The notes below the pieces were generated by a model that did not search any database, was not told the origin of the DNA, and was given only the letters and a program-made list of their open reading frames with translations. A stretch of DNA of 64,000 nucleotides from Polyangiaceae bacterium (GTDB lineage Bacteria; Myxococcota_A; Polyangia; Polyangiales; Polyangiaceae), in NCBI GenBank assembly GCA_025353725.1, contig JANXOF010000065.1:1-64000 (forward strand), written 5' to 3'. Position numbers and translations under genes: made by a program. Within the stretch, counting starts at the first letter, position 1, and each line of letters starts with the position of its first letter. Below are positions 1-64,000 of this stretch, one piece after another.

Positions 1-1
1 G

Positions 2-607
2 CTCGGGCTCACTGAGCGCTGCATGCAACGCTGGCGGAGCGTCGACGTGGGAGACGACTACCGAGCAGGTCCGAAAACGCGGCCGGCTAATGCCCTTACA
101 GCGGCGGAACGCGTGAAATTGCTTGAGGTTGTCAACTCAGCTGAGTATCGCGATCTGCCTCCAAAACAGGTCATTCCGCGCCTTGCCGACGAAGGCCGCT
201 ATCTTGCCTCGGAGTCCACACTCTATCGGGTTCTGCGCGCGGAAGGGCAGAACGCCCACCGCGGTCGCGCGAAGCCGCGCACCGCGCGAAGCGTCGATGC
301 GCACATCGCAACGGCGCCGAACCAAGTGTGGAGCTGGGACATCACGTATCTTCTCAGCTCACTCCGCGGACGCTTTTTCTACCTTTATTTGATTGAAGAC
401 ATTTGGAGCCGACGCATCGTAGGTTTTGAGGTTCACGCCGAAGAATCGATGATTGCGTCGTCCGCCCTTATCCGCGCCACGTGCCAGATCGGTCGGTATT
501 CCGCTGGGGCTGGAACTTTCTGCAACGATCGTCGTGAATTGCGCGTTACGTCTTCTCTCGGCTTCCGCCTCGACCGTTTGCGCTACCTATTCGCCCAGGC
601 GACGTAG
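2..607 (+). pseudogene. IS3-family transposase (orfB) fragment
   Basis: This is the front part of an IS3-type DDE transposase/integrase. The frame is open from the window edge, so the true start may lie outside. Recognisable parts are the helical region containing LADEGRYLASESTLYRVLR and the start of the integrase core with the first catalytic Asp in WSWDITYL, followed by YLIEDIWSRRIVGFEV. Similarity fades after about position 480. The second Asp and the Glu are absent, so the protein cannot be active. The frame ends at 607 inside the neighbouring IS630 gene, which is antisense. It is the oldest layer of a nested set of insertion sequences. The family call is based on motif recognition. Confidence 0.8.
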
Positions 608-1637
608 GCGTCGATCTTCGCAGCGAGGTCCTCCTTCGAGGTGAAGGACCCCCGCGCGAGGAGCTGCCGTCCAAGAATGGAGAACCAGCACTCGATCTGG
701 TTGAGCCATGACGCGTGCTTCGGGGTGAAGTGGCGCGTCCACCGCGGGTGTTCATCGAACCATTCGTTGACGTCGGGCGTGTCGTGGGCGGACAGGTTGT
801 CCATGATGATGTGTCCGCGGCCTGGCGGATAAACGGCGTCGATCACATCGAGCAGTTCGACGAAGGTGTCGCTGTCGTGCCCCTCCGAGGTGAAGCCGAA
901 CGGCTTGCCGCGGCGCACGTCGAAGGCGCCCATCCAGCAGAGCGTGCCGTGCCGGACGTACTCGAACTCACGGCGCATCGGCTGGCCAAGCTCCATCGCG
1001 AGGTCCGCGTAGCGGCGCTCGAGGGCTTGGATGCCCGTCTTCTCGTCGACGGACACGATGTGCTCGTTCTTCGGCGCCTCGTAGTAGACGCGCAGCACAT
1101 CGTCGCGCTTCTCACGGAATTCGTCGTCGTGCGACGTCAGGTACATCTGCTGCCGATGAGGCTGGAGGTCCGCATCTTTCAAGATGCGGCCGACCGTGCG
1201 ATCGCTGACCTCGATTCCCTCGGCGCGAACGTGATCACCTAACAACGAAGCCGACCAGTGCGTGACCGGTAAACCTACGTCGACTGGCAGCCGGCAGGCT
1301 TCGGCTTCAACCCTCGCAGCGTCGGCGTCGGAGAGAGAAAAGGCGGCCGACCCGATCTCGGGGCGTCCGCAAGCTTGTCGGCGGGCGCCTCGCAATCGAA
1401 GCGGCGTCGCCATTCCTGGATCGTACGGATGTGGACGCCGAGCACACGCGCGATGTCCGTGCCCGGCACACCGTCGGCCATCATCAGCAGTGCTTGCGCC
1501 CGACGCACGATGCGTTGCTCCGCCTTTGCAGGCCGCATGACGGCAGCGATCGTTGCACGATCCTCCGTCGACAGAACAATCGCAACCGTCGGACGACCGG
1601 CGTGCGCCCGGCCCGCCAGCTCGTCGTATTCGATCAT
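583..1637 (-). CDS. IS630-family transposase, two frames joined by -1 frameshift
   Basis: DDE transposase of an IS630-type element. The N-terminal helix-turn-helix half reads from ATG 1637 (MIEYDELAGRAHAGRP) through a repressor-like segment with IARVLGVHIRTIQEWRRRF. The catalytic half lies in the -1 frame and ends at 583; it has the three acidic motifs SVDEKTGIQ, IIMDNLSAH and HASWLNQIECWFS. The frames meet at a TTTT run (minus strand, 1341-1338), where an A-site TTT can slip back one base. A fused product would be about 350 residues, normal for the family. IS630 elements often use frameshifting, so this may be programmed rather than damage. Terminal inverted repeats and the TA target could not be fixed. 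Confidence 0.85.
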
Positions 1638-1911
1638 ACGGCCATGATTAAACCAACTCGATCCGCATGGAAAGAAAAATCTGGCCAAACTTCTGCCGGG
1701 TGGCACTAGGAGCGTGTGGCTCGTAGCCGCGTCGCCGCCACACCGGATGCTTCCCAGGCGCGGTGGGTCGCGATGGACGCGTCGCGACGTGCGATCCACC
1801 ACGGACGGCCTTGGGTGCTGGGCCGCAACTCCATGACCCCATCGTGTTGCCTCGCGAAGCAATGTTACCAGCCAACTTCACCAAAATTCTTACCAAAGCT
1901 TCTGATCCGTT

Positions 1912-2412
1912 TCAGCGCTTTTCTTGATCCGCTTGGTGGCGTTCACTGACACCGATCGCGGCGGGGTCGTGATCCACCCGAAGCGCCCCCAAGGTCAGTG
2001 GCAGGAGGGTTCCCACTCGCCGAGACATGCCCCGCGAGCTTCGCAGTCGCCTCGCTCCCGCTACTCGGCATCGCGTCATTGAGCGCGACGACTTCGCTGG
2101 AGCGCGGGAAGGTGTCGATCGCTGCGGACGCGGTACGACGGCCGGATGCTCGACGAGTGCACGCCTGCGGCCGATGCGCCCGAGGCGGCCTTTCTGCAGC
2201 CGGCGAAGGAGTTCGAGCGCAGTCCGATCGGGTTCTTCCTGCAGCCATAGGAGGACGCACGGCCAGACCGCTTTAACGGCATCCTTTCGCGTACGCCAGT
2301 GGCGAGCGGGTTTCGGCAGTGAACGATGTGTCGGGCGTACGTCGCCGTCGTGCCATGCATTCGCGAGTCCTTTCAAGAACTGGTTGAGCTCTCCATCCTT
2401 CTCGGTAATCAT
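1912..2412 (-). pseudogene. IS21-like transposase C-terminal remnant
   Basis: The first 70 residues of this frame, including WRTRKDAVKAVWP and LWLQEEPDRTALELLRRLQ, look like the C-terminal region of IS21-type (IstA) transposases. No integrase core precedes it, and after the LLRRLQ segment the frame loses similarity, so only a scrap is left. It lies between the IS630 gene and the first IS256 remnant, and its upstream edge abuts the IS256 inverted repeat at 2417. No function is expected. The family assignment rests on one motif block and is tentative. Confidence 0.45.
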
Positions 2413-2416
2413 CGGA

Positions 2417-3149
2417 GGTCGTGTAAAGTTTTCCGTGTCACGGCTGATTTCTGAAGGGAATCAGTAGATGGAGATCGTAAAGAAGGCCTATGACGGGGCC
2501 ATGAAGATCGTCGTTCGAGTCGGCGACGTCGTCGGTCTGGTCAAACGCTTCGAAGAAGCGCCGGGCCTCGGGATGCTTGAAGTCGTCGAGCACATGCGCC
2601 GGGCCGTAGCGGAAACTCTCGAACACGTCATAAAAGCGGAAATGGAAATATTTCTTTGAAAGGATTCAGAAGTCGGCAATAAAAAGAATGGGTTTGCGTC
2701 GCGCACCTTTGGTGTCAAGGGCGTAGGAACGATTCGGCTTCGGGTTCCTCGTGACCGTGCCGGACGTTTTTTCTAGCCAGGTCGTGCCGGCTTCTAAGCG
2801 GTACGACGCGGCGACGGAAAAGGACATCGCACTCCTTAACCTTGCAGGCCTCTCGACCCGAATGCTTGGGCAACTCCGCTCGTCGCTGCTTGGGGTTCGC
2901 GTCTCCGCGCAGGAGGTTTCCAATGCACTCCACACCATTGCTTCAGCCGCGAAATCATTTCTCTCGCGGCCTTTGGGAGATCGCAAGTGGATGTACCTGT
3001 ACATCGATGGGACGAACTTTCGAGTGCGGCGCTCAACGGTGGATTTCGAACCCACGCTCGTGGTCCTCGGTGTCGACGAATCGGGCAAAAAAAGCGTGCC
3101 TTCGATGGTTTAAGGCGACAAAGATCGCCGCACGGCGTGGGAGCTAGTC
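2417..3149 (+). pseudogene. IS256-family transposase remnant, copy 1
   Basis: A mutator-type (IS256) transposase fragment. It begins with the end sequence GGTCGTGTAAAG at 2417, then reads from ATG 2468 (MEIVKKAYDGAMKIVV) to about 2660. It shifts frame and continues from about 2670 to 3113, through GLSTRMLGQLRSSLLGVRVS and the first catalytic Asp in MYLYIDGTNFRVRR. A TAA at 3112-3114 interrupts it, but in the same frame the sequence goes on as GDKDRRTAWELVVADF before changing into a dehydrogenase. The other catalytic residues and the right end are missing. A second copy of its first 480 bp lies at 5010-5490. Confidence 0.85.
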
Positions 3150-3796
3150 GTGGCGGACTTCGCTAGCCTTCTGAGCGTACGCGAAATGGCTGCGGAACTT
3201 GGTCGCCGGCAGGTCAAACTCGACGTCCTTGTCAACAACGCGGGGATTTCGCAACGGAGCGAATGCAGAGTACAGACGTCTACGAACTTACGTTTGCAGT
3301 CAATCATCTTGCGTCATTTGCGCTCAGCCACGCGCTTCTCGCTAGCCCCGTCGGCGCTTCACTGCAGCGAATTGTTAACGTGAGCTCCATGGCGCATGGC
3401 CGCGGCAAACTGGCGCTTGAGGATCTACTTTTTGAGCGCAGAGACTACGATGGCCACGCAGCCTATGCGGACTCGAAACTCGCAAACGTGTTGTTTACGG
3501 TGGAACTCGCGAAGCTTCTGCGTGGCCGCAACGTTGATGTCAACGCGCTCCATCCCGGTGTAGTGACCACCAAACTACTCACGGCGGGGTTTGGAATGAG
3601 CGGCCCCGATTCGCTCGCGGCAGGCGCTAAGACCAGCGTGCTATTAGCCATAAAAAGTGAACTTCGCGGCAAGACCGGTAGCTACTATGCGGCCGGCGTT
3701 TCCCGGCCGATGAATCCTCAAGCGACGGACGCGGCGTTCTGCCACGCATTCTATCTTCGCAGTGCCGAGCTTTCCTGCGTCGCGCCGCTAGCGTGA
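3150..3796 (+). pseudogene. Short-chain dehydrogenase/reductase, broken
   Basis: Remains of an SDR oxidoreductase. From 3150 the frame reads ASLLSVREMAAELGRR then LDVLVNNAGIS, the conserved NNAG motif. A frameshift near 3255-3265 moves the rest into the frame containing MQSTDVYELTFAVNHLA, the active-site segment YADSK (YxxxK) and the HPGVV segment, ending at 3796. The glycine-rich nucleotide-binding start (TGxxxGIG) is missing, replaced by the IS256 remnant that runs into it in the same frame. Missing N-terminus plus frameshift means it is inactive. Substrate cannot be told. Confidence 0.8.
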
Positions 3797-3799
3797 GCG

Positions 3800-4258
3800 C
3801 TACTTCGATTTGCTGTCTGAAGATGCCGTTACGCCTGACGGGCTCAGGGCGATGCTTGTCAGCCGATCTTCAGCACCCACGAGTGCTCGAACCATGTGTG
3901 CGGCGCCTTCTGACGGCTCGCGAATGAATCGCAGGGGAACTGCAAATCGCTCGGCGGCGCGCGCAAACTGCGCTGCAATAAAGACCACCAGCAAAGCAAA
4001 ACTCGCGCGCCCCAGGACGTAGATCGCAGCCGCCCAGACCTTATAGGTAGAATCGATCGCGATCAGCTCGGAGAACTTCGGGAGTGAGCAAAACAGAAAA
4101 CTGAGCCCGCCAACGGAGAGACCAAGCGCGACGACAAAGAAACTGATTGCGAGGGCCTTGCGGTAGCTCGCATCACGCTGAACTTCTTCGGTAGCTCCGT
4201 CGTTTCTTGCGGCGGCATCCGACACGTCGCCCGTAGCGCGCTCGAACCTATCGGCCAT
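3800..4258 (-). CDS. Two-helix membrane protein paired with ImmA/IrrE
   Basis: A 152-residue protein with a charged N-terminus, a hydrophobic helix at about residues 36-58 (ALAISFFVVALGLSVGG), a second at about 73-98 (VWAAAIYVLGRASFALLVV), and a soluble tail with a Ser-rich end. I do not recognise the family. Its start overlaps the end of the upstream ImmA/IrrE peptidase gene by 11 bp, so the two are almost certainly translated together. The pair sits among insertion-sequence debris, which suggests acquired cargo. A membrane effector controlled by the peptidase is one possibility, but nothing in the sequence proves it. Confidence 0.7.
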   Translation of the reverse strand: MADRFERATGDVSDAAARNDGATEEVQRDASYRKALAISFFVVALGLSVGGLSFLFCSLPKFSELIAIDSTYKVWAAAIYVLGRASFALLVVFIAAQFARAAERFAVPLRFIREPSEGAAHMVRALVGAEDRLTSIALSPSGVTASSDSKSK

Positions 4259-4751
4259 TGGCGCTCAGATGCTCTACCTGCCACTCAAGCGCGGCCGGCG
4301 AGACGTCGAAGTCTTTTGCCCACTCGGTCACGGTCCGTTTCCGCGACGTGATCACGGGCTCGATAAGCCAAAGCGGCATGAGCAAATGCGCGGCAAACGT
4401 ATTGGCTTCAATTTCGATAGGGTCGCTCGGCGCAAAGCTCTGATCGCGAAACATCACTTCGTTTGGCTTTGGCTTGTGCAGCAGGGCGTGACCCAACTCA
4501 TGCGCGACTGAGTAGCGATCGCGAACCCTTGAGCTACCTTCGCGGACTTGAATCAAACGCTTCTCAAGGTCAATCAACGCGAGCGGTTCGATGTCCGCGC
4601 GCACTACCCGAAACCCCAGGCTTTGTGCGATGCGCTCTACATCTACTGGGAGCGTGCTCACATCCAGGCGCGTCAGCAGATGGGTCGCCGCTGCGCGTGG
4701 CGATTTCCCAGCAACCTCCTGGCGGAGCGTTTCCAGCCGCACTTGCTTCAT
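4248..4751 (-). CDS. ImmA/IrrE-family metallo-endopeptidase
   Basis: A zinc peptidase of the ImmA/IrrE (COG2856) family. The HExxH motif is visible as SVAHELGHALLH, followed about 30 residues later by EIEANTFAAHLLMP, which supplies the third zinc ligand region. Start chosen at ATG 4751 (MKQVRLETLRQEV); a longer frame to 4799 has an unlikely leader. There is no N-terminal helix-turn-helix, so it is a peptidase-only version of about 167 residues. Family members cleave repressors to release a response, as in ICEBs1 ImmA or Deinococcus IrrE. The partner is the overlapping membrane protein gene. The catalytic residues look intact. Confidence 0.88.
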   Translation of the reverse strand: MKQVRLETLRQEVAGKSPRAAATHLLTRLDVSTLPVDVERIAQSLGFRVVRADIEPLALIDLEKRLIQVREGSSRVRDRYSVAHELGHALLHKPKPNEVMFRDQSFAPSDPIEIEANTFAAHLLMPLWLIEPVITSRKRTVTEWAKDFDVSPAALEWQVEHLSANGR

Positions 4752-5009
4752 AGCCCTACGTACGCTGTAGCACCTCGGCAGCCGAATGGAGAAGCACATG
4801 CATGCTCTTCGGCAGGCCGGGCGCGCCGTTGCGGTCTTTTGTGCTGCAGTTCGCAGTAGGCAGGCGAGCCCGACGACGTGAGGCGCGAAACACCGGGCGC
4901 TCGCAGAGGCGGCAGCGCTGCTGGTGCTTCAAAAAAACAATCTCAGAGCGCGCTCACGCCTGGTGGAGGAGAAACTCCTGACGCGCTGCAGCAGGTGTGG
5001 CCCGGTAGG
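4752..5009. other. Short intergenic stretch without gene
   Basis: Between the ImmA/IrrE start and the second IS256 copy I see no convincing coding frame, repeat or RNA. It must hold the promoter of the peptidase/membrane-protein pair, but no clear -35/-10 boxes stand out. Confidence 0.5.
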
Positions 5010-5490
5010 GGTCGTGTAAAGTCTTCCGTGTCGCGGCTTATTTCTGAAGTGAATCAGGTAGATGGTGATCGTAAAGAAGGCCTATGACGGGGCCATGAAG
5101 ATCGTCGTTCGAGTCGGCGACGTCGTCGGTCTGGTCTTCGCTTCGAAGAAGATCCGGGCCTCGCGATGCTTGAAGTCGTCGAGCACATGCGTCGGGCCGT
5201 AGCGGCAACTCTCGAACACGTCATGAAAGCGGAAATCGAAATATTTCTTTGAAAGGATTCAGAAATCGGCAATCAAAAGAATGGGTTTGCGTCGCGCAAC
5301 TTTGGTATCGAGGTCGTAGGAACGATTCGGCTTCGGGTTCCTGGTGACAGCGCCGGACGTTTTTCGGGCCAGGTCGTGCCGGCTTCGAAGCGGTACGATG
5401 CGGCGGCTGAAAAGGACATCGCACTCCTTAATCTCGCAGGCCTCTCGACCCGAATGCTTCGGCAACTCAGTTCGTCGCTGCTTGGGGTTC
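5010..5490 (+). pseudogene. IS256-family transposase remnant, copy 2
   Basis: A second left-end fragment of the same IS256-type element as at 2417. It starts with the same GGTCGTGTAAAG end and carries the same MVIVKKAYDGAMKIVVRV start, with scattered substitutions and a small indel near 5136. It stops abruptly after CTTGGGGTTC at 5490, where copy 1 continues. Both copies lack the catalytic centre and right end. The fragment runs into the ruined HepT gene on the other strand. Confidence 0.8.
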
Positions 5491-5583
5491 ACTTACCAGC
5501 GGCGAACACTCCGCGCGTCTCAAATGACAGAGCCGGATGACGTCACGCCGCGGCCCGAAGCGCACCGTCAGCTTTGCCTTTTG

Positions 5584-5804
5584 TCAGACTTGAAACCAAC
5601 GCGCGACTTCGCACGCAAAAGCTTCGAGGTCGTCGACGCCGCGCGAAGCTGCGATGAAAACCAAGCCCACGTCGACGCCGGCGTATCTGTGGGCGACGAC
5701 GTTTCTCAGGCCCGCGGTTTTGCTCACGGCGTTCGCGCGCGAATGCGTGCGATACGCGCACCAAGCTCCGAAAGCTTAGCGGTCACGATGTCGATGTTCA
5801 CCAT
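5584..5804 (-). pseudogene. HepT-like HEPN ribonuclease toxin, internally deleted
   Basis: Reading from ATG 5804 gives MVNIDIVTAKLSELGARIAR, a typical HepT start, which stops after about 26 residues. In another frame immediately afterwards comes TAGLRNVVAHRYAGVD, containing the HEPN RxxxxH active-site motif with the following Tyr, continuing to TGA at 5584. The middle of the protein (roughly 60 residues) is gone and the frame is broken. The catalytic motif survives but the fold cannot. It lies directly downstream of the matching MntA gene, so this was a type VII MntA-HepT module. This gene is not apparent as one open frame; I reconstructed it by hand. Confidence 0.75.
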
Positions 5805-5811
5805 GAGCGGC

Positions 5812-6189
5812 TTAGCCCGCGGCGAGCTTAGCGAGATAGCCGTCTCGCATGCGCGTGTACCATGCACGGTCCAAATCGAGCTGCGACAGCGCGTGAGCCT
5901 GCTACGCGCCGTAAGCTCCGCGAACGCCCTCGTGGACGCGACCGCCGTTGCGGACGACGGCCGCCAGTAACGGATATCCGGCCTCTGTCAAAGTGACGAC
6001 GTCGACGCCTCGGCCCGTTGCGCGCGTCAACTCCGCCGCGAGCGCGAGCTGGTCTACCTGGCCGATGACGGCGACGTCGACGTCTGAATCCGCCCGATGG
6101 TCGCCACGGGCGCGCGACCCGACAAGAATCACGAGGCGAGCGTCCTTACGACCTGCAAACGCACGCTTTAGCGTTTCTAGGGCGGCCAA
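5812..6189 (-). pseudogene. MntA-like nucleotidyltransferase antitoxin, premature stop
   Basis: Minimal nucleotidyltransferase with the motif GSRARGDHRADSDVDVAV (GSxxRG then SDxDxxV). The start is a TTG at 6189 because TAA lies three codons upstream of it. A TAG at 5902 ends the frame after 95 residues, but in the same frame the family-like tail QAHALSQLDLDRAWYTRMRD continues to TAA at 5812. So an amber stop has truncated the gene. MntA antitoxins AMPylate HepT to silence it. With the toxin also broken (5584-5804) the module is decaying, and loss of the toxin would remove selection to keep the antitoxin. Confidence 0.75.
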
Positions 6190-6210
6190 ATCAGGCGTTT
6201 AGGAAACGTA

Positions 6211-6636
6211 TCACGTCCGCATGGCGAGCATGTTTAGCCCCGCGCAAATCGCGTCGCCGACGAAAATGAAGGCCATTGAGCCGCGCATGACATCCCACGG
6301 TGCACCGCCGCGACGACCCCCTTGCAGTGCGAAAGGGACGTTGAACGCGAATTGTGACGCGTGCGCGACGGCAGAACCGAAGAAAAGCGCGCGACTCGGC
6401 CCCCCACCCGCCAACACTACGCCGAGCTGCGCCCCGGACACGGCGGCCATCCCGAGGTTCATCCCACCTAAGAAGCGCAGCGAAGCGATGAGGGCTTCTC
6501 GCGCCACCTCGCCCTCTGCGGAACAGGGCGTCAGCATCTTTACGGCGCGACGCGGCCGTAGACCGAAGAGAAAGAACGCGAGTCCGAACCATACAACGTT
6601 CACACTGAAGGTGAGTTTCTGGAGCAGAACGAGCAT
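6211..6636 (-). CDS. Small polytopic membrane protein, unknown function
   Basis: A 141-residue protein with about four hydrophobic segments: VNVVWFGLAFFLFGL near the start, a glycine-rich one around FLGGMNLGMAAVSGAQLGVV, one near residues 83-100, and a last one at FIFVGDAICAGLNML. No catalytic motif is seen. It follows the MFS transporter gene on the same strand with 70 bp between, so it could share its transcript. I do not recognise a named family; it resembles small DoxX/DUF4345-like membrane proteins only in layout. Confidence 0.7.
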   Translation of the reverse strand: MLVLLQKLTFSVNVVWFGLAFFLFGLRPRRAVKMLTPCSAEGEVAREALIASLRFLGGMNLGMAAVSGAQLGVVLAGGGPSRALFFGSAVAHASQFAFNVPFALQGGRRGGAPWDVMRGSMAFIFVGDAICAGLNMLAMRT

Positions 6637-6706
6637 AAAGAAACCGTACGCTATCGAGTCGCTGAGCAGACGTCACCCCGCGCTTAGGACCATTTTCGAT
6701 TCCCGT

Positions 6707-8002
6707 TCAGATGCCGCGCCCGCCCCGGCGGTCTCGCCAAAGCAATGCGCCGCAAAACACCGACGCGAGCGCCGCGCTGCCAAAAAGGAGCACGAACACC
6801 AGCCCGAGAGCGCCGTGCTGCGCGTCGTAGGTTCGCGCGATGACGAGCTCCTGGACGACGGCGCCGAGGCTGCCGAACCCGGAGATCGTCGCCGCGGCAA
6901 AAGTGGCCGAGCGCCGGCTCCCGATGTCGATAGCGCCCGCGCCTGTCAGGAGCGCGTCGGGGCCGTAGAGCGTGAATCCGACCAGACCGAGGAGGACCGC
7001 AAACACCGTGACGTTCGCACTGCCAAAGGCGACGAGAAGCGCTGTCGTTGCGGTCATCGCGAGCATCATGAGGAGCGCGACCCCGGAGCGCCTACTCTTG
7101 AAAAAGCGGTCGGATATCCAACCCGTCACGAAAACTCCGGGAATGCCCATCACGTCGAATGCCGTCGCGTAGACGTTGGCGCGCGCCCCGGTGAGACCGT
7201 AGTTCTGCTGAAGAAAGTACGCCGCCCACGACCACATTCCATAACGGATAAACTTGGCAAAGAAGTAGAAGCCGGCCACCAGAAGCAGGTTCGTCCAAGC
7301 GCCGCGGGATAGACCTATGAAGCTCCCTGATGACGAGGCAGCCTGCGCCTCCTTGCTCGGTTCCGCTACGGGATCGTCGATGGGGGGAAGCCCGACGTCC
7401 TCCGGCTTGTCTCGCTGCAGGAAGTAAAACTGCGCCCATAAAAGCGAGCCAACCCCGGCGCCGACAAAAAAGCAGAGGCGCCACGGCGCGCGTTCGCCCG
7501 CGCCACGCATGCCGAGCACCCACGCCATGACCCAGCCCGACGTGAGCGCGCCGACCGTGAAGCAGTTCGACCACGCTCCCATCACGCGTCCTCGTTCGTG
7601 CTTGTGGAACCATCCGGCCATGGTGCCGACGTTGCCCGACCATCCCGTCGCCTGCGCGAGTCCGTTGACGACCACGAGCCCCATCATCACGGGCACCGAG
7701 AGCGTGACGCCCAACGCGATGGTGACCGCGATAGACAGCGCCATACCGAGCAACACGTTCTTGCGCGGCCCCAGCCGTGTGCTCATCCCCGCGGCGACGA
7801 ACTGGCCGATGGCGTAGGCCATCAAGTAAGCCCCCCAGATGTTCCCGAGCGTGGTCGCCGACCACCCTGATTCAAGGCCTATCGCCCCTTTCGCGGCAGA
7901 AAACGGCTTCCGGCAGAAGTAAAACCCAATGTAGGAGAGCCATGTCGAGGCAAATACCTTGGCCCGCCACGATCGGTGTACCGCGTCCGTAGGCGTGACC
8001 AT
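6707..8002 (-). CDS. MFS transporter, organophosphate:phosphate antiporter type
   Basis: A 431-residue major facilitator with twelve predicted helices and a central charged loop (about residues 200-225). The start YIGFYFCRKPFSAAKGAI matches the first helix of the OPA group (GlpT, UhpT, UhpC), where an Arg in this position binds phosphate. The loop with LGPRKNVLLGMALS is the usual MFS loop 2-3 signature. Family members exchange glycerol-phosphate or hexose-phosphate for inorganic phosphate in the inner membrane. The substrate here is not certain. The start at ATG 8002 has an AGG-type ribosome site about 10 bases upstream. Confidence 0.85.
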   Translation of the reverse strand: MVTPTDAVHRSWRAKVFASTWLSYIGFYFCRKPFSAAKGAIGLESGWSATTLGNIWGAYLMAYAIGQFVAAGMSTRLGPRKNVLLGMALSIAVTIALGVTLSVPVMMGLVVVNGLAQATGWSGNVGTMAGWFHKHERGRVMGAWSNCFTVGALTSGWVMAWVLGMRGAGERAPWRLCFFVGAGVGSLLWAQFYFLQRDKPEDVGLPPIDDPVAEPSKEAQAASSSGSFIGLSRGAWTNLLLVAGFYFFAKFIRYGMWSWAAYFLQQNYGLTGARANVYATAFDVMGIPGVFVTGWISDRFFKSRRSGVALLMMLAMTATTALLVAFGSANVTVFAVLLGLVGFTLYGPDALLTGAGAIDIGSRRSATFAAATISGFGSLGAVVQELVIARTYDAQHGALGLVFVLLFGSAALASVFCGALLWRDRRGGRGI

Positions 8003-8352
8003 CGCTCAACAACCTACCTCGCCTCGCGACTCGCGTGCGCGCTTCGCGCTTGCCACGTACGCCACGTCGGCCGTGGTTGGCGGCGGCGGTAGAGCGCGGT
8101 GAAGAGGTGTAGAGGCTACCCTCCACCACGGCACCTCCCAAGGGGAGTTTGCGTATTCGAAACTTGGTCGCAACTCCCCAGGCGCTTTCGCTCGACATGC
8201 GTACGCCTGTCTGCGCGTCTTCGAGAATTCGCCCTGCCTTGCTCGACAATTTGCGCGGTTCAAAAATCGCCCAAAGAAACGTAGGCGTACAAACGTCGCG
8301 CGTGAACGATGACGGAATGGTTCGCGCGCGCGACGACAACTTTTCCTGCGCG
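8003..8352. other. 350-bp gap, no supported gene
   Basis: Open frames cross this gap on both strands, but their compositions look non-coding and none continues a known domain. The minus strand presumably contains the promoter of the MFS gene at 8002. I see no clear terminator, repeat or RNA gene. Confidence 0.5.
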
Positions 8353-9798
8353 TTAGAGTGTGTAGACGGCGAGGCCGGCTTCGGTGCCGACTAGAAGCGA
8401 CCCGGGAAGGGCGATGAGCGTATGTGCGCGCGGGTCGGGCAAGCCGGAAAAGTTCACTGCTTTGCCGTTCGTTTGGCAAGTCGCTCCGGATTGCGTGGCC
8501 ACGCACACGCGTTCGTCGTCACGCGCGACGCCGAGTCCCCACGGGCTCGGTGCCCACGCGAGCGATTCCCAGGTTTGGTCGGCCTTGACGTGCACGGTGC
8601 CGTGGCGGAGCGACGGAGCGAGCGCGCCGCCTGAACCGTCCGACTCAATTGCGACGAACCAGCTTGTCGGCAGGCCTTCGAGGCGGTCGAGCGCGCGCGC
8701 GCCGCGGTCGTCGATACGAACCACGCCGCGGTCTTCCGTCGCGAGCCACGCGATGCCATCGGCGCCGACGGTGATCGCCTGAATCGCATGAGAGCCCGCG
8801 GGGTAAACGACGGATCGCTCGACGCGATCTCCGGACGTTGAGAGTCGGTAGGCGGTTTCCGTCGAGGTCACCCAAAGGCCATGGCTCGAGGTGGCGAGAC
8901 CGGTGATAGCGCGCGCGCGTAGGGCCGTGACGCGGCTAAACTTCACGCCGTCGCGAGTGCTAAAGAGGCCTTCGTTGCCCGCGACGTAAAGCGCCGCGCC
9001 TGTCGCGGCGAGGCGGTTGACCATACGCACCGGACTCTCCACACGCGCTACGCCGGCCGCGAATGACGCGCCTAAACGACCGTTGTCGTCGAGCGGTACG
9101 CGGTACAAGCCGTCGTCGAACGTGCCGAGCCAAAGGTCATGGCCGAAGTGCGCGGCGGTCTGCACGAAACTCGTGGTCGTCGCCGCAGCGTGATCCGTCG
9201 TGGTCGCGACGCCGATAGCTTCGCTCTCGACACCGTGTGGCAAGCGATAGGCACCGCCTCCGCGCGTGGCGATGAATACGTCGTCGCCGACCTTGAGACG
9301 AGCCGTCATGGCATAGCCGCGAAAGAGCTCAAAAGAGCGTAGCAAGGGCGCACTCGCGGCGGCGGGTTGGCAGACGAACCTCTCGCGGTCGCGGAGCCTG
9401 CACCGTCCTGTCCCGGTGTCGGCGACAACGTCGGCGCCGTCGATCGACACCCGGCGCACATCGCGTGTGTCGAGGCCTTCCGCCGATCCGAAAAGACGCA
9501 TCGTCCCGCCGTTGCGCGACACGCGTTGCAGCCCGCCGCCCGTCGCCATCCACACCGCGTCTTTGTCGGCGGCGAGAGCTCGCACGTCGCGCGTCGAAGC
9601 CCAGATTTCTCGCGGCATGACAGACCCCGCGGCCGGTGGGCGTGGGGAGAAGGCTCCCGCATCCTGGACCACAGGCGGCGCACGCGGCATGTCGACGTTC
9701 GAAGCCGTAGCACCGGCCGCGAGTTGCGGTCGTGCATCGGGTAGGGTGCCGGCGACGCTCAATCCGAAGGCGAACAGTGCGCAAATACCGTACCTCAC
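8353..9798 (-). CDS. Secreted beta-propeller protein (two-component-regulator-propeller type)
   Basis: A 481-residue protein with a signal peptide (MRYGICALFAFGLSVAGTL) and a run of blade-like repeats such as VRALAADKDAVWMATGGGLQR, DDVFIATRGGGAYRL, HDLWLGTFDDGLYRV, AALYVAGNEGLFS and GIAWLATEDRGVVRI. This [VL]W[LVM][AG]T..GL pattern is that of the periplasmic two-component regulator propeller. No kinase or other domain follows, so it is a stand-alone propeller. Its start overlaps the end of the upstream VIT/vWA gene by four bases (ATGA), implying coupled translation and a joint function at the cell envelope. Confidence 0.85.
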   Translation of the reverse strand: MRYGICALFAFGLSVAGTLPDARPQLAAGATASNVDMPRAPPVVQDAGAFSPRPPAAGSVMPREIWASTRDVRALAADKDAVWMATGGGLQRVSRNGGTMRLFGSAEGLDTRDVRRVSIDGADVVADTGTGRCRLRDRERFVCQPAAASAPLLRSFELFRGYAMTARLKVGDDVFIATRGGGAYRLPHGVESEAIGVATTTDHAAATTTSFVQTAAHFGHDLWLGTFDDGLYRVPLDDNGRLGASFAAGVARVESPVRMVNRLAATGAALYVAGNEGLFSTRDGVKFSRVTALRARAITGLATSSHGLWVTSTETAYRLSTSGDRVERSVVYPAGSHAIQAITVGADGIAWLATEDRGVVRIDDRGARALDRLEGLPTSWFVAIESDGSGGALAPSLRHGTVHVKADQTWESLAWAPSPWGLGVARDDERVCVATQSGATCQTNGKAVNFSGLPDPRAHTLIALPGSLLVGTEAGLAVYTL

Positions 9799-12299
9799 GG
9801 CGCCACCGTGACGTCGAGCGTGCGGTCCGACTCATTGCGCGCGCTGTCGGCGACCACGACGCGCAGCCTTGTTACGCCCTTTCCAACAGGTAAGACGCCT
9901 TCGAACGACAAGCGATCGGCGGATCCCGCAAGCGAGAGGCCCGCGCAGTGGCGTCCGCGATGGCCCATGACGTCGACGACGTCGATGACCCGAACTTCGT
10001 GCGCCGGTTCGTCGACCAGAACCCTCACGAACAAGCCTCCATGACGCACTTCGGTCACGACCTCGAAGGTCGGCTCTTTCGCGTCGATGGTATACTGTAC
10101 CTTCATGGCCTCGACGTGCCCGTCGTTGTGCGTGACCGCGACAGCGACGTCGTACGTGCCGTCAGCCACATCGTTCGGGACCAAAAACCTCGTCATCCAC
10201 TGCTCGAGTCCCTCGTCCCACACTAAGTCTCGCGTCAGGCCGAAAGGGAAGTACGCAGTGACCGCGCGTGCGTCGCGCGGCGCATGGACCTTCAAGATCG
10301 GATCGCCAGGTGGCATATTGAGGCGGGAGAGAGCTGCGGCGTCTTTATTCGCGGCAAGCAGTTTTGCCTTTCGCTCTCGCATCGAGCCGACGGCGTCTTT
10401 CGCCGCGTTCGTGAGCTCCTTTTCTGGAATCGCGAGAAACGACGTGTACGGCGTAACGAGTGCGTACGTGAGTCCCAGGTCGACGACCTCTTCGTGCATG
10501 TGCGCGCGCTCTCGTTCGTCCGCCGTACCGCGCTCTTGCCCGAGCAAGTCATCGACACGCGAGAGTGCCCAATGGCGCGCAATCCAAGGCTTTGCGGCTG
10601 TTGCGGTCTGGTCTAAAACCACCTCAAAGCGTCGTAGCTTACCAAACTCGTTTCCCTCAAGAACGAGCGTGGCTTGGGCGCCGTTCGCGGCTCCCGCGAG
10701 TCGACCCGAGACACGCAGCTCGTCGTCTTGAAACAAGTCGGGCAGCGTTTGCGGATACACCTCGTCGAGTACGGCGCCCTTCGCACGTAGTTTTACATCG
10801 GTGAGCACCGGAGGTGAAAGTTGCGCGATTAACTTGGGTAGCTCCGCGGTCACGGCGCGCGCGTCCGCGACAAACGTGAATCGCCCGTGTTTCAACGACG
10901 CAATCTTTGAAAGCAGCGCCTTGTCGACGCCCTCCCCGAGGCCGACTGTGAAGACTGACGTAGCGCTCGTGTCGGCGGCCGCCACTTTAATGGCGGTCGG
11001 TCCGTCGGATTGCCCGTCCGTAAGGAAGAATACGACATCAGGTCGCGCGTCGCTCGTTTGTGACGCGAGCGCTTTTTCGAGCGCCTTGGCGATCTCGGTG
11101 CCGCCCCGCGCGTCAATGGTTGCGAGGAAACGCGTGACGTCCCGGCGCGTCGCGTCGTCGAGCACGCGTGGCTTGTCGAAGAGCGCTTCGACCTTGTCGT
11201 CGAAGGCGATCACGTTGACGGCGTCGCCCGCGCTGAGCTCGTCGACGACGCGCTTAGCGGCCGCTTTCGCCGCCGCCATCGGAGCGCCGTTCATGCTGCC
11301 GGAGCGATCAATGACGAGCGTGACGTCATGAGACTTTCGCACAGCGCCACCCGCGGCCGCGGCCGTTCCAAACGTCACGGCGACGAAGCCTGGGCCCTCT
11401 CCTTTATGGATCGACGCGTGCAGCACGCCTACAGCGTCTTTCGGCAGATAGCGGAGAACGAATTCCGGCTCGTTTGCGCTCTTCGGTGCGCCGACGACCA
11501 CGCGGACGGCGCTGGCGTCGTGCTTCGGCGTGCCCGCCGCCGAGGCGAGAGGCTCGATCGTTATCGCGTGGGTCGGACTCTCTATGTCCGAAACTCCGCG
11601 CGCGTCGCGGAGCTCCGTTTCGATGTGGGCGTCCCTCATCGAAAGCCGCGCGCGGTACTCGAGCTTCCCTTTGCGCCGCGGGACGACGTTCATGGTGGTC
11701 ACTTCGATTCGCTTTTTTTCGCCGGGCGTGATCGGGAATACGCGAAACGAAAAAGACCCTTCACCCGTTTGCTCCAAGAGGCCCGGGTCGCGCTTGAGTC
11801 CGGTGATGGCCTCGTAAACTTCGCGGGCTCTCTCACGCTCGAACACCTCTCCGACGATACGCTCGGCCCCGTTCCAGTAGGCGAATCCGGTCGCCGTTGC
11901 TCCTTCGCCCACCATGAGTTTGTACGTTCCCTCGAGTTGGACCTTGGTCTCGTTTTGGAACGCGTGCCTATGCGTGACCGTCGCGTAACCGTCGTCGATT
12001 CGAAGCGCTAGGGTCTCCTCCGTGAGCGGGAGGCTCGAGGCGTTTCCCTCTTCGGAGCGAGCGTCGAGCGCGGCAGCGGGGGGGGCCGATACGCCCAAAT
12101 CGCGCGTCTGCGCCTGCGCGTCCCGCCGAGCATCCCCGAGAAGCGCGCTCCCCATGCCAGACGCCAGGAGGAGAAGCGCGCCGTGTCGACCTGACCACGC
12201 CCGCTGCGGGAGGCGAGACACAGCGGCGTCGTTAGACGGACGTTTCAGGCGACTAAAAACGGCAATTAGGGTAGTGGGCAGAGTGCGGATGGCGACCAT
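9795..12299 (-). CDS. VIT and von Willebrand factor A domain protein
   Basis: An 834-residue exported protein counted from ATG 12299; a start 12 codons earlier is possible. After a leader with a hydrophobic stretch around residues 45-62 comes a VIT domain (YATVTHRHAFQNE, then GEVFERERAREVYE), then a vWA domain with an intact MIDAS motif DRSGSM, plus FLTDGQSDGP. The C-terminal third has no domain I can name and may contain Ig-like strands. VIT/vWA proteins resemble inter-alpha-trypsin inhibitor heavy chains and bind ligands through a metal ion. It overlaps the propeller gene by four bases, suggesting a two-component surface complex. Confidence 0.87.
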   Translation of the reverse strand: MVAIRTLPTTLIAVFSRLKRPSNDAAVSRLPQRAWSGRHGALLLLASGMGSALLGDARRDAQAQTRDLGVSAPPAAALDARSEEGNASSLPLTEETLALRIDDGYATVTHRHAFQNETKVQLEGTYKLMVGEGATATGFAYWNGAERIVGEVFERERAREVYEAITGLKRDPGLLEQTGEGSFSFRVFPITPGEKKRIEVTTMNVVPRRKGKLEYRARLSMRDAHIETELRDARGVSDIESPTHAITIEPLASAAGTPKHDASAVRVVVGAPKSANEPEFVLRYLPKDAVGVLHASIHKGEGPGFVAVTFGTAAAAGGAVRKSHDVTLVIDRSGSMNGAPMAAAKAAAKRVVDELSAGDAVNVIAFDDKVEALFDKPRVLDDATRRDVTRFLATIDARGGTEIAKALEKALASQTSDARPDVVFFLTDGQSDGPTAIKVAAADTSATSVFTVGLGEGVDKALLSKIASLKHGRFTFVADARAVTAELPKLIAQLSPPVLTDVKLRAKGAVLDEVYPQTLPDLFQDDELRVSGRLAGAANGAQATLVLEGNEFGKLRRFEVVLDQTATAAKPWIARHWALSRVDDLLGQERGTADERERAHMHEEVVDLGLTYALVTPYTSFLAIPEKELTNAAKDAVGSMRERKAKLLAANKDAAALSRLNMPPGDPILKVHAPRDARAVTAYFPFGLTRDLVWDEGLEQWMTRFLVPNDVADGTYDVAVAVTHNDGHVEAMKVQYTIDAKEPTFEVVTEVRHGGLFVRVLVDEPAHEVRVIDVVDVMGHRGRHCAGLSLAGSADRLSFEGVLPVGKGVTRLRVVVADSARNESDRTLDVTVAP

Positions 12300-12385
12300 G
12301 CCCAGGTCCTTCGCAAGGGCCGGACCGCGGCGCACGACGCGTCGTGGAGAAAGCCCAAGGCGCGCAGCAACGCTCCGTACTGCGT

Positions 12386-14017
12386 TTATTCGGGTGACTT
12401 CGGTAGCGCCGGCGGGCGTACCGATGTGCGGCTTTCGGGGATAGTGATCTCCAGATCAAAAACATCGCGCAACAGCTCGGACTTCGCTCGGACGGTCCAC
12501 TCCTCAAGCTCGCGATCTTCCTCGCCTGCCAAGCGCAAGACGAGTTTCCGCTTGCCGCTGTCGAGTTCGGCCTTCACGCTTTTCACCTTGCCGAGGTGCT
12601 CACGGTCGAGGGCGTCCGCAATGCGAAGGATGGCCGCTAGACTGCGCACTTTCGCGCGCGCGTCCTTGTCGAGATCGCGGAAGTTAGGGTGCGCGATGTC
12701 GGGTGGGCTCTTTCGGTGGTAGCGCGCAACGTTGGCCACGAGCCCGCGCTCGACTGGCGTTAGGCCCATGATGTCGGAGTGCTGAATCACGTAGTAGCTG
12801 TGTTTGTGATGTCCGTCGTAGCGGACAAAGTCACCAATGTCGTGGAGCACGGCCGCGGCGTGGAGGAGCAGGCGATCCCGCTCGCCAAGGCCATGAACTC
12901 CCGCGGTGTCGTCAAAAAGCGAAAGAGCGAACGAGGCGACAAGCTCACCGTGAGCTTCGTCAAACCCATAGCGGCGTCCGAGGCGTAGGCACGCGTCGAT
13001 GACTGTCCGAGTTTCGGATTCTGTATCCCAGCGGTCGAAGTATTTGTCGACGAGCTCTTCCAGGATGCCCTCTTTCAGGCCGACGCCGGGGGCTACGATC
13101 GCCGTGGTCCGGAACAGCTCTGCGACACGAACGAAGATCGAGGCGGCTGGAACGAGGGTGTCGGCGCGGTCGGGACGGAGACCGAAGGCGTCACGACGCT
13201 CCTCGGCCGTCAGCGCGAAAAGCTTCGTCAGCAGGGCGCGCGATGCGGTCATATCCACGGCCCTCGGAAACCCCGCGTGACCGCCCTTGAGCGGGCACAG
13301 GTCCGACAGCGTATCCATACTCCCACCTGTGCCTACGACGAGCTCGAACGGAACCTTGAGAAGTTGAGGAACGGCTTCGGCGAGTGCGCGCTCGACCCCC
13401 TCGAACAAGAGTCGCTGGCGCGCTCTGTCCACGGTCTTTGCCCCTTTGAGGTAGGTTTCGAGTAGGCGCACCGTCCCAATCGGGAGGGACATCGCGAAGG
13501 CGTTACGCCCTCGATCGAGGTACGTGAGCTCCGTCGACCCACCGCCAACGTCGACAAGAAGTGCGCGGCGGTCTTTGAGTCCGAGGCGCCTTACGACGGC
13601 AAGTTGGATAAGCCGCGCTTCTTCGATTCCCTCGATCACCTCAAGCTCAATTCCTGCTTCCCGCCGCGCGCGTTCGACGAGCGTTGCGCGGTTTGATGCC
13701 TCGCGCACGGCGCTTGTGGCGGTCGCTCGATACGCGTCGACCTTGGCGAGATCCATCGCCTCTCGGAATTCGCGCAGCGCACTGCAAGCCTGAGCTATTG
13801 ACGCCGCCGCGAGCCGACCCGTCACGAACACCTCCGTCCCGAGGCGCACCGGGGCACGGAGGCTTGTCACCTCGCGGAACGTCGAGGGGGCGATCGAGAC
13901 CGCGACCGAGTCGCCAAGCCGTGAAGGCGGCTTTCGCTCGAGCGGCGGCGCGTCCGCCTCGATAATCCGTAAGCGCATGGCGTTGGAGCCCACGTCGAGG
14001 GCAGCGAAGCGCGGCAT
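12386..14017 (-). CDS. ppx: Ppx/GppA family phosphatase with HD domain
   Basis: A 543-residue exopolyphosphatase or guanosine-pentaphosphate phosphohydrolase. The N-terminal half is the actin-like ASKHA fold: FAALDVGSNAMRL (phosphate 1), the catalytic Glu region EVIEGIEEARL, and LLVDVGGGSTELTYL (phosphate 2). The C-terminal half has an HD-like metal domain, HAAAVLHDIGDFVRYDGHHKHS. An extra stretch of about 30 residues after the first phosphate loop is unusual. It degrades polyphosphate or pppGpp, linking phosphate stores and the stringent response. Which of the two activities dominates cannot be read from sequence. The gene stands alone. Confidence 0.9.
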   Translation of the reverse strand: MPRFAALDVGSNAMRLRIIEADAPPLERKPPSRLGDSVAVSIAPSTFREVTSLRAPVRLGTEVFVTGRLAAASIAQACSALREFREAMDLAKVDAYRATATSAVREASNRATLVERARREAGIELEVIEGIEEARLIQLAVVRRLGLKDRRALLVDVGGGSTELTYLDRGRNAFAMSLPIGTVRLLETYLKGAKTVDRARQRLLFEGVERALAEAVPQLLKVPFELVVGTGGSMDTLSDLCPLKGGHAGFPRAVDMTASRALLTKLFALTAEERRDAFGLRPDRADTLVPAASIFVRVAELFRTTAIVAPGVGLKEGILEELVDKYFDRWDTESETRTVIDACLRLGRRYGFDEAHGELVASFALSLFDDTAGVHGLGERDRLLLHAAAVLHDIGDFVRYDGHHKHSYYVIQHSDIMGLTPVERGLVANVARYHRKSPPDIAHPNFRDLDKDARAKVRSLAAILRIADALDREHLGKVKSVKAELDSGKRKLVLRLAGEEDRELEEWTVRAKSELLRDVFDLEITIPESRTSVRPPALPKSPE

Positions 14018-14054
14018 GCCAATCGTCTTATCACGCGTGTGCTACCACTCGCGG

Positions 14055-14258
14055 GTGGGCTTGAGCGACCGAGACGCAAGCGTGGATGAGTTTGAGCGGG
14101 CGAAGAGCCCCGTCATCATGGCCGCAGTCGGGATTACCGTAGGGTTGGGCATTGCGGGGTCGCTCGACCAAACGGCCGGTGGGGCCGTGGTACTTGCTTC
14201 TTGGCTGTTTGGAATCTTCTCACTACATCGGCTGGGACGTGCATCGCATCGGCTTTGA
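14055..14258 (+). CDS. Small membrane protein, unknown
   Basis: From GTG 14055 this encodes 67 residues beginning VGLSDRDASVDEFERAK, with two short hydrophobic helices (VIMAAVGITVGLGIAGSL and AVVLASWLFGIFSLHRL). It is divergent from ppx, whose start at 14017 is 38 bp away. The GTG start is chosen because the acidic soluble leader followed by helices is typical of small integral proteins. An ATG 26 codons upstream would run into ppx. Family unknown. A CGGGC/GCCCG hairpin at 14259-14271 follows the stop and may end transcription. Confidence 0.6.
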   Translation: MGLSDRDASVDEFERAKSPVIMAAVGITVGLGIAGSLDQTAGGAVVLASWLFGIFSLHRLGRASHRL

Positions 14259-14304
14259 CGGGCGGCGCCCGGTTGGCTAGCGACCGATGAGGAACCGCGA
14301 AAGG

Positions 14305-15273
14305 CTAAATCTCGCTGCGCAAGACGACGATACCGACATCGGGGCCAAGCTTTGGGACGCGCGCCGCCGCGTATCCAAACGGGCGTTCCTCGATGAGAAG
14401 GGGAGCGTCGGTCGGCCCCTTTGCTGTCTTGGCACTAAGACCGAGATCAACGAGTGCCTTCTCGTCGATCGCCGGAGTGCCTCGCGCCCCGTAGGCGCCA
14501 TCTTTGTCAAAGACCAGCACATAGACGACGGGTAGTTTCCCTTTGTCGCCTTCGCGCATGAGTTTGTCTTGCAAATCGCGCTTGAGCGACTCCTGAAGAT
14601 GATTGGCGAAGCGACGATACGTCCAACCCGTGACAAGGAGACCAAGGAGGCTGCCGTCATCGCGCTTTACGGGAACGCCCGCTACCCACTCCCGGTCGGG
14701 CCCTTGGGAATTGGGAACGCCCGGGAATTGGCCCTGAGTGGTCACGTACGCCTCGCCAGCGAGTGCCCTCTTGAGGTCGGGATAGGCGGCTGCGAGATCC
14801 TTCCCAGCCATTGTATCTTGCTCGAGATCGTTGCGGACAGCGATGCCCTGGTCATCCGTGAAAGCAAAGAACGTCGACTTTGCCGCCCCTAAATCCGGGA
14901 CGCGCTGGCGCATTTTCAGCAATGCGGACCGCACCTGCGGCGAGTTCTGCTTCGCGTCAGGCTGCTTTGGGTCAATCTCCTTCGCGAGCTGGGCGGCCAT
15001 TCGCTTGGCTCCTTCAGGTAATCCGCGGTCGATTTCGCCTACGTCTTTCTCGGCAAGCTCGACGAGCCATCGCACATTCCCACGAGCCTCTTCCGCGCTC
15101 ACTTTGCCCTTGTCTTTGCATCCCTCGCAAAGTCCTAGGACCGAAAGGGCGAGTGGAAACGAGAGCGACAACGAAAAAGATGACCGACCCGTAGAACGCA
15201 AACGAGGCGAACGAGGTGAAAAATGCGACGAATCCGTCGAATCAGGGAGTGCACGCGTTCGGCCGATACTCAT
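14305..15273 (-). CDS. Lipoprotein with Cache-like sensor domain
   Basis: A 322-residue protein with a hydrophobic leader (SLSFPLALSVLGLC) ending at a Cys at about residue 49 that can serve as a lipobox. The rest reads like an extracytoplasmic Cache/PAS-type sensor: helix-rich N-part, then FFAFTDDQGIAVRND, LAGEAYVTTQGQFPG, EWVAGVPVKRDDGSLLGLLVTGWTYR and VYVLVFDKDG. No cytoplasmic output domain follows, so it may bind a small ligand and pass it to another protein. The start is uncertain because no other ATG lies before the leader. It is convergent with the small membrane protein gene at 14055. Confidence 0.65.
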   Translation of the reverse strand: MSIGRTRALPDSTDSSHFSPRSPRLRSTGRSSFSLSLSFPLALSVLGLCEGCKDKGKVSAEEARGNVRWLVELAEKDVGEIDRGLPEGAKRMAAQLAKEIDPKQPDAKQNSPQVRSALLKMRQRVPDLGAAKSTFFAFTDDQGIAVRNDLEQDTMAGKDLAAAYPDLKRALAGEAYVTTQGQFPGVPNSQGPDREWVAGVPVKRDDGSLLGLLVTGWTYRRFANHLQESLKRDLQDKLMREGDKGKLPVVYVLVFDKDGAYGARGTPAIDEKALVDLGLSAKTAKGPTDAPLLIEERPFGYAAARVPKLGPDVGIVVLRSEI

Positions 15274-15348
15274 ACGGATAGATCATACGACGATCGAGTG
15301 TCGTTGTGCTCGTACAGCGCGATTGATTCTGCTACGAGTACGCCACGA

Positions 15349-15434
15349 GCCGAAGTGGCGGAATGGCAGACGCAGCGGATTCAAAATCCGCCGTATGAAA
15401 GTACGTGAGGGTTCGAGTCCCTCCTTCGGTACCA
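15349..15434 (+). tRNA. tRNA-Leu (anticodon CAA)
   Basis: An 86-nt cloverleaf. The acceptor arm GCCGAAG pairs with CTTCGGT followed by A and an encoded CCA at 15432-15434. The anticodon stem is GCGGA/TCCGC around the loop TTCAAAA, giving anticodon CAA, which reads UUG. There is a long variable arm of the class II type and a normal T arm with GGTTCGAGTCC. All stems pair, apart from a tolerated G-T at the first acceptor position. Confidence 0.95.
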
Positions 15435-15439
15435 AAGGC

Positions 15440-15720
15440 AGCGGGTGGCTCCCGCTCCAATCACGGGATAACCTCCCGATAAGCACCTGAAAGGTGGGGT
15501 GTAAGTCCCCCGGTGCTTACGTTAGCCGCAGAGTGTGCGGTCGCGAGGCGATACCGCGCGAGCGTATCGCGGGACTGAATGGTCTCCGAGGCGGACTCCG
15601 GCGCCGGTTTAGGGCCTTCATTCGGACTACGGCTCCGTGCGCTCGTCCTCGAAATCGCCTGGCAGCCCGCCACATCCTGACACTCTTTGTCTCTAGTCGG
15701 GCCGACTCGAGAGTTGAGAT
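15440..15720 (+). ncRNA. Strongly structured non-coding region after tRNA-Leu
   Basis: Six base-paired hairpins follow one another with little spacer: AGCGGG/CCCGCT (15440-15456), CGGGA/TCCCG (15464-15478), TAAGCACC/GGTGCTTA (15480-15519) enclosing GGGG/CCCC, CCGCA/TGCGG (15526-15540), GCGATAC/GTATCGC (15548-15570), and GAATG/CATTC (15577-15623). Frames crossing it look non-coding. Segments such as GGGGTGTAAGTCCCC and GTTAGCCGCA recall domain I of bacterial group II introns, but no reverse transcriptase or domain V is visible. It may be an intron remnant or an independent structured RNA, possibly cotranscribed with the tRNA. Confidence 0.45.
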
Positions 15721-15835
15721 AACGGGGGAAAATAGCAGGAAACGGGCACGGCCGTCGGGCGGCAGGCCATCGTGCAGATTTGTAATCTTGAATTTGATTG
15801 CCAAACGAATCAGAACTGCCGTATCAGCTTAGATT

Positions 15836-16348
15836 ATGAGCAATCTCCGTATTACGATCGAAAGCCTTGCTACGCACTTCGCATCAAGCATTCTCGATGC
15901 GCTCCGCAGCGCCTCTATCGACGAGCTCGCGGACATCTCGAGCCCGACCGCCGGGGCGCCGCGCCGCGGCCGTCCCCCGGCAAGTCATGTCGCAGCACCG
16001 CAGCGCGCTGAAGCCGACAGCTCGGCCTCGGCAAGCACCGGCTCGGCACGCCGTCGAGGACGCGGCGGCCGTCTCGGCCGTCGTTCCGCGGGCGACATCA
16101 CGCAAATGGTGGAGTCGATTGTGGAACTCCTTGCCAAAAGCGGCACCGGCCTCCGCGCGGAGCAGATTCGAGAGACGCTTGGCGTCGAAGCGAAGGAATT
16201 GCCCCGTCCCCTCGCCGAGGCTCTCTCCTCGGGTCGCGTGACGAAGAATGGCCAGAAGCGCGCGACCACCTACTTCGCTGGTGGCAGCGCAGGCGCCCCC
16301 AAGCGCCGCGGTCGGCCCGCGGGTCGCCGCAACAACAAGAAGGCCTGA
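15836..16348 (+). CDS. AT-hook DNA-binding protein with winged-helix-like domain
   Basis: A 170-residue basic protein. The N-terminus (MSNLRITIESLATHFASSIL) is a short helical part. Two AT-hook-type motifs follow: PRRGRPPAS near residue 44 and KRRGRPAGRR near the end, with a further basic stretch ARRRGRGGRLGRR between. Residues about 85-150 (MVESIVELLAKSGTGLRAEQIRETLGV then LPRPLAEALSSGRVTKNG) look like a winged helix. Comparable proteins are common in myxobacteria and probably act as nucleoid or promoter-architecture factors. No operon partner. An inverted repeat at 16353-16386 follows. Confidence 0.7.
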   Translation: MSNLRITIESLATHFASSILDALRSASIDELADISSPTAGAPRRGRPPASHVAAPQRAEADSSASASTGSARRRGRGGRLGRRSAGDITQMVESIVELLAKSGTGLRAEQIRETLGVEAKELPRPLAEALSSGRVTKNGQKRATTYFAGGSAGAPKRRGRPAGRRNNKKA

Positions 16349-16352
16349 GCCT

Positions 16353-16386
16353 CTTCGCTCGGGGTCTTTCGGCTAAAAGAGCGAAG
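16353..16386 (+). terminator. Hairpin after the AT-hook gene
   Basis: CTTCGCTC at 16353-16360 pairs perfectly with GAGCGAAG at 16379-16386. It begins five bases after the TGA stop. There is no T-run after it, so it may be a Rho-type or 3'-protecting hairpin rather than a classic intrinsic terminator. Confidence 0.5.
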
Positions 16387-16419
16387 GACCGCGGGTCGCG
16401 CACTTTCTCAGACTTTAGC

Positions 16420-16442
16420 GAGGAGCCGCTTCGGCGCTCCTC
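16420..16442. terminator. GC-rich hairpin between convergent genes
   Basis: GAGGA and GCCG arms fold back on CGGC and TCCTC across 16420-16442, followed on the plus strand by the T-rich TCTTCAATTCGTTTG. It lies between the AT-hook gene and the convergent kinase gene and could stop transcription from both sides. Confidence 0.5.
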
Positions 16443-16586
16443 TCTTCAATTCGTTTGTACGCATTATGCTCTCTCGCGAGCTTGATGGGCCATACGCGCT
16501 CCACACGCTCGACGAAGGAGTACGGGGAAGCTCCCTCGAACGTGCGCGACTTGGCGTGACTTCGAGCGTGAACGAAGATGCGTGCC

Positions 16587-19301
16587 TTAGCGTGGCACTT
16601 CACGTGAAAGAGCTTCGAGGCGAAGGGTCGCCCAGCGAGCCGTTCGAGACTTCGGCACCTTTTGATTCGCATCGGCGAGTTTCCGGTACGCCGCTTTCGC
16701 TTCGTCCGTCGAGCCACTCGCCTCATAGGCAAGTCCGAGATAATACGTGGCGTGGGCTATGGTGAGCGCATTTTGAAATGACGAGCAGCTGCCCGTCACC
16801 CGAAGGAGAGCGTCACGCGCTTCGACCGCGCGTCCCGTGAGTGCGTAAATTTTACCAGTTGCGAAGTCGATGGGGAGAGTTCGCCGCAGCATGACAGGCG
16901 AGATAGGCGCGCGAGCCGACGGCCGTTGCGCGAGTGCCAGGATGGCTTCTTCCTTGGATTCGACAAGTTGAGCGACACCCGCCCACGTTGCTTCCGTCGT
17001 CAGGGCTTCTCCTTCAAGCGCCCCCGTCTGTCTCTGCGCGAACTCGGCTTTGCCTATCGCGCCGGCACGGTAAAGCGATTCATAGAATGAAACGCTGAGG
17101 TCTGGCGCGAGCGGGCGCGGTACCCAAGCGTCTCTCCGTTCAAGAAACCCGCGCGCGACTTTCGCGGCTCCGAGGACGTCATTCGACTCGGTGAGAATGC
17201 GCGAGCGCAGGAGCGCAATTTCAGCGTGGTCAGACTGATCGGCCGTCGGCCCGAGGTCGGATTCGAGTTCCGCGGCCCATTGGTCCGCCGTGGCGAGATC
17301 TCCATCAATCAGAGCGAGATAGGTCCTATCCCAATGTTCGGCCGTGGGCCTCTGAGCGGCCGAATAGAGCTCCCAGGAGCGGGAGAGTGCCTCCTCGACA
17401 CTTGGCCGCGGTGCCCCGTCTGCGTAGAGGGAACGCGCAAAAGCCGCAGATGCGAGCGGTGAGAGCGTATCGACAGTGCGCCACTGCGAGGCCTCTTCGC
17501 GCGCTCGGTGGCAGTCTCCCGCCTCCGCGAAGAGTCGGTATCGAACCTCGAGGCACGCGGACGCAACAGGCGAGTGTTCGAGACATCGCGCGGTGATCTC
17601 AAGAGCCTCGCGAAGGTGTCCGACATGACCTGCGGCCTCGGCGAGCGCCGTGAGTGCAGGCACAAAAGCCGAATCGATGCGTGCGGCAGCCTCCTGCGCC
17701 GACGTGGCGGCTTTGTCGTCGCCCTGCAACTCGCGCGCGCGGCCGAGCAGGAACTGAAACTCCGCGTCGCGCGGGAACCGGAAAATCGAAGCGGTTAGGC
17801 GCGTTTCCCATTCATCGAGATCAGGCTGGGGACGGACGTAGGGCTCGCAGGCTTCGAGCAGCGTGCTCTCGCGAGGGAGAAGCCTGTGACGGTGCTCGAA
17901 AGCGCTTTGGAACGCAGCTTGTGCCGCCGCCGGATCGTCCTTCATCGTTTGGAGTGCGAGTTCGAGGTACGCGGCCGCAAACGTCGGGTCGAGCGTTAGG
18001 GAGCGGCGTAAGGTGGCTTGCGCTTTCCGGGACTCACCGTCATGCCATTGGCGTACGGCATTGAGGTACTCCCTCTCGGCCTCAGGAACTGTCGATAAAG
18101 AACGCGGCTTGTCCGTGAAGGTCGTGGCGCTGACCTTTGGAAGCTGCTTCTGCGCGCGCCCCTGCCGAACCACGCTCACGGTCACGGCCAGTGCACCGAG
18201 GAGTGCAAGCGGCACGGCCAGCCTCATCGCCGAACGCTTTGGAGTCGTGGTGTCTTTGCTAGGAGGCGTGGAGGCGCCCCGTTGGACCTCGGGGTCCACC
18301 GTCAACGTAGACGGCGTAGGTGCGCCCGATCGGCTCGTCGGTATGCGTGTTGTCGCCGCAAACGCGCTCGGGTGGTCGCTCGCGAGACGCGCATCGGGCA
18401 GGATGCGCACACGCGGACTGCCCGTCGAAGGCATCGCGAACGGCTCTATGGCGTCGGCGGCCTCGGCCATCGAACGAAAGCGTTCGTTCGGCTCTTTGGC
18501 GAGCGCCCGTGCCACCACGTTGTCGATCGCACTCGGTAGATTCTCGACGCGGGTGCTTAGGCGCGGAGCCGGTTCGGTGAGCACTCGCGCGACGAGTTGA
18601 AGCACATCGCCATTGTCAGACCACGGGCGCGCGCCTGCGAAAAGTTCATAAGCCACGACGCCCCACGCGAACTGATCACAGCGAGCGTCGACGTCGTGAC
18701 CTTTGATCTGCTCTGGCGCCATGTAGACAGGGGTGCCCGCAATCGCGCCGCTTCCCGTAATACTCTCGAGTTCGCTAAGCGCGCCTTCACCCGAGGAGGC
18801 GATGGTTCGTCGTGCGATACCGAAGTCCAGCACCTTCACGGCTCCGTCTTCGCGGATCATCACGTTCTCTGGCTTTACATCACGATGGACCAACCCGGCG
18901 GCGTGGGCGGCGTCGAGTGCGCGAGCGATGTCGGTGAGCCATCGCACCTTTCGTGCGAGCGGCACGTCGGTTGTCGCCATCAAGCTACGAAGCGTCGCCC
19001 CGACCACAAATTCCATCGCGAGATAGAGGTGCTCGCCGGACTCTCCTACGTCGTAGATACCGACGACATTCGGATGACTCAGCGAAGCGACGGCGCGTGC
19101 TTCGCGTAAGAGCCGCGCCGAAAACGAAGCGTTTTGGCGCTCGGAATCGGGCGACGACGGAAGAGAAGGGGCGACAATGACCTTCAGCGCCACCGTTCTC
19201 TCGAGCCGCGGGTCGAAGGCCTCGTAGACTCGGCCCATCCCGCCCTGGCCGAGGAAGCCTCGGATCTCGTAGGGGCCGACGAGGTCTCCTCGGTTCAACA
19301 T
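16587..19301 (-). CDS. Ser/Thr protein kinase with transmembrane segment and TPR-like tail
   Basis: A 904-residue Hanks-type kinase counted from ATG 19301 (MLNRGDLVGPYEI). The kinase domain occupies residues 13-270: Gly loop GFLGQGGMGRVYEA, lysine in VALKVI, catalytic HRDVKPENVM, DFG in VLDFGIA and the APE-like MAPEQIKG. A low-complexity linker leads to a membrane helix near residue 360 (AVPLALLGALAVTVSVV). The outer part is a long helical-repeat region of TPR type (AYLELALQTMKDDPAAAQ and similar). Such receptor kinases are typical of myxobacteria. All catalytic residues are present. The gene stands alone, convergent with the AT-hook gene. Confidence 0.92.
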   Translation of the reverse strand: MLNRGDLVGPYEIRGFLGQGGMGRVYEAFDPRLERTVALKVIVAPSLPSSPDSERQNASFSARLLREARAVASLSHPNVVGIYDVGESGEHLYLAMEFVVGATLRSLMATTDVPLARKVRWLTDIARALDAAHAAGLVHRDVKPENVMIREDGAVKVLDFGIARRTIASSGEGALSELESITGSGAIAGTPVYMAPEQIKGHDVDARCDQFAWGVVAYELFAGARPWSDNGDVLQLVARVLTEPAPRLSTRVENLPSAIDNVVARALAKEPNERFRSMAEAADAIEPFAMPSTGSPRVRILPDARLASDHPSAFAATTRIPTSRSGAPTPSTLTVDPEVQRGASTPPSKDTTTPKRSAMRLAVPLALLGALAVTVSVVRQGRAQKQLPKVSATTFTDKPRSLSTVPEAEREYLNAVRQWHDGESRKAQATLRRSLTLDPTFAAAYLELALQTMKDDPAAAQAAFQSAFEHRHRLLPRESTLLEACEPYVRPQPDLDEWETRLTASIFRFPRDAEFQFLLGRARELQGDDKAATSAQEAAARIDSAFVPALTALAEAAGHVGHLREALEITARCLEHSPVASACLEVRYRLFAEAGDCHRAREEASQWRTVDTLSPLASAAFARSLYADGAPRPSVEEALSRSWELYSAAQRPTAEHWDRTYLALIDGDLATADQWAAELESDLGPTADQSDHAEIALLRSRILTESNDVLGAAKVARGFLERRDAWVPRPLAPDLSVSFYESLYRAGAIGKAEFAQRQTGALEGEALTTEATWAGVAQLVESKEEAILALAQRPSARAPISPVMLRRTLPIDFATGKIYALTGRAVEARDALLRVTGSCSSFQNALTIAHATYYLGLAYEASGSTDEAKAAYRKLADANQKVPKSRTARWATLRLEALSREVPR

Positions 19302-19404
19302 GCGCGGTGCCCGGCAGCCTACCCTCAAGAAACCGCTAGCGAGAGCGAATTTGCCGTGGTATTCGTGTCGCTCCTTTTGCGACTCGTTTACGGAGCAAGC
19401 TTAG

Positions 19405-19638
19405 ATGCCGAGTGAAGCCGTACAGTGTAAGCCGCTCGAAGTGGTCGTTAGTGACCGCGGGATCGAGCGCGCCATCAAGATGCTCAAGCGAAAGCTGGCC
19501 TCTGAGGGTGTTTTGCGTGAACTCAAGATGCGCCGCCACTACATGAAACCCAGCGTGAAGAAGCGCAAGAAGCAGGCTGAGGCTGCCCGCAGGCGTCGAA
19601 AGAGGGCGAAGCTCGATGCTGCGCCCCCGAAGCCGTAG
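19405..19638 (+). CDS. rpsU: Small ribosomal subunit protein bS21
   Basis: A 77-residue bS21. The conserved core PLEVVVSDRGIERAIKMLKR followed by REL and the basic tail SVKKRKKQAEAARRRRKR are characteristic. bS21 binds near the anti-Shine-Dalgarno end of 16S rRNA and aids initiation. The C-terminal extension (KLDAAPPKP) is slightly longer than in E. coli. It is a single-gene unit, divergent from the kinase gene, with an intrinsic terminator at 19680. Confidence 0.96.
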   Translation: MPSEAVQCKPLEVVVSDRGIERAIKMLKRKLASEGVLRELKMRRHYMKPSVKKRKKQAEAARRRRKRAKLDAAPPKP

Positions 19639-19679
19639 ACTCACCATTCAAACCAGCCAAACAGACCAAACGAAGCAGC

Positions 19680-19706
19680 GCTTCGGCGAAGCTTTTGTTT
19701 CTTTTA
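19680..19706 (+). terminator. Intrinsic terminator of rpsU
   Basis: GCTTC/GAAGC stem at 19680-19692 followed by the T-rich TTTTGTTTCTTTT. This is a classic Rho-independent terminator 42 bases after the rpsU stop. The upstream copy CGAAGC can pair alternatively with GCTTCG. Confidence 0.8.
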
Positions 19707-19918
19707 CTCCCGCCTCCTTTCCGTCACGCACTTGCGTCGCGTGAAGCTGGCGGGAGTATTCGTTTAAGGGGTGGGGCTGGCCGCCGCCTCGGACGTTAAA
19801 AACTAAAGAGCCTCAAGTTCTTCTGGCTTGGGTCTGTCGGTCGCTAGTTTCGCCGGCGCTTTCCGTCAGCGCTTCAATTATCGCCGCTTCGGGTCAAGGT
19901 CGCACTAGCGTTGTCGCG

Positions 19919-20446
19919 ATGAGTTTAGAGCTCCTGGCGCCTTGTCCTTCGTTCGACCTTCCGGGTACAGACGGTCGCACGCATTCCCTCGCGGAGGTGA
20001 CGTCGAAAATCGTTGTGCTGCTCGCATGGTGCAACCACTGCCCCTACGTCGTTGCCTACGAGTCGCGCGTTGTGGAGCTCGCTAAAAGCTATCCACGGCA
20101 CGACGTCGAGTTCCTCGCCGTGAATGCGAACGACGCGACCCGCTATCCGGACGACGGAATGCAGGCGATGAAGGCGCGCGCGCGTGAGCGAGGGTTTCCG
20201 TTTCCGTACGTGAGAGACGACTCGCAAGCCCTCTTGCGAGTTCTGGGGGCGCAAAGCACGCCCGAGGCGTTCGTCTTTGATGAAGGCCGAAAGCTTCGTT
20301 ATCGCGGGCGAATCGACGACAACCACCGCGCTGTCGCGGAGGTGACGGCCCATCACCTCAAGAACGCCCTCGACGCGCTGCTTCTCGGGAATGCGCCGCC
20401 GGTCACCGATACGATGGCGTTCGGTTGCAGCATCAAGTGGAAGTGA
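19919..20446 (+). CDS. Thioredoxin-fold (AhpC/TSA-Redoxin) protein
   Basis: A 175-residue cytosolic redoxin with no signal peptide. The segment APCPSFDLPGTDGRTHSL is the usual redoxin start, and the active site is CNHCPYVVAYE, a CxxC-type pair. FLAVNANDATRYPDDG and TPEAFVFDEGRKLRYRGRIDD complete the fold, including the cis-Pro before EAF. Family members of this group are peroxiredoxin/thiol-disulfide exchange proteins of unclear partner. It immediately precedes deoC and may be in its transcript, the deoC start being 5 bases after its stop or slightly overlapping. Confidence 0.85.
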   Translation: MSLELLAPCPSFDLPGTDGRTHSLAEVTSKIVVLLAWCNHCPYVVAYESRVVELAKSYPRHDVEFLAVNANDATRYPDDGMQAMKARARERGFPFPYVRDDSQALLRVLGAQSTPEAFVFDEGRKLRYRGRIDDNHRAVAEVTAHHLKNALDALLLGNAPPVTDTMAFGCSIKWK

Positions 20447-20451
20447 AACCC

Positions 20452-21498
20452 GTGGTAGCGTCTCACGCCGTGAGCACTCTCGAACACCGAAGCGACATCG
20501 GCGAGACCGATGAGGTTCTCGAAAGCGATGATCTTGCTGGCCCTCCTCCTCAAGAGCAGCCGCTTTTCAAAGCCGGCGCACCCCGTCGCGGTGGCGTCGG
20601 TTCGATGTACGCGCTCTTTGCCCCGCCCGCGGTCGACGCCGTCGCCCTCGAGGAGCGGGCTGCATCCTTGGGTAAACGATCGCTCAAGGGGGAGACCAAG
20701 CTCGCGGGCCTTAGGCTCGCTATTGCGATGATGGACCTCACGACGCTGGAGGGAAAAGACACGCCCGGCAAGGTTAGTCAGCTTTGCCAAAAAGCACGGA
20801 CTCCGCTCAGTAACGACCCTTCCGTAGGTCCCTGCGCTGCGATTTGCGTGTATCCCAATCACGTGGTCACCGCGAAGGCGCGGCTTGCGGGGTCGACCGT
20901 CAAGGTGGCGAGTGTGGCGACGGCGTTTCCGAGTGGCCAATCGCCGCTCGACATCAAGCTCGCCGACACGCGGAGGGCCGTCGACTTTGGGGCGGACGAA
21001 ATCGACATGGTCATCGACCGCGGCGCCATGCTGGTGGGCGACTTTTCTAAAGTGTTCGACGAAATAGCGGCCACGAAGGAGGCGTGTGGCCCGGCGCACT
21101 TGAAGGTCATTCTCGAGACGGGTGAACTCGGGTCGTACGACGTGATTCGCAAGGCGAGTGAGCTCGCGATCGCCGCTGGCGCAGACTTCATCAAGACGTC
21201 GACCGGGAAGATTCAGCCTGCCGCGACGCCTCCGGTTACGCTCCTTATGCTTGAGGTGATCCGCGATCATTATTACGCGTCGGGCCGGCGTATAGGCATG
21301 AAGCCTGCGGGCGGCGTGCGTACCGCAAAGCAGGCGCTCCACTATCTGGTGCTCGTGAAAGAGACGCTTGGCGACGCTTGGCTTACGCCCGACTTGTTTC
21401 GTTTTGGTGCGAGCGCGCTCCTCAACGATGTCCTCATGCAGCTTGAAAAACAGCGCACGGGAAACTACCAGGCGGCCGACGATTTTTCGAAGGACTGA
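20452..21498 (+). CDS. deoC: Deoxyribose-phosphate aldolase
   Basis: Class I aldolase that splits 2-deoxyribose 5-phosphate into glyceraldehyde 3-phosphate and acetaldehyde. Visible core: MMDLTTLEGKDTPGKV, CVYPNHV, VATAFPSGQSP, DEIDMVIDRGAML, LKVILETGELG, and the Schiff-base lysine in DFIKTSTGK, then GMKPAGGVRT. An N-terminal extension of about 80 residues precedes the barrel. I chose GTG 20452 because GGAAG lies eight bases upstream; ATG 20425 would overlap the redoxin gene. The acetaldehyde made would be the natural substrate of the following aldehyde dehydrogenases. Confidence 0.93.
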   Translation: MVASHAVSTLEHRSDIGETDEVLESDDLAGPPPQEQPLFKAGAPRRGGVGSMYALFAPPAVDAVALEERAASLGKRSLKGETKLAGLRLAIAMMDLTTLEGKDTPGKVSQLCQKARTPLSNDPSVGPCAAICVYPNHVVTAKARLAGSTVKVASVATAFPSGQSPLDIKLADTRRAVDFGADEIDMVIDRGAMLVGDFSKVFDEIAATKEACGPAHLKVILETGELGSYDVIRKASELAIAAGADFIKTSTGKIQPAATPPVTLLMLEVIRDHYYASGRRIGMKPAGGVRTAKQALHYLVLVKETLGDAWLTPDLFRFGASALLNDVLMQLEKQRTGNYQAADDFSKD

Positions 21499-21513
21499 CA
21501 GGAATACCGAAGC

Positions 21514-23028
21514 ATGGCGCACACGATGACAAAGCGCGAAAGCGAAACTGCACTCGAAGCAACCGGAGCGGTCGTTGCTCTCGATTTCGGCAAGGCCTGG
21601 GACTATGCGCCCGCTCCTGAGTCTCCGGACCACGTTCACATCGACCCGCGATACGGTCTTTTTATCGGCGGTCGCTGGGTGACTCCGCGTAGTGGGCGGT
21701 TCTTCCAGACGATTAACCCGAGTACCGAGGAGGTGCTCTCGGAGGTGGCCGACGCGAACGCGCAGGACGTCGACGATGCCGTCAAAGCAGCGCGCGAGGC
21801 TTACGACACGTACTGGTCGCGCATGCGCGGCGCCGATCGCGCAAAGTACATCTTTCGCATCGCACGGGCGATTCAAGAAAAGGCACGAGAACTCGCGATC
21901 GTCGAGTCGATGGATGGCGGCAAACCCATCAAAGAGTCGCGTGATATCGACCTCCCGCTCGCGGCCGCACACTTCTTCTATCACGCAGGCTGGGCCGACA
22001 AACTCGATTACGCCTTTCACGGACGCCGTGTTCGCTCGCTCGGCGTCGCCGGTCAGATCATACCGTGGAACTTTCCGCTGCTCATGGCGGCGTGGAAGAT
22101 CGCCCCCGCACTGGCTTGTGGGAACACAGTAGTGCTCAAGCCTGCGGAGACCACGCCGCTCACGGCGCTTCTCCTCGCGAAAATTATTGAGGAAGCCGAA
22201 CTGCCCCCGGGGGTGGTCAACATTGTCACGGGCGGCGGAGAGACAGGCGCCGCGCTCGCGAGTCACCCCGATGTGAACAAGGTCGCATTTACTGGCTCAA
22301 CTAGCGTCGGTAAACGCATTCAGCGCGCGATTGCGGGGACTCACAAGCGGCTCAGTCTCGAACTCGGTGGCAAAGCGGCGAACATCGTTTTTGCGGACGC
22401 GCCGATCGACCAAGCCGTAGACGGTATCGTCAATGGCATCTACTTCAACCAAGGCCACGTGTGCTGCGCAGGTTCGCGGCTGCTTGTCGAGGAGAGCGTT
22501 CACGACACGATCGTCAAGAAGCTTCGCGACCGCATGGCGACGCTTCGCATGGGTTCTCCGCTCGACAAGAACACGGACGTCGGCGCGATCAACTCGAAAG
22601 CGCAACTCGCCCGCATTCAAGAACTCGTCGCGGCTGGAGAGGAAGAGGGTTGCGAGCGGTATAGTGCGCCCTGTCCTCTTCCTTCGAAAGGGTACTGGTT
22701 TCCGCCGACGTTCTTTACCGGCGCGAGTATGTCGAGCCGCATCGCGCGGGAGGAAATCTTTGGCCCCGTGCTCACGATTCTCACGTTTCGTACGCCCGAC
22801 GAAGCGGTCGAAAAAGCCAACAACACGTCGTACGGACTCTCCGCGGGAGTTTGGACAGACAAGGGCGCGAAGATTTTCTACATGGCGACCAAGTTGAAGG
22901 CGGGCGTCATCTGGGGCAACACCTTCAACAAGTTCGACCCGACCTCTCCTTTCGGCGGTTACAAAGAGAGCGGGTTCGGTCGTGAAGGCGGGCGTCAAGG
23001 CCTCGCGGCCTACCTCGAGGTGGAGTGA
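21514..23028 (+). CDS. Aldehyde dehydrogenase (ALDH16-like, catalytic)
   Basis: A 504-residue NAD(P)-dependent aldehyde dehydrogenase. Motifs: oxyanion/cofactor [37 protein letters not shown], the general base in LELGGKAA, the nucleophile in [12 protein letters not shown], and EEIFGPVLT. All catalytic residues are present. It starts 15 bases after the deoC stop and abuts the next gene (TGATG). With deoC it would oxidise acetaldehyde to acetate. The pairing with a second ALDH lacking catalytic residues recalls ALDH16, whose two ALDH domains are fused. Confidence 0.92.
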
Positions 23029-24089
23029 TGGAGAAGAAAGAAACCTCTGGCCGAGCGACGCGCGAACTCGAGCGGGACGACGCGAGTGAGAGCGCGCGAG
23101 GCGCGTCCGCGGTTGACTCCACGCGCGCGGGAGACGCGCTTCGTATGAAGCCTTACGACAGCGCAAAGGTCGACGCCCGCGTGAGGGTCAATAAGGCGTA
23201 TAAAATGTTCGTGGGCGGCGCGTTCGTGCGTTCCGAGTCAGGTCGCTACTTCCAAGTCAAGGGCGCGCCGCGGGAGGCAGATCTCGGTACTGAGGCCGAT
23301 GCCGACGTCGACGCCGATCCCGACACAGTCAACGTTCCGCGGGGCTCTCGGAAAGACGTTCGGGATGCTGTTCTCGCGGCGAAGACCGCATGGACCGGCT
23401 GGGCGAAGCGGACGGCGTACAACCGCGGGCAGATTCTTTATCGCCTCGCCGAGGTGATGGAGTCACGAAGGCCCGAGCTGACGAAGTCGCTCGTTCGCGG
23501 CGGGGAGACGCTTACGGCGGCGACCTCCCAAGTGGACGCTTCGATTGATCGCGTCGTCTTTTATGCAGGTTTCGCCGATAAGTTTTTCGCGCTGCTCGCG
23601 TCCTCCAATCCCGTGGCGGGCCCGCACTTCAACTTTAGCGTGCCCGAGCCTATGGGCACGATTGGCGTTATCGCGCCCGACAGGCCCGCGCTTCTCGGTC
23701 TCGTCTCGACCGTTCTGCCGGTCATCGCGGGGGGCAACACGTGCGTCGCGCTCGCGGGCGAGCGTGATCCACGCACGAGTGTCGTATGGAGTGAGTGTAT
23801 CGCGACGAGCGATATGCCCGCCGGCGTGGTGAATATCCTTACGGGCCACGCGAAGGAGCTCGCGATTCACTTCGCCAAGCACCGCGAGGTCGCCGGCATG
23901 GACGCGTGGATGGTCGACCCCGACCTTCGCAAAGCGGTGGAGAGCGAGGGCGCCGACAGCGTAAAACGTGTGACAACGCACGTGCCGATGGACGCGGATG
24001 CTTGGGCCGACGAGCGCAAGGCGCAAGGGTTGGGGTGGATTGAGCGATTCCTCGAGACCAAAACGATCTGGCATCCGCTCGGCCTTTGA
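23028..24089 (+). CDS. Truncated, non-catalytic aldehyde dehydrogenase-like protein
   Basis: A 353-residue partner from ATG 23028, one base overlapping the previous stop. It resembles the cofactor-binding half of an ALDH: YKMFVGGAFVRSESGRYFQ, AAKTAWTGWAKRTAYNRGQIL, the degenerate MGTIGVIAPDRPALLGLV, GGNTCVALAGE and PAGVVNILTGH. The GGK glutamate segment and the catalytic Cys segment are absent: after the Rossmann part it jumps to a short end (FLETKTIWHPLGL). The same C-terminus-like ending is a feature of such paired proteins, so the shortness is probably native rather than damage. Likely a structural subunit for the catalytic ALDH. Confidence 0.82.
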   Translation: MEKKETSGRATRELERDDASESARGASAVDSTRAGDALRMKPYDSAKVDARVRVNKAYKMFVGGAFVRSESGRYFQVKGAPREADLGTEADADVDADPDTVNVPRGSRKDVRDAVLAAKTAWTGWAKRTAYNRGQILYRLAEVMESRRPELTKSLVRGGETLTAATSQVDASIDRVVFYAGFADKFFALLASSNPVAGPHFNFSVPEPMGTIGVIAPDRPALLGLVSTVLPVIAGGNTCVALAGERDPRTSVVWSECIATSDMPAGVVNILTGHAKELAIHFAKHREVAGMDAWMVDPDLRKAVESEGADSVKRVTTHVPMDADAWADERKAQGLGWIERFLETKTIWHPLGL

Positions 24090-24370
24090 CCATCCGGCGC
24101 GCAAGGGCGGGTGGGCGTACTGCCAGCCCGAACGCATGGCTTAAAACGTGGATTTGCTTTCGACAAACGCAGCGGCGCTTGCCGAAGACCTTCGCGCTCA
24201 TCACCGACCTTCGGCGACTCTTGCTCGCGTTTCCTGACCTAACGACGGAAGACGGAGATCTCTCTGAGCGCCTTCGCGTCGTGGGTGCGCCTGCTGCCAC
24301 GCTCGAAGCATGGCGTGACATCGTGCGTTCCGTAATCGAGCCCGACGAGAACGAAACCGATGATGACTAA
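24086..24370 (+). CDS. Small acidic-tailed hypothetical protein
   Basis: A 94-residue frame that overlaps the ALDH-like stop by four bases (ATGA). The N-terminus is basic; the C-terminal part (LSERLRVVGAPAATLEAW to PDENETDDD) looks like real helical protein. A different frame from GTG 24148 reads VDLLSTNAAALAEDLRA before joining this one, so the true start may be hidden by a frameshift. Family and role unknown. The position suggests it belongs to the deoC/ALDH operon. Confidence 0.4.
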   Translation: MTIRRARAGGRTASPNAWLKTWICFRQTQRRLPKTFALITDLRRLLLAFPDLTTEDGDLSERLRVVGAPAATLEAWRDIVRSVIEPDENETDDD

Positions 24371-24408
24371 CCTTCGATGAGTTCGTGGTTGCTCGGTTTG
24401 GTCCGAAT

Positions 24409-25266
24409 TCAAAATCTTGTGCAGTCGCAAGCTAAGTTCTGACTGCACACACCGCTGCACGAGAGTGCACAAGCGCGTGCGGAGGAGCACTGTTGAATGC
24501 AACCGCCCGAATCGTCGAAGTTGCCTTTGCAGCTCATACGGCATGCGGCATTTTTTTGGCAGTTTTGTATGCAGCCGCCGCCCGCGCACGTGAACGTCGC
24601 GCGGGCTGGACATGTTTGCGTGCACCTACCACCCGCGCAGTCGCGGAAACATTCGAGGCCAGGCGCACAGGTCTGAGTGCAATCGCCGGCAGGACATCTT
24701 TCGCCGTCGCTGGAAGCGTCGCTGCCCGCATCGGATACGTTCACGCCTGAATCGGTCGCGCGCGGCACACCCGCGTCGGGGTTGAGCGGATTTTCGGCGT
24801 CGTTGGCTCGTCCTTGCAACGCAGTCTCGTCGCAAGCGGCGCCGCACGTGGTCTGCGCACCGAGGCAAATGCCTTTGACGCACGTTTCGTTCGTGTTGCA
24901 CGTGATGCCGAGACACGAAAGGCGGAGGTCAATGCGCATCTCGCTCGCGTTGTGTTTGGCGAAGCGGAGCTGGCGCTTGGCGACAATACAGCCGCTCGAT
25001 TGCTTTGGGTCGAGGCACCCGTCCGCGGGCTGCCCGTCGGCGCGTTGCATCACGGCAAACGCGATTAATTCGTCTTTCGCGGCGGTGGGCAAAACGACTG
25101 CGCTCCCGCGCCGCCCAGCCGCGTCGCACGTTGTCGATACCGACGACGGCACTTTCGCAGGAAGCGCGTCAAGCGCGCCGCTGCCGACTAAAGCGACGGC
25201 CGTGCCCTTGTCGCAGGCGAGCTCGCTGTAGATCGTGAGAGCAAACAGGCTGAGCCCTCCCGGCAA
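24409..25266 (-). CDS. Cysteine-rich secreted-type protein, start uncertain
   Basis: About 285 residues. The N-terminal half reads like a domain with paired cysteines (LSLFALTIYSELACDKGTA, then DGCLDPKQSSGCIVAKRQLRF). After CLGITCNTNETCVKGICLG comes an Asp/Ser linker, then a cysteine-rich tail (CPAGDCTQTCAPGLECFRDC, then repeated CxxxC units) ending in CDCTRF. The first possible start is TTG 25266; no ATG or signal peptide can be found upstream before hisA, so the N-terminus is either missing or initiated unusually. The pattern is shared with exported myxobacterial proteins. It lies 88 bp downstream of hisA on the same strand. Function unknown. Confidence 0.6.
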   Translation of the reverse strand: MPGGLSLFALTIYSELACDKGTAVALVGSGALDALPAKVPSSVSTTCDAAGRRGSAVVLPTAAKDELIAFAVMQRADGQPADGCLDPKQSSGCIVAKRQLRFAKHNASEMRIDLRLSCLGITCNTNETCVKGICLGAQTTCGAACDETALQGRANDAENPLNPDAGVPRATDSGVNVSDAGSDASSDGERCPAGDCTQTCAPGLECFRDCAGGRCTQTCPARATFTCAGGGCIQNCQKNAACRMSCKGNFDDSGGCIQQCSSARACALSCSGVCSQNLACDCTRF

Positions 25267-25354
25267 GAAACGAATCGGAAGGCCGCGCCGGCACGTTCTG
25301 CCGAGCCGGCAAAGGTTGCCGGCGGCTACGGCGATGCGCGCTCGCGGCTCGTGC

Positions 25355-26080
25355 TCAGCGAGCTGCGGCTACGGCGTCTTCGAGGGTAAGCGAGCCGTCG
25401 TAGAGCGCGCGGCCTACGATGGCGCTCTCGACGTTCGGGAGACATGCGAGCGCCGTGAGGTGAGCGAGCGTGCCCACGCCGCCAGACGCTATCACCGGAA
25501 ACGGCGACGCCGCGGCGAGCGCGCGTGTGGCCTCCACGTTCGGACCCACGCCTGTCCCGTCACGCGCGACGTCGGTATAGAGCACCGCGCCAATAGGCAC
25601 GTCTGCGAGCGCGCGCACGACGTCCGCGGCAGCGACGGAGGACACCTGGGTCCACCCGTCCGTCGCGACAAACCCATCTTTCGCGTCGACCGCGAGCACC
25701 ACGACGCCGGGGTACGCCCGCGCGAGCTCGCGCACGAGCGCCGGGTCTTTCACCGCCGCAGTGCCAAGCACCACGCGCTTTGCGCCGAGGGCAAGATAGG
25801 CCTCGAAGGCGTCACGCGAGCGGACCCCGCCGCCGACTTGAATCCACCCACCCGAAGGGCCTGAAAAGGCTTCCGCGATGGCGCGAACGCGCTCGCGCTG
25901 CACCGGCGTCCCCGCCTTTGCTCCCTCGAGGTCGACGACGTGCATCGCGTCGACCGTAAGGCGGAAGCGCCTCGCGACGGCCGGCGGGTCGCGGTCATAA
26001 ACCGTGGGGTCCTCGTAACGGCCCTGGTGGAGGCGGACGGCGTTTCCTCCGAGGAGGTCGATGGCGGGAAGAATACGCAT
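25355..26080 (-). CDS. hisA: ProFAR isomerase
   Basis: A 241-residue TIM-barrel enzyme that isomerises ProFAR to PRFAR in histidine synthesis. Diagnostic pieces: start MRILPAIDLLGGNAVRLHQG with the catalytic Asp, MHVVDLEGAKAG, WIQVGGGVRS (phosphate site), VVLGTAAVKDP, VLAVDAKDGFVATDGW, the second catalytic Asp in VLYTDVARDGTGVG, and VIASGGVGTL. Length is typical. It follows hisH by 15 bp, so the two form part of a his operon in which HisH feeds glutamine-derived ammonia to HisF (not present in the window). Confidence 0.95.
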   Translation of the reverse strand: MRILPAIDLLGGNAVRLHQGRYEDPTVYDRDPPAVARRFRLTVDAMHVVDLEGAKAGTPVQRERVRAIAEAFSGPSGGWIQVGGGVRSRDAFEAYLALGAKRVVLGTAAVKDPALVRELARAYPGVVVLAVDAKDGFVATDGWTQVSSVAAADVVRALADVPIGAVLYTDVARDGTGVGPNVEATRALAAASPFPVIASGGVGTLAHLTALACLPNVESAIVGRALYDGSLTLEDAVAAAR

Positions 26081-26095
26081 TGAAGTGTGTGTGCT

Positions 26096-26794
26096 CTACA
26101 TGTGAAAAAAGCGAGCGAGAAGCCGCGCGCCTTCTCGTTGGCTCTTTTCAGGGTGAAACTGGACGCCATGCACGGCGCCGTGCGCTACGATTGTCGTGAA
26201 CTGTTCGCGTCCGTACGTGGTCGTACCTACCGTGACCGAAGGGTCGGCAGGCTCAGCGATATAGCTATGGGCGAAGTAGAAATGACGCGGCGGTTCGCCC
26301 GCGCGTTCGACCGTATTCCACCCCATATGCGGAAGCGCACACGGCAGCGACGTCTCCGGGTCGACCCCCGGAGCGAGGCGTTTGACATGACCGCGAAAAA
26401 CGCCGAGACCGGGAACGCCGGGAGCTTCATCGCTCGACTCAAAGAGCACCTGCATGCCGATGCAGATGCCGAGAAACGGCCTTGCGCGTGCGATGTGCTC
26501 ACGCAGCGCATCACTCAAACCTCCCTCGATTCCACGAGCGAACGATCCGAAGGCACCTTGACCCGGCAGCACGACGAAGTCCGCATTTGCGACGACACGC
26601 GGGTCGCGGCTTACGTCAATCTCCCAAGACCGAACCGGCACGCGCGCTATCGGCAGAGCAGATTCGGCGGAAGCGGAAGCGGAAGCGGAAGCGAAAAGCG
26701 AAGGCGAGTCAGCGGCTGTTTCGGTGGCCCGCGCGAGGGCACGCACGACACTCCGCACGTTTCCTACCCCGGGGTCGCAGACAACGACGCGCAT
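26096..26794 (-). CDS. hisH: Imidazole glycerol phosphate synthase, glutamine amidotransferase subunit
   Basis: A 232-residue class I glutamine amidotransferase. The catalytic Cys is in FLGICIGMQVLFESS, and the His/Glu pair in VHGVQFHPEKSQ; PGQGAF and YFAHSYI are the other family marks. Compared with usual HisH it carries about 20 extra residues after ALARATE, a Ser/Ala low-complexity piece (LFASASASASAE) encoded by a hexanucleotide repeat at 26668-26691. The insert lies before the first core strand and need not harm activity. Adjacent to hisA. Confidence 0.93.
   Translation of the reverse strand: MRVVVCDPGVGNVRSVVRALARATETAADSPSLFASASASASAESALPIARVPVRSWEIDVSRDPRVVANADFVVLPGQGAFGSFARGIEGGLSDALREHIARARPFLGICIGMQVLFESSDEAPGVPGLGVFRGHVKRLAPGVDPETSLPCALPHMGWNTVERAGEPPRHFYFAHSYIAEPADPSVTVGTTTYGREQFTTIVAHGAVHGVQFHPEKSQREGARLLARFFHM
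26668..26691. repeat. Hexanucleotide tandem repeat (CGGAAG)x4 inside hisH
   Basis: Four perfect CGGAAG units (plus strand) followed by degenerate ones (CGAAAAGCGAAGG). Each unit adds two residues (Ser-Ala) to HisH without changing frame, so copy number could vary harmlessly. Confidence 0.9.
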
Positions 26795-26866
26795 TAACGG
26801 AAGCTCATAGCATGCGTGTCTTGACCCGTGTTATTTCTGCCCGCAGCCCCAGGGGCGGAGGAATCC

Positions 26867-28192
26867 ATGAATCGTCGAAGCAGCGTTCTCGGTGCAGCTC
26901 TTGCGTTCGGAGTACTCGTCCCCGTTCTCGCCTCCGGGTGCGGGAAGGCGGGCGGCCTGGGCGGTCTCGCAAACGCGGTGCCAGGAGCCGGTGCGCTGGC
27001 GCCTTGCCCTGATCTCTCGAAGCCCGAGTCGATCCTCGCGTTCGACTTCGCGAGCCATTTCAAGATTAGCGCCGTGGCCGGCGCCAAACTCAAAGCGTCG
27101 ACGGCGGCGGCCGTCGAACTGAAGGGGTTGTCTGACCAGATCGACGCCGACCTGAAGGCTGGCTGCGGAGGTCTCGCGAAGGATCTGGGCGCGGCCGGCG
27201 AGTTCAAGGACGGCAAAGGCGCATGCGATGCGGCGATCAAAGCGATTGGCGACGCGAAAGCAAAGTTTGGCGCGAACGCGAAGGTCGCCCTCGTCGTAAA
27301 AGCACCGAAGTGTCACGCGGACCTCGACGTCTATGCCGACTGCGCGGGCAAGTGCGATGTCTCCGCGACGGGCGGAAAGGTCAACGTCGAATGTGAGCCA
27401 GGAAAGCTCTCCGGCAAGTGCGATGCCCAGTGCGAGGGGTCGTGCGACGTGCAAGCGGCTGCAAAGTGCGACGGAACATGTTCGGGAACATGCGATGCCG
27501 AGCTCAAAGCTTCGTGCTCCGGGAAGTGCAACGGCAAATGCGACGGCAAAGACTCAAAAGGGGCATGCGCGGGCACGTGCGAAGGCAAGTGCGAGGGCGG
27601 CACCATTCAAGGCGAGTGCAAAGGCAAGTGCGGCGGAGAGTGCAAGTTAAAGGCGTCCGCGAAGTGCGGCGGAACCTGCACGGGAAAGTGTACGGCCGAA
27701 TTCAAAGAGCCTAAGTGTGCAGGGGAGATCACTCCGCCCAAAGTCAGTGCAGACTGCAAGGCGCATTGCGACGCGAGCGCCTCTGCGAAGCTCGAATGCA
27801 CGCCGGCGCAGGTCGGAGTTACGGCGACGGGCGCGGCCGATGTCAAGGCGTTTGCGACCTACAAAGCGGCGATGGAGAAGCACCTTCCGCTCGTGCTGAA
27901 AGTTTCGGTCGGCATGGGCGACCGAGTCGGGAAAGTCGCCGGTAATGGGAAAGCCGTGATTGAGGGAACGGTTTCGAGCATGAGCGAAATCGCAGGCTCT
28001 GCGGGCGGGCAAGCCGCCCTCGTGACGGGACAGCTCACGGCTTGTTTGGGCGATACGTTTAAAGGAGCTATCGCGGCAGCCGGAAGCCTTCAAGCCAACG
28101 TGAGTGTTTCGGCGAGCGTTTCGGCGAGCGCAAAGGGTAGCGCCGGTGGCGGGGCCAAAGGGGCCACCGGCATGAGTCTCTATCCGCAGTGA
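26867..28192 (+). CDS. Cysteine-rich repeat lipoprotein (first of two)
   Basis: A 441-residue lipoprotein from ATG 26867, which has GGAGG nine bases upstream. The leader ends in the lipobox VLASGC. Residues about 40-160 form a helical N-domain (CPDLSKPESILAFDFASHF). A middle section of about 150 residues is made of cysteine repeats of the type C-x-G-x-C-x-G-x-C (CDGTCSGTCDAELKASC, CSGKCNGKCDGK). The C-domain is helical and Ala/Ser-rich. The repeats could be disulfide-bonded or bind metal. A tandem paralogue follows 32 bp later. Database entries of this type have often been given unrelated enzyme names; no enzyme function is supported. Confidence 0.85.
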   Translation: MNRRSSVLGAALAFGVLVPVLASGCGKAGGLGGLANAVPGAGALAPCPDLSKPESILAFDFASHFKISAVAGAKLKASTAAAVELKGLSDQIDADLKAGCGGLAKDLGAAGEFKDGKGACDAAIKAIGDAKAKFGANAKVALVVKAPKCHADLDVYADCAGKCDVSATGGKVNVECEPGKLSGKCDAQCEGSCDVQAAAKCDGTCSGTCDAELKASCSGKCNGKCDGKDSKGACAGTCEGKCEGGTIQGECKGKCGGECKLKASAKCGGTCTGKCTAEFKEPKCAGEITPPKVSADCKAHCDASASAKLECTPAQVGVTATGAADVKAFATYKAAMEKHLPLVLKVSVGMGDRVGKVAGNGKAVIEGTVSSMSEIAGSAGGQAALVTGQLTACLGDTFKGAIAAAGSLQANVSVSASVSASAKGSAGGGAKGATGMSLYPQ

Positions 28193-28224
28193 TCGGCCTA
28201 GGCTCGGCGGGAGACATAGACCGA

Positions 28225-29502
28225 GTGAATGGAATGGGAAAACGACGCCACGGCGGCTGCGTGGTCGCTTTGGTCGTCGTGTCGTGCGCCGTCTGCGTCG
28301 CGTGTTCGGCGTCTCACCCAAAGGCTGTAAACGTCGCGCCGGCGGTGCCGTCACGCTGCCCTGATTTGGCCAAAGCCGAGGAGCTCGCGGCGTTCGACTT
28401 TGCTTCGGAGTTCGGACTTGCGCGCGGCGCAGGCGATGTGTTGAAGGCCGCTGCACTTGCGTCCATGGAGCTCGGCTTGCTCGACGAGAAGCTCGACGCT
28501 GAGCTCGGGATCGCATGTTCACAAATCGCGCATGATCTCGGTGACAAGGGCGACTGGAGAAGCGGGAATGAGGCGTGCGCGGCGGCGGTGGCCGCTGTGC
28601 ATGAGGCTCGTGAAAAACTCGACCGCAAAGCAACCGTGCGGCTGGTCGTCCGCGCTCCTGTTTGCCTCGCCTCGGCCAGCTTTACGACCAAGTGCGCGAG
28701 CCTGTGCGACTCCTCTGCGCCTGCCGATCGCTTGAAGATTGCCTGCGAGCAAAAGGCAGGACGGTGCGACGGCACGTGCAGCGGTGTCTGTGAGACGAGC
28801 GCACCGACGCGCTGCGCGGGGGCTTGCAACGGCTCCTGTGAGGGCGTGATGCAAGGTCGATGCGGCGGTCGTTGCAAAGGGACGTGCGACGGCAAGTTCG
28901 CCTCGGGCGCGTGCCAAGGACGCTGCGTCGGGACCTGCGAGAACGGACCGATGGAGGGGGAATGCAAGGGTGCGTGTCGCGGCTCGTGTACTCGCGCGCC
29001 TCCGGGGATTTGCGATGGCCTTTGCGCGGGAACGTGCAGCGTTGAACTCAGTGACGCGAAGTGTTCGGGTACGCTTACCCCGCCGGATGTGAGCGCTCCG
29101 TGCCGCACGCGCTGCGACCTCGCCTTGGTCAACCACACCGACTGTTCAACGCCTCATGTGGGCCTTGTGATTACCGGGGCGCCGCCGCGAGATCGCGAAC
29201 GGGTGGAGGCCATGACGATCTCGGTAGCGAAGTCGTATCCCGCACTGCTGAAGATTCTGTTCGAGGTGGGTGAGGCGGCTCGCTCGCGAACGCTTGAGGC
29301 GCAAGAGCTGCTCGCGAGCACACGTCGGACGTTCGCGTCTCGCGTATCCGGTGTTAAGCGGACTGAAGCGTCTGCGCAGACGGTAGAAACACAGCTCACG
29401 ACCTGTTTTGGCGAGGCATTCAAGAATGCTGAGTTGGCCGCAACGCGCGTGATGGCGAGCGTCGACCAGGCGCAAGGTATTCGTGACGAACTCACGAAGT
29501 AG
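28225..29502 (+). CDS. Cysteine-rich repeat lipoprotein (second of two)
   Basis: A 425-residue paralogue of the preceding gene. Start GTG 28225, with GGGAG upstream; ATG 28234 is an alternative. The lipobox is VCVACS. The same layout appears: CPDLAKAEELAAFDFASEFG, a cysteine repeat block (CDGTCSGVCETSAPTRCAG, CGGRCKGTCDGK), then PPDVSAPC and a helical C-domain with QTVETQLTTCFGEAFKNAE matching QLTACLGDTFKGA in the first protein. Sequence identity is moderate, so the duplication is old. The spacing suggests cotranscription. Function unknown; a surface or periplasmic partner pair is plausible. Confidence 0.85.
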   Translation: MNGMGKRRHGGCVVALVVVSCAVCVACSASHPKAVNVAPAVPSRCPDLAKAEELAAFDFASEFGLARGAGDVLKAAALASMELGLLDEKLDAELGIACSQIAHDLGDKGDWRSGNEACAAAVAAVHEAREKLDRKATVRLVVRAPVCLASASFTTKCASLCDSSAPADRLKIACEQKAGRCDGTCSGVCETSAPTRCAGACNGSCEGVMQGRCGGRCKGTCDGKFASGACQGRCVGTCENGPMEGECKGACRGSCTRAPPGICDGLCAGTCSVELSDAKCSGTLTPPDVSAPCRTRCDLALVNHTDCSTPHVGLVITGAPPRDRERVEAMTISVAKSYPALLKILFEVGEAARSRTLEAQELLASTRRTFASRVSGVKRTEASAQTVETQLTTCFGEAFKNAELAATRVMASVDQAQGIRDELTK

Positions 29503-29508
29503 ACAACT

Positions 29509-29910
29509 CTACGGATGATGAACGCCAAGATAAGCGTCGGCTTTTAGGATGAAGCCGTCAGCGTCGGCGAAGGCGGCGTCGAGGATCTCGGTGGTCGCGT
29601 CAAACGCACGCTCGTAGTCCGCCATGTCACGATACGTCGCGAGGCGCGCCAGACCTGCGGCGTCCGAGGCATTAAATCCGGCAGCACTTAGGTGAGTAAG
29701 AAGCAGGCCGGGCAGCGATCGATGACGGCGTGGCTCGACGCCTTCGGTCAACAGCAGCGCTGTCGCGTGGTGAAAGACGGCATAGTAGAGGCGACTTAGC
29801 GCGTCGTTTTGCATGCCTAAACCGCGCAACGCAGACGCCGCGGCATAGGATTTTTTGCCGTGGCCGACTTCGCGAGCGACGGCGTCGCGCCGCGCTTCTT
29901 CATGTGTCAA
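29509..29910 (-). CDS. HEPN-domain protein, toxin-type partner
   Basis: A 133-residue helical HEPN-fold protein. RLYYAVFHHATALLL and HRSLPGLLLTHLS are the core helices, and YRDMADYERAF matches the late motif of this HEPN branch. The sharp RxxxxH nuclease motif of HepT is not evident, so RNase activity is uncertain. Its start overlaps the nucleotidyltransferase gene by four bases (ATGA, 29907-29910), so the two are expressed as a unit. The pair is expected to be a HEPN/MNT module, toxin-antitoxin or otherwise. It is convergent with the lipoprotein gene ending at 29502. Confidence 0.8.
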   Translation of the reverse strand: MTHEEARRDAVAREVGHGKKSYAAASALRGLGMQNDALSRLYYAVFHHATALLLTEGVEPRRHRSLPGLLLTHLSAAGFNASDAAGLARLATYRDMADYERAFDATTEILDAAFADADGFILKADAYLGVHHP

Positions 29911-30236
29911 ATCCGCTCTCCCTCGCGCTCGACTTCCGCCATAAAACGCCGCCCCGGCGCATGCGGGGTAAATCGCTCCGAGGCCATGGGCAACGGCGCA
30001 AGTCCGATTCCGGTTTCCAGGCGTAGGCTCGTCGTGATGTCGGTCACGACAGCTACCTCGGACGGTTGGAGTTCGCGTATCAATACGAGAACATCGACAT
30101 CCGATTCCTCGTTTGCTTCGCCGCGAGCGTACGAGCCGAAGAGGCGCACTTCGTGAAACCGAAACTCAAAATGTGCTCGAAGGCGGTTCGAGAGCTCGAC
30201 GAGAACGGGCCGTAGATGCGCAGGGAGCACGCACAA
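29907..30236 (-). CDS. MNT-type nucleotidyltransferase
   Basis: A 109-residue minimal nucleotidyltransferase. VRLFGSYARGEANEESDVDVLV gives the GSxxRG and DxD metal motifs intact. In HEPN/MNT pairs the MNT protein modifies or neutralises the HEPN partner, which here overlaps by four bases downstream. Unlike the ruined MntA-HepT module at 5.6-6.2 kb, both genes are open and motifs complete. The start at 30236 is preceded by a hairpin at 30268-30294 that ends the argB transcript. Confidence 0.85.
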   Translation of the reverse strand: MCVLPAHLRPVLVELSNRLRAHFEFRFHEVRLFGSYARGEANEESDVDVLVLIRELQPSEVAVVTDITTSLRLETGIGLAPLPMASERFTPHAPGRRFMAEVEREGERI

Positions 30237-30267
30237 GAGCTAGCAGGTAGAAGCGGATTTCGTAAGT

Positions 30268-30294
30268 CCTAGCGAGTCTTCGAGCCTCGCTAGG
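30268..30294 (-). terminator. Hairpin between argB and the MNT gene
   Basis: CCTAGCGAG (30268-30276) pairs perfectly with CTCGCTAGG (30286-30294). It lies 12 bp after the argB stop and before the next gene on the same strand. The T-run is poor, so it may be a Rho-dependent or stabilising hairpin. Confidence 0.55.
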
Positions 30295-30305
30295 CGTACT
30301 CACGT

Positions 30306-31148
30306 CTACGCGATGAGCACCGTGCCGACCGTGCCGGGGTCTTTGACCGCGCGCGTAAGGTCGCCACGCGAAAGCTTGCCCACGATATGAATCGCGTGAA
30401 CGCCTTGGGCGATGGCCGCGAACGACTCTTCGAGCTTCGGGATCATACCTTTGGTGACGACGCCCTCCCCGACCGCGCGTTTGCCCTCGGCCAGCGTGAG
30501 GCGCTCGATGCGCGATGACGGGTCGTTGATGTCGCGCATGACACCGGGGACATCGGTGACGAGCACAAGGGCGCGAGCGTCGAGACGGATCGCGACTTGG
30601 TTCGCCACAGCATCGGCGTTGATGTTGAAGACCCCGCCGTGTTCATCGGCCCCAAGGCAGGCGAGGACGGGCACGTAGCCCGCGTCGATCAGGAGCGCGA
30701 GGAGCGCGGCGTTGACTCCGACGACGTCTCCGACGAATCCGAAATCGACGGGTTCAGGACCGCCGCCAGTGACGACGGTGGGGGGCCTGCGACGGGCCAA
30801 GATCGCGTTCGAACTCGCGCCACTCAGGCCGACGGGTTGAGCGCCGGCCGCGAGAAGCGCGCCGCAGAGGTCGACGTTGACTTGGCCGGCGACGCTCATT
30901 TTCATCACGTCGAGCGTGTCTTGGTCGGTGACACGGCGGCCGCCGACAATCACGGGCGTTTGACCGAGTCGCCTTTGAAGCGCTGTCGCCTGTGGACCGC
31001 CGCCGTGCACCAGCGCGATGGGCGTGCCCGCTTCACGCATCTCTCGGATATCTGACGCGAGCGCCGCCATGTAAGGTCCTTGGACGACCTCGCCACCGAG
31101 TTTGATAACGACCGGGCCTTTACCCCCCTTCGTGATAGTGCCGCTCAT
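30306..31148 (-). CDS. argB: Acetylglutamate kinase
   Basis: A 280-residue amino acid kinase that phosphorylates N-acetylglutamate in arginine synthesis. VVIKLGGEVVQ holds the catalytic Lys; ALVHGGGPQATAL and VGGRRVTDQDTLDV are substrate loops, and VFNINADAVA and VLVTDVPGVM belong to the nucleotide-binding half; TKGMIPKLE has the second Lys. Start chosen at ATG 31148, which overlaps the argC stop by four bases; a longer frame has an unlikely leader inside argC. Coupled translation with argC. Length agrees with the family. Confidence 0.94.
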   Translation of the reverse strand: MSGTITKGGKGPVVIKLGGEVVQGPYMAALASDIREMREAGTPIALVHGGGPQATALQRRLGQTPVIVGGRRVTDQDTLDVMKMSVAGQVNVDLCGALLAAGAQPVGLSGASSNAILARRRPPTVVTGGGPEPVDFGFVGDVVGVNAALLALLIDAGYVPVLACLGADEHGGVFNINADAVANQVAIRLDARALVLVTDVPGVMRDINDPSSRIERLTLAEGKRAVGEGVVTKGMIPKLEESFAAIAQGVHAIHIVGKLSRGDLTRAVKDPGTVGTVLIA

Positions 31149-32209
31149 GGCCAACCTCCTGGGTCCTCGAGCGAGGCGCGTTCGTCTATGCCCAACATGA
31201 GATTCATGGATTGAATGGCCTGCCCCGCGCCGCCTTTGATCAGGTTGTCGGTCGCGGCGAAGCACGCGATCACGCGCCTACCAGGCTCTGCCGCGTCAGC
31301 CCCGAATTGAATACCGATTTCGGCGAAGTTTGTCCCGCTCACGGCCGCGACCTCGGGGAGTCGCTTTCGAGGCACTCGGACGAACGGCTCGCGCGCGTAC
31401 GCGTCATTGTATAATGCACGTACATGATCGACCGTGGTCGTGTCGGGCACGTGGGCGAAGCACGTCGCAAAAATGCCTCGCGACAGCGGCGCGCTAATCG
31501 GAACGAAACGAATCGTCACCTTCGCTGCTCCGGCGTCTTCGAGCGTCTGCGCGATCTCGGGGATGTGTTGGTGATCGAGCGGCTTGTACGTCCGAAGGTT
31601 GACGGCGCGCACGGGGTGATGCGTCCCCGCCGTCGGGATAACGCCGCTCCCCGACGACCCCGTGATAGCCACGACCTCCACGGCGCCTTCGAGAAGGCCC
31701 GCGCGTGCGAGCGGCATGAGCGCGAGCTCGATCGTGGTTGCGAAACAACCCGGCGACGCCACGTAGCGCGCGTTCCGAATGGCCTCGCGGTTGAGTTCGG
31801 GAAGTCCGTAGACAAACGACGTGTCGGTCAGGTGCTCAGGGCAGGGGTGATCCGCGTGGTAATAAGCCTTGTAGACGGCCGCGTCGCGGAGGCGAAAGTC
31901 GCCCGAGAGATCCACGACGCGAGCGCCCGAGGCCATGAGCTCGGGCATTTTCGTCGCGCTGACCTTGTGCGGTAAGCCCAAAAGCACGACGTCCATGCCT
32001 GCCGCAGCCTCGGCCGGCGTGATTCCCTCGAATTTCAGGTCCGTTTGACCTTCGAGATGAGGGTGGGCGGCCTCGAGCCGTTCCCCAACGAAATCGACCG
32101 ACGCGACGCGCACAAGCTCGACGTCGGGATGAAGAAGTAACCGCCGCACGAGCTCTCCGCCGCCGTACCCACTGCCGCCGATGACAGCCGCCTTGAAACG
32201 CTTAGCCAT
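31145..32209 (-). CDS. argC: N-acetyl-gamma-glutamyl-phosphate reductase
   Basis: A 354-residue NADP-dependent reductase, the third step of arginine synthesis. N-terminal dinucleotide loop VIGGSGYGGGELVRRL; catalytic Cys in ASPGCFATTIELAL; GSSGSGVIPTAGTH, and the substrate segment HQHIPEI. All key residues are present and the length is normal. First gene of an argC-argB operon, overlapping argB by four bases. The promoter should lie in the gap 32210-32522. Confidence 0.95.
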   Translation of the reverse strand: MAKRFKAAVIGGSGYGGGELVRRLLLHPDVELVRVASVDFVGERLEAAHPHLEGQTDLKFEGITPAEAAAGMDVVLLGLPHKVSATKMPELMASGARVVDLSGDFRLRDAAVYKAYYHADHPCPEHLTDTSFVYGLPELNREAIRNARYVASPGCFATTIELALMPLARAGLLEGAVEVVAITGSSGSGVIPTAGTHHPVRAVNLRTYKPLDHQHIPEIAQTLEDAGAAKVTIRFVPISAPLSRGIFATCFAHVPDTTTVDHVRALYNDAYAREPFVRVPRKRLPEVAAVSGTNFAEIGIQFGADAAEPGRRVIACFAATDNLIKGGAGQAIQSMNLMLGIDERASLEDPGGWP

Positions 32210-32522
32210 GCGGGCACGCTAACCCAATGTGTCGTTCCGAGCACGCCTATCGAGCCCTAGCTAAACCGTCCGGGTGTCTCGACACTTGGGTAAGGAAGGA
32301 GGAAAACCGGTTGAGGCTCCTCCTGCCCCGCAAGCGCCCTGTCTTCGAGTCTCCGAGGTTTCCACGGCTCCCGTGCCGAGGGTACCGATACTCCCCGCTC
32401 ACCCGGAAGAGGCTTGGAAAGAAGGCGTCGAGACCCTGGTGGTGGTCCATTCAACAAGATGAGTGTACTATGCCTGCGCGAGACACGGGCTATGCTGTAT
32501 GCGTATGCCCGGGGAGCTTGGC
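32210..32522. other. Gap between argC and a lipoprotein gene
   Basis: About 310 bp with no supported gene, RNA or repeat. Frames crossing it look non-coding. It should contain the argC promoter, on the minus strand, and the end of the transcript entering from 32523; I cannot point to clear boxes or an ARG-box operator. Confidence 0.5.
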
Positions 32523-33791
32523 TTACGGAAACGTACGGTCGATGTAGTCCGCAACAAGTGCACTCTCGTTGATGACCCTTTGTGCGACACCCGCTTGGGT
32601 CTGAACGTGGCCAAACATCCGAAATACATAGCCCTTGTCGGCGAGATACTCTGACCGTGCCAAGGTTTTCCCTGGTGGCGCCTTGAACTGCACGTCCGCG
32701 ATTCCGACGCCGACGGGTCGGCTTTTGCCCTGGGATTGAGCCAGATGGCAACTCACGCAATCGGTGTTGGCGATCGTTTGCGACGTCGGATTTTCGACGC
32801 TGACACGCGCGCGTTCGGCTTTGATATGGAGCGGCCCATTCTTGTTCGTAAAGAACTCGCCACGGAATTCGGGCGAGAAATACAGATCGAGCGCGTTAGT
32901 CGTGGTCGGGATCGGTTGAAATGCGTTGGTTTCAAAATTTCCGCTATCAAACACTTGAACTTTTTCAGTGCCGCAGCCGGGCACTGCTGAGGGCGTGAGC
33001 TTGCCGCCGGCAACGACATTCTCGGAAAATGCCCAGCGCGTACCTTCGCCACGTGAAGTCGGCTCATCGCCGCCGAACACAGTGACTTTGCTGAGGCGCT
33101 TTTCGCCGGCAAAGGTCAGTACGAACTTTTTGAGGCGGAGCGCAAATTCGCCGCCGATACCCTCTTTTGCCATGGCGGGATGGACGTGGAGCACCCGTCC
33201 GGCGGTGGCCACTGAAGAGCTCGATTTGAGCGCGCGCAATTCGGCGACGGCCTGCACTGCCTCCGAAGCAGGAAGCTCAAATACCAGGTGCATGGCGTAG
33301 TCGAGCGCGCCGACTGAGGCCTTGTCGAAGTACCGGGCGAGGTCTGAAGTTACGTCGACCACGGGTTGCACGACGAGCCGAAGCTGTACTGTGCATGCGT
33401 TTGCATTGTTGGTGTGCGCCGCACACGGGTCAAAGCGAACCGCGACCACGCGCCAAGGCTCGTAAGGTTTTGCGAGTTCGAGGGCAGCTGTGTTCGCCAA
33501 CGGACGTTGGCTCGCAAGGGTGGCAAAAGCTCCCTCAAACATGACCTTCGTGAGCAATGCACCGTGTGGTCCTTGGTCGCTAAGACTCAGCATCTGGGCT
33601 CGCTCGCTTGCATTCCAAGCAATCGGAAACAGCAACGCAACGTCGTTGACGTCGAGTTTATTCGCCTGATCACGTGCGCTAACGTTGGAGTTGGCGCTGG
33701 TCGTTTCGGCGTTGCGCTCGGCGTCGGCAGAGCACGCCGTTGCAGCGACGGAGATCAGCAGAAGCATGGCGGAAAGGCGATGGGTGATCAT
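32523..33791 (-). CDS. Lipoprotein with a single c-type heme motif
   Basis: A 422-residue exported lipoprotein. The leader ends in VAATACSAD (lipobox). Much of the body is of unknown fold. Near residue 347 lies ANTDCVSCHLAQSQG, a CxxCH heme-attachment motif, and the C-terminal part (FRMFGHVQTQ) may supply a distal ligand. It may therefore be a monoheme cytochrome-like protein, or use the motif as a disulfide. No known neighbour in the pathway: argC is on one side, IS4 debris on the other. Function unknown. Confidence 0.75.
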   Translation of the reverse strand: MITHRLSAMLLLISVAATACSADAERNAETTSANSNVSARDQANKLDVNDVALLFPIAWNASERAQMLSLSDQGPHGALLTKVMFEGAFATLASQRPLANTAALELAKPYEPWRVVAVRFDPCAAHTNNANACTVQLRLVVQPVVDVTSDLARYFDKASVGALDYAMHLVFELPASEAVQAVAELRALKSSSSVATAGRVLHVHPAMAKEGIGGEFALRLKKFVLTFAGEKRLSKVTVFGGDEPTSRGEGTRWAFSENVVAGGKLTPSAVPGCGTEKVQVFDSGNFETNAFQPIPTTTNALDLYFSPEFRGEFFTNKNGPLHIKAERARVSVENPTSQTIANTDCVSCHLAQSQGKSRPVGVGIADVQFKAPPGKTLARSEYLADKGYVFRMFGHVQTQAGVAQRVINESALVADYIDRTFP

Positions 33792-33961
33792 ACAGGCAAC
33801 TCCAATGGTTAGGCCTGTACAACGATGTGCGAATCTCGTGCCGGGTCCGTGTTTCGCCGAACGTCGGCCAAGTACCCGGAACTACACGCGTACGGCAGCG
33901 AGGACCTGAGTCATGCGTGGCCCAGCGAGGTGGGTCGGTGTGCGGACCCTGACCCATCCCG

Positions 33962-34810
33962 TCATATGACGCCGCGGATTCCCTTGAAAGTTGCCTGATT
34001 GGAGACGATCTTCCCGAATGCCTTCATCCGTGGGCGAAGACGCTCCTCGAGCATGTTGGGAATCGCGCGATACCAATACGAACCGTGATTGAAGAGCGAC
34101 ATCGTCCGAGTCTTGACCGTGTTCGTCTTGAGGATGCGGTCGAGTCCGCAGGCCTCGCCCGCCGCGCCGAGCTGACTGAGCAAGGCCTGGGCGATGGCGG
34201 AGATGAAGAGCCGCCTGTCGCGGCGGTCGGCGCTGCGGATGTTCGTGGCCGACAAGCCCATGCCGAAGTGGTTGTCTTTAATGTCGCGGAACGTCTCTTC
34301 GATCGTGAAGCGACGAGCGTAACGCTGCACGATCTCGGCGGCCCCGAGGTCAACACGGTTCGTCGCGATGCACTACGACTCCTTCATGCCCTTCTGATGC
34401 TTTAGGACGACGGCGCCGATGGCGGTCTTTTCCTGAGTGATGCTCACGTCGCGAAGCATCTTTGCATACCCGCTCGACGGCACCCAATCCGACGCAGGCT
34501 TGCCCTCTCCGTAGTGCGTCACTGTGGTGTTCTGCTTGAATCGAATGGCATACGACCAACCGATCGTGTCGAAATACGCGAAAAGCCGTTGGTCGCCGAA
34601 CCCACGGTCGGCGACCACCATGATGTCGACCCCCTTCGACAGGATCTCATGCAGCCGGTTGATGACCAAAAGCTCCCAGTCACCACGGCGATTCTTCAGC
34701 TTGGACTTGTCGACGGTCTTCCGGATCAACGGCGTCGCTCGTCCGAGTGAGCTGACGAGGTAGAGGGCGATGGTCGAGCCACCAAGGCGGACTACCTGAC
34801 GCCGCAACAA
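33962..34810 (-). pseudogene. IS4-family transposase, truncated with internal amber stop
   Basis: One reading frame, interrupted by TAG at 34373-34375 (peptide ends KGMKES, resumes CIATNRVDLGAAEIV). Before the stop: the second Asp in MVVADRGFGDQRLF and FDTIGWSYAIRFKQ. After it: RYARRFTIEETFRDIKDNHF, the Y..R...E......K signature of IS4 with the catalytic Glu. The first catalytic Asp and the N-terminus are missing at 34810. With truncation plus stop it is dead. A 50-bp scrap of a second copy lies upstream at 34858. Confidence 0.85.
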
Positions 34811-34857
34811 GCGCTTATATGCTTGCAGGTCTCATACGCGCATTCCAGTGCCTGCCA

Positions 34858-34907
34858 GCCCCCGTCACCGTGGTGTCTTGCTTGAACCGAATTGCGTACG
34901 ACCAACC
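34858..34907 (-). mobile_element. Scrap of a second IS4 transposase copy
   Basis: On the minus strand this reads GWSYAIRFKQDTTVTGAGW, almost the same as FKQNTTVTHYG in the IS4 remnant at 34373-34810, but in a different place. Only about 17 codons match. It marks a second insertion or a rearranged duplicate directly next to the lipoprotein gene ending at 34953. Confidence 0.6.
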
Positions 34908-34952
34908 TTTTTTTGAGCGCGCTCAGGTGAGTGTCGCGCTCTCGTCGCTGGG

Positions 34953-36032
34953 TCAGTCGACGCGAACCTCGATGCTCGTCCAGGACACGCCGCCTCGGCT
35001 GTCGCGGAGCACCGCCCAAAGGGGATATCTGCCGGGCGTGGTGGGCGCCGTATACTCGTTGTCACTCGTCGTCCCGAAATCGGCGGCGTCTCGGCCCGTG
35101 CGGTCGTCGCGGAACGAGCCGCCAACCGCAAACCATGACACGCGTAGAAGCTCTCGTACCTCGTCAAGCGTACGGCTCTCGAGGCTGAACGCGAGGAATC
35201 GCTCGGCTCCCGCGCACCCCTTTTCGACGTTGCAGTCCGCCTCGCACTGACCGTCGCCGGACTCCTTGGTTTCCTTCGGGCCGCAGACGCCGTCGCCACA
35301 CGCGTCGGTGACCGGGCAGGCGGGCCAGGCAGCGCTTAGCGTCACGACCTGACCGGGCGCGAGATTTAGCGGCGTCACGGGCACGCCGGCAACGCTCGTT
35401 CCGACCACTTGCGGCCCGCTGCGGAGTAGTGCGGTCACCGCATCGAGACGAGGATTCACGTTCGGGTGATAGCTGCGATTGAAGCGTGCAGTCTGCTCTT
35501 GCGAAGCTCCTGGAAGGCCACACCGGATCCGTACTTTAGCGATCGCCGGCACCAGCTGGTCGGGCGAAGGCCGATAAAGAAGGCGCAGCGGCTGGTAGTA
35601 GCCGCCGGTTACGTCGGGGTCGGCCGGCCGAAACGCCTGATCCTCTGGCACATCCGGTCCGAACTGACGGCACGTGTTCTCTGGGATAGCGCTCGATGCC
35701 TCCGGCCCGTTGCCTAGGGGCACGATGAACGCAGGGTCAGTTTGGAAGCACGCGATGGCCACGTCATTGAGCTCATTGAGCGGCTTCGGCCGCGTACAGA
35801 ATGCCCACTCGAGATTGGCATCGGTCACGGTGCCCGACCGATTGACGATCAGCGCACGGTACTTGGCGGGCTTGGCCTCGTTGGTGTCAGGGTCGACGGT
35901 GCGTACCCACTCTGCCGGCTCGGCTTGGACGGCGAGAACACGAAAGTCTTCCACCTGTGAGGGACGGTCACTGAAGTCCGGCTTGCAGGCCAACGGCAAG
36001 AACCCAGCGAGCAAAACATTGCGGAGATGCAT
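34953..36032 (-). CDS. Lipoprotein with CGDG motif, last gene of the TonB operon
   Basis: A 359-residue lipoprotein from ATG 36032 (MHLRNVLLAGFLPLAC, lipobox at the final Cys). The body has no named domain until CGDGVCGPKETKESGDGQCEADC, the cysteine-rich CGDG signature seen in many myxobacterial exported proteins, followed by a beta-sandwich-like end (YTAPTTPGRYPLWAVLRDSRG). It starts 5 bp after the receptor stop and is probably the last gene of the nine-gene operon. It may cap or assist the receptor in the outer membrane. The IS4 debris begins 46 bp beyond its stop. Confidence 0.75.
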   Translation of the reverse strand: MHLRNVLLAGFLPLACKPDFSDRPSQVEDFRVLAVQAEPAEWVRTVDPDTNEAKPAKYRALIVNRSGTVTDANLEWAFCTRPKPLNELNDVAIACFQTDPAFIVPLGNGPEASSAIPENTCRQFGPDVPEDQAFRPADPDVTGGYYQPLRLLYRPSPDQLVPAIAKVRIRCGLPGASQEQTARFNRSYHPNVNPRLDAVTALLRSGPQVVGTSVAGVPVTPLNLAPGQVVTLSAAWPACPVTDACGDGVCGPKETKESGDGQCEADCNVEKGCAGAERFLAFSLESRTLDEVRELLRVSWFAVGGSFRDDRTGRDAADFGTTSDNEYTAPTTPGRYPLWAVLRDSRGGVSWTSIEVRVD

Positions 36033-36037
36033 TCGAT

Positions 36038-38797
36038 TCACCATTCGAGCTTGGCGCCCACGATGGCGAGGGTAGGCAACCCGCTAATGTAGTTTCGCGA
36101 CGTGTAGCTGTAGTTGTAGACGACGTCTTCGCGGTTCTGACGGTTCGTGATGTTCTGCGCGTCGACATAAAGCTCGAGCTTCGCCCGCTCCCAGGTGAAG
36201 CGCTTGGCCGCGCGGAAATCCGCCTGAGCGAAGGCAGGAATGCGAATCGAGTTTTGGCCACCAAAGGCAGGCTCGAAGAGGTCGCGCCGCGCGTTGTAAT
36301 ATGCGCCCTCCACCGGGGTGCGCGGGAAGCCGGTGGCATACCTTAGGCGTGCGCCGACCTCGAACCCGAGCGGCAGCTCATAAGAGGCAACCACGGTCGC
36401 CACGTGCGTCTGGTCAAAGTCGAAAAGGCGCCACTCGCCATTCGTCGTGTCCTTGCGCTCTGACTTGATGCAGCTATAGCTGACCCAGCCGAAGAAGCCT
36501 TTCGCGAGCTCCTGACGCAGAAGTATTTGCGCGCCGTACGCGCGGCCCTCGCGCGTGTTGAGCAGCGCCTCACCCGTCGTGGGTGAAGGTAAAGGGCTGC
36601 GGGCTGCGAGCGAGTCGGAGAGCGAAGTGAATGCGGTGGTCTCGGCCGAGAGCTTCTCGAGGATCCGGTAATTGAACCCCGCGAGGTAGTGGGTGGCCTT
36701 CCCGAACCCGAGCGTAGGATTGCCAAAGACGGGCGAGAGATCCTCGGCGTCGGGAGCCTGGTGATACTGGCCATAGGCGGCCTTCAGCGTCAGCGCCTCG
36801 GAGACGGCCCATCGCGCCGCGAGCCGCGGCTCCACGACGGTTTCGTTGCGAAGGTAGCCGCGCTGCTCGGACCCCTCCTTCGTCGGAAATTGCTTGTCGC
36901 CACTGACAAAAAACGAGTCAAGTCTCACCCCCGGAACGATATGGACCTTATTGCCGAACAGCTCGATATCCGCCTGCGCATAGGGTGCAATGCTCCCGAG
37001 GAAGACCGACCAGCGGTCGAAGTTAACCACGTCGTTGGGCGGCTGGCCGAAGACCGTGATGTCGCCTTCCCGAGGCGGCAAGATGGTCGCGCCGCGACGG
37101 CGAATGGTATTATCCGATCCCTCTACGTCGAGCCCGGTGTTGAGAACGACCCTCGGCGCAACCTTGCCGCGCCACTTCGCACGAACGCCAAAGACAGTGG
37201 CGTCGATCGTCTGCTCTGTAGGCGTGGTGCCGAAGCGCTGAGCAAACGCGAAGTGATCGGTGCCAAAGGAAGGCGTAATCGTGGTCGACGATCCGTCGGC
37301 CGCAGCCTTGCGGTAGATGGCAAAGACGCGCTTGAAGTTGCTCTTTCGCTCGTCGGAGAGGCTCTGCGCGGGGTCGGCATTCGTAACCGTCCGCTTGAGC
37401 GTGTCGTCAGAGGCGAGCCCGACCAGCGTGAGCGACTCGTTTTCGCCGAGATCTTGCTCGATTTTGAGCTGGCCATCGAAGAACCGCGGAATAGGCACGA
37501 GCTCGCTAACGTCGCGCTTCGTGAAGATGCCCAGTGTCTCCCCGAGATAGCTCCCGCGACCGCTGATGGCTATGCGCGTCGACTTGCCCAGCGGCGCCTC
37601 CACCAGCGCCGATGTGTCAATGACGTCGGCCGAGAGATAGCCGTGCATTCGGTCACCGCGAAGGGCGCGGGTATCGACGGTGACTAGGCCACCGAGCCCT
37701 CGCCCGAACTCGGCTCCGTAGCCGCCGGGGGCGAGATCGATGGCGCGCACGAGGTCCGAGTTGACGGTCGCGCGAAAGCCTCCCGAGTGGTAGAGCTGCG
37801 GGATTCTCACGCCGTCGACGTAGACGCGTGTGTCTTGCGGAGCTGCCCCCCACACCACGAGCGCGCCGGAACCGAACGCGGCGCGTCCTACACCGGGCAA
37901 GTTCTGCACGACGCGCAGCGCCTCGCCGCCCGTTCCTGGCACCCGGCGCGCCTCCTCGGTCTTGATGGCCACGGTCGTCGCCTCCTTTTGGATGCGTGGC
38001 GCTATCACCTCGATCGTGAGCGTGTCCCCGTCACCCGCGGCAGCCTCGGGCTCGACCTTGTACGTCACTTCGAGACCGCGCTTGGCTTCGATGGTCTCGT
38101 CGGTCTTGACCGTGGCGATCCCGGGACCCGAGACGGTCACGGCGTAGGTGCCTGGCGCGAGTCCTTCGAATTCGAAGTAACCTTCCTCGTCGGTCTGGGC
38201 GTCGGCGACGCTAACCTCGGTTGCCTTGAGTGGATCGCTGCCCAGGGCACCCGGCACGCGCTCCACCTTCACGGAGATGTTACTCAGCGGCCGCGGCTTC
38301 TTGCGCGGCGCCGTGGCGTCGAGGACGACGCCGGAGAAATTCACTTGGGGCCCCAGATCGACGAGCTCTTCCCGGAACGTAAAGTCGTAGCGGAAGGTGA
38401 GTTTCACTGGCGCTGGTCGCCCGTTGATCTCGGCGGGGGCAAACTTAAACCGCTTCGCCGAGTCTACGGCAGCCCCGTCGAAAGCGGCGCCGGCGGATTC
38501 GAGCACCACGACCTCGATCACGTCGCCGCGGTCGGAGATGGCGATTTGTAAGGTCACGGCCGCAGTCCGCGCGGCAGCCTTTTCGACCTCGGGATAGGGT
38601 GCCTCGACTTGTTTAAAGTTGAGTAGCTGCGGAGCCTTCGTCAGCTTTCCCGCGCTCTGGCTCGTGTCGCTACTGCTCGTCGCATTGCCCTGCGCTTGCG
38701 CGCTGCCATTGAAAGATACGAGCAGCAGCGCCGTGAGGAGCGTCAGCGTGGAGCCGAGGCGCACCCGCAGGAATTTAGTCGCCGAGGCGGAAAGCAT
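36038..38797 (-). CDS. TonB-dependent receptor with an N-terminal TonB-C-like domain
   Basis: A 919-residue outer-membrane receptor. After the signal peptide (about 36 residues) comes a domain at about 60-155 (EKAAARTAAVTLQIAISDRG to FAPAEINGRPAPVKLTFRY) that looks like the C-terminal domain of TonB itself. It is followed by a carboxypeptidase-regulatory beta-domain (TDEEGYFEFEGLAPGTYAV), a plug (VQNLPGVGRAAFGSGALVVWG, then APGGYGAEFGRGLGGLV) and a beta barrel ending in TLAIVGAKLEW. Such fusions occur in myxobacteria. It overlaps tonB by 23 bp. The substrate is unknown; neighbours suggest a phosphate-containing ligand. Confidence 0.9.
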   Translation of the reverse strand: MLSASATKFLRVRLGSTLTLLTALLLVSFNGSAQAQGNATSSSDTSQSAGKLTKAPQLLNFKQVEAPYPEVEKAAARTAAVTLQIAISDRGDVIEVVVLESAGAAFDGAAVDSAKRFKFAPAEINGRPAPVKLTFRYDFTFREELVDLGPQVNFSGVVLDATAPRKKPRPLSNISVKVERVPGALGSDPLKATEVSVADAQTDEEGYFEFEGLAPGTYAVTVSGPGIATVKTDETIEAKRGLEVTYKVEPEAAAGDGDTLTIEVIAPRIQKEATTVAIKTEEARRVPGTGGEALRVVQNLPGVGRAAFGSGALVVWGAAPQDTRVYVDGVRIPQLYHSGGFRATVNSDLVRAIDLAPGGYGAEFGRGLGGLVTVDTRALRGDRMHGYLSADVIDTSALVEAPLGKSTRIAISGRGSYLGETLGIFTKRDVSELVPIPRFFDGQLKIEQDLGENESLTLVGLASDDTLKRTVTNADPAQSLSDERKSNFKRVFAIYRKAAADGSSTTITPSFGTDHFAFAQRFGTTPTEQTIDATVFGVRAKWRGKVAPRVVLNTGLDVEGSDNTIRRRGATILPPREGDITVFGQPPNDVVNFDRWSVFLGSIAPYAQADIELFGNKVHIVPGVRLDSFFVSGDKQFPTKEGSEQRGYLRNETVVEPRLAARWAVSEALTLKAAYGQYHQAPDAEDLSPVFGNPTLGFGKATHYLAGFNYRILEKLSAETTAFTSLSDSLAARSPLPSPTTGEALLNTREGRAYGAQILLRQELAKGFFGWVSYSCIKSERKDTTNGEWRLFDFDQTHVATVVASYELPLGFEVGARLRYATGFPRTPVEGAYYNARRDLFEPAFGGQNSIRIPAFAQADFRAAKRFTWERAKLELYVDAQNITNRQNREDVVYNYSYTSRNYISGLPTLAIVGAKLEW

Positions 38798-39512
38798 AAT
38801 TAATCTTCATCGATTTCTGAAAAGCCGTGCGGCAGCGCTCGGCAGGCTCGAATTCCGTTTTGCGAATGGCCGTGAGAGCCGCCTCATCGAGCCCGTGACC
38901 GAGGCCCTGAAGAACGCGAGCGACCTTCACCTTACCGCTGCAGTCGATGGTCGCTTCGATAGCGACCGTACCCTCGATCTCCGAGCTCCGGGCCTCGTCG
39001 GGATAAACAGGCTTCACGCGCGCGGTAGGCTTCGGACTCCAGGCTTTGATGTCAGCCGCTAAGTCGGCGTCCTTTCCTAAGCCCGCGGCCGCTTGCGGAC
39101 TCCCGAGGTTTTTCTCGACCGGCCCCCGCGGCGCGCCTCCGTCCCCGGTGCCCCCAGGCATTCCGCCCCTTCCGTCGGGAACACCGACGCCCGTTGCGGA
39201 CCCCGCACCAGCCTTGAGATTGAGTCCAAAATCCGGCAAGGCTTGCATCAAAGCCGACGGAGGCGGGTTCGCGTCGGGCTCGGGCGCGGCCGGCGGAGGC
39301 GTCGCCGTGGCTCGCAGCTGCTTCGGTTGAAGCACCTCTTTGGGAGCCTCGATAGGCTTCGTAGGTTCGGCCTTCTTCTCTTCTTTCTTCTTCTGTTCCA
39401 CCATCGCTATCAGCGTCTGGCGCTTCTCGAGCTGCTGGGAGCGCTGTGAAACCGTGAAGAACACTCCGATGTGGAGGGCAACACTACCCACGATGAGATA
39501 GCCCGTGTGCAC
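38775..39512 (-). CDS. tonB: Energy-transducing TonB protein
   Basis: A 245-residue TonB. An N-terminal membrane anchor (GYLIVGSVALHIGVFFTV) is followed by a Lys/Glu/Pro-rich linker (EQKKKEEKKAEPTKPIEAPK), a glycine-rich spacer, and a TonB C-terminal domain (VKPVYPDEARSSEIEGTV, FEPAERCRTAF). It carries proton-motive energy from ExbBD to the receptor. Located between exbD and the receptor, which it overlaps by 23 bp. Confidence 0.92.
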   Translation of the reverse strand: MHTGYLIVGSVALHIGVFFTVSQRSQQLEKRQTLIAMVEQKKKEEKKAEPTKPIEAPKEVLQPKQLRATATPPPAAPEPDANPPPSALMQALPDFGLNLKAGAGSATGVGVPDGRGGMPGGTGDGGAPRGPVEKNLGSPQAAAGLGKDADLAADIKAWSPKPTARVKPVYPDEARSSEIEGTVAIEATIDCSGKVKVARVLQGLGHGLDEAALTAIRKTEFEPAERCRTAFQKSMKINYAFRLGD

Positions 39513-39519
39513 GATGGCC

Positions 39520-39936
39520 TCAGTGCGTGTCTTCGACGTTGATCGCGAACTTCGTGAGCCCAGCGACCTTCGCCAGATCTACGACGTGCACGACTTGACC
39601 GTGGAGCGCGGCTTTGTCGGCGCTGACCACCACGTTGGTATTCGGGTCCTTGTCCGCAGCTTCCTTAAGCTTCGCGGCGAGGGATCCGTCGTCGACCTTC
39701 TGCTCGTTGTAAAAGTACTGGCCGTCTTTGGTCACCACTACGGCGGCCACCATCGGTACGGCCTCGGCGACGCTCGCCGTCTTTGGCAGCTCCACCTTGA
39801 GGCTCTTGGAGACGATGTACGTGGCGGATACCATCATGATGACGAGGAGCACGAGCACCACGTCGACCATGGGAGTGATGTTAATCTCGGCGATTGGCCT
39901 GCGGCCGCCGCCGCTCTTCATTGTTCCGGCGCCCAT
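39520..39936 (-). CDS. exbD: ExbD-type biopolymer transporter
   Basis: A 138-residue ExbD/TolR protein. The cytoplasmic start AEINITPMVDVVLVLLVIM includes the conserved transmembrane Asp that carries protons, and the periplasmic end is a normal ExbD domain (VVVSADKAALHGQVVHVVDLAK). It works with ExbB and TonB and lies 7 bp upstream of tonB in the operon. Confidence 0.93.
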   Translation of the reverse strand: MGAGTMKSGGGRRPIAEINITPMVDVVLVLLVIMMVSATYIVSKSLKVELPKTASVAEAVPMVAAVVVTKDGQYFYNEQKVDDGSLAAKLKEAADKDPNTNVVVSADKAALHGQVVHVVDLAKVAGLTKFAINVEDTH

Positions 39937-39938
39937 GG

Positions 39939-40667
39939 TTAGCTACTGCTCGCGGTAGTGAGGACGGGCGACGATTCGCGACCGTGAGTCGACGCGACCA
40001 GAGCGCCCGTCCGAGCGAGCGGCGGCTTGCCCGACTTGTCGGAAAGCAGCTGCGCGGCGACGTACTTTGCCATGACGCTGACGTTCGATTCCACATTAGA
40101 GATCGACTTGTTGACGATGTTGAACGCGACGACCGCGGGGATGGCCACCACCAGTCCGACGCCGGTAGCGATAAGGGCCTCAGCGATCCCGACCATCACG
40201 TTCCCCATGGCATCTTTGTTGTTGTTGCCCAGCTGCTGGAACGCCTGGATGACGCCGAGAACGGTACCGACGAGCCCGATGAAGGGGGCGTTGTTTCCCA
40301 CCGTTCCGAGGTAAGTGGTGCCTCGCTCGAGACCACGTTTCTGCTTGGTCATCTCGGCGTCGACCACCTCGCGAAACGCATCCGGACCGCTGCTGGTCCA
40401 CTCCAGGCACGGAAGCATGACCGCGGCTTCCACGGACTTGCTCTGGCGCAAGAGATCCTTCGCTCCCTTGGTATCGTCGGCGCGCAGCAACTTCATCAGC
40501 TTATCCGTCAAGGCATCAATGTCGTCGCGCCGAGTGACGAAAAACAAAAGCCGTTCGGCCATAATAGCTATCGAGACGACCGAGAGCAGAATCATGATCC
40601 AAAGCACCCAGCCGCCTCCGCCGGAGGCTACGCGTTGCAGTCGCTCGATCAGCTGTTGCGTATTCAT
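39939..40667 (-). CDS. exbB: ExbB-type proton channel protein
   Basis: A 242-residue MotA/TolQ/ExbB protein with three membrane helices: WVLWIMILLSVVSIAIMAE, then APFIGLVGTVLGVIQAF and GLVVAIPAVVAFNIV. The conserved TVLGVI region is intact. It forms the proton channel with ExbD, two bases downstream. No N-terminal extension. Confidence 0.93.
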   Translation of the reverse strand: MNTQQLIERLQRVASGGGGWVLWIMILLSVVSIAIMAERLLFFVTRRDDIDALTDKLMKLLRADDTKGAKDLLRQSKSVEAAVMLPCLEWTSSGPDAFREVVDAEMTKQKRGLERGTTYLGTVGNNAPFIGLVGTVLGVIQAFQQLGNNNKDAMGNVMVGIAEALIATGVGLVVAIPAVVAFNIVNKSISNVESNVSVMAKYVAAQLLSDKSGKPPLARTGALVASTHGRESSPVLTTASSS

Positions 40668-40678
40668 ATGAGTACTCC

Positions 40679-41593
40679 TCAGAACAAGACGTCGGCGATA
40701 AAGTCGCCGAGGCCGAAACCACCCTGCTGCACTTCGAGCTGGCCAATCCGGCCGACGAATCGCTGATCGACGCGACCATTGCGCAGCACCGACACTTCGT
40801 AGCCCGCGCTAACCTGACCGCAGAGACTGAAGGGATTCACGAAGATCGAGAACTTGCCCGCGGGCGGCGTTAGGAAGATGACGTCTTCCTGGCGCAGGCC
40901 GTCGTCGACGCAAGAGGCCACGGAGTCTCCTTCCAGCCGCCCTACACCCGGAAGCGTTCCGGCGTCGGGCGCTCCCACCGGGGCCGTCGTCGGACGCTTG
41001 GGGGAGAGAAGCGTTCCGTCGGGCGCGCGCACCTGCAGGTCGAGGTCGGTCGCGGTATCCCATCGCAGCGTGATTACAGCCGGGGCATCGGGAGAAATAC
41101 GCGGGACGATCTGGAGCGGCGCGAGGGCTCGCTCGCCATAGTGACGCTCGCTATCGACACCACTGACTTCGAGACGGTAGCTGCCGGGCGCGACGGTGGG
41201 CGCGACGTCGAAAACGATCGAGGCCGAGACCTGAGCGCCGTTCAGAGCCTCGGCTTGGCCCACCCGCGCGACCCAATACCCGTTGGTTCGGCCCTGCAGG
41301 CGAATAGCGATGGAGTAAGCGGTATCCTCAGCTCGCACAACGTAGCCGCCCTTGGCACGGGTGCCCGGCGCCGCCCGGTTCGGCCCGATGTCTATCCCCG
41401 CGACTTTCGGACCGCCATCGGGTTTGGGGAGATCACCTGCGAAGAATTGAGCCTCGAAGGTCGTGCTACCGATGACGTAGCCGAACCGGATCGGCTCTTC
41501 ATCGGCGACCAGCGCCGTCACGGAATCACCGCACGCCGGGGCGACCGCTAGCGTCGCGCCCAGTGCCGCCGTCAGCAGGAGGGGGTGCTTCAC
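40679..41593 (-). CDS. Lipoprotein in the TonB operon, unknown domain
   Basis: A 304-residue lipoprotein. The leader ends in AVAPACGDS (lipobox). Its middle holds two beta-domains; LRWDTATDLDLQVRAPDGTLL and FSIFVNPFSLCG resemble the DUF2135-type beta-sandwich often found with vWA proteins. It overlaps the porin gene by four bases (ATGA) and is followed 11 bp later by exbB, so it is firmly part of the operon. Its role with the porin or receptor is unknown. Confidence 0.75.
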   Translation of the reverse strand: MKHPLLLTAALGATLAVAPACGDSVTALVADEEPIRFGYVIGSTTFEAQFFAGDLPKPDGGPKVAGIDIGPNRAAPGTRAKGGYVVRAEDTAYSIAIRLQGRTNGYWVARVGQAEALNGAQVSASIVFDVAPTVAPGSYRLEVSGVDSERHYGERALAPLQIVPRISPDAPAVITLRWDTATDLDLQVRAPDGTLLSPKRPTTAPVGAPDAGTLPGVGRLEGDSVASCVDDGLRQEDVIFLTPPAGKFSIFVNPFSLCGQVSAGYEVSVLRNGRVDQRFVGRIGQLEVQQGGFGLGDFIADVLF

Positions 41594-43119
41594 AGGTTCA
41601 CCTGCAAGCGGACGACGGCGCGATTGTTCGCAAGGTCGGTAGGAACGCCAGCCTCGTCGCGGCCGAACTTGTCACGGACGACGTCGTACTGGAAAAGCAA
41701 CCGCGCTCGGCGTTGCAAGCGCAAACCGACGATCGGGGAATATGTATTAATACTCCGGTCGTTCGGCTGCACCGGTTTCGCATTCTGGAAGTCGCTCGAA
41801 TCACTGTCGGGATTGTAGTGGTCAGCTCGAAATCCGAGGACGAACCACTCGCCGAGCTCCTGAAGGATGGACACGGCGAAGCCTAGTTGGCGGGTGTTTC
41901 GGCCGAGGAGCACCGGGTCGGAGACGAAGACGCCGCGATCCATGTTGTTGCCGATGTAGAGGGCGCCAGCGACCTGCATTTCGCCGACCCGCGTGCGCAC
42001 GTTGACTTGACCGTCGACGGCGAGCCCAAAACGACGAAACGTCGTCGAAGGCTTGGCCGAAATCGGTCCGACGCCGCTGACTTCGGAGGCCTGAAAGATC
42101 CCGTCACCGTTCTGATCGTTCCACTGGACGGACGGCTTCGTGCCCCCCGACTCTTGGTGGAAGCCGCGGCCTACCACGGAGGCGACACCCGCGTTGATGT
42201 CGACGAAGTCGACGGGCTTGACAGCGATGCCGAGGCGCCCGGCGACGTCCTTGGCGGAGTCGGGATCCTGGAGGCGAAAGTTACCCGTGCCCAGCGGGTG
42301 CCCGTTGGTTGCCGCAGCTTGGTACCGAAACCACCCGATCGAACCCGCGACGCGAAGGCCGAGATCGATCTCGGAGGGGAAGAAGGCGCGCGAAACGAGA
42401 GAGCGATCCATGAAGTAGCGAAGCGCGGACGATTGAAGGTTCTCTTCGCCGAACGGAACGCGAAACTGCCCTAGCGTAGCCGAAACAAGTGGCGGCGTTG
42501 GAGGCGCATTCTGACCTCGGTAGAGGATCGACGCCTCGGCGCGCTGAACGCCAAAACTAGGGCCATTCAGCGTGTTGCCGTCAAGCTCCAGGAGCACGCT
42601 CGCGAGCTTCCATTCGCGCTCGGCGACGAGCCGTGCCCGAGGAAGGAGAAAGCGATTTTGGTTCAGCGCGCGACCGTCTTGAGCGACCCCATCCTGCGAT
42701 GACGCGTCCGTTTGGAACTGGCCCTGAACGTAGCCGTAGACCAGGATGCGCTCGCGCGGATCATCTGAGGTTTCCCGGCCCTCCGCCACTGCGGAGGTGG
42801 ACGCGGCGGGCGCTCCCAGGGAGACCGCTGCGGGTGGTTGGAGCGCCGACGAAGGAGCGCTTGGCTCGACAGGCGCTTGACGCGCCTGTTCTTGAAGCTC
42901 GCGTATCTTCGACTGCTGTTCGTCGAGCTGCCTTTGCTGGGCAGCGAGCTGGTCGGCGAGGCGACGCATCAGCGTGGCGCGCGTGGGGGGCGACGCGGGC
43001 GGCGCGTCGGAAGCGGACGAAATACCCGGAGGGGTCAATGGCGCGGGCGTGCCCTGGGCCATCGCCATCGACGGCGTACCAAAGGCGAGAGCGAGAGCGA
43101 GGTGATAATTCGAGTGCAC
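41590..43119 (-). CDS. OprO/OprP-like porin
   Basis: A 509-residue outer-membrane porin. A signal peptide (about residues 1-22, ending SMAMAQG) is followed by a coiled-coil (LADQLAAQQRQLDEQQSKIREL) typical of trimeric phosphate-selective porins of the OprO/P type, then barrel strands: YGYVQGQFQTDAS, NRFLLPRARLVAER, TLGQFRVPFGEEN, MDRSLVSRAFFPSEIDLGLRV. It ends in RAVVRLQVNL with a normal last strand. Phosphate selectivity is a family property and not proven here. The neighbours (PstS-like protein, TonB system) agree with it. Confidence 0.85.
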   Translation of the reverse strand: MHSNYHLALALAFGTPSMAMAQGTPAPLTPPGISSASDAPPASPPTRATLMRRLADQLAAQQRQLDEQQSKIRELQEQARQAPVEPSAPSSALQPPAAVSLGAPAASTSAVAEGRETSDDPRERILVYGYVQGQFQTDASSQDGVAQDGRALNQNRFLLPRARLVAEREWKLASVLLELDGNTLNGPSFGVQRAEASILYRGQNAPPTPPLVSATLGQFRVPFGEENLQSSALRYFMDRSLVSRAFFPSEIDLGLRVAGSIGWFRYQAAATNGHPLGTGNFRLQDPDSAKDVAGRLGIAVKPVDFVDINAGVASVVGRGFHQESGGTKPSVQWNDQNGDGIFQASEVSGVGPISAKPSTTFRRFGLAVDGQVNVRTRVGEMQVAGALYIGNNMDRGVFVSDPVLLGRNTRQLGFAVSILQELGEWFVLGFRADHYNPDSDSSDFQNAKPVQPNDRSINTYSPIVGLRLQRRARLLFQYDVVRDKFGRDEAGVPTDLANNRAVVRLQVNL

Positions 43120-43180
43120 GCGAGCTTTCGGATGGGCAGTTCGCGACGCCGCCCGGTCGGCCGGTGTCGCGAGGTGCGCC

Positions 43181-43522
43181 TCAGGGAACGTCAGCGGTCG
43201 TCGCGGCCTTTGGCGTCAACTTGACGGTCAGTGCGGCGGCGTTGGTGCAGCGGTTGAGAAACTCCTTTTGCGTCGTGGGTGTTCCGCAGAAGCATCCTGA
43301 CGGTTTATTTGAACAGCTGCCGTTCGTGCCTGAGTTTGGCCCACCATCGACCGTGGGCTGGGCTCCGCCATTGCTGCCGGCGTCGGGAGTTGACGGGTCG
43401 AGCGGGTTGATGCCCCTCGCGCTATTTACGGGCGTCGCGTCGTCGTTGCTGCAGGCGGTGACGACACCCGCTGAGAGCGTGACAAGGGCGAAAGCGACGA
43501 GAAACTTCGTTTGCTTGTACAT
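43181..43522 (-). CDS. Small lipoprotein
   Basis: A 113-residue lipoprotein from ATG 43522 (MYKQTKFLVAFALVTLSAGV), lipobox VVTACSND. After an Asp/Gly-rich linker comes a short cysteine pair region (CSNKPSGCFCGTPTTQKEF), like the CGCFFEA tail of the preceding binding protein. It starts one base after that gene's stop. Function unknown; the shared cysteine motif suggests a physical partner. Confidence 0.75.
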   Translation of the reverse strand: MYKQTKFLVAFALVTLSAGVVTACSNDDATPVNSARGINPLDPSTPDAGSNGGAQPTVDGGPNSGTNGSCSNKPSGCFCGTPTTQKEFLNRCTNAAALTVKLTPKAATTADVP

Positions 43523-43523
43523 G

Positions 43524-44738
43524 TTACTTGGCCTCGCAATATCCAAAGACGCACTGCCCACTTGCCCCGCACGTGGCGCTGCCCTCCGTGCAAGTCTTGC
43601 ATGAGGCCGGTGCCGTGCCGGAGGCGGTAGCCTCGAAGAAGCAGCCGCAAGGGGCAGCCGGCGTATACGCCTTGAAGTCGCCGCCGTCGGAAGAGCGGGA
43701 CACCTGCATCGCGCAGTTGGGAACAGCTCGGATTTTTGTCACGGCAGCGACGGCCTCTTTGCTGTCAAGGAGCGCGAGTACCTTCTTGACCGATGCTGAG
43801 TAGTCACCGGCGGTATCTTTCCGGGCGAAAAAGTGAAGGTTGGCCCAGGTCTGGTAGTGGCCATCCCGCACATTGATGAGATCCGCGGCCGTTGACGTGC
43901 TGCTCGGGTAGTAGGCGAAGTCCTGGTCTTTCGCTTGAAAAGCAAGGGGGCGAACCTTTGGCGCGACGCCCGCGGTCGGAACGATATCGTTCAGCGCGAT
44001 GATGCCGATAGCGGAGGCACGGCTCGCAGCGTTGAGAGCTGAGAGCACGGCACCGGCGCCAGCAAGCGGCTTTGCAGGCGCGGCGAAGCTTGGCTTTTGC
44101 GTGACGAGTCCGAGGTTGCGCGCCCAGGTCTGCCATGTTCCCGAATCCTCGGCGCGGCCGAAAACGTCGGCCGTGACGCTCCAGGGCGCGACCGCGAAGC
44201 TCGCGTCGCCGCCGCGCGCGGTAATGCCGAAGATGTTGAACGCGGCGGCCGCGCTTATCGCGACGGGGAAGCTCGGGTCATCGTTGATGGCGAGGGTGAA
44301 GGCTTGCACGGGCCCCAGCGTGTCGGTGACGCCTGGAGGAAGAGTTTTGCTAGCTAGACCCCCAATGCCGTCACACGAAGAAGCGTAAACGTCCGAGACG
44401 CCGATGTCCGCGGCGCGCGGCGGAGTCATCGTGCAGGTGTTCGTCGGAGCGACGGCGTTGTAGGCCGTACTGGCGGATGCAACGCTGTTCGTCGTGTCAG
44501 TGACTGGGGTGACAGCCTCGTAGACCCCTCCACATGAAGACTTGCTGTTGCTGTAGACAACCTTGATGCCGTCGTTGGCGGCAACCTTCGCCACCGCCTC
44601 GATGAGTTTTTGGCTCGCGCTCGAGCCGCGAACGAGGACCACGCCGGCATCGCATGGGCCCATATCCTCGGCCTTTGCCGTCGATGCGGCGGAGAGCGAC
44701 AGCGCTGAAGCTGCCGCGATGATGCAGAGATTTCGCAT
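43524..44738 (-). CDS. PstS-like periplasmic binding protein
   Basis: A 404-residue exported protein from ATG 44738, preceded by AGGAG six bases upstream. Signal peptide about residues 1-23 (MRNLCIIAAASALSLSAAS). The body follows the phosphate-binding (PBP type 2) pattern: VVLVRGSSASQKLIEAVAKV, ADIGVSDVYASSCDGI, and VLALLDSKEAVAAV. Unlike ordinary PstS it ends in a cysteine-rich tail (PCGCFFEATASG, CKTCTEGSATCGASGQC). No pst permease genes are nearby, so it may hand its ligand to the TonB/porin complex. First gene of the nine-gene operon. Confidence 0.8.
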   Translation of the reverse strand: MRNLCIIAAASALSLSAASTAKAEDMGPCDAGVVLVRGSSASQKLIEAVAKVAANDGIKVVYSNSKSSCGGVYEAVTPVTDTTNSVASASTAYNAVAPTNTCTMTPPRAADIGVSDVYASSCDGIGGLASKTLPPGVTDTLGPVQAFTLAINDDPSFPVAISAAAAFNIFGITARGGDASFAVAPWSVTADVFGRAEDSGTWQTWARNLGLVTQKPSFAAPAKPLAGAGAVLSALNAASRASAIGIIALNDIVPTAGVAPKVRPLAFQAKDQDFAYYPSSTSTAADLINVRDGHYQTWANLHFFARKDTAGDYSASVKKVLALLDSKEAVAAVTKIRAVPNCAMQVSRSSDGGDFKAYTPAAPCGCFFEATASGTAPASCKTCTEGSATCGASGQCVFGYCEAK

Positions 44739-44835
44739 ATTAAACTCCTCGAGAGGCAAGTCGCGCAACGCGCGCACCGCGTTCCGTCAGGGAGCGCAAA
44801 CTGGTCGCAAATCATGGCGACACGTTGCGCGTTCG

Positions 44836-44851
44836 GTGACGTTTTAGTGAC
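44836..44851 (-). promoter_or_regulatory. Pho-box-like direct repeat upstream of the PBP operon
   Basis: Plus-strand GTGAC at 44836-44840 and 44847-44851, eleven bases apart; on the coding strand GTCAC-TAAAAC-GTCAC with an AAAA spacer. Spacing and half-site (GTCAC/GTCAT-like) resemble a PhoB Pho box. It lies about 100 bp upstream of the binding-protein start. The family of the bound regulator is inferred. Confidence 0.5.
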
Positions 44852-45034
44852 TCCTTTTCGCGACGGACGTTGCAGGCTCTACGCCACGCACAACCGCTCT
44901 AAGCATGTTCGCGCATCGCATGGCACCAACATCCGTTGCGGCATCGCTCTCCAGCAAGCGCGCCGGCGATCCGTTTTCAATCGCGAGTGCATTTGCTCGC
45001 ACCGCTTCATCCGCGAGGCCGCTAGTCTCACTGG

Positions 45035-46204
45035 ATGACGCAGGCTTCGGCGGAGAACGCAGCACGTTGGCTCGACGAGCAGGCGCAGGCCATGGAGACG
45101 GCGCTTGCCGAGCTCGTCGAGGTCAACTCCTTCACGGAGAACGTCGAGGGCGGGCGCAAGGTGGCGTCGATGCTCGAGGAGTTTTATGCAATTGAAGGAC
45201 TAAGTTCGCGACGTGTTGCGAGTACGAAGTTCGCCGACCATCTGCTCGTGAGTTCATCGCTCTCGCCAGCGAACCGTTCGCCCATTGCGCTCGTGGGCCA
45301 TTTGGACACCGTTTTTCCTCCGGGTACGTTCGAGGGATACAAGCGCGATGGGGATCTCGCTCGAGGCCCCGGTGTGCTCGACATGAAGGGCGGATTGGTC
45401 GTGGTTGCGTGGGCGCTGAAGGCACTCGCGGAGTCAGGCGCGTTTCCTGACATTCGGCTTGTTATCGTCGCGGATGAGGAGGTCGGGTCCCCGGAGGGTC
45501 AGGCGGTCATTCAACGCGCCATCGCGAACGCCTGCGGCGCGCTTGTCTTCGAGGCTGGTCGCAAGAATGACCTCGTGATCACGCGACGTAAAGGAACGGG
45601 CTCGGTGACTGCGATAGCGCACGGAAAGGCCGCGCACGCGGGCAACGCCCACAAGGAGGGCGCAAATGCGCTCTGGGCGCTGGCCCGACTCGTCGACCGC
45701 GCGCAAGGTCTCACCGACTACGCCCGAGGCGTCACCGTGAACGTCGGAAAGGTGACCGGCGGAACGAGCAAGAACACCGTACCGGATCGCGCAGAGGCTC
45801 TCCTCGACCTTCGATTCGAGACGCGCGCCGATGGTGAGGTACTCGTCGCGGCGTTGAGGAAGACCGCAGACGAATGCGCTGCATCAGTGTACGGTACACG
45901 TATTGAAATCACGGGTGGCATTGCGCGACTCCCGCTCGAGCGCACGCCCGAGAGCGTACGCCTGATGGAAAGCTACGGCGCCGCCGCGCGCGCAGCCGGC
46001 CTTGGGAGCGGCGAAGCGGCGCTTATCGGTGGCGGATCGGACGCAAGCACCGCTCACGCCATGGGCATTGCTGCGATCGATGGACTCGGTCCGCGTGGCG
46101 TTGGCTTTCACACGAAAGACGAGCAAATCGAAGTGCGGACGCTCGTGCAAAAAGCGCAGGCGCTCGCCCGATTCTTGGCCTCGCTTTCGCCAAGTTCAGC
46201 CTAA
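45035..46204 (+). CDS. M20-family metallopeptidase
   Basis: A 389-residue M20 (ArgE/DapE/carboxypeptidase G2-type) zinc peptidase. Zinc ligands: H in VGHLDTVFPPG, D in PGVLDMKGGL, E in VIVADEEVGS, and H near the end in FHTKDEQIEV. The dimerisation insert is present (GKAAHAGNAHKEGANALW). It hydrolyses a C-terminal amino acid or acyl group from a small substrate in the cytoplasm. Start ATG 45035. It is divergent from the PBP operon, whose start is 296 bp away, and convergent with the next gene. Confidence 0.9.
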   Translation: MTQASAENAARWLDEQAQAMETALAELVEVNSFTENVEGGRKVASMLEEFYAIEGLSSRRVASTKFADHLLVSSSLSPANRSPIALVGHLDTVFPPGTFEGYKRDGDLARGPGVLDMKGGLVVVAWALKALAESGAFPDIRLVIVADEEVGSPEGQAVIQRAIANACGALVFEAGRKNDLVITRRKGTGSVTAIAHGKAAHAGNAHKEGANALWALARLVDRAQGLTDYARGVTVNVGKVTGGTSKNTVPDRAEALLDLRFETRADGEVLVAALRKTADECAASVYGTRIEITGGIARLPLERTPESVRLMESYGAAARAAGLGSGEAALIGGGSDASTAHAMGIAAIDGLGPRGVGFHTKDEQIEVRTLVQKAQALARFLASLSPSSA

Positions 46205-46205
46205 G

Positions 46206-46937
46206 TCAGTCTCCAAAGTTCGAGAAGTCGAAGTGCTCGAAGTTCTCGGCTCCTCTCCACCACTCCGGTGGCTCGTTTAACGGCACGGGTTCCAACTCGA
46301 GTCTCACGGAGTCTTTCACATCACCGGCAAGCGATCCCGACTCGATGGCGCGGGCGATCTTTCGAGCATCATCCCAGAGGACGCGCATGTAGCGTGTTCC
46401 GTTATCGCGCCCGAGCCAGCGTGCACCCGCGATTGGACTCAGGCGACCGGGTAGCGGTGACATCGAGGCGAGGGTGTGCGCGTCGACCAGGGAGGCGGCT
46501 CGCTCGAAGTTCGCGTCAAAATGCACAGTCTCGAAGGAGCCACGATCCACGTCGATGACGCGGTGACCCTCACGATCGAGGACTTCGAGTGTGGCGGCTC
46601 CGTCGCGCCCGCGCTCGACGACACGCGGCAGGCTTGCAAGGTCCGGCGCTTGGTGAGGGTCGCCGTGACGGTCGGGACGAACCGCTCCCTGCGGCCTAAT
46701 GCGCGCGATATACACGTGATTGCCACATCGCTGAAAGCTCTCGCGGAAGGTCACGTCGCGCGAAATACCGTCGGCACTTTCGCTATGCTCGTGGTGATGA
46801 ACGATCGCCGCGACGCACGGCGTTTCCGTGTCAACGTCGGCCGCGCTCGCCGTAGCTCGTCGTTGATCCACGACGACGCCGGCGACGACGATGAGGCCGA
46901 CTGCGATCCATTCGCGCCGTTTGGTGCGCACGGTCAA
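46206..46937 (-). CDS. Exported protein cotranslated with the phosphatase
   Basis: A 243-residue protein with an N-terminal leader (WIAVGLIVVAGVVV) and no recognised domain. It has a His-rich piece (AIVHHHEHSES) and an acidic-aromatic end (WWRGAENFEHFDFSNFGD). Its ATG overlaps the stop of the phosphatase gene by four bases (46934-46937), so it is translationally coupled and probably secreted with it. The His cluster could bind metal. Family unknown. Confidence 0.7.
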   Translation of the reverse strand: MTVRTKRREWIAVGLIVVAGVVVDQRRATASAADVDTETPCVAAIVHHHEHSESADGISRDVTFRESFQRCGNHVYIARIRPQGAVRPDRHGDPHQAPDLASLPRVVERGRDGAATLEVLDREGHRVIDVDRGSFETVHFDANFERAASLVDAHTLASMSPLPGRLSPIAGARWLGRDNGTRYMRVLWDDARKIARAIESGSLAGDVKDSVRLELEPVPLNEPPEWWRGAENFEHFDFSNFGD

Positions 46938-49696
46938 AGCCCTAGCGCTGCGCGGACAAGCGCAAACACGTGCGTATTTTCAAAGGTGCCGTGGAACGCG
47001 TTCGAGCCCGCGCCCGTAGCGAGCAGCATGACGTCCCCTCCGCCGTGCGTCTCCGCCCCCGCCGGACGCCGGATACCTGCCGGTTGGTGAAAGTCTGCGC
47101 CCATCGCGTCAGCTGACGTGAGCGCCGTCCGGACGTCGGGCCGACTTTCACCGTTGCCGAACGCGAGGACCGGGTAGGGGAGTCCGTCGGCGTCGAGCGA
47201 GACATCGCCTTTGCGATCACGGACGACGTCGAGGACTGAGTTTCCGCGTTTGGCATATCCATTGATAACCATGGTGTGGTCGTGATCGGCTGTCACGACC
47301 ACGAGCGTCTCGTCGAGATTTACCTTGCCGAGAGCGGCCTCAATGGCGTTGTCGAACGCGCCAACATCTTCGACGGCACGCTTGGCGTTCGTGCCATGGA
47401 GGGCGTGGTCGATGCGTCCCCCCTCGACCATGAGAAACCACCCTTTACCGGCGGACGCACGCTCGAGAACGCCCAACGCGGACGTGGTCATTTCGGCGAG
47501 GCTCGGTTGGACTTCTTTATCTCGGTCGAGCTCGAAGCTGAGGTGACTCGACTTGCTAAAGACACCGACGAGTCTCGAAGCCGAGATGGCGGAGGCAACA
47601 AGTCCGGCGCGGTCGGTCGCCACAACATAACCACGTTCGCGCAACTCACGAAATAAGTCGCGACCGTCTTGCCTCCCCTTTGGGTTGCTCGCGTTGTCGA
47701 ACGGTGTCCAATGATTGGCTCCCCCGCCAAGGAGTACGTCGAGCCCGGTGCCTAATCCTGCGTTGTATCCTGCGCCCCCTGGAACGGCTTGCGCCGCAAT
47801 GGCATAGGCAAGGTCGCGATGGCACATGTGGGCGTAGGTCGCCGCCGGCGTCGCGTGCGTCGCCTCCGTCGTCGTCACCGTTCCTACGGCCTTTCCAGCC
47901 TTTTTAGCGAGTTCGAGAAGGGTCGGAACGGGCTTTCCGTTCGTCTCCGTGCAGCCGTTCTTGTCGGCCACAGTGTCGGATGACATCGAGATGACCTCGT
48001 TGTTGGCCTTCACTCCGGTCATGTATGCGCTCATCGAAGGCGCGCTATCGGTCGTTTGGGCATCGTTTGAATACGTCTTTATTCGAGCCGAATGCGGCAG
48101 TCTCTCCATCGCGAGCTTTCCACTCTCGCCAACCTTGTAGAGTCGGCCGGCGGTGACGACCGCAGGTCCCATTCCGTCGCCAAGAAAGAAAAGTACGTTC
48201 TTCGCTTTGGCATTCGTCTTCACGGGCTCTGGCGGTATCGCTACCGCGCCACGCAGGATTGAAAATACCTCGGTGTTGTCCATCACTCCGTGGACGGCAG
48301 CGGCCCCCAAGCCGATGGCCATGATGGCAACATCGGTTCCTCCGTGCGTCTCTCCGCCCGCGGGCATACGAATCGACGCCTCTTGGTGGTAATCGTTGGC
48401 CGAAGTGAGTTCGGGCGTGAGCGAGGTCACGCTCGCTCGGTTTCCCGCGACGCGGCTTTCGCCGTTACCGAATCCGAGAATTGAATACGGCTGACCGTCG
48501 GCGTCGAGATCCGGCTTTCCCGTCACGTAGTTATTAACGAGCCCGAGCACTCCCGGCTCCGACGGCGTCGTGGCGCCCGTGCGCTTTGCGTAGCCATTCA
48601 GCACCATCGTGTGGTCGTGGTCGGCGGTGACGACGAGCAGGGTCCTCGCGAGGAAGGGGTCGTCGACGCGCAGGCGCGCGAGGATGTCAGCCAGCGCCTG
48701 GTCGAAGGCCACGGTCTCCGTCAACGCGCGCTTCGCGTTCGTTTCATGAAGCGCGTGATCGATACGCCCGCCTTCGACCACGAGGAAAAACCCGATTGAG
48801 TTTTTTGCGAGCAGGTCAATGGCCTTGACGGACATCGCCCCGAGGCTCGGCTCCTTTTGTGGCAGACGATCGAGCTCGTAGCTCATATGGCTCGCGGTGA
48901 AGAGCCCAAGTACCTTGGTTGCCGACGCAGGAAGTGCGTCGAACGCAGCCGTTGAATCTGCGAACACGTAGCCCTTCGACTTCATGGCGTCGATGAGGTT
49001 TCGTCCGTCCGAACGACCGGCCGCGCTGCCTATCGCGGGAAGAAACTGCCGCGTTCCGCCGCCGAAGACGACGTCGACGCCGTCACCGAGGGCTTTGTTG
49101 TAGGTCGGCTGGCCCGGGACGAGCTGCGCTGCGATCTCGTCTTCGCGAGTGCTGTCGCTCGTGTGCGCATACGTCGCAGAGGCGGTGGCCTGTGTCACGC
49201 GCGTTGTCGTCACAATTCCCGTAGAGAGCTTCTCCGCCTTCGCTAACTCGAACAAGGTTTTTGCGGGTGACCCGGTCGCACCTTTTGAGGTAGTGTCCGC
49301 ACTCATCGACACGACGTCGTTTTCAGCTTTAACGCCTGTCATGTAGGCGCTCATCGCGGCCGCCGCGTCCGTGACTTGACTGTCTTTGGAATACGTTTTC
49401 ACGAAGCCAGTTTCTGGCAGCGTGTCCATAGTCAGGCTGCCCGCTTCGCCCTTAGCGAAGATCCGCGCGGCCGTCATCACGTTGATGCCCATTCCGTCTC
49501 CGACGAGGAAGACGACGCGACGCGAATTTGCCGCGGAAGGCGTCGATTTACTCGGCATATTGGGCGCAGTCGGTGCATCGCGCCCAACAGGGCTTGGCCC
49601 CTCGTCCGTCGCACGAGTGCCGTCGTCGGCCTTGCACGAAGTGAGGCTTACGAGGAGTGATGTGAGCACAAGTGCGCGCGAGCTTGGTCGTCTCAT
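46934..49696 (-). CDS. Tandem alkaline phosphatase lipoprotein, first domain without nucleophile
   Basis: A 920-residue lipoprotein from ATG 49696 (leader ends LLVSLTSC). Two complete alkaline phosphatase domains lie in tandem (about residues 58-480 and 495-920). Each has the metal motif (FLVGDGMG; FFLGDGMG), the EGGRIDHALH block, TADHDHTM and ETHGG-D. The nucleophile segment differs: the second domain has TTDSAPSMSAYMTG with Ser, the first has VTDAAAAMSAYMTG with Ala (codon GCG at 49364-49366). The first domain therefore keeps its metals but should not form the phosphoserine intermediate. A coupled exported protein follows. Confidence 0.93.
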   Translation of the reverse strand: MRRPSSRALVLTSLLVSLTSCKADDGTRATDEGPSPVGRDAPTAPNMPSKSTPSAANSRRVVFLVGDGMGINVMTAARIFAKGEAGSLTMDTLPETGFVKTYSKDSQVTDAAAAMSAYMTGVKAENDVVSMSADTTSKGATGSPAKTLFELAKAEKLSTGIVTTTRVTQATASATYAHTSDSTREDEIAAQLVPGQPTYNKALGDGVDVVFGGGTRQFLPAIGSAAGRSDGRNLIDAMKSKGYVFADSTAAFDALPASATKVLGLFTASHMSYELDRLPQKEPSLGAMSVKAIDLLAKNSIGFFLVVEGGRIDHALHETNAKRALTETVAFDQALADILARLRVDDPFLARTLLVVTADHDHTMVLNGYAKRTGATTPSEPGVLGLVNNYVTGKPDLDADGQPYSILGFGNGESRVAGNRASVTSLTPELTSANDYHQEASIRMPAGGETHGGTDVAIMAIGLGAAAVHGVMDNTEVFSILRGAVAIPPEPVKTNAKAKNVLFFLGDGMGPAVVTAGRLYKVGESGKLAMERLPHSARIKTYSNDAQTTDSAPSMSAYMTGVKANNEVISMSSDTVADKNGCTETNGKPVPTLLELAKKAGKAVGTVTTTEATHATPAATYAHMCHRDLAYAIAAQAVPGGAGYNAGLGTGLDVLLGGGANHWTPFDNASNPKGRQDGRDLFRELRERGYVVATDRAGLVASAISASRLVGVFSKSSHLSFELDRDKEVQPSLAEMTTSALGVLERASAGKGWFLMVEGGRIDHALHGTNAKRAVEDVGAFDNAIEAALGKVNLDETLVVVTADHDHTMVINGYAKRGNSVLDVVRDRKGDVSLDADGLPYPVLAFGNGESRPDVRTALTSADAMGADFHQPAGIRRPAGAETHGGGDVMLLATGAGSNAFHGTFENTHVFALVRAALGL

Positions 49697-49802
49697 TGGC
49701 TCTCTAAATCCTAGGCTTGGACGAACGTGTAGTTGACTGAATGGCATATTGACTCCGCCGGTTCGCCCTGCAGACTGGTCGTACTTGGGTTATGTGGCGC
49801 GT

Positions 49803-49817
49803 TCGTGACGATCACGA
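49803..49817. promoter_or_regulatory. Inverted repeat between phosphatase and regulator genes
   Basis: TCGTGA-CGA-TCACGA at 49803-49817, a perfect 6-bp inverted repeat with a 3-bp spacer, lies in the divergent promoter region (49697-49931). It is a candidate operator shared by both genes. Confidence 0.4.
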
Positions 49818-49931
49818 GAACGTTGGGTCTCGTGCTCACTCGGCTTAGGGTCGAATAGGTCGCGCTCGGTGTTGCCGAGACGTTGCCGAATCACCACGCG
49901 CTTGTGAACTCTCGAGAGCCATTCAGGGGGT

Positions 49932-50612
49932 ATGGGCCGAATTCTGGTCATTGACGCAGACGCGCATCGACGCGTCGAATTCGCTCGCGCGCTAAACGCG
50001 GAATCGCACGACGTGGAGTTTGTGGGGTCATCAGCGAGGGCGAGGCTTGCGGCGTGCGCCTCACGACCGGACCTCGTGATTCTTCACGGTGCGTTTCCAG
50101 ACGCGACGTGCGCTGAAGTTTGCGGTGCGCTTCGACGCGACTCTTCGACGGCTCAGGCGCTCCTGCTCGTGTTGGGGCCGCTCGCCAACGAAGCCTTTTG
50201 CATCGAGGCTTTCGAGGCAGGCGCAGATGACTACGTACCGACGCCCTACAGTACGCGCGAAGTTTTGCTTCGCATCCGCGCGCTGCTTCGGCGTATTCCC
50301 GCGCGCGCCTGGGCTTCGAACATCGTAATGGGCTCGGTGCGTATCGATCGAGGTACACGGCGGGTAACGATGGCGGGCAAGCCCGTGACGCTCACCCGGC
50401 GCGAGTTCGACTTGCTTATGCGCCTTTTTGATTCGCGCGGGCGCGTGCTCGCGCGCGAAACCATTGTGGCTGATGTGTGGCCCGACGACGCGCCATCGCC
50501 GCGTGTCGTCGATACGACGCTAAAGCGTCTACGAAAGAAGCTCCCCGGTATGGGCCGCCGCATTCGGACGGTCCGCGGGGTGGGCTACGAGCTCACGCCT
50601 GACGCGCCTTAG
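49932..50612 (+). CDS. OmpR/PhoB-type regulator with a receiver lacking Asp
   Basis: A 226-residue regulator. The receiver (1-120) starts ILVIDADAHRR. The acceptor segment reads DLVILHGAFPD, with His (codon CAC, 50085-50087) where DLVILD is expected, and the usual KP is TP (VPTPYS, codon ACG at 50241-50243). The winged-helix output (130-226) is intact: VTLTRREFDLLMRLFDSRG, VLARETIVADVW, RIRTVRGVGYEL. It should bind DNA but not be switched by normal phosphorylation. Divergent from the phosphatase gene. Confidence 0.9.
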   Translation: MGRILVIDADAHRRVEFARALNAESHDVEFVGSSARARLAACASRPDLVILHGAFPDATCAEVCGALRRDSSTAQALLLVLGPLANEAFCIEAFEAGADDYVPTPYSTREVLLRIRALLRRIPARAWASNIVMGSVRIDRGTRRVTMAGKPVTLTRREFDLLMRLFDSRGRVLARETIVADVWPDDAPSPRVVDTTLKRLRKKLPGMGRRIRTVRGVGYELTPDAP

Positions 50613-50691
50613 AAGGTCCGCGTCCGCTCGAACTTCGCGGTACTTCCGCTAGACGCCCCCCTACACTGGTGACACAAGCGCGACCTGCACC

Positions 50692-51549
50692 ATGACGATT
50701 CGCGGTCAGATCGTTCCCGCCGCCGACCGCCTGGCTCGTTGGGTCATGAACCGACGCGGGATGAGCAGCCGCTGGGTCAACGCGGGTGGGCTTCGGCTTC
50801 ACGTCTACGACGGGCGAGGAAACGGCCGTTTGGCCCCGCTTGTTCTCTTTCACGGCCTCGGATCTGGGGGCGCCGCTTACGGTCGCATGACAGAGCGATG
50901 GAGGCCGCATGTCAGCCGCATTCTCATTCCGGACTTGCCGGGTCATGGGTTCAGCGAGCGGGATGAGCGACCGGTCACTCCTGATCTGCTTCTCGATGCG
51001 ATGACCGAGGCGCTTGACCGACTCCTTGACGAGCCCGCCTTTATCTACGGAAATTCGCTCGGTGGTGCGGTGGCTCTTAAGTACGCACTTCGGCGCCCCG
51101 ACCGTGTCAAGAAACTCGTCCTCGTCTCGCCGGCGGGGGCTCCGCTGCCAGAGGCGGAATGGAAGGAACTCATCGAGGCCTTCCACGCACCCACGCACAG
51201 GGAGGCGCTCGCGTTTCTCCAGCGGCTTTATCATCGCCCGCCGTGGTTTCTCCCGATGCTGGCACGTGAGTTTCCGAACGTGCTTGCGAAGGCTGCGGTG
51301 CGCGAGATCCTCGCGAGTGCGACGAACGAGCATTCTCCCACTCCGTCCGAACTTGCGTCGCTAACGATGCCTATTCTCTTTCTTTGGGGACGTTCCGAGA
51401 AGCTTCTCCCTCCTTCCTCGCTCGCGTATTTCCGCGCCCACTTGCCTGCTCACGCGATCCTTGAAGAGCCTGACGGGTTTGGGCACACGCCTCACTTCGA
51501 GGTCCCAGCGCGGCTCGCCGAGCGCGTTCTCGCGTTTCTCCGCGAGTGA
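50692..51549 (+). CDS. Alpha/beta hydrolase
   Basis: A 285-residue alpha/beta hydrolase, cytoplasmic. Oxyanion LVLFHGLGSGG, nucleophile Ser in YGNSLGGAVAL, and catalytic His in GFGHTPHFE. The acid position reads LFLWGRSEKLLP, with Glu where Asp is usual. An insert of helices (about residues 155-195) forms the cap. The substrate is not known. It follows the regulator by 79 bp and could share its transcript. Confidence 0.85.
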   Translation: MTIRGQIVPAADRLARWVMNRRGMSSRWVNAGGLRLHVYDGRGNGRLAPLVLFHGLGSGGAAYGRMTERWRPHVSRILIPDLPGHGFSERDERPVTPDLLLDAMTEALDRLLDEPAFIYGNSLGGAVALKYALRRPDRVKKLVLVSPAGAPLPEAEWKELIEAFHAPTHREALAFLQRLYHRPPWFLPMLAREFPNVLAKAAVREILASATNEHSPTPSELASLTMPILFLWGRSEKLLPPSSLAYFRAHLPAHAILEEPDGFGHTPHFEVPARLAERVLAFLRE

Positions 51550-51575
51550 GTCGTCGGACACGATCGCTTGAACGA

Positions 51576-52520
51576 CTACGGGCCTAACCGAACAAGCACG
51601 GAGGCGCAGGGTCCAAGAATGCTCGCGGCTGTTCGGTCCGAGGCTTGATAGACCCAGTGTGCGCCGGCGCGAAGGTCGAGGCGACCGAGGACAATTCCCG
51701 CTTCGAGTCGTGTGTCGACAAGCGGATATCCTTTCGCGAAAATACTCGCGCGAAATTCGCCGGCAAGCGTAACGCGTTTTGCGGGATACGAGCGGAGCTC
51801 GAGGCCCGGTCCGAACCCTGGAGTCCACTCGCGGCCATGAAGTGCGTCAGCACCGAGTAGCACGTGCGCTTCGACGTACTTTTCTGCCAAAAATGCGCCC
51901 ACGACGGAGACTCGGACAAGGTCGACGTCGCGGATGTTGGGTGCCAGCGCGTTAGGCTCATGAAGTCGAACCCATGATACGTCCACTCCACCCATCCAGA
52001 GCCAGCCTCTCGCGGCGACGTCAATTCCGTAAACGTTCTCCGTGAAGCCAGCGAACGTGCCTGCTCGAAGTTCGCCGTAGCGTCGTTCGCCATCCAAAGA
52101 ATCCGTCGGTGTTTCAGCTGCTTCGTCGAGCTCTCCGACGGAATTTCCGAGCCAGTCTTTCGCGGGCACCGCGTGGGCTGACCTCGGGGCGACACTCTGG
52201 GGACTGTCGCTTCGGTCGGCGCGAAGCCACGACTTTCCATAGAAGCAATAGCCTGTCCACGGTCCCAAAATGAGGCAAGGCCAAGCGAACGAATGCTCTC
52301 GTTCGTCGCCTTGGCGGTCCGCACGCGCGTGCGACCTCAGACGCGTTGGCCGAGCGATGGGCTCACCGGACGACTCAGGCGGCGCGGAGTGTGGCTCTTT
52401 GTGTTCCGTCTCGACCCGTTCAAGGACCTGCGCGAACGCTGGACCCTCCGCCGTCACACCAATCATCGAAAAAAGCGCGAAGGTGAACCGCGCTCGCTCG
52501 CACCGCATACGGCGCAGCAT
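51576..52520 (-). CDS. Exported outer-membrane-like protein
   Basis: A 314-residue protein with a signal peptide (FTFALFSMIGVTAEGPAFAQ) and later strand-rich sequence: YGIDVAARGWLWMGGVDVSWV, AEAHVLLG-type strands, and VTLAGEFRASIFAKGYP, ending VLVRLGP. This looks like a small beta-barrel. No family recognised. It lies 47 bp downstream of the sigma-54 activator on the same strand and convergent with the hydrolase. Confidence 0.65.
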   Translation of the reverse strand: MLRRMRCERARFTFALFSMIGVTAEGPAFAQVLERVETEHKEPHSAPPESSGEPIARPTRLRSHARADRQGDEREHSFAWPCLILGPWTGYCFYGKSWLRADRSDSPQSVAPRSAHAVPAKDWLGNSVGELDEAAETPTDSLDGERRYGELRAGTFAGFTENVYGIDVAARGWLWMGGVDVSWVRLHEPNALAPNIRDVDLVRVSVVGAFLAEKYVEAHVLLGADALHGREWTPGFGPGLELRSYPAKRVTLAGEFRASIFAKGYPLVDTRLEAGIVLGRLDLRAGAHWVYQASDRTAASILGPCASVLVRLGP

Positions 52521-52567
52521 ACCGACACGGAACGCGGCGTGCTTTCACTTCAAAGGCTGGTTCGCCT

Positions 52568-54058
52568 TCAGATCCCCCAAGCGGGAACGGCGGCGCCCGA
52601 AACATCATCGGCGGTTCGCTCGCCGCTCTTTTCCTCGCTAATTCCCGTGGAACCTACGTCTTTTTCCTCCGCGTCGCCCGTGGCATTCGCGACTTCGGAG
52701 CTTTCGAGCGCCGCATAGCGTTCAAGCTTCCGGTACATCGTCCGCCTATCAATGCCCAAAATCTCCGCCGCGCGCGATTTATTGCTACCTACAAGTTTGA
52801 AGACGCGTAGAAGGTAACGTCGCTCGAGCTCCTCCATCGTCACAATCTCGGTCGGGTCATTCGCCGCGGCCACGAGGTTCCCTACGAGGTATCCACGCAG
52901 TTTTTCGGGCAGATCCTCAACCGTAATCTGGTCGAACCGTGCGAGTGCGACCGCGTGTTCGATGCTGTTTTCGAGCTCTCGCACATTGCCCGGCCATTCG
53001 TACGCCATCAGTCGCTCGGCGGCGCGCTCCGAAAGCTCTAGCGTGGGCTTGTTGCTACGCTCAGCGAACTGCGTCAGAAAGTGTTGCGCTAGATTCAGCG
53101 TGTCGGACCCGCGTGACCGAAGGGGAGGGACCTCGAGTTTGACGACGTTGATTCGATAATAGAGATCCTCGCGGAATCGCTTCTCTCGAACTTCGTTTTC
53201 TAAATCTCGATTGGTGGCAGCAACGATACGCGCATCGTAAGGAATCTCTCGGTTATCCCCGACTGGGCGCACCTTCCGCTCTTGAAGTGCCCGAAGGAGT
53301 TTTGGCTGCACGTCGATCGGTAGCTCTCCAATCTCGTCGAGAAAGAGGGTGCCGCCGTTCGCTTGCTGAAAAAGGCCCACGCGCGTCGACTTCGCGTCGG
53401 TGAAGGCGCCACGTGCGTGCCCGAACAGCTCGCTCTCCAACAAGGCGTGAGGAACCGCAGCACAGTTGATGGCTACGAACGGCCCGCCGCGCCGCTTGCT
53501 TTTCGTGTGAACGGCCCGAGCCACGAGCTCCTTGCCCGTACCCGTTTCACCATGAATGAGAACCGAGGCGTCACTATCACCCACCCGGTCGATGAGGTCT
53601 GCCAGTCGCTTCATGGCGGCGCTCGCCCCGACGATGAGACTCTGGTTTGCCTCGCGCGCCACGCGCAGGCAGTGGATTTGGTCGCGAAGTCGGCGGTGTT
53701 GAGCCGCACGGGCCACCACGATCGCTAGGGTTTTGCCCTCGATCGGCTTTGCGACGAAGTCGTAGGCGCCGGCACGGATAGCCGCCATCGCCGTTTCGAG
53801 CGTCGCATGCCCCGTGATGAGAACCACGGGTACGTCGGGGCGAATCGCGAACACGCGTTCGCAAATCTCAAGCCCACCCACCGACGGCATGCTGATGTCC
53901 GTCAGGACCACGTCAAAGTCGCGCGCCGCTATTTCTGCGAACGCAGCTTCCGCTGTCGTGCACGTCGTCACCTGCATCCCCTGCCTTGAAAGAGCCAACT
54001 CGAGGAGCTCGCAGGTGTCACGCTCGTCATCCACCACGAGCACTTCCGTTTTCTTCAT
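52568..54058 (-). CDS. NtrC-family sigma-54 response regulator (first of two)
   Basis: A 496-residue activator from ATG 54058 (MKKTEVLVVDDERD). Receiver with acceptor Asp in DVVLTDISMP, Thr in VLITGHA and Lys in VAKPIEG. AAA+ domain: Walker A GETGTGKELVAR, sigma-54 loop ELFGHARGAFTDA, Walker B GGTLFLDEIGEL, and sensor YEWPGNVREL. Fis-type HTH: RAAEILGIDRRTMYRKLERY. It then carries a 40-residue acidic tail. All key residues are intact. It is closely similar to the gene at 54603 on the other strand. Confidence 0.94.
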   Translation of the reverse strand: MKKTEVLVVDDERDTCELLELALSRQGMQVTTCTTAEAAFAEIAARDFDVVLTDISMPSVGGLEICERVFAIRPDVPVVLITGHATLETAMAAIRAGAYDFVAKPIEGKTLAIVVARAAQHRRLRDQIHCLRVAREANQSLIVGASAAMKRLADLIDRVGDSDASVLIHGETGTGKELVARAVHTKSKRRGGPFVAINCAAVPHALLESELFGHARGAFTDAKSTRVGLFQQANGGTLFLDEIGELPIDVQPKLLRALQERKVRPVGDNREIPYDARIVAATNRDLENEVREKRFREDLYYRINVVKLEVPPLRSRGSDTLNLAQHFLTQFAERSNKPTLELSERAAERLMAYEWPGNVRELENSIEHAVALARFDQITVEDLPEKLRGYLVGNLVAAANDPTEIVTMEELERRYLLRVFKLVGSNKSRAAEILGIDRRTMYRKLERYAALESSEVANATGDAEEKDVGSTGISEEKSGERTADDVSGAAVPAWGI

Positions 54059-54212
54059 CGTGTGCCTCGCGCCTGTAACCTCACGCCGCGCCCGAGGCAG
54101 ATCTCGTGCCACTAACGGAGCGCGGCCATTATCAGGTACTGGCTTTGAATAAGTGGGGAGTTCTGCCTCTGTTCACGCGTGATCGCCACACTTGCGAGCT
54201 GAGAGGTCCGGA

Positions 54213-54494
54213 CTACGGCTTTTTTCCAGGCGCATCCTTCCTTCGCGGGACCTGCGGTGTGTCAGGGGCGGCATCGTCACTTTCGGAAGGCTTTTGCGCC
54301 ATTCCCTCCCAATCAGCGCGGTTCTCGTCGAGCTCCGATTGCGCGGGGGGCCGAACGGGCCGTGGGTTGGGAACACTCGCCTGGCGTGGCTTTCGAGCGT
54401 CAAGCTCAGAGGCCTGCGGGGTCGGTTCTTGGATGTCCTTCGACTTCGCGGCCACTGCGCCGGCGTGTGACCCGGGTGTAAAGTTAGGATTCAT
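54213..54494 (-). CDS. Small hydrophilic protein between the two activators
   Basis: A 93-residue frame from ATG 54494 (MNPNFTPGSHAGAVA), very hydrophilic and disordered-looking (PVRPPAQSELDENRADWEG, PQVPRRKDAPGKKP). AGG lies ten bases upstream. No domain. It is read toward the first activator, 154 bp away. It may be a real small gene; the opposite strand also has open frames but of poorer composition. Confidence 0.45.
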   Translation of the reverse strand: MNPNFTPGSHAGAVAAKSKDIQEPTPQASELDARKPRQASVPNPRPVRPPAQSELDENRADWEGMAQKPSESDDAAPDTPQVPRRKDAPGKKP

Positions 54495-54602
54495 GACGTG
54501 CGCCTCACTCACTGTGATATGCAAAGCAGGGGCCGCCTGCAATGCCGCAGGTAAGACTCCTCACGCGTGGCTTTTCTACGCAGTCGGTGGCACGTTGATC
54601 TC

Positions 54603-56009
54603 ATGAAGGGTCAGATTCTGATCGTCGACGACGACTCCGACGCGTGTGAGCTGCTCGAAATGTCGCTCATGCGACACGGGTTTGCAGTGACGACTTCGAC
54701 GAGTGCCGAGCGCGCCCTCGACCTCGTGGCTACGCACGACTTCGACGTGGTGCTGACTGACCTCAGCATGCCGTCGATGAGCGGGCTCGACCTCTGTGAG
54801 CGCGTCCTCGGAACGCGCCCGGACACTCCGGTGGTGGTCATTACGGGACAGGGCAGCCTCGAGGCCGCTGTTGGGGCCATTCGGGTTGGCGCCTACGACT
54901 TCATCACGAAGCCTGTCGACCCAAAGCTCCTCCTGCTTAGTCTGGCTCGTGCGATTCAACATCGCAGTTTGCAGTGCGAGGTGAAGCGCTTGCGCGAGGG
55001 CGTCTCGGGCGACGCCTCCGACGAGCTTTCAGGAGGCGCTATCGTCGGTCAGAGCGGGGCGATGCGGCGGGTTTACGAACTCATAGGTCGCGTCGGCGCG
55101 AGCGATGCGTCGGTTCTTATCCACGGCGAAACGGGCACGGGCAAAGAGCTTGTCGCCCGTTCGATTCACCACCGTAGTCGTCGCAAGGATGGTCCATTCG
55201 TCGCGATCAACTGCGCGGCGGTACCTCATTCACTTATCGAGAGCGAGCTCTTTGGTCACGCGCGCGGCGCATTCACGGATGCAAAATCCGACCGAAAAGG
55301 GCTTTTCGTGCAGGCCACGGGCGGCACGTTGTTCCTCGATGAAATCGGTGAGCTTCCGATCGACATGCAGCCGAAGCTGCTCCGAGCACTCCAGGAGCGA
55401 AAGGTTCGGCCGATTGGTTCGAACCATGAGATTCCGTTCGACGCACGTATCCTTGCGGCTTCGAACCGAAATCTCGAAGACGAGGTCTACGAAAAGCGCT
55501 TTCGCGAAGACCTTTATTATCGCATTAACGTCGTCAAAATCGATGTGCCGCCGCTCCGCGAACGCGGCGGTGACGCGCTTCACCTCGCGCATTTTTTTCT
55601 CAAGCAATTTGCCGACCGCAACGGCAAGAGCGCTCTCGAGCTGTCGACGACGGCGGCGGAGAAGCTGATGGCTTACAACTGGCCCGGGAACGTTCGCGAG
55701 CTCGAAAACTGTATGGAGCACGCCGTCGCTCTCGCTCGCTTCGACCAGATTACCGTCGAAGATCTGCCGGAGAAAATTCGGGCATACCGAGCTGACCGGT
55801 TCGTCGTTTCCGCGAACGATCCCACGGAAGTCGTGACGATGGACGAGCTCGAGCGGAGGTATATCCTCCGCGTCCTCTCGCTCGTTGGCGGGAACAAGTC
55901 CCGCGCCGCGCAGGTGCTCGGCTTCGACCGGCGCACCTTGTACCGAAAGCTCGAACGCTATGGCGAACGACTGGGCGTCGTCGGCTCGTCTCCGCTCGAG
56001 ATAAGCTAA
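54603..56009 (+). CDS. NtrC-family sigma-54 response regulator (second of two)
   Basis: A 468-residue activator from ATG 54603 (MKGQILIVDDDSDACE). Receiver acceptor Asp in DVVLTDLSMP, Thr VITGQG, Lys TKPVD. AAA+ domain with GETGTGKELVAR, ELFGHARGAFTDA, GGTLFLDEIGEL and YNWPGNVREL. C-terminal Fis-type HTH (RAAQVLGFDRRTLYRKLERYGE). Long stretches match the gene at 52568, so the pair is a recent inverted duplication; they differ mainly in the receiver and tail. Followed by a Ser/Thr kinase gene. Confidence 0.94.
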   Translation: MKGQILIVDDDSDACELLEMSLMRHGFAVTTSTSAERALDLVATHDFDVVLTDLSMPSMSGLDLCERVLGTRPDTPVVVITGQGSLEAAVGAIRVGAYDFITKPVDPKLLLLSLARAIQHRSLQCEVKRLREGVSGDASDELSGGAIVGQSGAMRRVYELIGRVGASDASVLIHGETGTGKELVARSIHHRSRRKDGPFVAINCAAVPHSLIESELFGHARGAFTDAKSDRKGLFVQATGGTLFLDEIGELPIDMQPKLLRALQERKVRPIGSNHEIPFDARILAASNRNLEDEVYEKRFREDLYYRINVVKIDVPPLRERGGDALHLAHFFLKQFADRNGKSALELSTTAAEKLMAYNWPGNVRELENCMEHAVALARFDQITVEDLPEKIRAYRADRFVVSANDPTEVVTMDELERRYILRVLSLVGGNKSRAAQVLGFDRRTLYRKLERYGERLGVVGSSPLEIS

Positions 56010-56052
56010 ACTCCACTCTCCGCGCGACGTCGACAGGCGCTACGCTTCACGC

Positions 56053-57516
56053 GTGGTGGAGGAGTCGGATCCGCGAGACCGAGAGCGCGTCGGGACCGTG
56101 CTCGACGAGAAGTGGACGCTCGAGCGCATCTTGGGTTCTGGCGGCATGGGATCGGTATACGCGGCGCGTCATCGCAATGGCGCTCGCGCGGCCGTGAAGG
56201 TGCTCCACCCCGAGCTCTCACGGCTGCCCGACATTCGCGACCGCTTTCTTCGCGAAGGGTATGCCGCCAATCGCGTCGAGCATCGCGGCGCGGTGCGCGT
56301 GCTCGACGACGACGTCGTCAAAGATGGCGAAGACGAAGGCACCGCTTACCTCGTGATGGAAATCCTCGAAGGCGAGTCGCTCGAAGACCGCATCGGTCGA
56401 GGACCGCCGCTCACCGAGCCCGAGCTTCTAACGATTCTAGCGGATGTTCTCGCGGTGCTTGAATCGGCGCACGCGCACGGGGTGATTCATCGCGACCTCA
56501 AACCCGCGAACCTTTTTCTGAATCGAGACCCCGCCGGTCCCGGTGTGAAGGTCCTCGATTTCGGCCTCGCGCGCCTTGAAGAGTCGAGGTCCGTGACAGG
56601 TGTAGGGCTTGCTCTCGGCACACCTTCGTTTATGGCGCCCGAGCAGGCCAACGGGCGCTCCTCCGAAGTCGACGCCCGTAGCGATATTTTTGCCGTCGGG
56701 GCCACCGCTTTCATGGTCGTCACGGGACGAGGTGTCCACCAGGCTGACGGCGTCCTCGAGCTGGTCGCTCGCATGGGCACGCTGCCCGCACCTACGCTTC
56801 GCTCGGTCGCCCCGAACGTCAGCGAAACGCTTGCGTGCATCGTGGACCGAGCGCTCGCGTTCAAGCGTGAGGACCGCTACGCCTCCGCCGCGACCATGTT
56901 GGCTGACGTCCATGCCGCGCTGGACGGCTTCCGTTCCGTGCCGAGTGTCGTTACTTCGACGCACTCAGAGGACTCGGGCGCTCTAGGCGCAGTTCCTGAG
57001 GCGCGCGCGTCGAACCGCTTTCGTCTTCGCGGTGTCGCTCCTGCGCTTTCGGCGCTGTTCGTAGCGGCGGGGCTAAGTTTCGTGTTCGTGCCCGGGCTTT
57101 TTGAGGAGCGAGCTTCTGTTCCACCGGTGCACACGCTCGGAGAGCTCGTTTGGCCAGCGCCTGGCACTTCGGCGCCTATGGGTGTCGAACGCGCGACGGC
57201 CTCTAGTGCCGTGCAGGTCGCCGAAGACGACATCCGCGGGCGAGAGCCGTCCGTGGAGGCGTCTTCCGTGGCTTCGGCGGACGTAGTCTCAACCACAGGA
57301 ACCTCGAGCGAAAGAGGAGACGCCGGAGTCGAGGAGGATGAAGATGAAGAAGAATTCGAGTTCGATGCCTCGGACGCGACGAGCCCATTCGGACGCGATG
57401 CCTCGTCATCCCCCGCTAGCGCCCACGCGGGAACGCTCCGTCACGCGCCCGCAAAGCCGCTTCCGGGTCGGCGTTCTCGGCCGCCAGGGAAGCGCCGACG
57501 TCGTCGGCCGCGGTAA
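56053..57516 (+). CDS. Ser/Thr protein kinase
   Basis: A 487-residue membrane kinase with start GTG 56053. The kinase domain is at about residues 20-300: GSGGMGSVYAARH, Lys in AAVKVLH, HRDLKPANLFL, LDFGLARL, MAPEQANG. Then a juxtamembrane linker, a helix (VAPALSALFVAAGLSFVF, about residue 335) and a disordered acidic outer tail (EEDEDEEEFEFDASDAT) with a basic end. The last 100 bp overlap the end of the histidine-kinase-like gene on the other strand. No outer sensor domain. Confidence 0.9.
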   Translation: MVEESDPRDRERVGTVLDEKWTLERILGSGGMGSVYAARHRNGARAAVKVLHPELSRLPDIRDRFLREGYAANRVEHRGAVRVLDDDVVKDGEDEGTAYLVMEILEGESLEDRIGRGPPLTEPELLTILADVLAVLESAHAHGVIHRDLKPANLFLNRDPAGPGVKVLDFGLARLEESRSVTGVGLALGTPSFMAPEQANGRSSEVDARSDIFAVGATAFMVVTGRGVHQADGVLELVARMGTLPAPTLRSVAPNVSETLACIVDRALAFKREDRYASAATMLADVHAALDGFRSVPSVVTSTHSEDSGALGAVPEARASNRFRLRGVAPALSALFVAAGLSFVFVPGLFEERASVPPVHTLGELVWPAPGTSAPMGVERATASSAVQVAEDDIRGREPSVEASSVASADVVSTTGTSSERGDAGVEEDEDEEEFEFDASDATSPFGRDASSSPASAHAGTLRHAPAKPLPGRRSRPPGKRRRRRPR

Positions 57517-58348
57517 CCAACCCCCGCGCGAACGGGAGGATGAGTCGAATCGCCGCACCTCTTCTCCCGTGGCGGTCCGCGGGGAGCGAGCTTGTCTCGA
57601 TACTGCACGACCCGTCGTGCGCGTGCAGGATATCCCGAGCCATCGCGACCGTTAGGTCACGTTCGGAAAAGCGCGTCACGAGCTCTCGATCGCGTTCGAC
57701 TCGCGCAGCCGTGTCTATCGCTAAGCCAGGCCCGTCGTCCTCGACAAGAAGTGACACCTCCCGGGTGTCAGCCGTGAGTCTGACGACAACGCGACTGCGT
57801 GCAAGTTTGAGCGCTTGGCTAATGAGCGCACTAAAAACAAACCGTACGAGGCGCACATCGACACGCACTCGGGTTTCGTCGGATGGCTCGCTTAGTGAGG
57901 TCTGCACGCGCGTGCACCCGTCGATCGCCCGCGCATCTTCGAGCGATCGTCTCGCGAGCAACCGCGCATCGACCTCGCAAAGCGTGAGGCGAAACGCATC
58001 ATCGTTCAGCTCCGCGAGGATGGCGATCTGCTCCGAAAGCCGCATAAGACGGCCAAGGCTGCGCCGCCCCATGGCCACGAGGTCGGCGCGCGGCACGGCG
58101 GCGGTCGCAAATTCTTCCACCAGCATGAGCGCTATCCCGGCGGGCGAGGCGATATCGTGCGCGATGTAGCGGAGAAGCCGGGAGTCCGACGAGCGCATGG
58201 ATCGGTCCGAGGCGCCCGGGCTTTCGCGCCCGAGGCATTCGACGGCGTGTGTCACTGGCTTCGATTCGGTGTGCGTAACGGCCATGGGAGGAATCTGGAT
58301 CGCCGCGAGCGGTGAGGGACTGCCGGGCTCAGCACGATTCGATCCCAT
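57416..58348 (-). CDS. Histidine-kinase-like protein (ChpT-like phosphotransferase candidate)
   Basis: A 310-residue cytoplasmic protein. The H-box is YIAHDIASPAGIALMLVEE, with His, and resembles the HD..SP.G pattern of ChpT-type histidine phosphotransferases. In the ATPase-like half the N-box Asn is replaced (FSALISQALKLA), while LLVEDDGPGLA keeps the Asp of the G1 box. It may thus receive phosphate rather than autophosphorylate. The C-terminus lies antisense within the kinase gene by 100 bp. The gene is divergent from the receiver at 58530, suggesting partners. Confidence 0.75.
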   Translation of the reverse strand: MGSNRAEPGSPSPLAAIQIPPMAVTHTESKPVTHAVECLGRESPGASDRSMRSSDSRLLRYIAHDIASPAGIALMLVEEFATAAVPRADLVAMGRRSLGRLMRLSEQIAILAELNDDAFRLTLCEVDARLLARRSLEDARAIDGCTRVQTSLSEPSDETRVRVDVRLVRFVFSALISQALKLARSRVVVRLTADTREVSLLVEDDGPGLAIDTAARVERDRELVTRFSERDLTVAMARDILHAHDGSCSIETSSLPADRHGRRGAAIRLILPFARGLVTAADDVGASLAAENADPEAALRARDGAFPRGR

Positions 58349-58366
58349 TCATGGGGCGACCGTCAC

Positions 58367-58393
58367 GTGACGAATTGACGAAAGTTTAGTGAC
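58367..58393 (-). promoter_or_regulatory. GTGAC direct repeats upstream of the histidine-kinase-like gene
   Basis: Plus-strand GTGAC at 58367-58371 and 58389-58393 (22 bp apart), with TTGAC between at 58375-58379. The outer part GTTTAGTGACCTTTT closely matches GTTTTAGTGACTCCTTTT upstream of the PBP operon (44841-44858). Candidate regulator site. Confidence 0.4.
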
Positions 58394-58529
58394 CTTTTGC
58401 GAGGCGCATGGGGCAATTTGGCAACGTGTGGTCGAAAGGAACGTCTAGCGGCGCCAAAGGCTTGCGTTTTGCAAACCGACGATTGGCTTGGCACTTGCAG
58501 CTCCTCCCACGTCGCCGGAGGGCTTGACG

Positions 58530-58952
58530 TTGACAGACATCGATATCGATAGGATTCCCGATGCGCTTTCCGGCGTTCGCGCGCTTCTGGTTGAAGACGA
58601 CCCGGACGGAAACGAGCTCCTCACGCTGATTCTCGAGCGGCATGGGGCGCGCGTGACGGCCGTGGTTTCGGCCGCCGCCGCCCTTGAAGCCTTTGACAAC
58701 GACCCCCCTGACATACTCATTTCAGATATCGGCCTTCCTCACGTCGACGGCATTCAGCTCATCCAAATTTTGCGCGCGCGGCCGTGTGCACACGGTACGC
58801 CGGCGATCGCACTTACGGCTTATGCGACTCCGGAAGATGCGGCTCGCGTCCTTCGCGCGGGATTTGACGCCCACATGGCAAAACCCGTGCGCCCAGAGGT
58901 GCTTGGCCTAGAGGTCGCGCGTCTCGTCGCAAACGGACGCGTGAAGCCTTAG
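58530..58952 (+). CDS. Stand-alone receiver protein
   Basis: A 140-residue CheY-like receiver. Start TTG 58530, with GGAGGG seven bases upstream; longer starts are possible. Acidic pair in LLVEDDPDG, acceptor Asp in ILISDIGLP, Thr in IALTAYA, Lys in HMAKPVRP; all intact. No output domain. It may shuttle phosphate to or from the flanking histidine-kinase-like proteins. Its stop overlaps by four bases the stop of the convergent gene. Confidence 0.88.
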   Translation: MTDIDIDRIPDALSGVRALLVEDDPDGNELLTLILERHGARVTAVVSAAAALEAFDNDPPDILISDIGLPHVDGIQLIQILRARPCAHGTPAIALTAYATPEDAARVLRAGFDAHMAKPVRPEVLGLEVARLVANGRVKP

Positions 58953-60154
58953 AGCCCCACAAGCGGTAGCGTGAAGGCGATCCTAAAATCGCCTCCGGCT
59001 GCCTCGTGAAATCGCCCGCCCTGAGCCTCGATAAGGCCCCGCGCAAGAAGGAGCGGGAGACCAAAGTCGTTCGGCTCCGGCATGCCTATAGGTGCACCGG
59101 ACGATCCCAAAGCGCTTACCGTAAAGCGGACGACCTTGTTCTCACGGCTGCGTGCGACGCGAATCGACCCCGACTCGCCCGCGTATTTCGAGGCAAAAAT
59201 CAGTATCTTCGAGAAAGCCTGGAGTGCGCGCTTACGGTCAGCTTTAACAACGGCCTCGTCCGCGCTTTCGTCATGAGCCGCGTTCGGTGGTTTTCCTAAG
59301 GCCGCGCGCGTGGCGTTGGCTGCCGCGACAGCCTCGTCGACTAAGCCTATCGAGCTCTCTTCGCGGAAGACGTACGAGACTTTGCCCGCGTCGACTCGGC
59401 TCGCCTCGAGCAGGTCTTCAATAAGATTTTGCATGCGTGATGATGCGCGTTCCATGCGAGAAATAAGGCTTGTTCCGCGCGCGACATCGACGTCGCCGCG
59501 CTCGAGATCGTCACGGAGAAGTCCGGCGCTCATGGTGAATGTGTTGAGAGGGTTGCGTAGGTCGTGCGCGATGTGAGCGAGCAGCACTTCGCGTCCACGC
59601 GTCACGACGTCTACGGCCGCGCGCAGGCGTGCGGCCTCGAGCGCGACGCCCCCGAGGTCAACGAGGACCGAAAGTTGAGAACAAGTGGCGATGTATTCTG
59701 CATGTATACCCGCCGCCAACGTCTCAGGGGCTGGAGGCCGCCAGGCAAGTACAAGCAAGCCTTCGATGCTGTCGCCAGGCCCCAAAAGCGCAAACGCGAT
59801 GAAGCCGCGAGCCTCATCGCGGACCACGGAACGCGGTCCTGCGCGCGCGATGGCGAGTAAGGCATCGAACGAGGGTTCAGCGGCTACGCCGTTCAGAGCT
59901 TCTTCGGAGGCGCTGAGGCACTCCAAGGCAAAACCGATACGGCTGACGCGACCGCACCACGCGCGAGGCACTCCCGCGATCGTCCGCGCGGCATGCGCGA
60001 GCACCTCGAGCACGGCGTCTTCTCGCTCGGCGCTGCGCAGGCTTGCCGCAGCTTGGCCCAGGGTTGAACGAGCGCATGTCGCGTCGGAATCCACCATCGT
60101 CACCGCCCTACCACCGCGCTTCAGAACAGGCCAGTGCCCGCCTAGCTTGGTCAC
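58949..60154 (-). CDS. GAF-type histidine kinase with degenerate ATP-binding domain
   Basis: A 401-residue soluble protein. An N-terminal GAF-like domain (about 30-190, VLEVLAHAARTIAGVPRAW) leads to a normal HisKA (AHIAHDLRNPLNTFTMSAG). The ATPase domain is reduced: both N-box Asn residues are replaced (FSKILIFASKYAG) and the DxGxG box is SALGSSGAPIG. ATP binding is therefore unlikely, although GLPLLLARGLIEAQGG recalls the normal end. Start ATG 60154; an internal ATG at 60097 is possible. It probably acts as a phosphotransferase or scaffold. Confidence 0.8.
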   Translation of the reverse strand: MTKLGGHWPVLKRGGRAVTMVDSDATCARSTLGQAAASLRSAEREDAVLEVLAHAARTIAGVPRAWCGRVSRIGFALECLSASEEALNGVAAEPSFDALLAIARAGPRSVVRDEARGFIAFALLGPGDSIEGLLVLAWRPPAPETLAAGIHAEYIATCSQLSVLVDLGGVALEAARLRAAVDVVTRGREVLLAHIAHDLRNPLNTFTMSAGLLRDDLERGDVDVARGTSLISRMERASSRMQNLIEDLLEASRVDAGKVSYVFREESSIGLVDEAVAAANATRAALGKPPNAAHDESADEAVVKADRKRALQAFSKILIFASKYAGESGSIRVARSRENKVVRFTVSALGSSGAPIGMPEPNDFGLPLLLARGLIEAQGGRFHEAAGGDFRIAFTLPLVGL

Positions 60155-60175
60155 CGTCGCAGTGTCGCGGGCGCG

Positions 60176-60925
60176 TTAGGAGAACAGGTCTGAACCCGAG
60201 TTCACGACGTCGTCCTGCGCCCACTCGAGAAGAGATGCGATCTCGCTTCTTAGAAGGGCGTGCCGCATGTCCGCGGGGTGAATCGCGATGCGCGCGGGGA
60301 GGAGTCTGCGAGCGCTGCGCGCGACGCGACACCATGCCACGCTTGAGAGCAGACGAGAGGGCGTGCGACTTGCGTAGTTGAGCACGACGCTGACCCGCGA
60401 ACGGTTGGCACGCGGGTCGTAGATCCGCGTGTGGTCCTCGGTAAAGGAATAGCCGCGCTCCCCGAGCACGCCAAGGACCCACGCTGGCATCGACCAGGCT
60501 GGGGCGACGAAACCGCGAATCGAAAGGCCGGCGTCTCGAAGGACGCGTTCGCCAGAATCGAGGCGCTGAAGGCCCTCCGCACGAGAGACGTCGCTGAACT
60601 CCGCCTCGCCGCCAGACACGACTTTTTGCGCGAAAGCATAGCGCGCCCGAGACGTGAAGCCGCGTGCCTCATGAACGCTCGCGTGCTCTTCCCAGGTGCG
60701 CGCGCGATGGTAGAAGCCGTGGAGGTACATCTCGTGTCCCTCCGCTTGAAGCTGACGGAGACGCGCGCAAAATTGGGGATCTTCGGCCAACGGCGCCGAG
60801 CCGTGAAAGTTTGGCACGACGAGAAGCGCGGGTCGAATGCCGTACGCGCGCGCAAGGTCGATAGCGCTTTCGACTTCGCGGCTCCACGCCGGAGAGACGT
60901 CGTGAATCGTTATGTGGATGGCCAA
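60176..60925 (-). CDS. DUF2334-type polysaccharide deacetylase-like protein
   Basis: A 249-residue protein with the DUF2334 pattern: HITIHDVSPAW (metal Asp), VVPNFHG, GHEMYLHGFYHR (metal His residues) and FVAPAWSMPAW. This is the NodB-like barrel used on sugars. No signal peptide. Such enzymes deacetylate sugar polymers or their precursors. It lies 70 bp downstream of the helical repeat gene and upstream of the kinase gene, and the nearby glycosyltransferases suggest a cell-surface glycan role. Confidence 0.82.
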   Translation of the reverse strand: MAIHITIHDVSPAWSREVESAIDLARAYGIRPALLVVPNFHGSAPLAEDPQFCARLRQLQAEGHEMYLHGFYHRARTWEEHASVHEARGFTSRARYAFAQKVVSGGEAEFSDVSRAEGLQRLDSGERVLRDAGLSIRGFVAPAWSMPAWVLGVLGERGYSFTEDHTRIYDPRANRSRVSVVLNYASRTPSRLLSSVAWCRVARSARRLLPARIAIHPADMRHALLRSEIASLLEWAQDDVVNSGSDLFS

Positions 60926-60994
60926 AACAGTCGCTTACTCGGGAGGTGGTCGGCGAGCTCTAAAAGGCTCGCGTTTCCGCCCCCCGCGCGTCGC

Positions 60995-62170
60995 TCAGCC
61001 GCCGGCCGGCGGGGAAGGCGAGGATACCCCCGACGCTGACGAGGCTGACGAGGCTGACGCCGACGCTTTTGCGCGCATGACGGCCTCGAACTCGCCTTCG
61101 AACATCACCAGTTGCTCTGTCACGATGTCGAGGTTCTTCTGGTTCATATCGCTCTCTTCGGCGAGCGACAGGTCCGCCATCTGTCGGCGAATTTCGCCTA
61201 GCCTGTCGCAAAGGCTGGCGAGTCGGCTCGCGTCCGCTTGGCTCCGCGCTTTGTCGGCAAAGTTCGCGCGGTATTCGTCGAAGAGCTTGTTGGCGCAGCC
61301 ACCGAGCTCGCCCATGATTTCGCCCATCGGCGTCTGCTGGCGGACCTTCCGAATTTCGGTCAGCTCCGTTTCGTAGGTTCCAAGGCGGTCTTCGACGATC
61401 GCAATATTTTTGTCGCTGAACTCGACTTTCAACCCGGCGTCGCGGAGAGACGTCATTCGTTCGCGGATTTTTTTGAGCGTAGCCACGACGCGCATGAGAA
61501 GCGCAGGCCTGCGCGACACGCGCGACTCGCCTGCAAAGTGTCCTTGGTAAATGGCGAATTGATGGTTCGCGAGCGTCGCAAGAATGCTTGCTTGGTCCTC
61601 GGGCGTGCCGGTCGCTTGAGCCGTCTCGACGAGATCGATCTCTTTCTGGTATTGCGCGAGATTCTGGCGGACGACGCGGCGGTCATTTTCGAGATCGACT
61701 TTGCCGTTCGTCGTGCCCGTTTGGTGCCGCTCAAGGAGCGCACTCATGCGCTTGTCGATCTGCTTGAGATCTTCAACGAGCTCCCCGAGGAGGGCGACGT
61801 CGCGTGTCGAGCGATCTTGCCCCGCGAAGTGACGCACGTAGCGGGCGAATACGAAGTTCGCGCTCGTGGCTTCGCTCGCGAACTGGTCGAACTGGGGACC
61901 CACGGCGACCGCGTGTTTGATCGCTTCGCGCTCGTTTGTATAGAGCTTGAGACTTTGAGCCGCGGACTCGCGCACGCGCGAAAGCTCCGGCCCTTGCGCC
62001 GCGGAAGGGATTCGGTCGATCTGCTCGACGACAGCGGCCGTACGCTTGATCATCCGATCCATCTGTTCGATGTCACGCGTGAGCCGAGAGTGACCTGCGA
62101 AGTCCGTGGAGTATTCGCGGTCGATCAGCTCAAGCTCTTTGCCCAGATTCTCGACGAGGTTGGTAGCCAT
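60995..62170 (-). CDS. Four-fold helical repeat protein
   Basis: A 391-residue, entirely helical protein from ATG 62170, with GGAGG five bases upstream. It is built of four repeats of about 90 residues, each opening with the same signature: YSTDFAGHSRLTRD (20), YVRHFAGQDRSTRD (111), YQGHFAGESRVSRR (208) and YRANFADKARSQAD (300), followed by a helix such as LVEDLKQIDKRMSALL. The end is a low-complexity Ala/Ser tail (KASASASSASSASG). I do not know a family with this repeat. It lies 17 bp after the glycosyltransferase gene, so they are cotranscribed. Confidence 0.8.
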   Translation of the reverse strand: MATNLVENLGKELELIDREYSTDFAGHSRLTRDIEQMDRMIKRTAAVVEQIDRIPSAAQGPELSRVRESAAQSLKLYTNEREAIKHAVAVGPQFDQFASEATSANFVFARYVRHFAGQDRSTRDVALLGELVEDLKQIDKRMSALLERHQTGTTNGKVDLENDRRVVRQNLAQYQKEIDLVETAQATGTPEDQASILATLANHQFAIYQGHFAGESRVSRRPALLMRVVATLKKIRERMTSLRDAGLKVEFSDKNIAIVEDRLGTYETELTEIRKVRQQTPMGEIMGELGGCANKLFDEYRANFADKARSQADASRLASLCDRLGEIRRQMADLSLAEESDMNQKNLDIVTEQLVMFEGEFEAVMRAKASASASSASSASGVSSPSPPAGG

Positions 62171-62187
62171 GAATGCCTCCGTTCGTA

Positions 62188-63474
62188 TCACAAGTCCCGT
62201 CGCCGATTCAGTAGCTCTCGATAGAGAGCGAGCTGTCCTTCAAACTGCTGCACCACGGTAGGGAGTCTGCCTACCGCCGCCGCGGCTGCCGCGCGTAACG
62301 ACTCGCGGTCGGTCGAGAGGCGCTCGATAAGGCGCTCTGTCGCGCGAACGCACGCCTCGACGTCGAGCGCGTGGTACCGTTCCCCGGAGGCCGGATCGTG
62401 CATTTCGGAGGCACCGCCCTCGTCGGGAACCACCAACGGCAGCCCGCAGCTCATGGCCTCCGCAAGGCTCAATCCGAAGGTTTCGAACGGACAGCCGTGA
62501 AGAAGAACGTCGGCGCTCGCTAGGATACGAGCCAAAGCCTCGCGGCCGTGGACGAAGCCTGGCATGGCGATATCGTCGCATCCTCTCGCCCGCGCGAGCA
62601 TGCGCGCTCGTTCGGGCCCGTCGCCGAAAAGAACAAGCCTCATTTCGCGAGCCGGATGGCGTTTCCGAAGGCTACTGAAGGCGTCGATGACGATGTCCCA
62701 GCGCTTTTCGACGGCGAAGCGCCCCACGCCGACGAAGACGAGTGCCTCGTCGGCGTCGAGCGAGCGTCGCGGTGAGTGGGCCAGGAGCTCGCGGCGCGTG
62801 TCGTCGTTTTGGGCGTCCCGTCGGAACACGTCGCGTTCGAGTCCAAACGGCACGCGCACCACCCGCGGGACGCCTTTTGAGCGGAGCTTGGCCTCTTGCC
62901 ACGCGGCCGCGACCAGCGTCGCGTCGCACCGGTCTGCGATGGATCGTACGAGCCCCCAAAGAGGAGACGTGGCGGACACGACTCCACGTGACCACGTGCT
63001 CGCGCCCAGCCTCGGAAACGTATCGGTGAGATGGGCGCTCAGCACGCCTGCATAGGTATCGATGAAGTCGGAGTGCCATTGAAACGTGCGTACGCCGTAG
63101 TGAGCGCGGTTCGCACGCATCGCGCCGAGTGCCGCGAGGTAGGGGGAGTGCACCTCCAGAACATCCGGTCGCTCGCGCTCGACGATCGCCGCGACTTTAT
63201 CGAAGCGCACAAGTAAGTGATACGTCGGATCGTAGGGCGATGCCGGACCCCCAATGCGGATGACGCGCGCGCGGCCGGCTGCGTCTTCGCTCGCCCGCGA
63301 GACCGAGGCACCCAAGGGCGTGCCTGTCGCCTCGTCCTCCTCATCGCGCGGTCCGGGAGCGACCACAACGTGCTCATGGCCGAGTTGGCACAGAACGTGA
63401 GACTTGAGAGCCATATGGCTTCGAACCCCGCCGCCCCTTTCGGAGTAGAATTCCGTCACGTCGAGCACCTTCAC
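62188..63474 (-). CDS. Glycosyltransferase family 4-type
   Basis: A 428-residue GT-B glycosyltransferase. Start GTG 63474 (VKVLDVTEFYSERGGGV); upstream ATG frames have no domain. FERGGG-type acceptor loop, then the donor half: VFVGVGRFAVEKRWDIVIDAF, RLVLFGDGPER, MPGFVHGREALARILASADVLLHGCPFETFGLSLAEAM, with the E-x7-E pair. It transfers a sugar from a nucleotide donor to a lipid or glycan acceptor. First gene of the minus-strand run. Confidence 0.9.
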   Translation of the reverse strand: MKVLDVTEFYSERGGGVRSHMALKSHVLCQLGHEHVVVAPGPRDEEDEATGTPLGASVSRASEDAAGRARVIRIGGPASPYDPTYHLLVRFDKVAAIVERERPDVLEVHSPYLAALGAMRANRAHYGVRTFQWHSDFIDTYAGVLSAHLTDTFPRLGASTWSRGVVSATSPLWGLVRSIADRCDATLVAAAWQEAKLRSKGVPRVVRVPFGLERDVFRRDAQNDDTRRELLAHSPRRSLDADEALVFVGVGRFAVEKRWDIVIDAFSSLRKRHPAREMRLVLFGDGPERARMLARARGCDDIAMPGFVHGREALARILASADVLLHGCPFETFGLSLAEAMSCGLPLVVPDEGGASEMHDPASGERYHALDVEACVRATERLIERLSTDRESLRAAAAAAVGRLPTVVQQFEGQLALYRELLNRRRDL

Positions 63475-63585
63475 GGTCCCACCTTGGTGGCTCCGAGTCG
63501 CACTGCGCAGGTCGTTGCGCACACCGGATCACTCCCGCGCTCGGCCTTTTTGGTCCGCGACGCCGCGGCGAACGAGCAGAGCGAA

Positions 63586-64000
63586 ATGCCGTTCGCAGCG
63601 CTCTCGGCGCGCCACGGTCGCCCTTTGAAGGTGGCTATTCTCAGTGATTTCACGCGGATCCCCTACGCGAACGGTGCAGCGTTTCAGACACGGTTTCTGT
63701 ACCAAGAATTGCGTCGGTGTGGTCACCAAGTCACAGTCATCGGTCCGAACGACCCCGAGGCCAGTCCTGATGAGCTTGCTCCGGGGACGATCGCGCTCCC
63801 GAGCATTCCGCTCAAAAGCTATCCCGGTGTGTATATCCCGATGCCCCTCGAGGCGTGGGTCTACGACGCCAGCCGGTGGGACTTCGACATCGTCTTCGCG
63901 CAAACGACGTCGCTGCTTCTCGAGTTCGGCGTGTGGTTACGGAAGATGCGAGGCATCCCGCTTCTCTGCGTGAACACCACGCACCTCGCGGCCGCGTACG
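63586..64000 (+). CDS. Glycosyltransferase, N-terminal part (cut by window edge)
   Basis: From ATG 63586 the frame reads MPFAALSARHGRPLKVAILS, then FTRIPYANGAAFQTRFLYQE and CGHQVTVIGPND, the acceptor-binding half of a GT-B glycosyltransferase with its glycine-containing loop. It runs off the right edge in TTHLAAAY, so length and donor motif cannot be seen. It is divergent from the family-4 enzyme at 63474. An in-frame start further upstream near 63487 is possible. Confidence 0.8.
   Translation, partial: MPFAALSARHGRPLKVAILSDFTRIPYANGAAFQTRFLYQELRRCGHQVTVIGPNDPEASPDELAPGTIALPSIPLKSYPGVYIPMPLEAWVYDASRWDFDIVFAQTTSLLLEFGVWLRKMRGIPLLCVNTTHLAAAY

Follow-up and report, generated by a model that had tools for sequence, protein, structure and literature searches.

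The first domain of a tandem alkaline phosphatase (AP), encoded by a Polyangiaceae bacterium that is a relative of the soil-dwelling Labilithrix, is by descent a member of the family PF00245 and, judged by its residues, not an active phosphatase. As the nucleophile, the phosphate-clamping Arg and the equivalent of His153 are all lost, this domain 1 is almost certainly catalytically dead, and hydrolysis would be performed by domain 2, which has an intact active site. Domain 1 probably survives as a structural partner of domain 2 and possibly as a phosphate-binding one. The active site of AP, a model enzyme, has been taken apart one mutant at a time, and in the present case some of those residues were lost by a natural lineage in one half of a fused chain. 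The gene lies in the window, i.e., the 64,000 nucleotides analyzed (contig JANXOF010000065.1 of assembly GCA_025353725.1, positions 1 to 64,000), and its features are compiled in Table 1.

Gene structure and parent cassette

The reading frame is open for 937 codons from an ATG at position 49747, from which all residue numbers are counted, and its likely start is the ATG at 49696. The initial annotation had proposed the same start, and the ORF proved to be real. The whole ORF matches PF00245 with 623 bits in two stretches, which upholds the designation as a tandem of two PhoA-type domains; domain 1 is above the curated cut-off of 24.4 bits with 312 bits. As is typical for bacterial lipoproteins, a predicted lipobox (LTSC) can be read by eye from the sequence. 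For the fused chain, AlphaFold2 gave a pTM of 0.85, which appears higher than expected for two domains of undefined mutual placement, with low-confidence active-site loops in both domains.

Table 1. Features of the fused alkaline phosphatase locus (window coordinates).
Feature	Position	Strand	Remarks
Third cassette gene, overlapping	46206..46937	-	Uncharacterised; LolA/RseB/ependymin-like predicted fold
Fused tandem alkaline phosphatase gene	46934..49696	-	PF00245 twice; likely start ATG 49696
Domain 2, alkaline phosphatase	46940..48205	-	PF00245, 323 bits; canonical active site
Interdomain linker, short, low-confidence	48215..48238	-	Residues 504-511
Domain 1, PhoA-type pseudo-phosphatase	48245..49522	-	PF00245, 312 bits
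Domain 1 second catalytic loop, residues 185-200	49148..49195	-	Gln186, Ala189, Ser190, Ser197, Ser199
Domain 1 nucleophile loop TDAAAAM, residues 126-132	49352..49372	-	Ala128 codon GCG 49364-49366
Lipoprotein signal MRRPSSRALVLTSLLVSLTSC	49634..49696	-	Lipobox LTSC, Cys38 predicted lipidation site; read from sequence

The fused gene derives from an AP1-AP2 cassette, in which a lipoprotein phosphatase (AP1) is followed by a soluble phosphatase (AP2) and then by a protein of putative LolA/RseB-like fold. This three-gene cassette, including its uncharacterised third protein, is present in many proteobacterial genera. Among the best 80 of 245 relatives, the third gene follows the AP pair at 74 of 80 loci, and a lipobox-like motif, defined by a crude pattern, precedes AP1 at 74 and AP2 at 7 of the 80 loci, which suggests that AP1 is the anchor copy. 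The fusion retains the AP1 anchor without the AP2 signal peptide: the place of linker residues 504-511 is occupied in the two-gene homologues by a stop codon and the signal peptide of AP2. The predicted fold of the third protein gave LolA as best Foldseek match (E 4.9e-6, TM 0.38/0.45), and ependymin (Z 10.6), RseB (Z 9.5), and LolA (Z 8.7 and below) with VIA-align. The gene is labelled "hypothetical protein" in two annotated records, and Pfam and NCBIfam gave only weak, chance-like matches. A Porin_O_P protein is encoded near the fused gene, and a divergent response regulator is found in the neighbourhood. The idea of a phosphate locus was given up, as the protein encoded at 43524-44777 is PstS-like by eye, yet has no significant Pfam match.

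Catalytic residues of the two domains

The nucleophile motif reads VTDAAAAMS in domain 1 and TTDSAPSMS in domain 2. The Ala in place of the nucleophile had been reported before and is supported by the codon of residue 128, by the alignment, and by phmmer, in which Ala128 independently pairs with the Ser that serves as nucleophile in human tissue-nonspecific phosphatase. Beyond this, Gln186 (49190-49192) and Ser199 (49151-49153) stand in the second loop for His153 and Arg166 (E. coli numbering), respectively, which is accompanied by the changes Pro to Ala189, Ala to Ser190, and Cys to Ser197, and the Cys pair is absent as well. Thus, of the catalytic residues Ser102 and Arg166, domain 1 has neither, but Ala128 and Ser199 instead. 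Since the His153 and Arg166 equivalents are also lost, the case for a pseudo-phosphatase is stronger than in the initial annotation.

All eight metal-ligand positions of the active-site table are kept in domain 1. These are D51, T155, E322, D327, H331, D369, H370, and H412, which, following the E. coli numbering and roles, we take to be the ligands; hence domain 1 may be metal-loaded. Domain 2 contains Ser568, His631, and Arg644 together with all eight ligand positions, so that the metal motifs formerly claimed for both halves are indeed found in each. Motifs, ligands, and lipobox agree with the earlier picture of a predicted lipoprotein that joins an apparently catalytic domain to a pseudo-phosphatase domain. 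With its catalytic residues gone and its fold and sequence still constrained, domain 1 has the properties of a pseudoenzyme; conservation of the loss among orthologues, which some definitions do not demand, is not seen. The active-site table comprises 83 rows from 82 distinct loci, with L001-L003, L016, L017, L022, L023, L025, and L026 left out as overlapping or duplicate. Among the 82 upstream copies, L006 has Asp at position 153 like E. coli, and L035 is cut off before D51.

Fused sister and two-gene relatives

The same fusion, 76% identical, is found in Labilithrix sp. RYN_370 (JAQBQJ010000249.1, L028), with a lipobox ITAC and the same third gene downstream; L004, whose contig also has 19,171 bases, was treated as the same gene and left out of the alignment. 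In domain 1 of this sister, the Cys pair is already missing and the nucleophile loop reads AA instead of PS, but in contrast to the window protein, Ser, His, and Arg are all kept. Two-gene AP pairs of Aeromonas, Burkholderia, Chromobacterium, Cupriavidus, Acinetobacter, and others share the AP1-AP2 order and mostly the third gene, with 45-63% identity in the best segment, whereas they consist of separate ORFs with an own AP2 signal peptide in those read.

The initial annotation had looked to conservation of the Ala in homologues as support for a selected pseudoenzyme, and had named Ser at this position as the observation against it. Ser is what the homologues carry: among the matches listed, it is present in domain 1 of the fused sister and in both copies of all 79 two-gene pairs, i.e., twice at 80 of 80 loci (best 80 of 245 relatives, a search outside of which very near relatives possibly lie). 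The idea of an old, conserved pseudoenzyme is therefore rejected, and on this alignment the change to Ala is lineage-specific and recent, as seen in one genome. Further pseudo-domains were not seen in the class, as all 46 AP ORFs in the fetched loci read Ser (36 + 4 + 6 from three readings, duplicates included; the searches scored the best 2 or best 9 first-look candidates per genome). At L015, an interrupted weak match, no AP frame was found. Ser is likewise kept in both domains of two independent tandem AP fusions, G178:C456 (1033 aa) and G174:C194 (1193 aa).

Possible roles of domain 1

We lean, with little more than even confidence, toward a fused AP pair in which domain 2 hydrolyses and the dead domain 1 is retained for lipid anchoring and as the obligate partner in the dimer. 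The starting point would be the conserved PhoA-type pair, in which AP1 carries the signal for a lipid anchor and AP2 a plain one, and which may form a heterodimer in the two-gene species. The fusion would then allow one chain to form its own AP dimer internally, with hydrolysis supplied by domain 2. Domain 1 may have been retained as anchor and obligate partner, and therefore its fold and metal ligands would stay conserved. This reading is favoured by the two PF00245 domains, the three losses next to kept metal ligands, the confinement of the strict departures to the two loops, dN/dS values of both domains that indicate purifying selection, the anchor pattern of AP1, and the pTM of the fused chain. 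In addition, E. coli AP with Ser102 replaced has no detectable activity (PMC3699461), and R166S alone lowers kcat/KM 6.3x10^3-fold (PMC4438272). Against this anchor and partner role counts that the change is known from one genome only, in which selection for a dead domain 1 and drift are inseparable, that half of the broken columns at the 97% threshold lie outside the loops, that the active-site loops of the model are of low confidence, and that the dN/dS of domain 1 is about twice that of domain 2 and its terminal branch about twice that of the sister, which also fits relaxed constraint.

The main rival, which we regard as rather unlikely, is neutral decay: the fusion would have made catalysis by domain 1 redundant, and its active site would be eroding unselected, with the metal ligands persisting because they hold the fold. 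The occurrence in a single genome is in line with it, and so is a stepwise loss, as the sister domain 1 lacks the Cys pair and PS, with Ser, His, and Arg still kept. Moreover, the Nei-Gojobori dN/dS against the fused sister is twice as high in domain 1 (0.15, rough as dS exceeds 1) as in domain 2 (0.08), and the terminal branch of domain 1 is longer, with 0.214 for the window protein and 0.116 for the sister, compared to 0.148 and 0.113, respectively, for domain 2 (tree of 30 of the 82 loci plus the window). However, a dN/dS of 0.15 across domain 1 still means constraint, and the strict departures are clustered. Domain 1 deviates at seven of the 102 columns that show no variation among 81 upstream homologues, and all seven fall among the 16 columns of the two active-site loops (P about 6e-7 by a hypergeometric test, the loops having been delimited after the data had been seen). 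At a threshold of 97%, 16 of 154 columns are broken; eight lie inside the loops (P about 5e-5) and eight elsewhere. By these counts, the clustering in the loops does not appear to be due to chance. General decay of domain 1 is likewise not favoured, since the strict breaks are confined to the loops and the remainder is constrained, although half of the breaks lie elsewhere at the 97% threshold.

Decidedly less probable is that domain 1 binds phosphate tightly in its metal site and either signals phosphate to domain 2 or accepts the product of the latter. The residues at positions 102 and 166 are identical to those of the engineered E. coli AP S102A/R166S, which has a Kd for phosphate of 77 nM compared to 260 nM for the wild type according to Table 1 of PMC3699461; Ser102 mutants of that enzyme are without detectable activity, and the metal ligands of domain 1 are kept. 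However, that protein is a laboratory mutant with Asp153 unchanged and without a fused active partner; the analogy is weakened by the exchange of His153 for Gln, which that mutant did not include, and domain 1 is not known to have a downstream partner. By this analogy, domain 1 would be a natural AP of the S102A/R166S type, i.e., a tight, metal-dependent phosphate binder on a live phosphatase and a built-in product sensor, which we consider improbable. If true, nature would have made a single-chain phosphatase carrying its own product sensor. Since the fused sister has all three residues, the two proteins are a before-and-after pair for asking why a dead half is kept, with anchor, dimer partner, and phosphate sensor as candidate roles.

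It is very unlikely that the activity has moved, with domain 1 still catalysing via direct attack of a metal-bound hydroxide or via a Ser newly present in the second loop (190, 197, or 199). The metal ligands are intact and three Ser were gained there, but no precedent was found in the family, and the Ser102 mutants of E. coli AP lack detectable activity (PMC3699461). Finally, a sequencing, assembly, or binning error is hardly credible, although the genome is a draft in 98 contigs whose contamination is estimated at 3.43%, as GCG differs at all three bases from AGC of the sister (which bears out the initial exclusion of a single-base reading error), the catalytic exchanges of the second loop are found about 170-215 bases away from the Ala128 codon with the frame intact, and the contig spans 222,962 bases.

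Comparison with known systems

Both domains match PhoA-type AP (PF00245) near full length, and domain 2 keeps all tabled residues, but here one chain contains two domains, the first of which is without the Ser, Arg166, and His153 equivalents. Among solved structures, those of animal enzymes, namely human tissue-nonspecific and placental AP, are nearest in sequence. Neither a tandem, fused, or natural pseudo AP of this kind nor a paper on the cassette was found among openly licensed PMC papers, which is weak evidence of absence. Receptor protein tyrosine phosphatases are unrelated to AP in fold and mechanism, and of their tandem domains it is the distal one that is inactive. They work alike in that active and pseudo-phosphatase domains are combined in one chain (PMC7320164). 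In trypanosomes, deoxyhypusine synthase and S-adenosylmethionine decarboxylase with its prozyme are likewise cases in which a dead paralogue partners a live one (PMC3663545, PMC5201418); in contrast to the fused AP, these are separate chains of unrelated enzymes, and for them activation has been shown.

Active sites of the fused phosphatase

The alkaline phosphatase (AP) gene is likely to start at ATG 49696, which is followed by a predicted lipoprotein signal ending in LTSC, as read from the sequence; residue numbering of the protein starts at ATG 49747. Alk_phosphatase (PF00245, Pfam) was matched twice in the protein, with 312 bits in the N-terminal domain 1 and 323 bits in the C-terminal domain 2. 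The gene is the sole PF00245 locus in its own genome (E <= 0.001; genome 97.55% complete), in which two weak PhoX matches, nine sulfatase-family matches and no PhoD match were found. The divergent OmpR-type response regulator is a possible regulator of the AP gene. Moreover, a Porin_O_P gene (phosphate-selective porin family) and a second gene, whose protein is without significant Pfam match, lie near ExbB and TonB-receptor genes in what is possibly a nutrient-uptake neighbourhood.

Coordinates of the fused phosphatase gene and its surroundings
Feature	Position	Strand	Remark
AP ORF	46934-49747	-	937 residues
Codon of Ala128	49364-49366	-	GCG
Third gene	46206-46937	-	overlaps the phosphatase stop
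OmpR-type response regulator	49932-50612	+	directly upstream of the AP gene
Stretch with Porin_O_P gene	36038-44777	-	

The initial annotation was correct in placing Ala at the nucleophile position of domain 1 and in regarding the metal motifs as kept. Ala128 occupies the position of Ser102 in E. coli AP numbering and lies opposite the catalytic Ser of human tissue-nonspecific AP. In the same alignment, which is gap-free from Gln186 to Ser199, these two residues correspond to the His and the Arg of the HATP...RD loop, respectively. At 14 tabled active-site positions domain 1 reads DDAQTHSEDHHDHH and domain 2 reads DDSHTHREDHHDHH. Domain 1 has no loss at the eight metal-ligand positions and three catalytic losses, a deeper defect than initially stated. 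The full canonical set is present in 80 of 82 distinct upstream homologues including the sister, the fused AP of Labilithrix sp. RYN_370 (83 rows, one gene being present twice); one exception has Asp at 153 and the other is truncated before D51. All downstream copies are canonical at the non-truncated positions, three of them ending before H412.

Over 81 upstream copies, with the sister left out, 102 columns are invariant, and domain 1 departs from seven of them (Ser128>Ala, Pro130>Ala, Ser131>Ala, Pro189>Ala, Ala190>Ser, Cys197>Ser, Arg199>Ser). Two loops, 126-132 and 185-200, hold 16 of the invariant columns and all seven departures (hypergeometric P ~6e-7, with loop borders set post hoc); four of these departures are specific to the window and the remaining three positions are altered in the sister too. 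At a 97% threshold domain 1 departs at 16 of 154 columns, eight of which are in the two loops (P ~5e-5) and eight elsewhere, so that some departures lie outside the loops. Domain 2 departs from 4 of 117 invariant columns, none at a tabled catalytic position. Since the upstream copies of two other loci, L005 and L006, also break seven columns each in a leave-one-out count, yet both retain Ser102 and Arg166 (L006 with Asp at 153), the number of departures in domain 1 is, judged from the alignment, ordinary, and their position is unusual.

Relatives and history of domain 1

Searching genome contigs brought up 245 relatives, of which the best 80 were compared. Among these, only the sister is fused (76% identical), and in the other 79 the two APs are encoded by separate ORFs that adjoin or overlap. 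Both copies carry Ser at all 80 loci; conservation of Ala, which the initial annotation had named as possible support for a selected pseudo-enzyme, was thus not borne out, and the idea of a conserved pseudoenzyme fails for these 80 of 245 homologues. The fused gene is present in 2 of 12 genomes of the genus. In a survey of the class, 46 of 317 genomes had some AP match and six (G000, G004, G030, G044, G153, G295) a strong pair or fusion match (E < 1e-110).

Since domain 1 of the sister has already lost the Cys pair and shows AA instead of PS in its nucleophile loop, but has kept Ser, His and Arg, erosion looks stepwise and subsequent to fusion. In a tree of 30 loci and the window, each window domain pairs with the corresponding sister domain. 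The terminal branches of domain 1 measure 0.214 in the window and 0.116 in the sister, those of domain 2 0.148 and 0.113, respectively. Between window and sister, Nei-Gojobori dN/dS amounts to 0.15 in domain 1 and 0.08 in domain 2; both ratios are rough because dS exceeds 1, and both indicate sequence constraint. As far as sequences can tell, what stands is a recent, lineage-specific pseudo-domain within a fused phosphatase, its main uncertainty being that a single genome carries it.

Single-ORF tandem APs with Ser in both halves also occur at L130 (G178:C456, 1033 aa) and L131 (G174:C194, 1193 aa), and given these two, AP fusion appears to have happened on more than one occasion. In the deltaproteobacterial pair L103/L133 the downstream gene (AP2) clusters with its own upstream gene (AP1) in the tree, which suggests gene conversion or a fresh duplication.

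A three-gene cassette

AP2 is followed by a match to the third gene in 74 of the best 80 of 245 relatives; among the six loci without one, four are on contigs ending at most about 550 bases past AP2, and the match is also absent at L055 and L059. On an annotated plasmid of Acinetobacter pittii, a hypothetical protein is encoded immediately after AP2. Neither Pfam nor NCBIfam gave a match to the third-gene protein of the window up to E 0.1, and the best matches of 50 members to these databases are weak and scattered (at most three members per family, best E 0.0031). Its AlphaFold2 model (pLDDT 88, pTM 0.80) has a predicted fold similar to LolA, RseB and ependymin-type proteins. The class survey gave five strong third-gene matches, all in the six genomes with an AP pair or fusion (G044 has none), and four weak ones (24-26 bits) in genomes outside this set. 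By a crude pattern, a lipobox-like motif precedes AP1 in 74 and AP2 in 7 of the best 80 of 245 relatives. From this distribution, the conservation of the third gene and its predicted fold, the ancestral arrangement probably comprised AP1 with an anchor, AP2 without one and a partner resembling LolA; fusion would place both enzymes on a single anchor. The cassette of AP1 (mostly with lipobox), AP2 (mostly with a plain signal) and third gene occurs in many proteobacterial genera (L029-L107, L136, L137), and annotated Cupriavidus and Acinetobacter plasmids carry it too.

Proposed working and comparison with E. coli AP

Domain 1 is very probably dead as a catalyst, and domain 2 would do the catalysis. 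Since APs are dimers and domain 1 bears the lipid anchor, domain 1 is probably retained as dimer partner and anchor carrier. A model of the fused chain, built on an alignment of 28 rows, 26 of them read-through pairs, reached pTM 0.85 with 73 low-confidence N-terminal residues, and this predicted score argues for a defined arrangement of the two domains. In structural alignments with single AP chains, for which ranges are first and last aligned residues only, 22 of the 50 rows listed begin at domain 1 residues 106-142, opposite the N-terminal part of solved AP chains; at best, these starts agree with packing at the subunit interface.

For E. coli AP without Ser102, activity is undetectable (PMC3699461), and R166S lowers kcat/KM 6.3x10^3-fold (PMC4438272). 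Table 1 of PMC3699461 lists phosphate Kd values at pH 8 of 260 nM for the wild type, <= 0.02 nM for S102A, 3.6x10^5 nM for R166S and 77 nM for S102A/R166S. In a bolder and less probable reading, if metals are bound and Gln at 153 is harmless, domain 1 should by analogy have roughly the phosphate affinity of an active enzyme, without the chemistry, and would then be a ready-made product sensor: its residues at 102 and 166 are Ala and Ser, as in S102A/R166S, but it differs from this double mutant in having Gln at 153.
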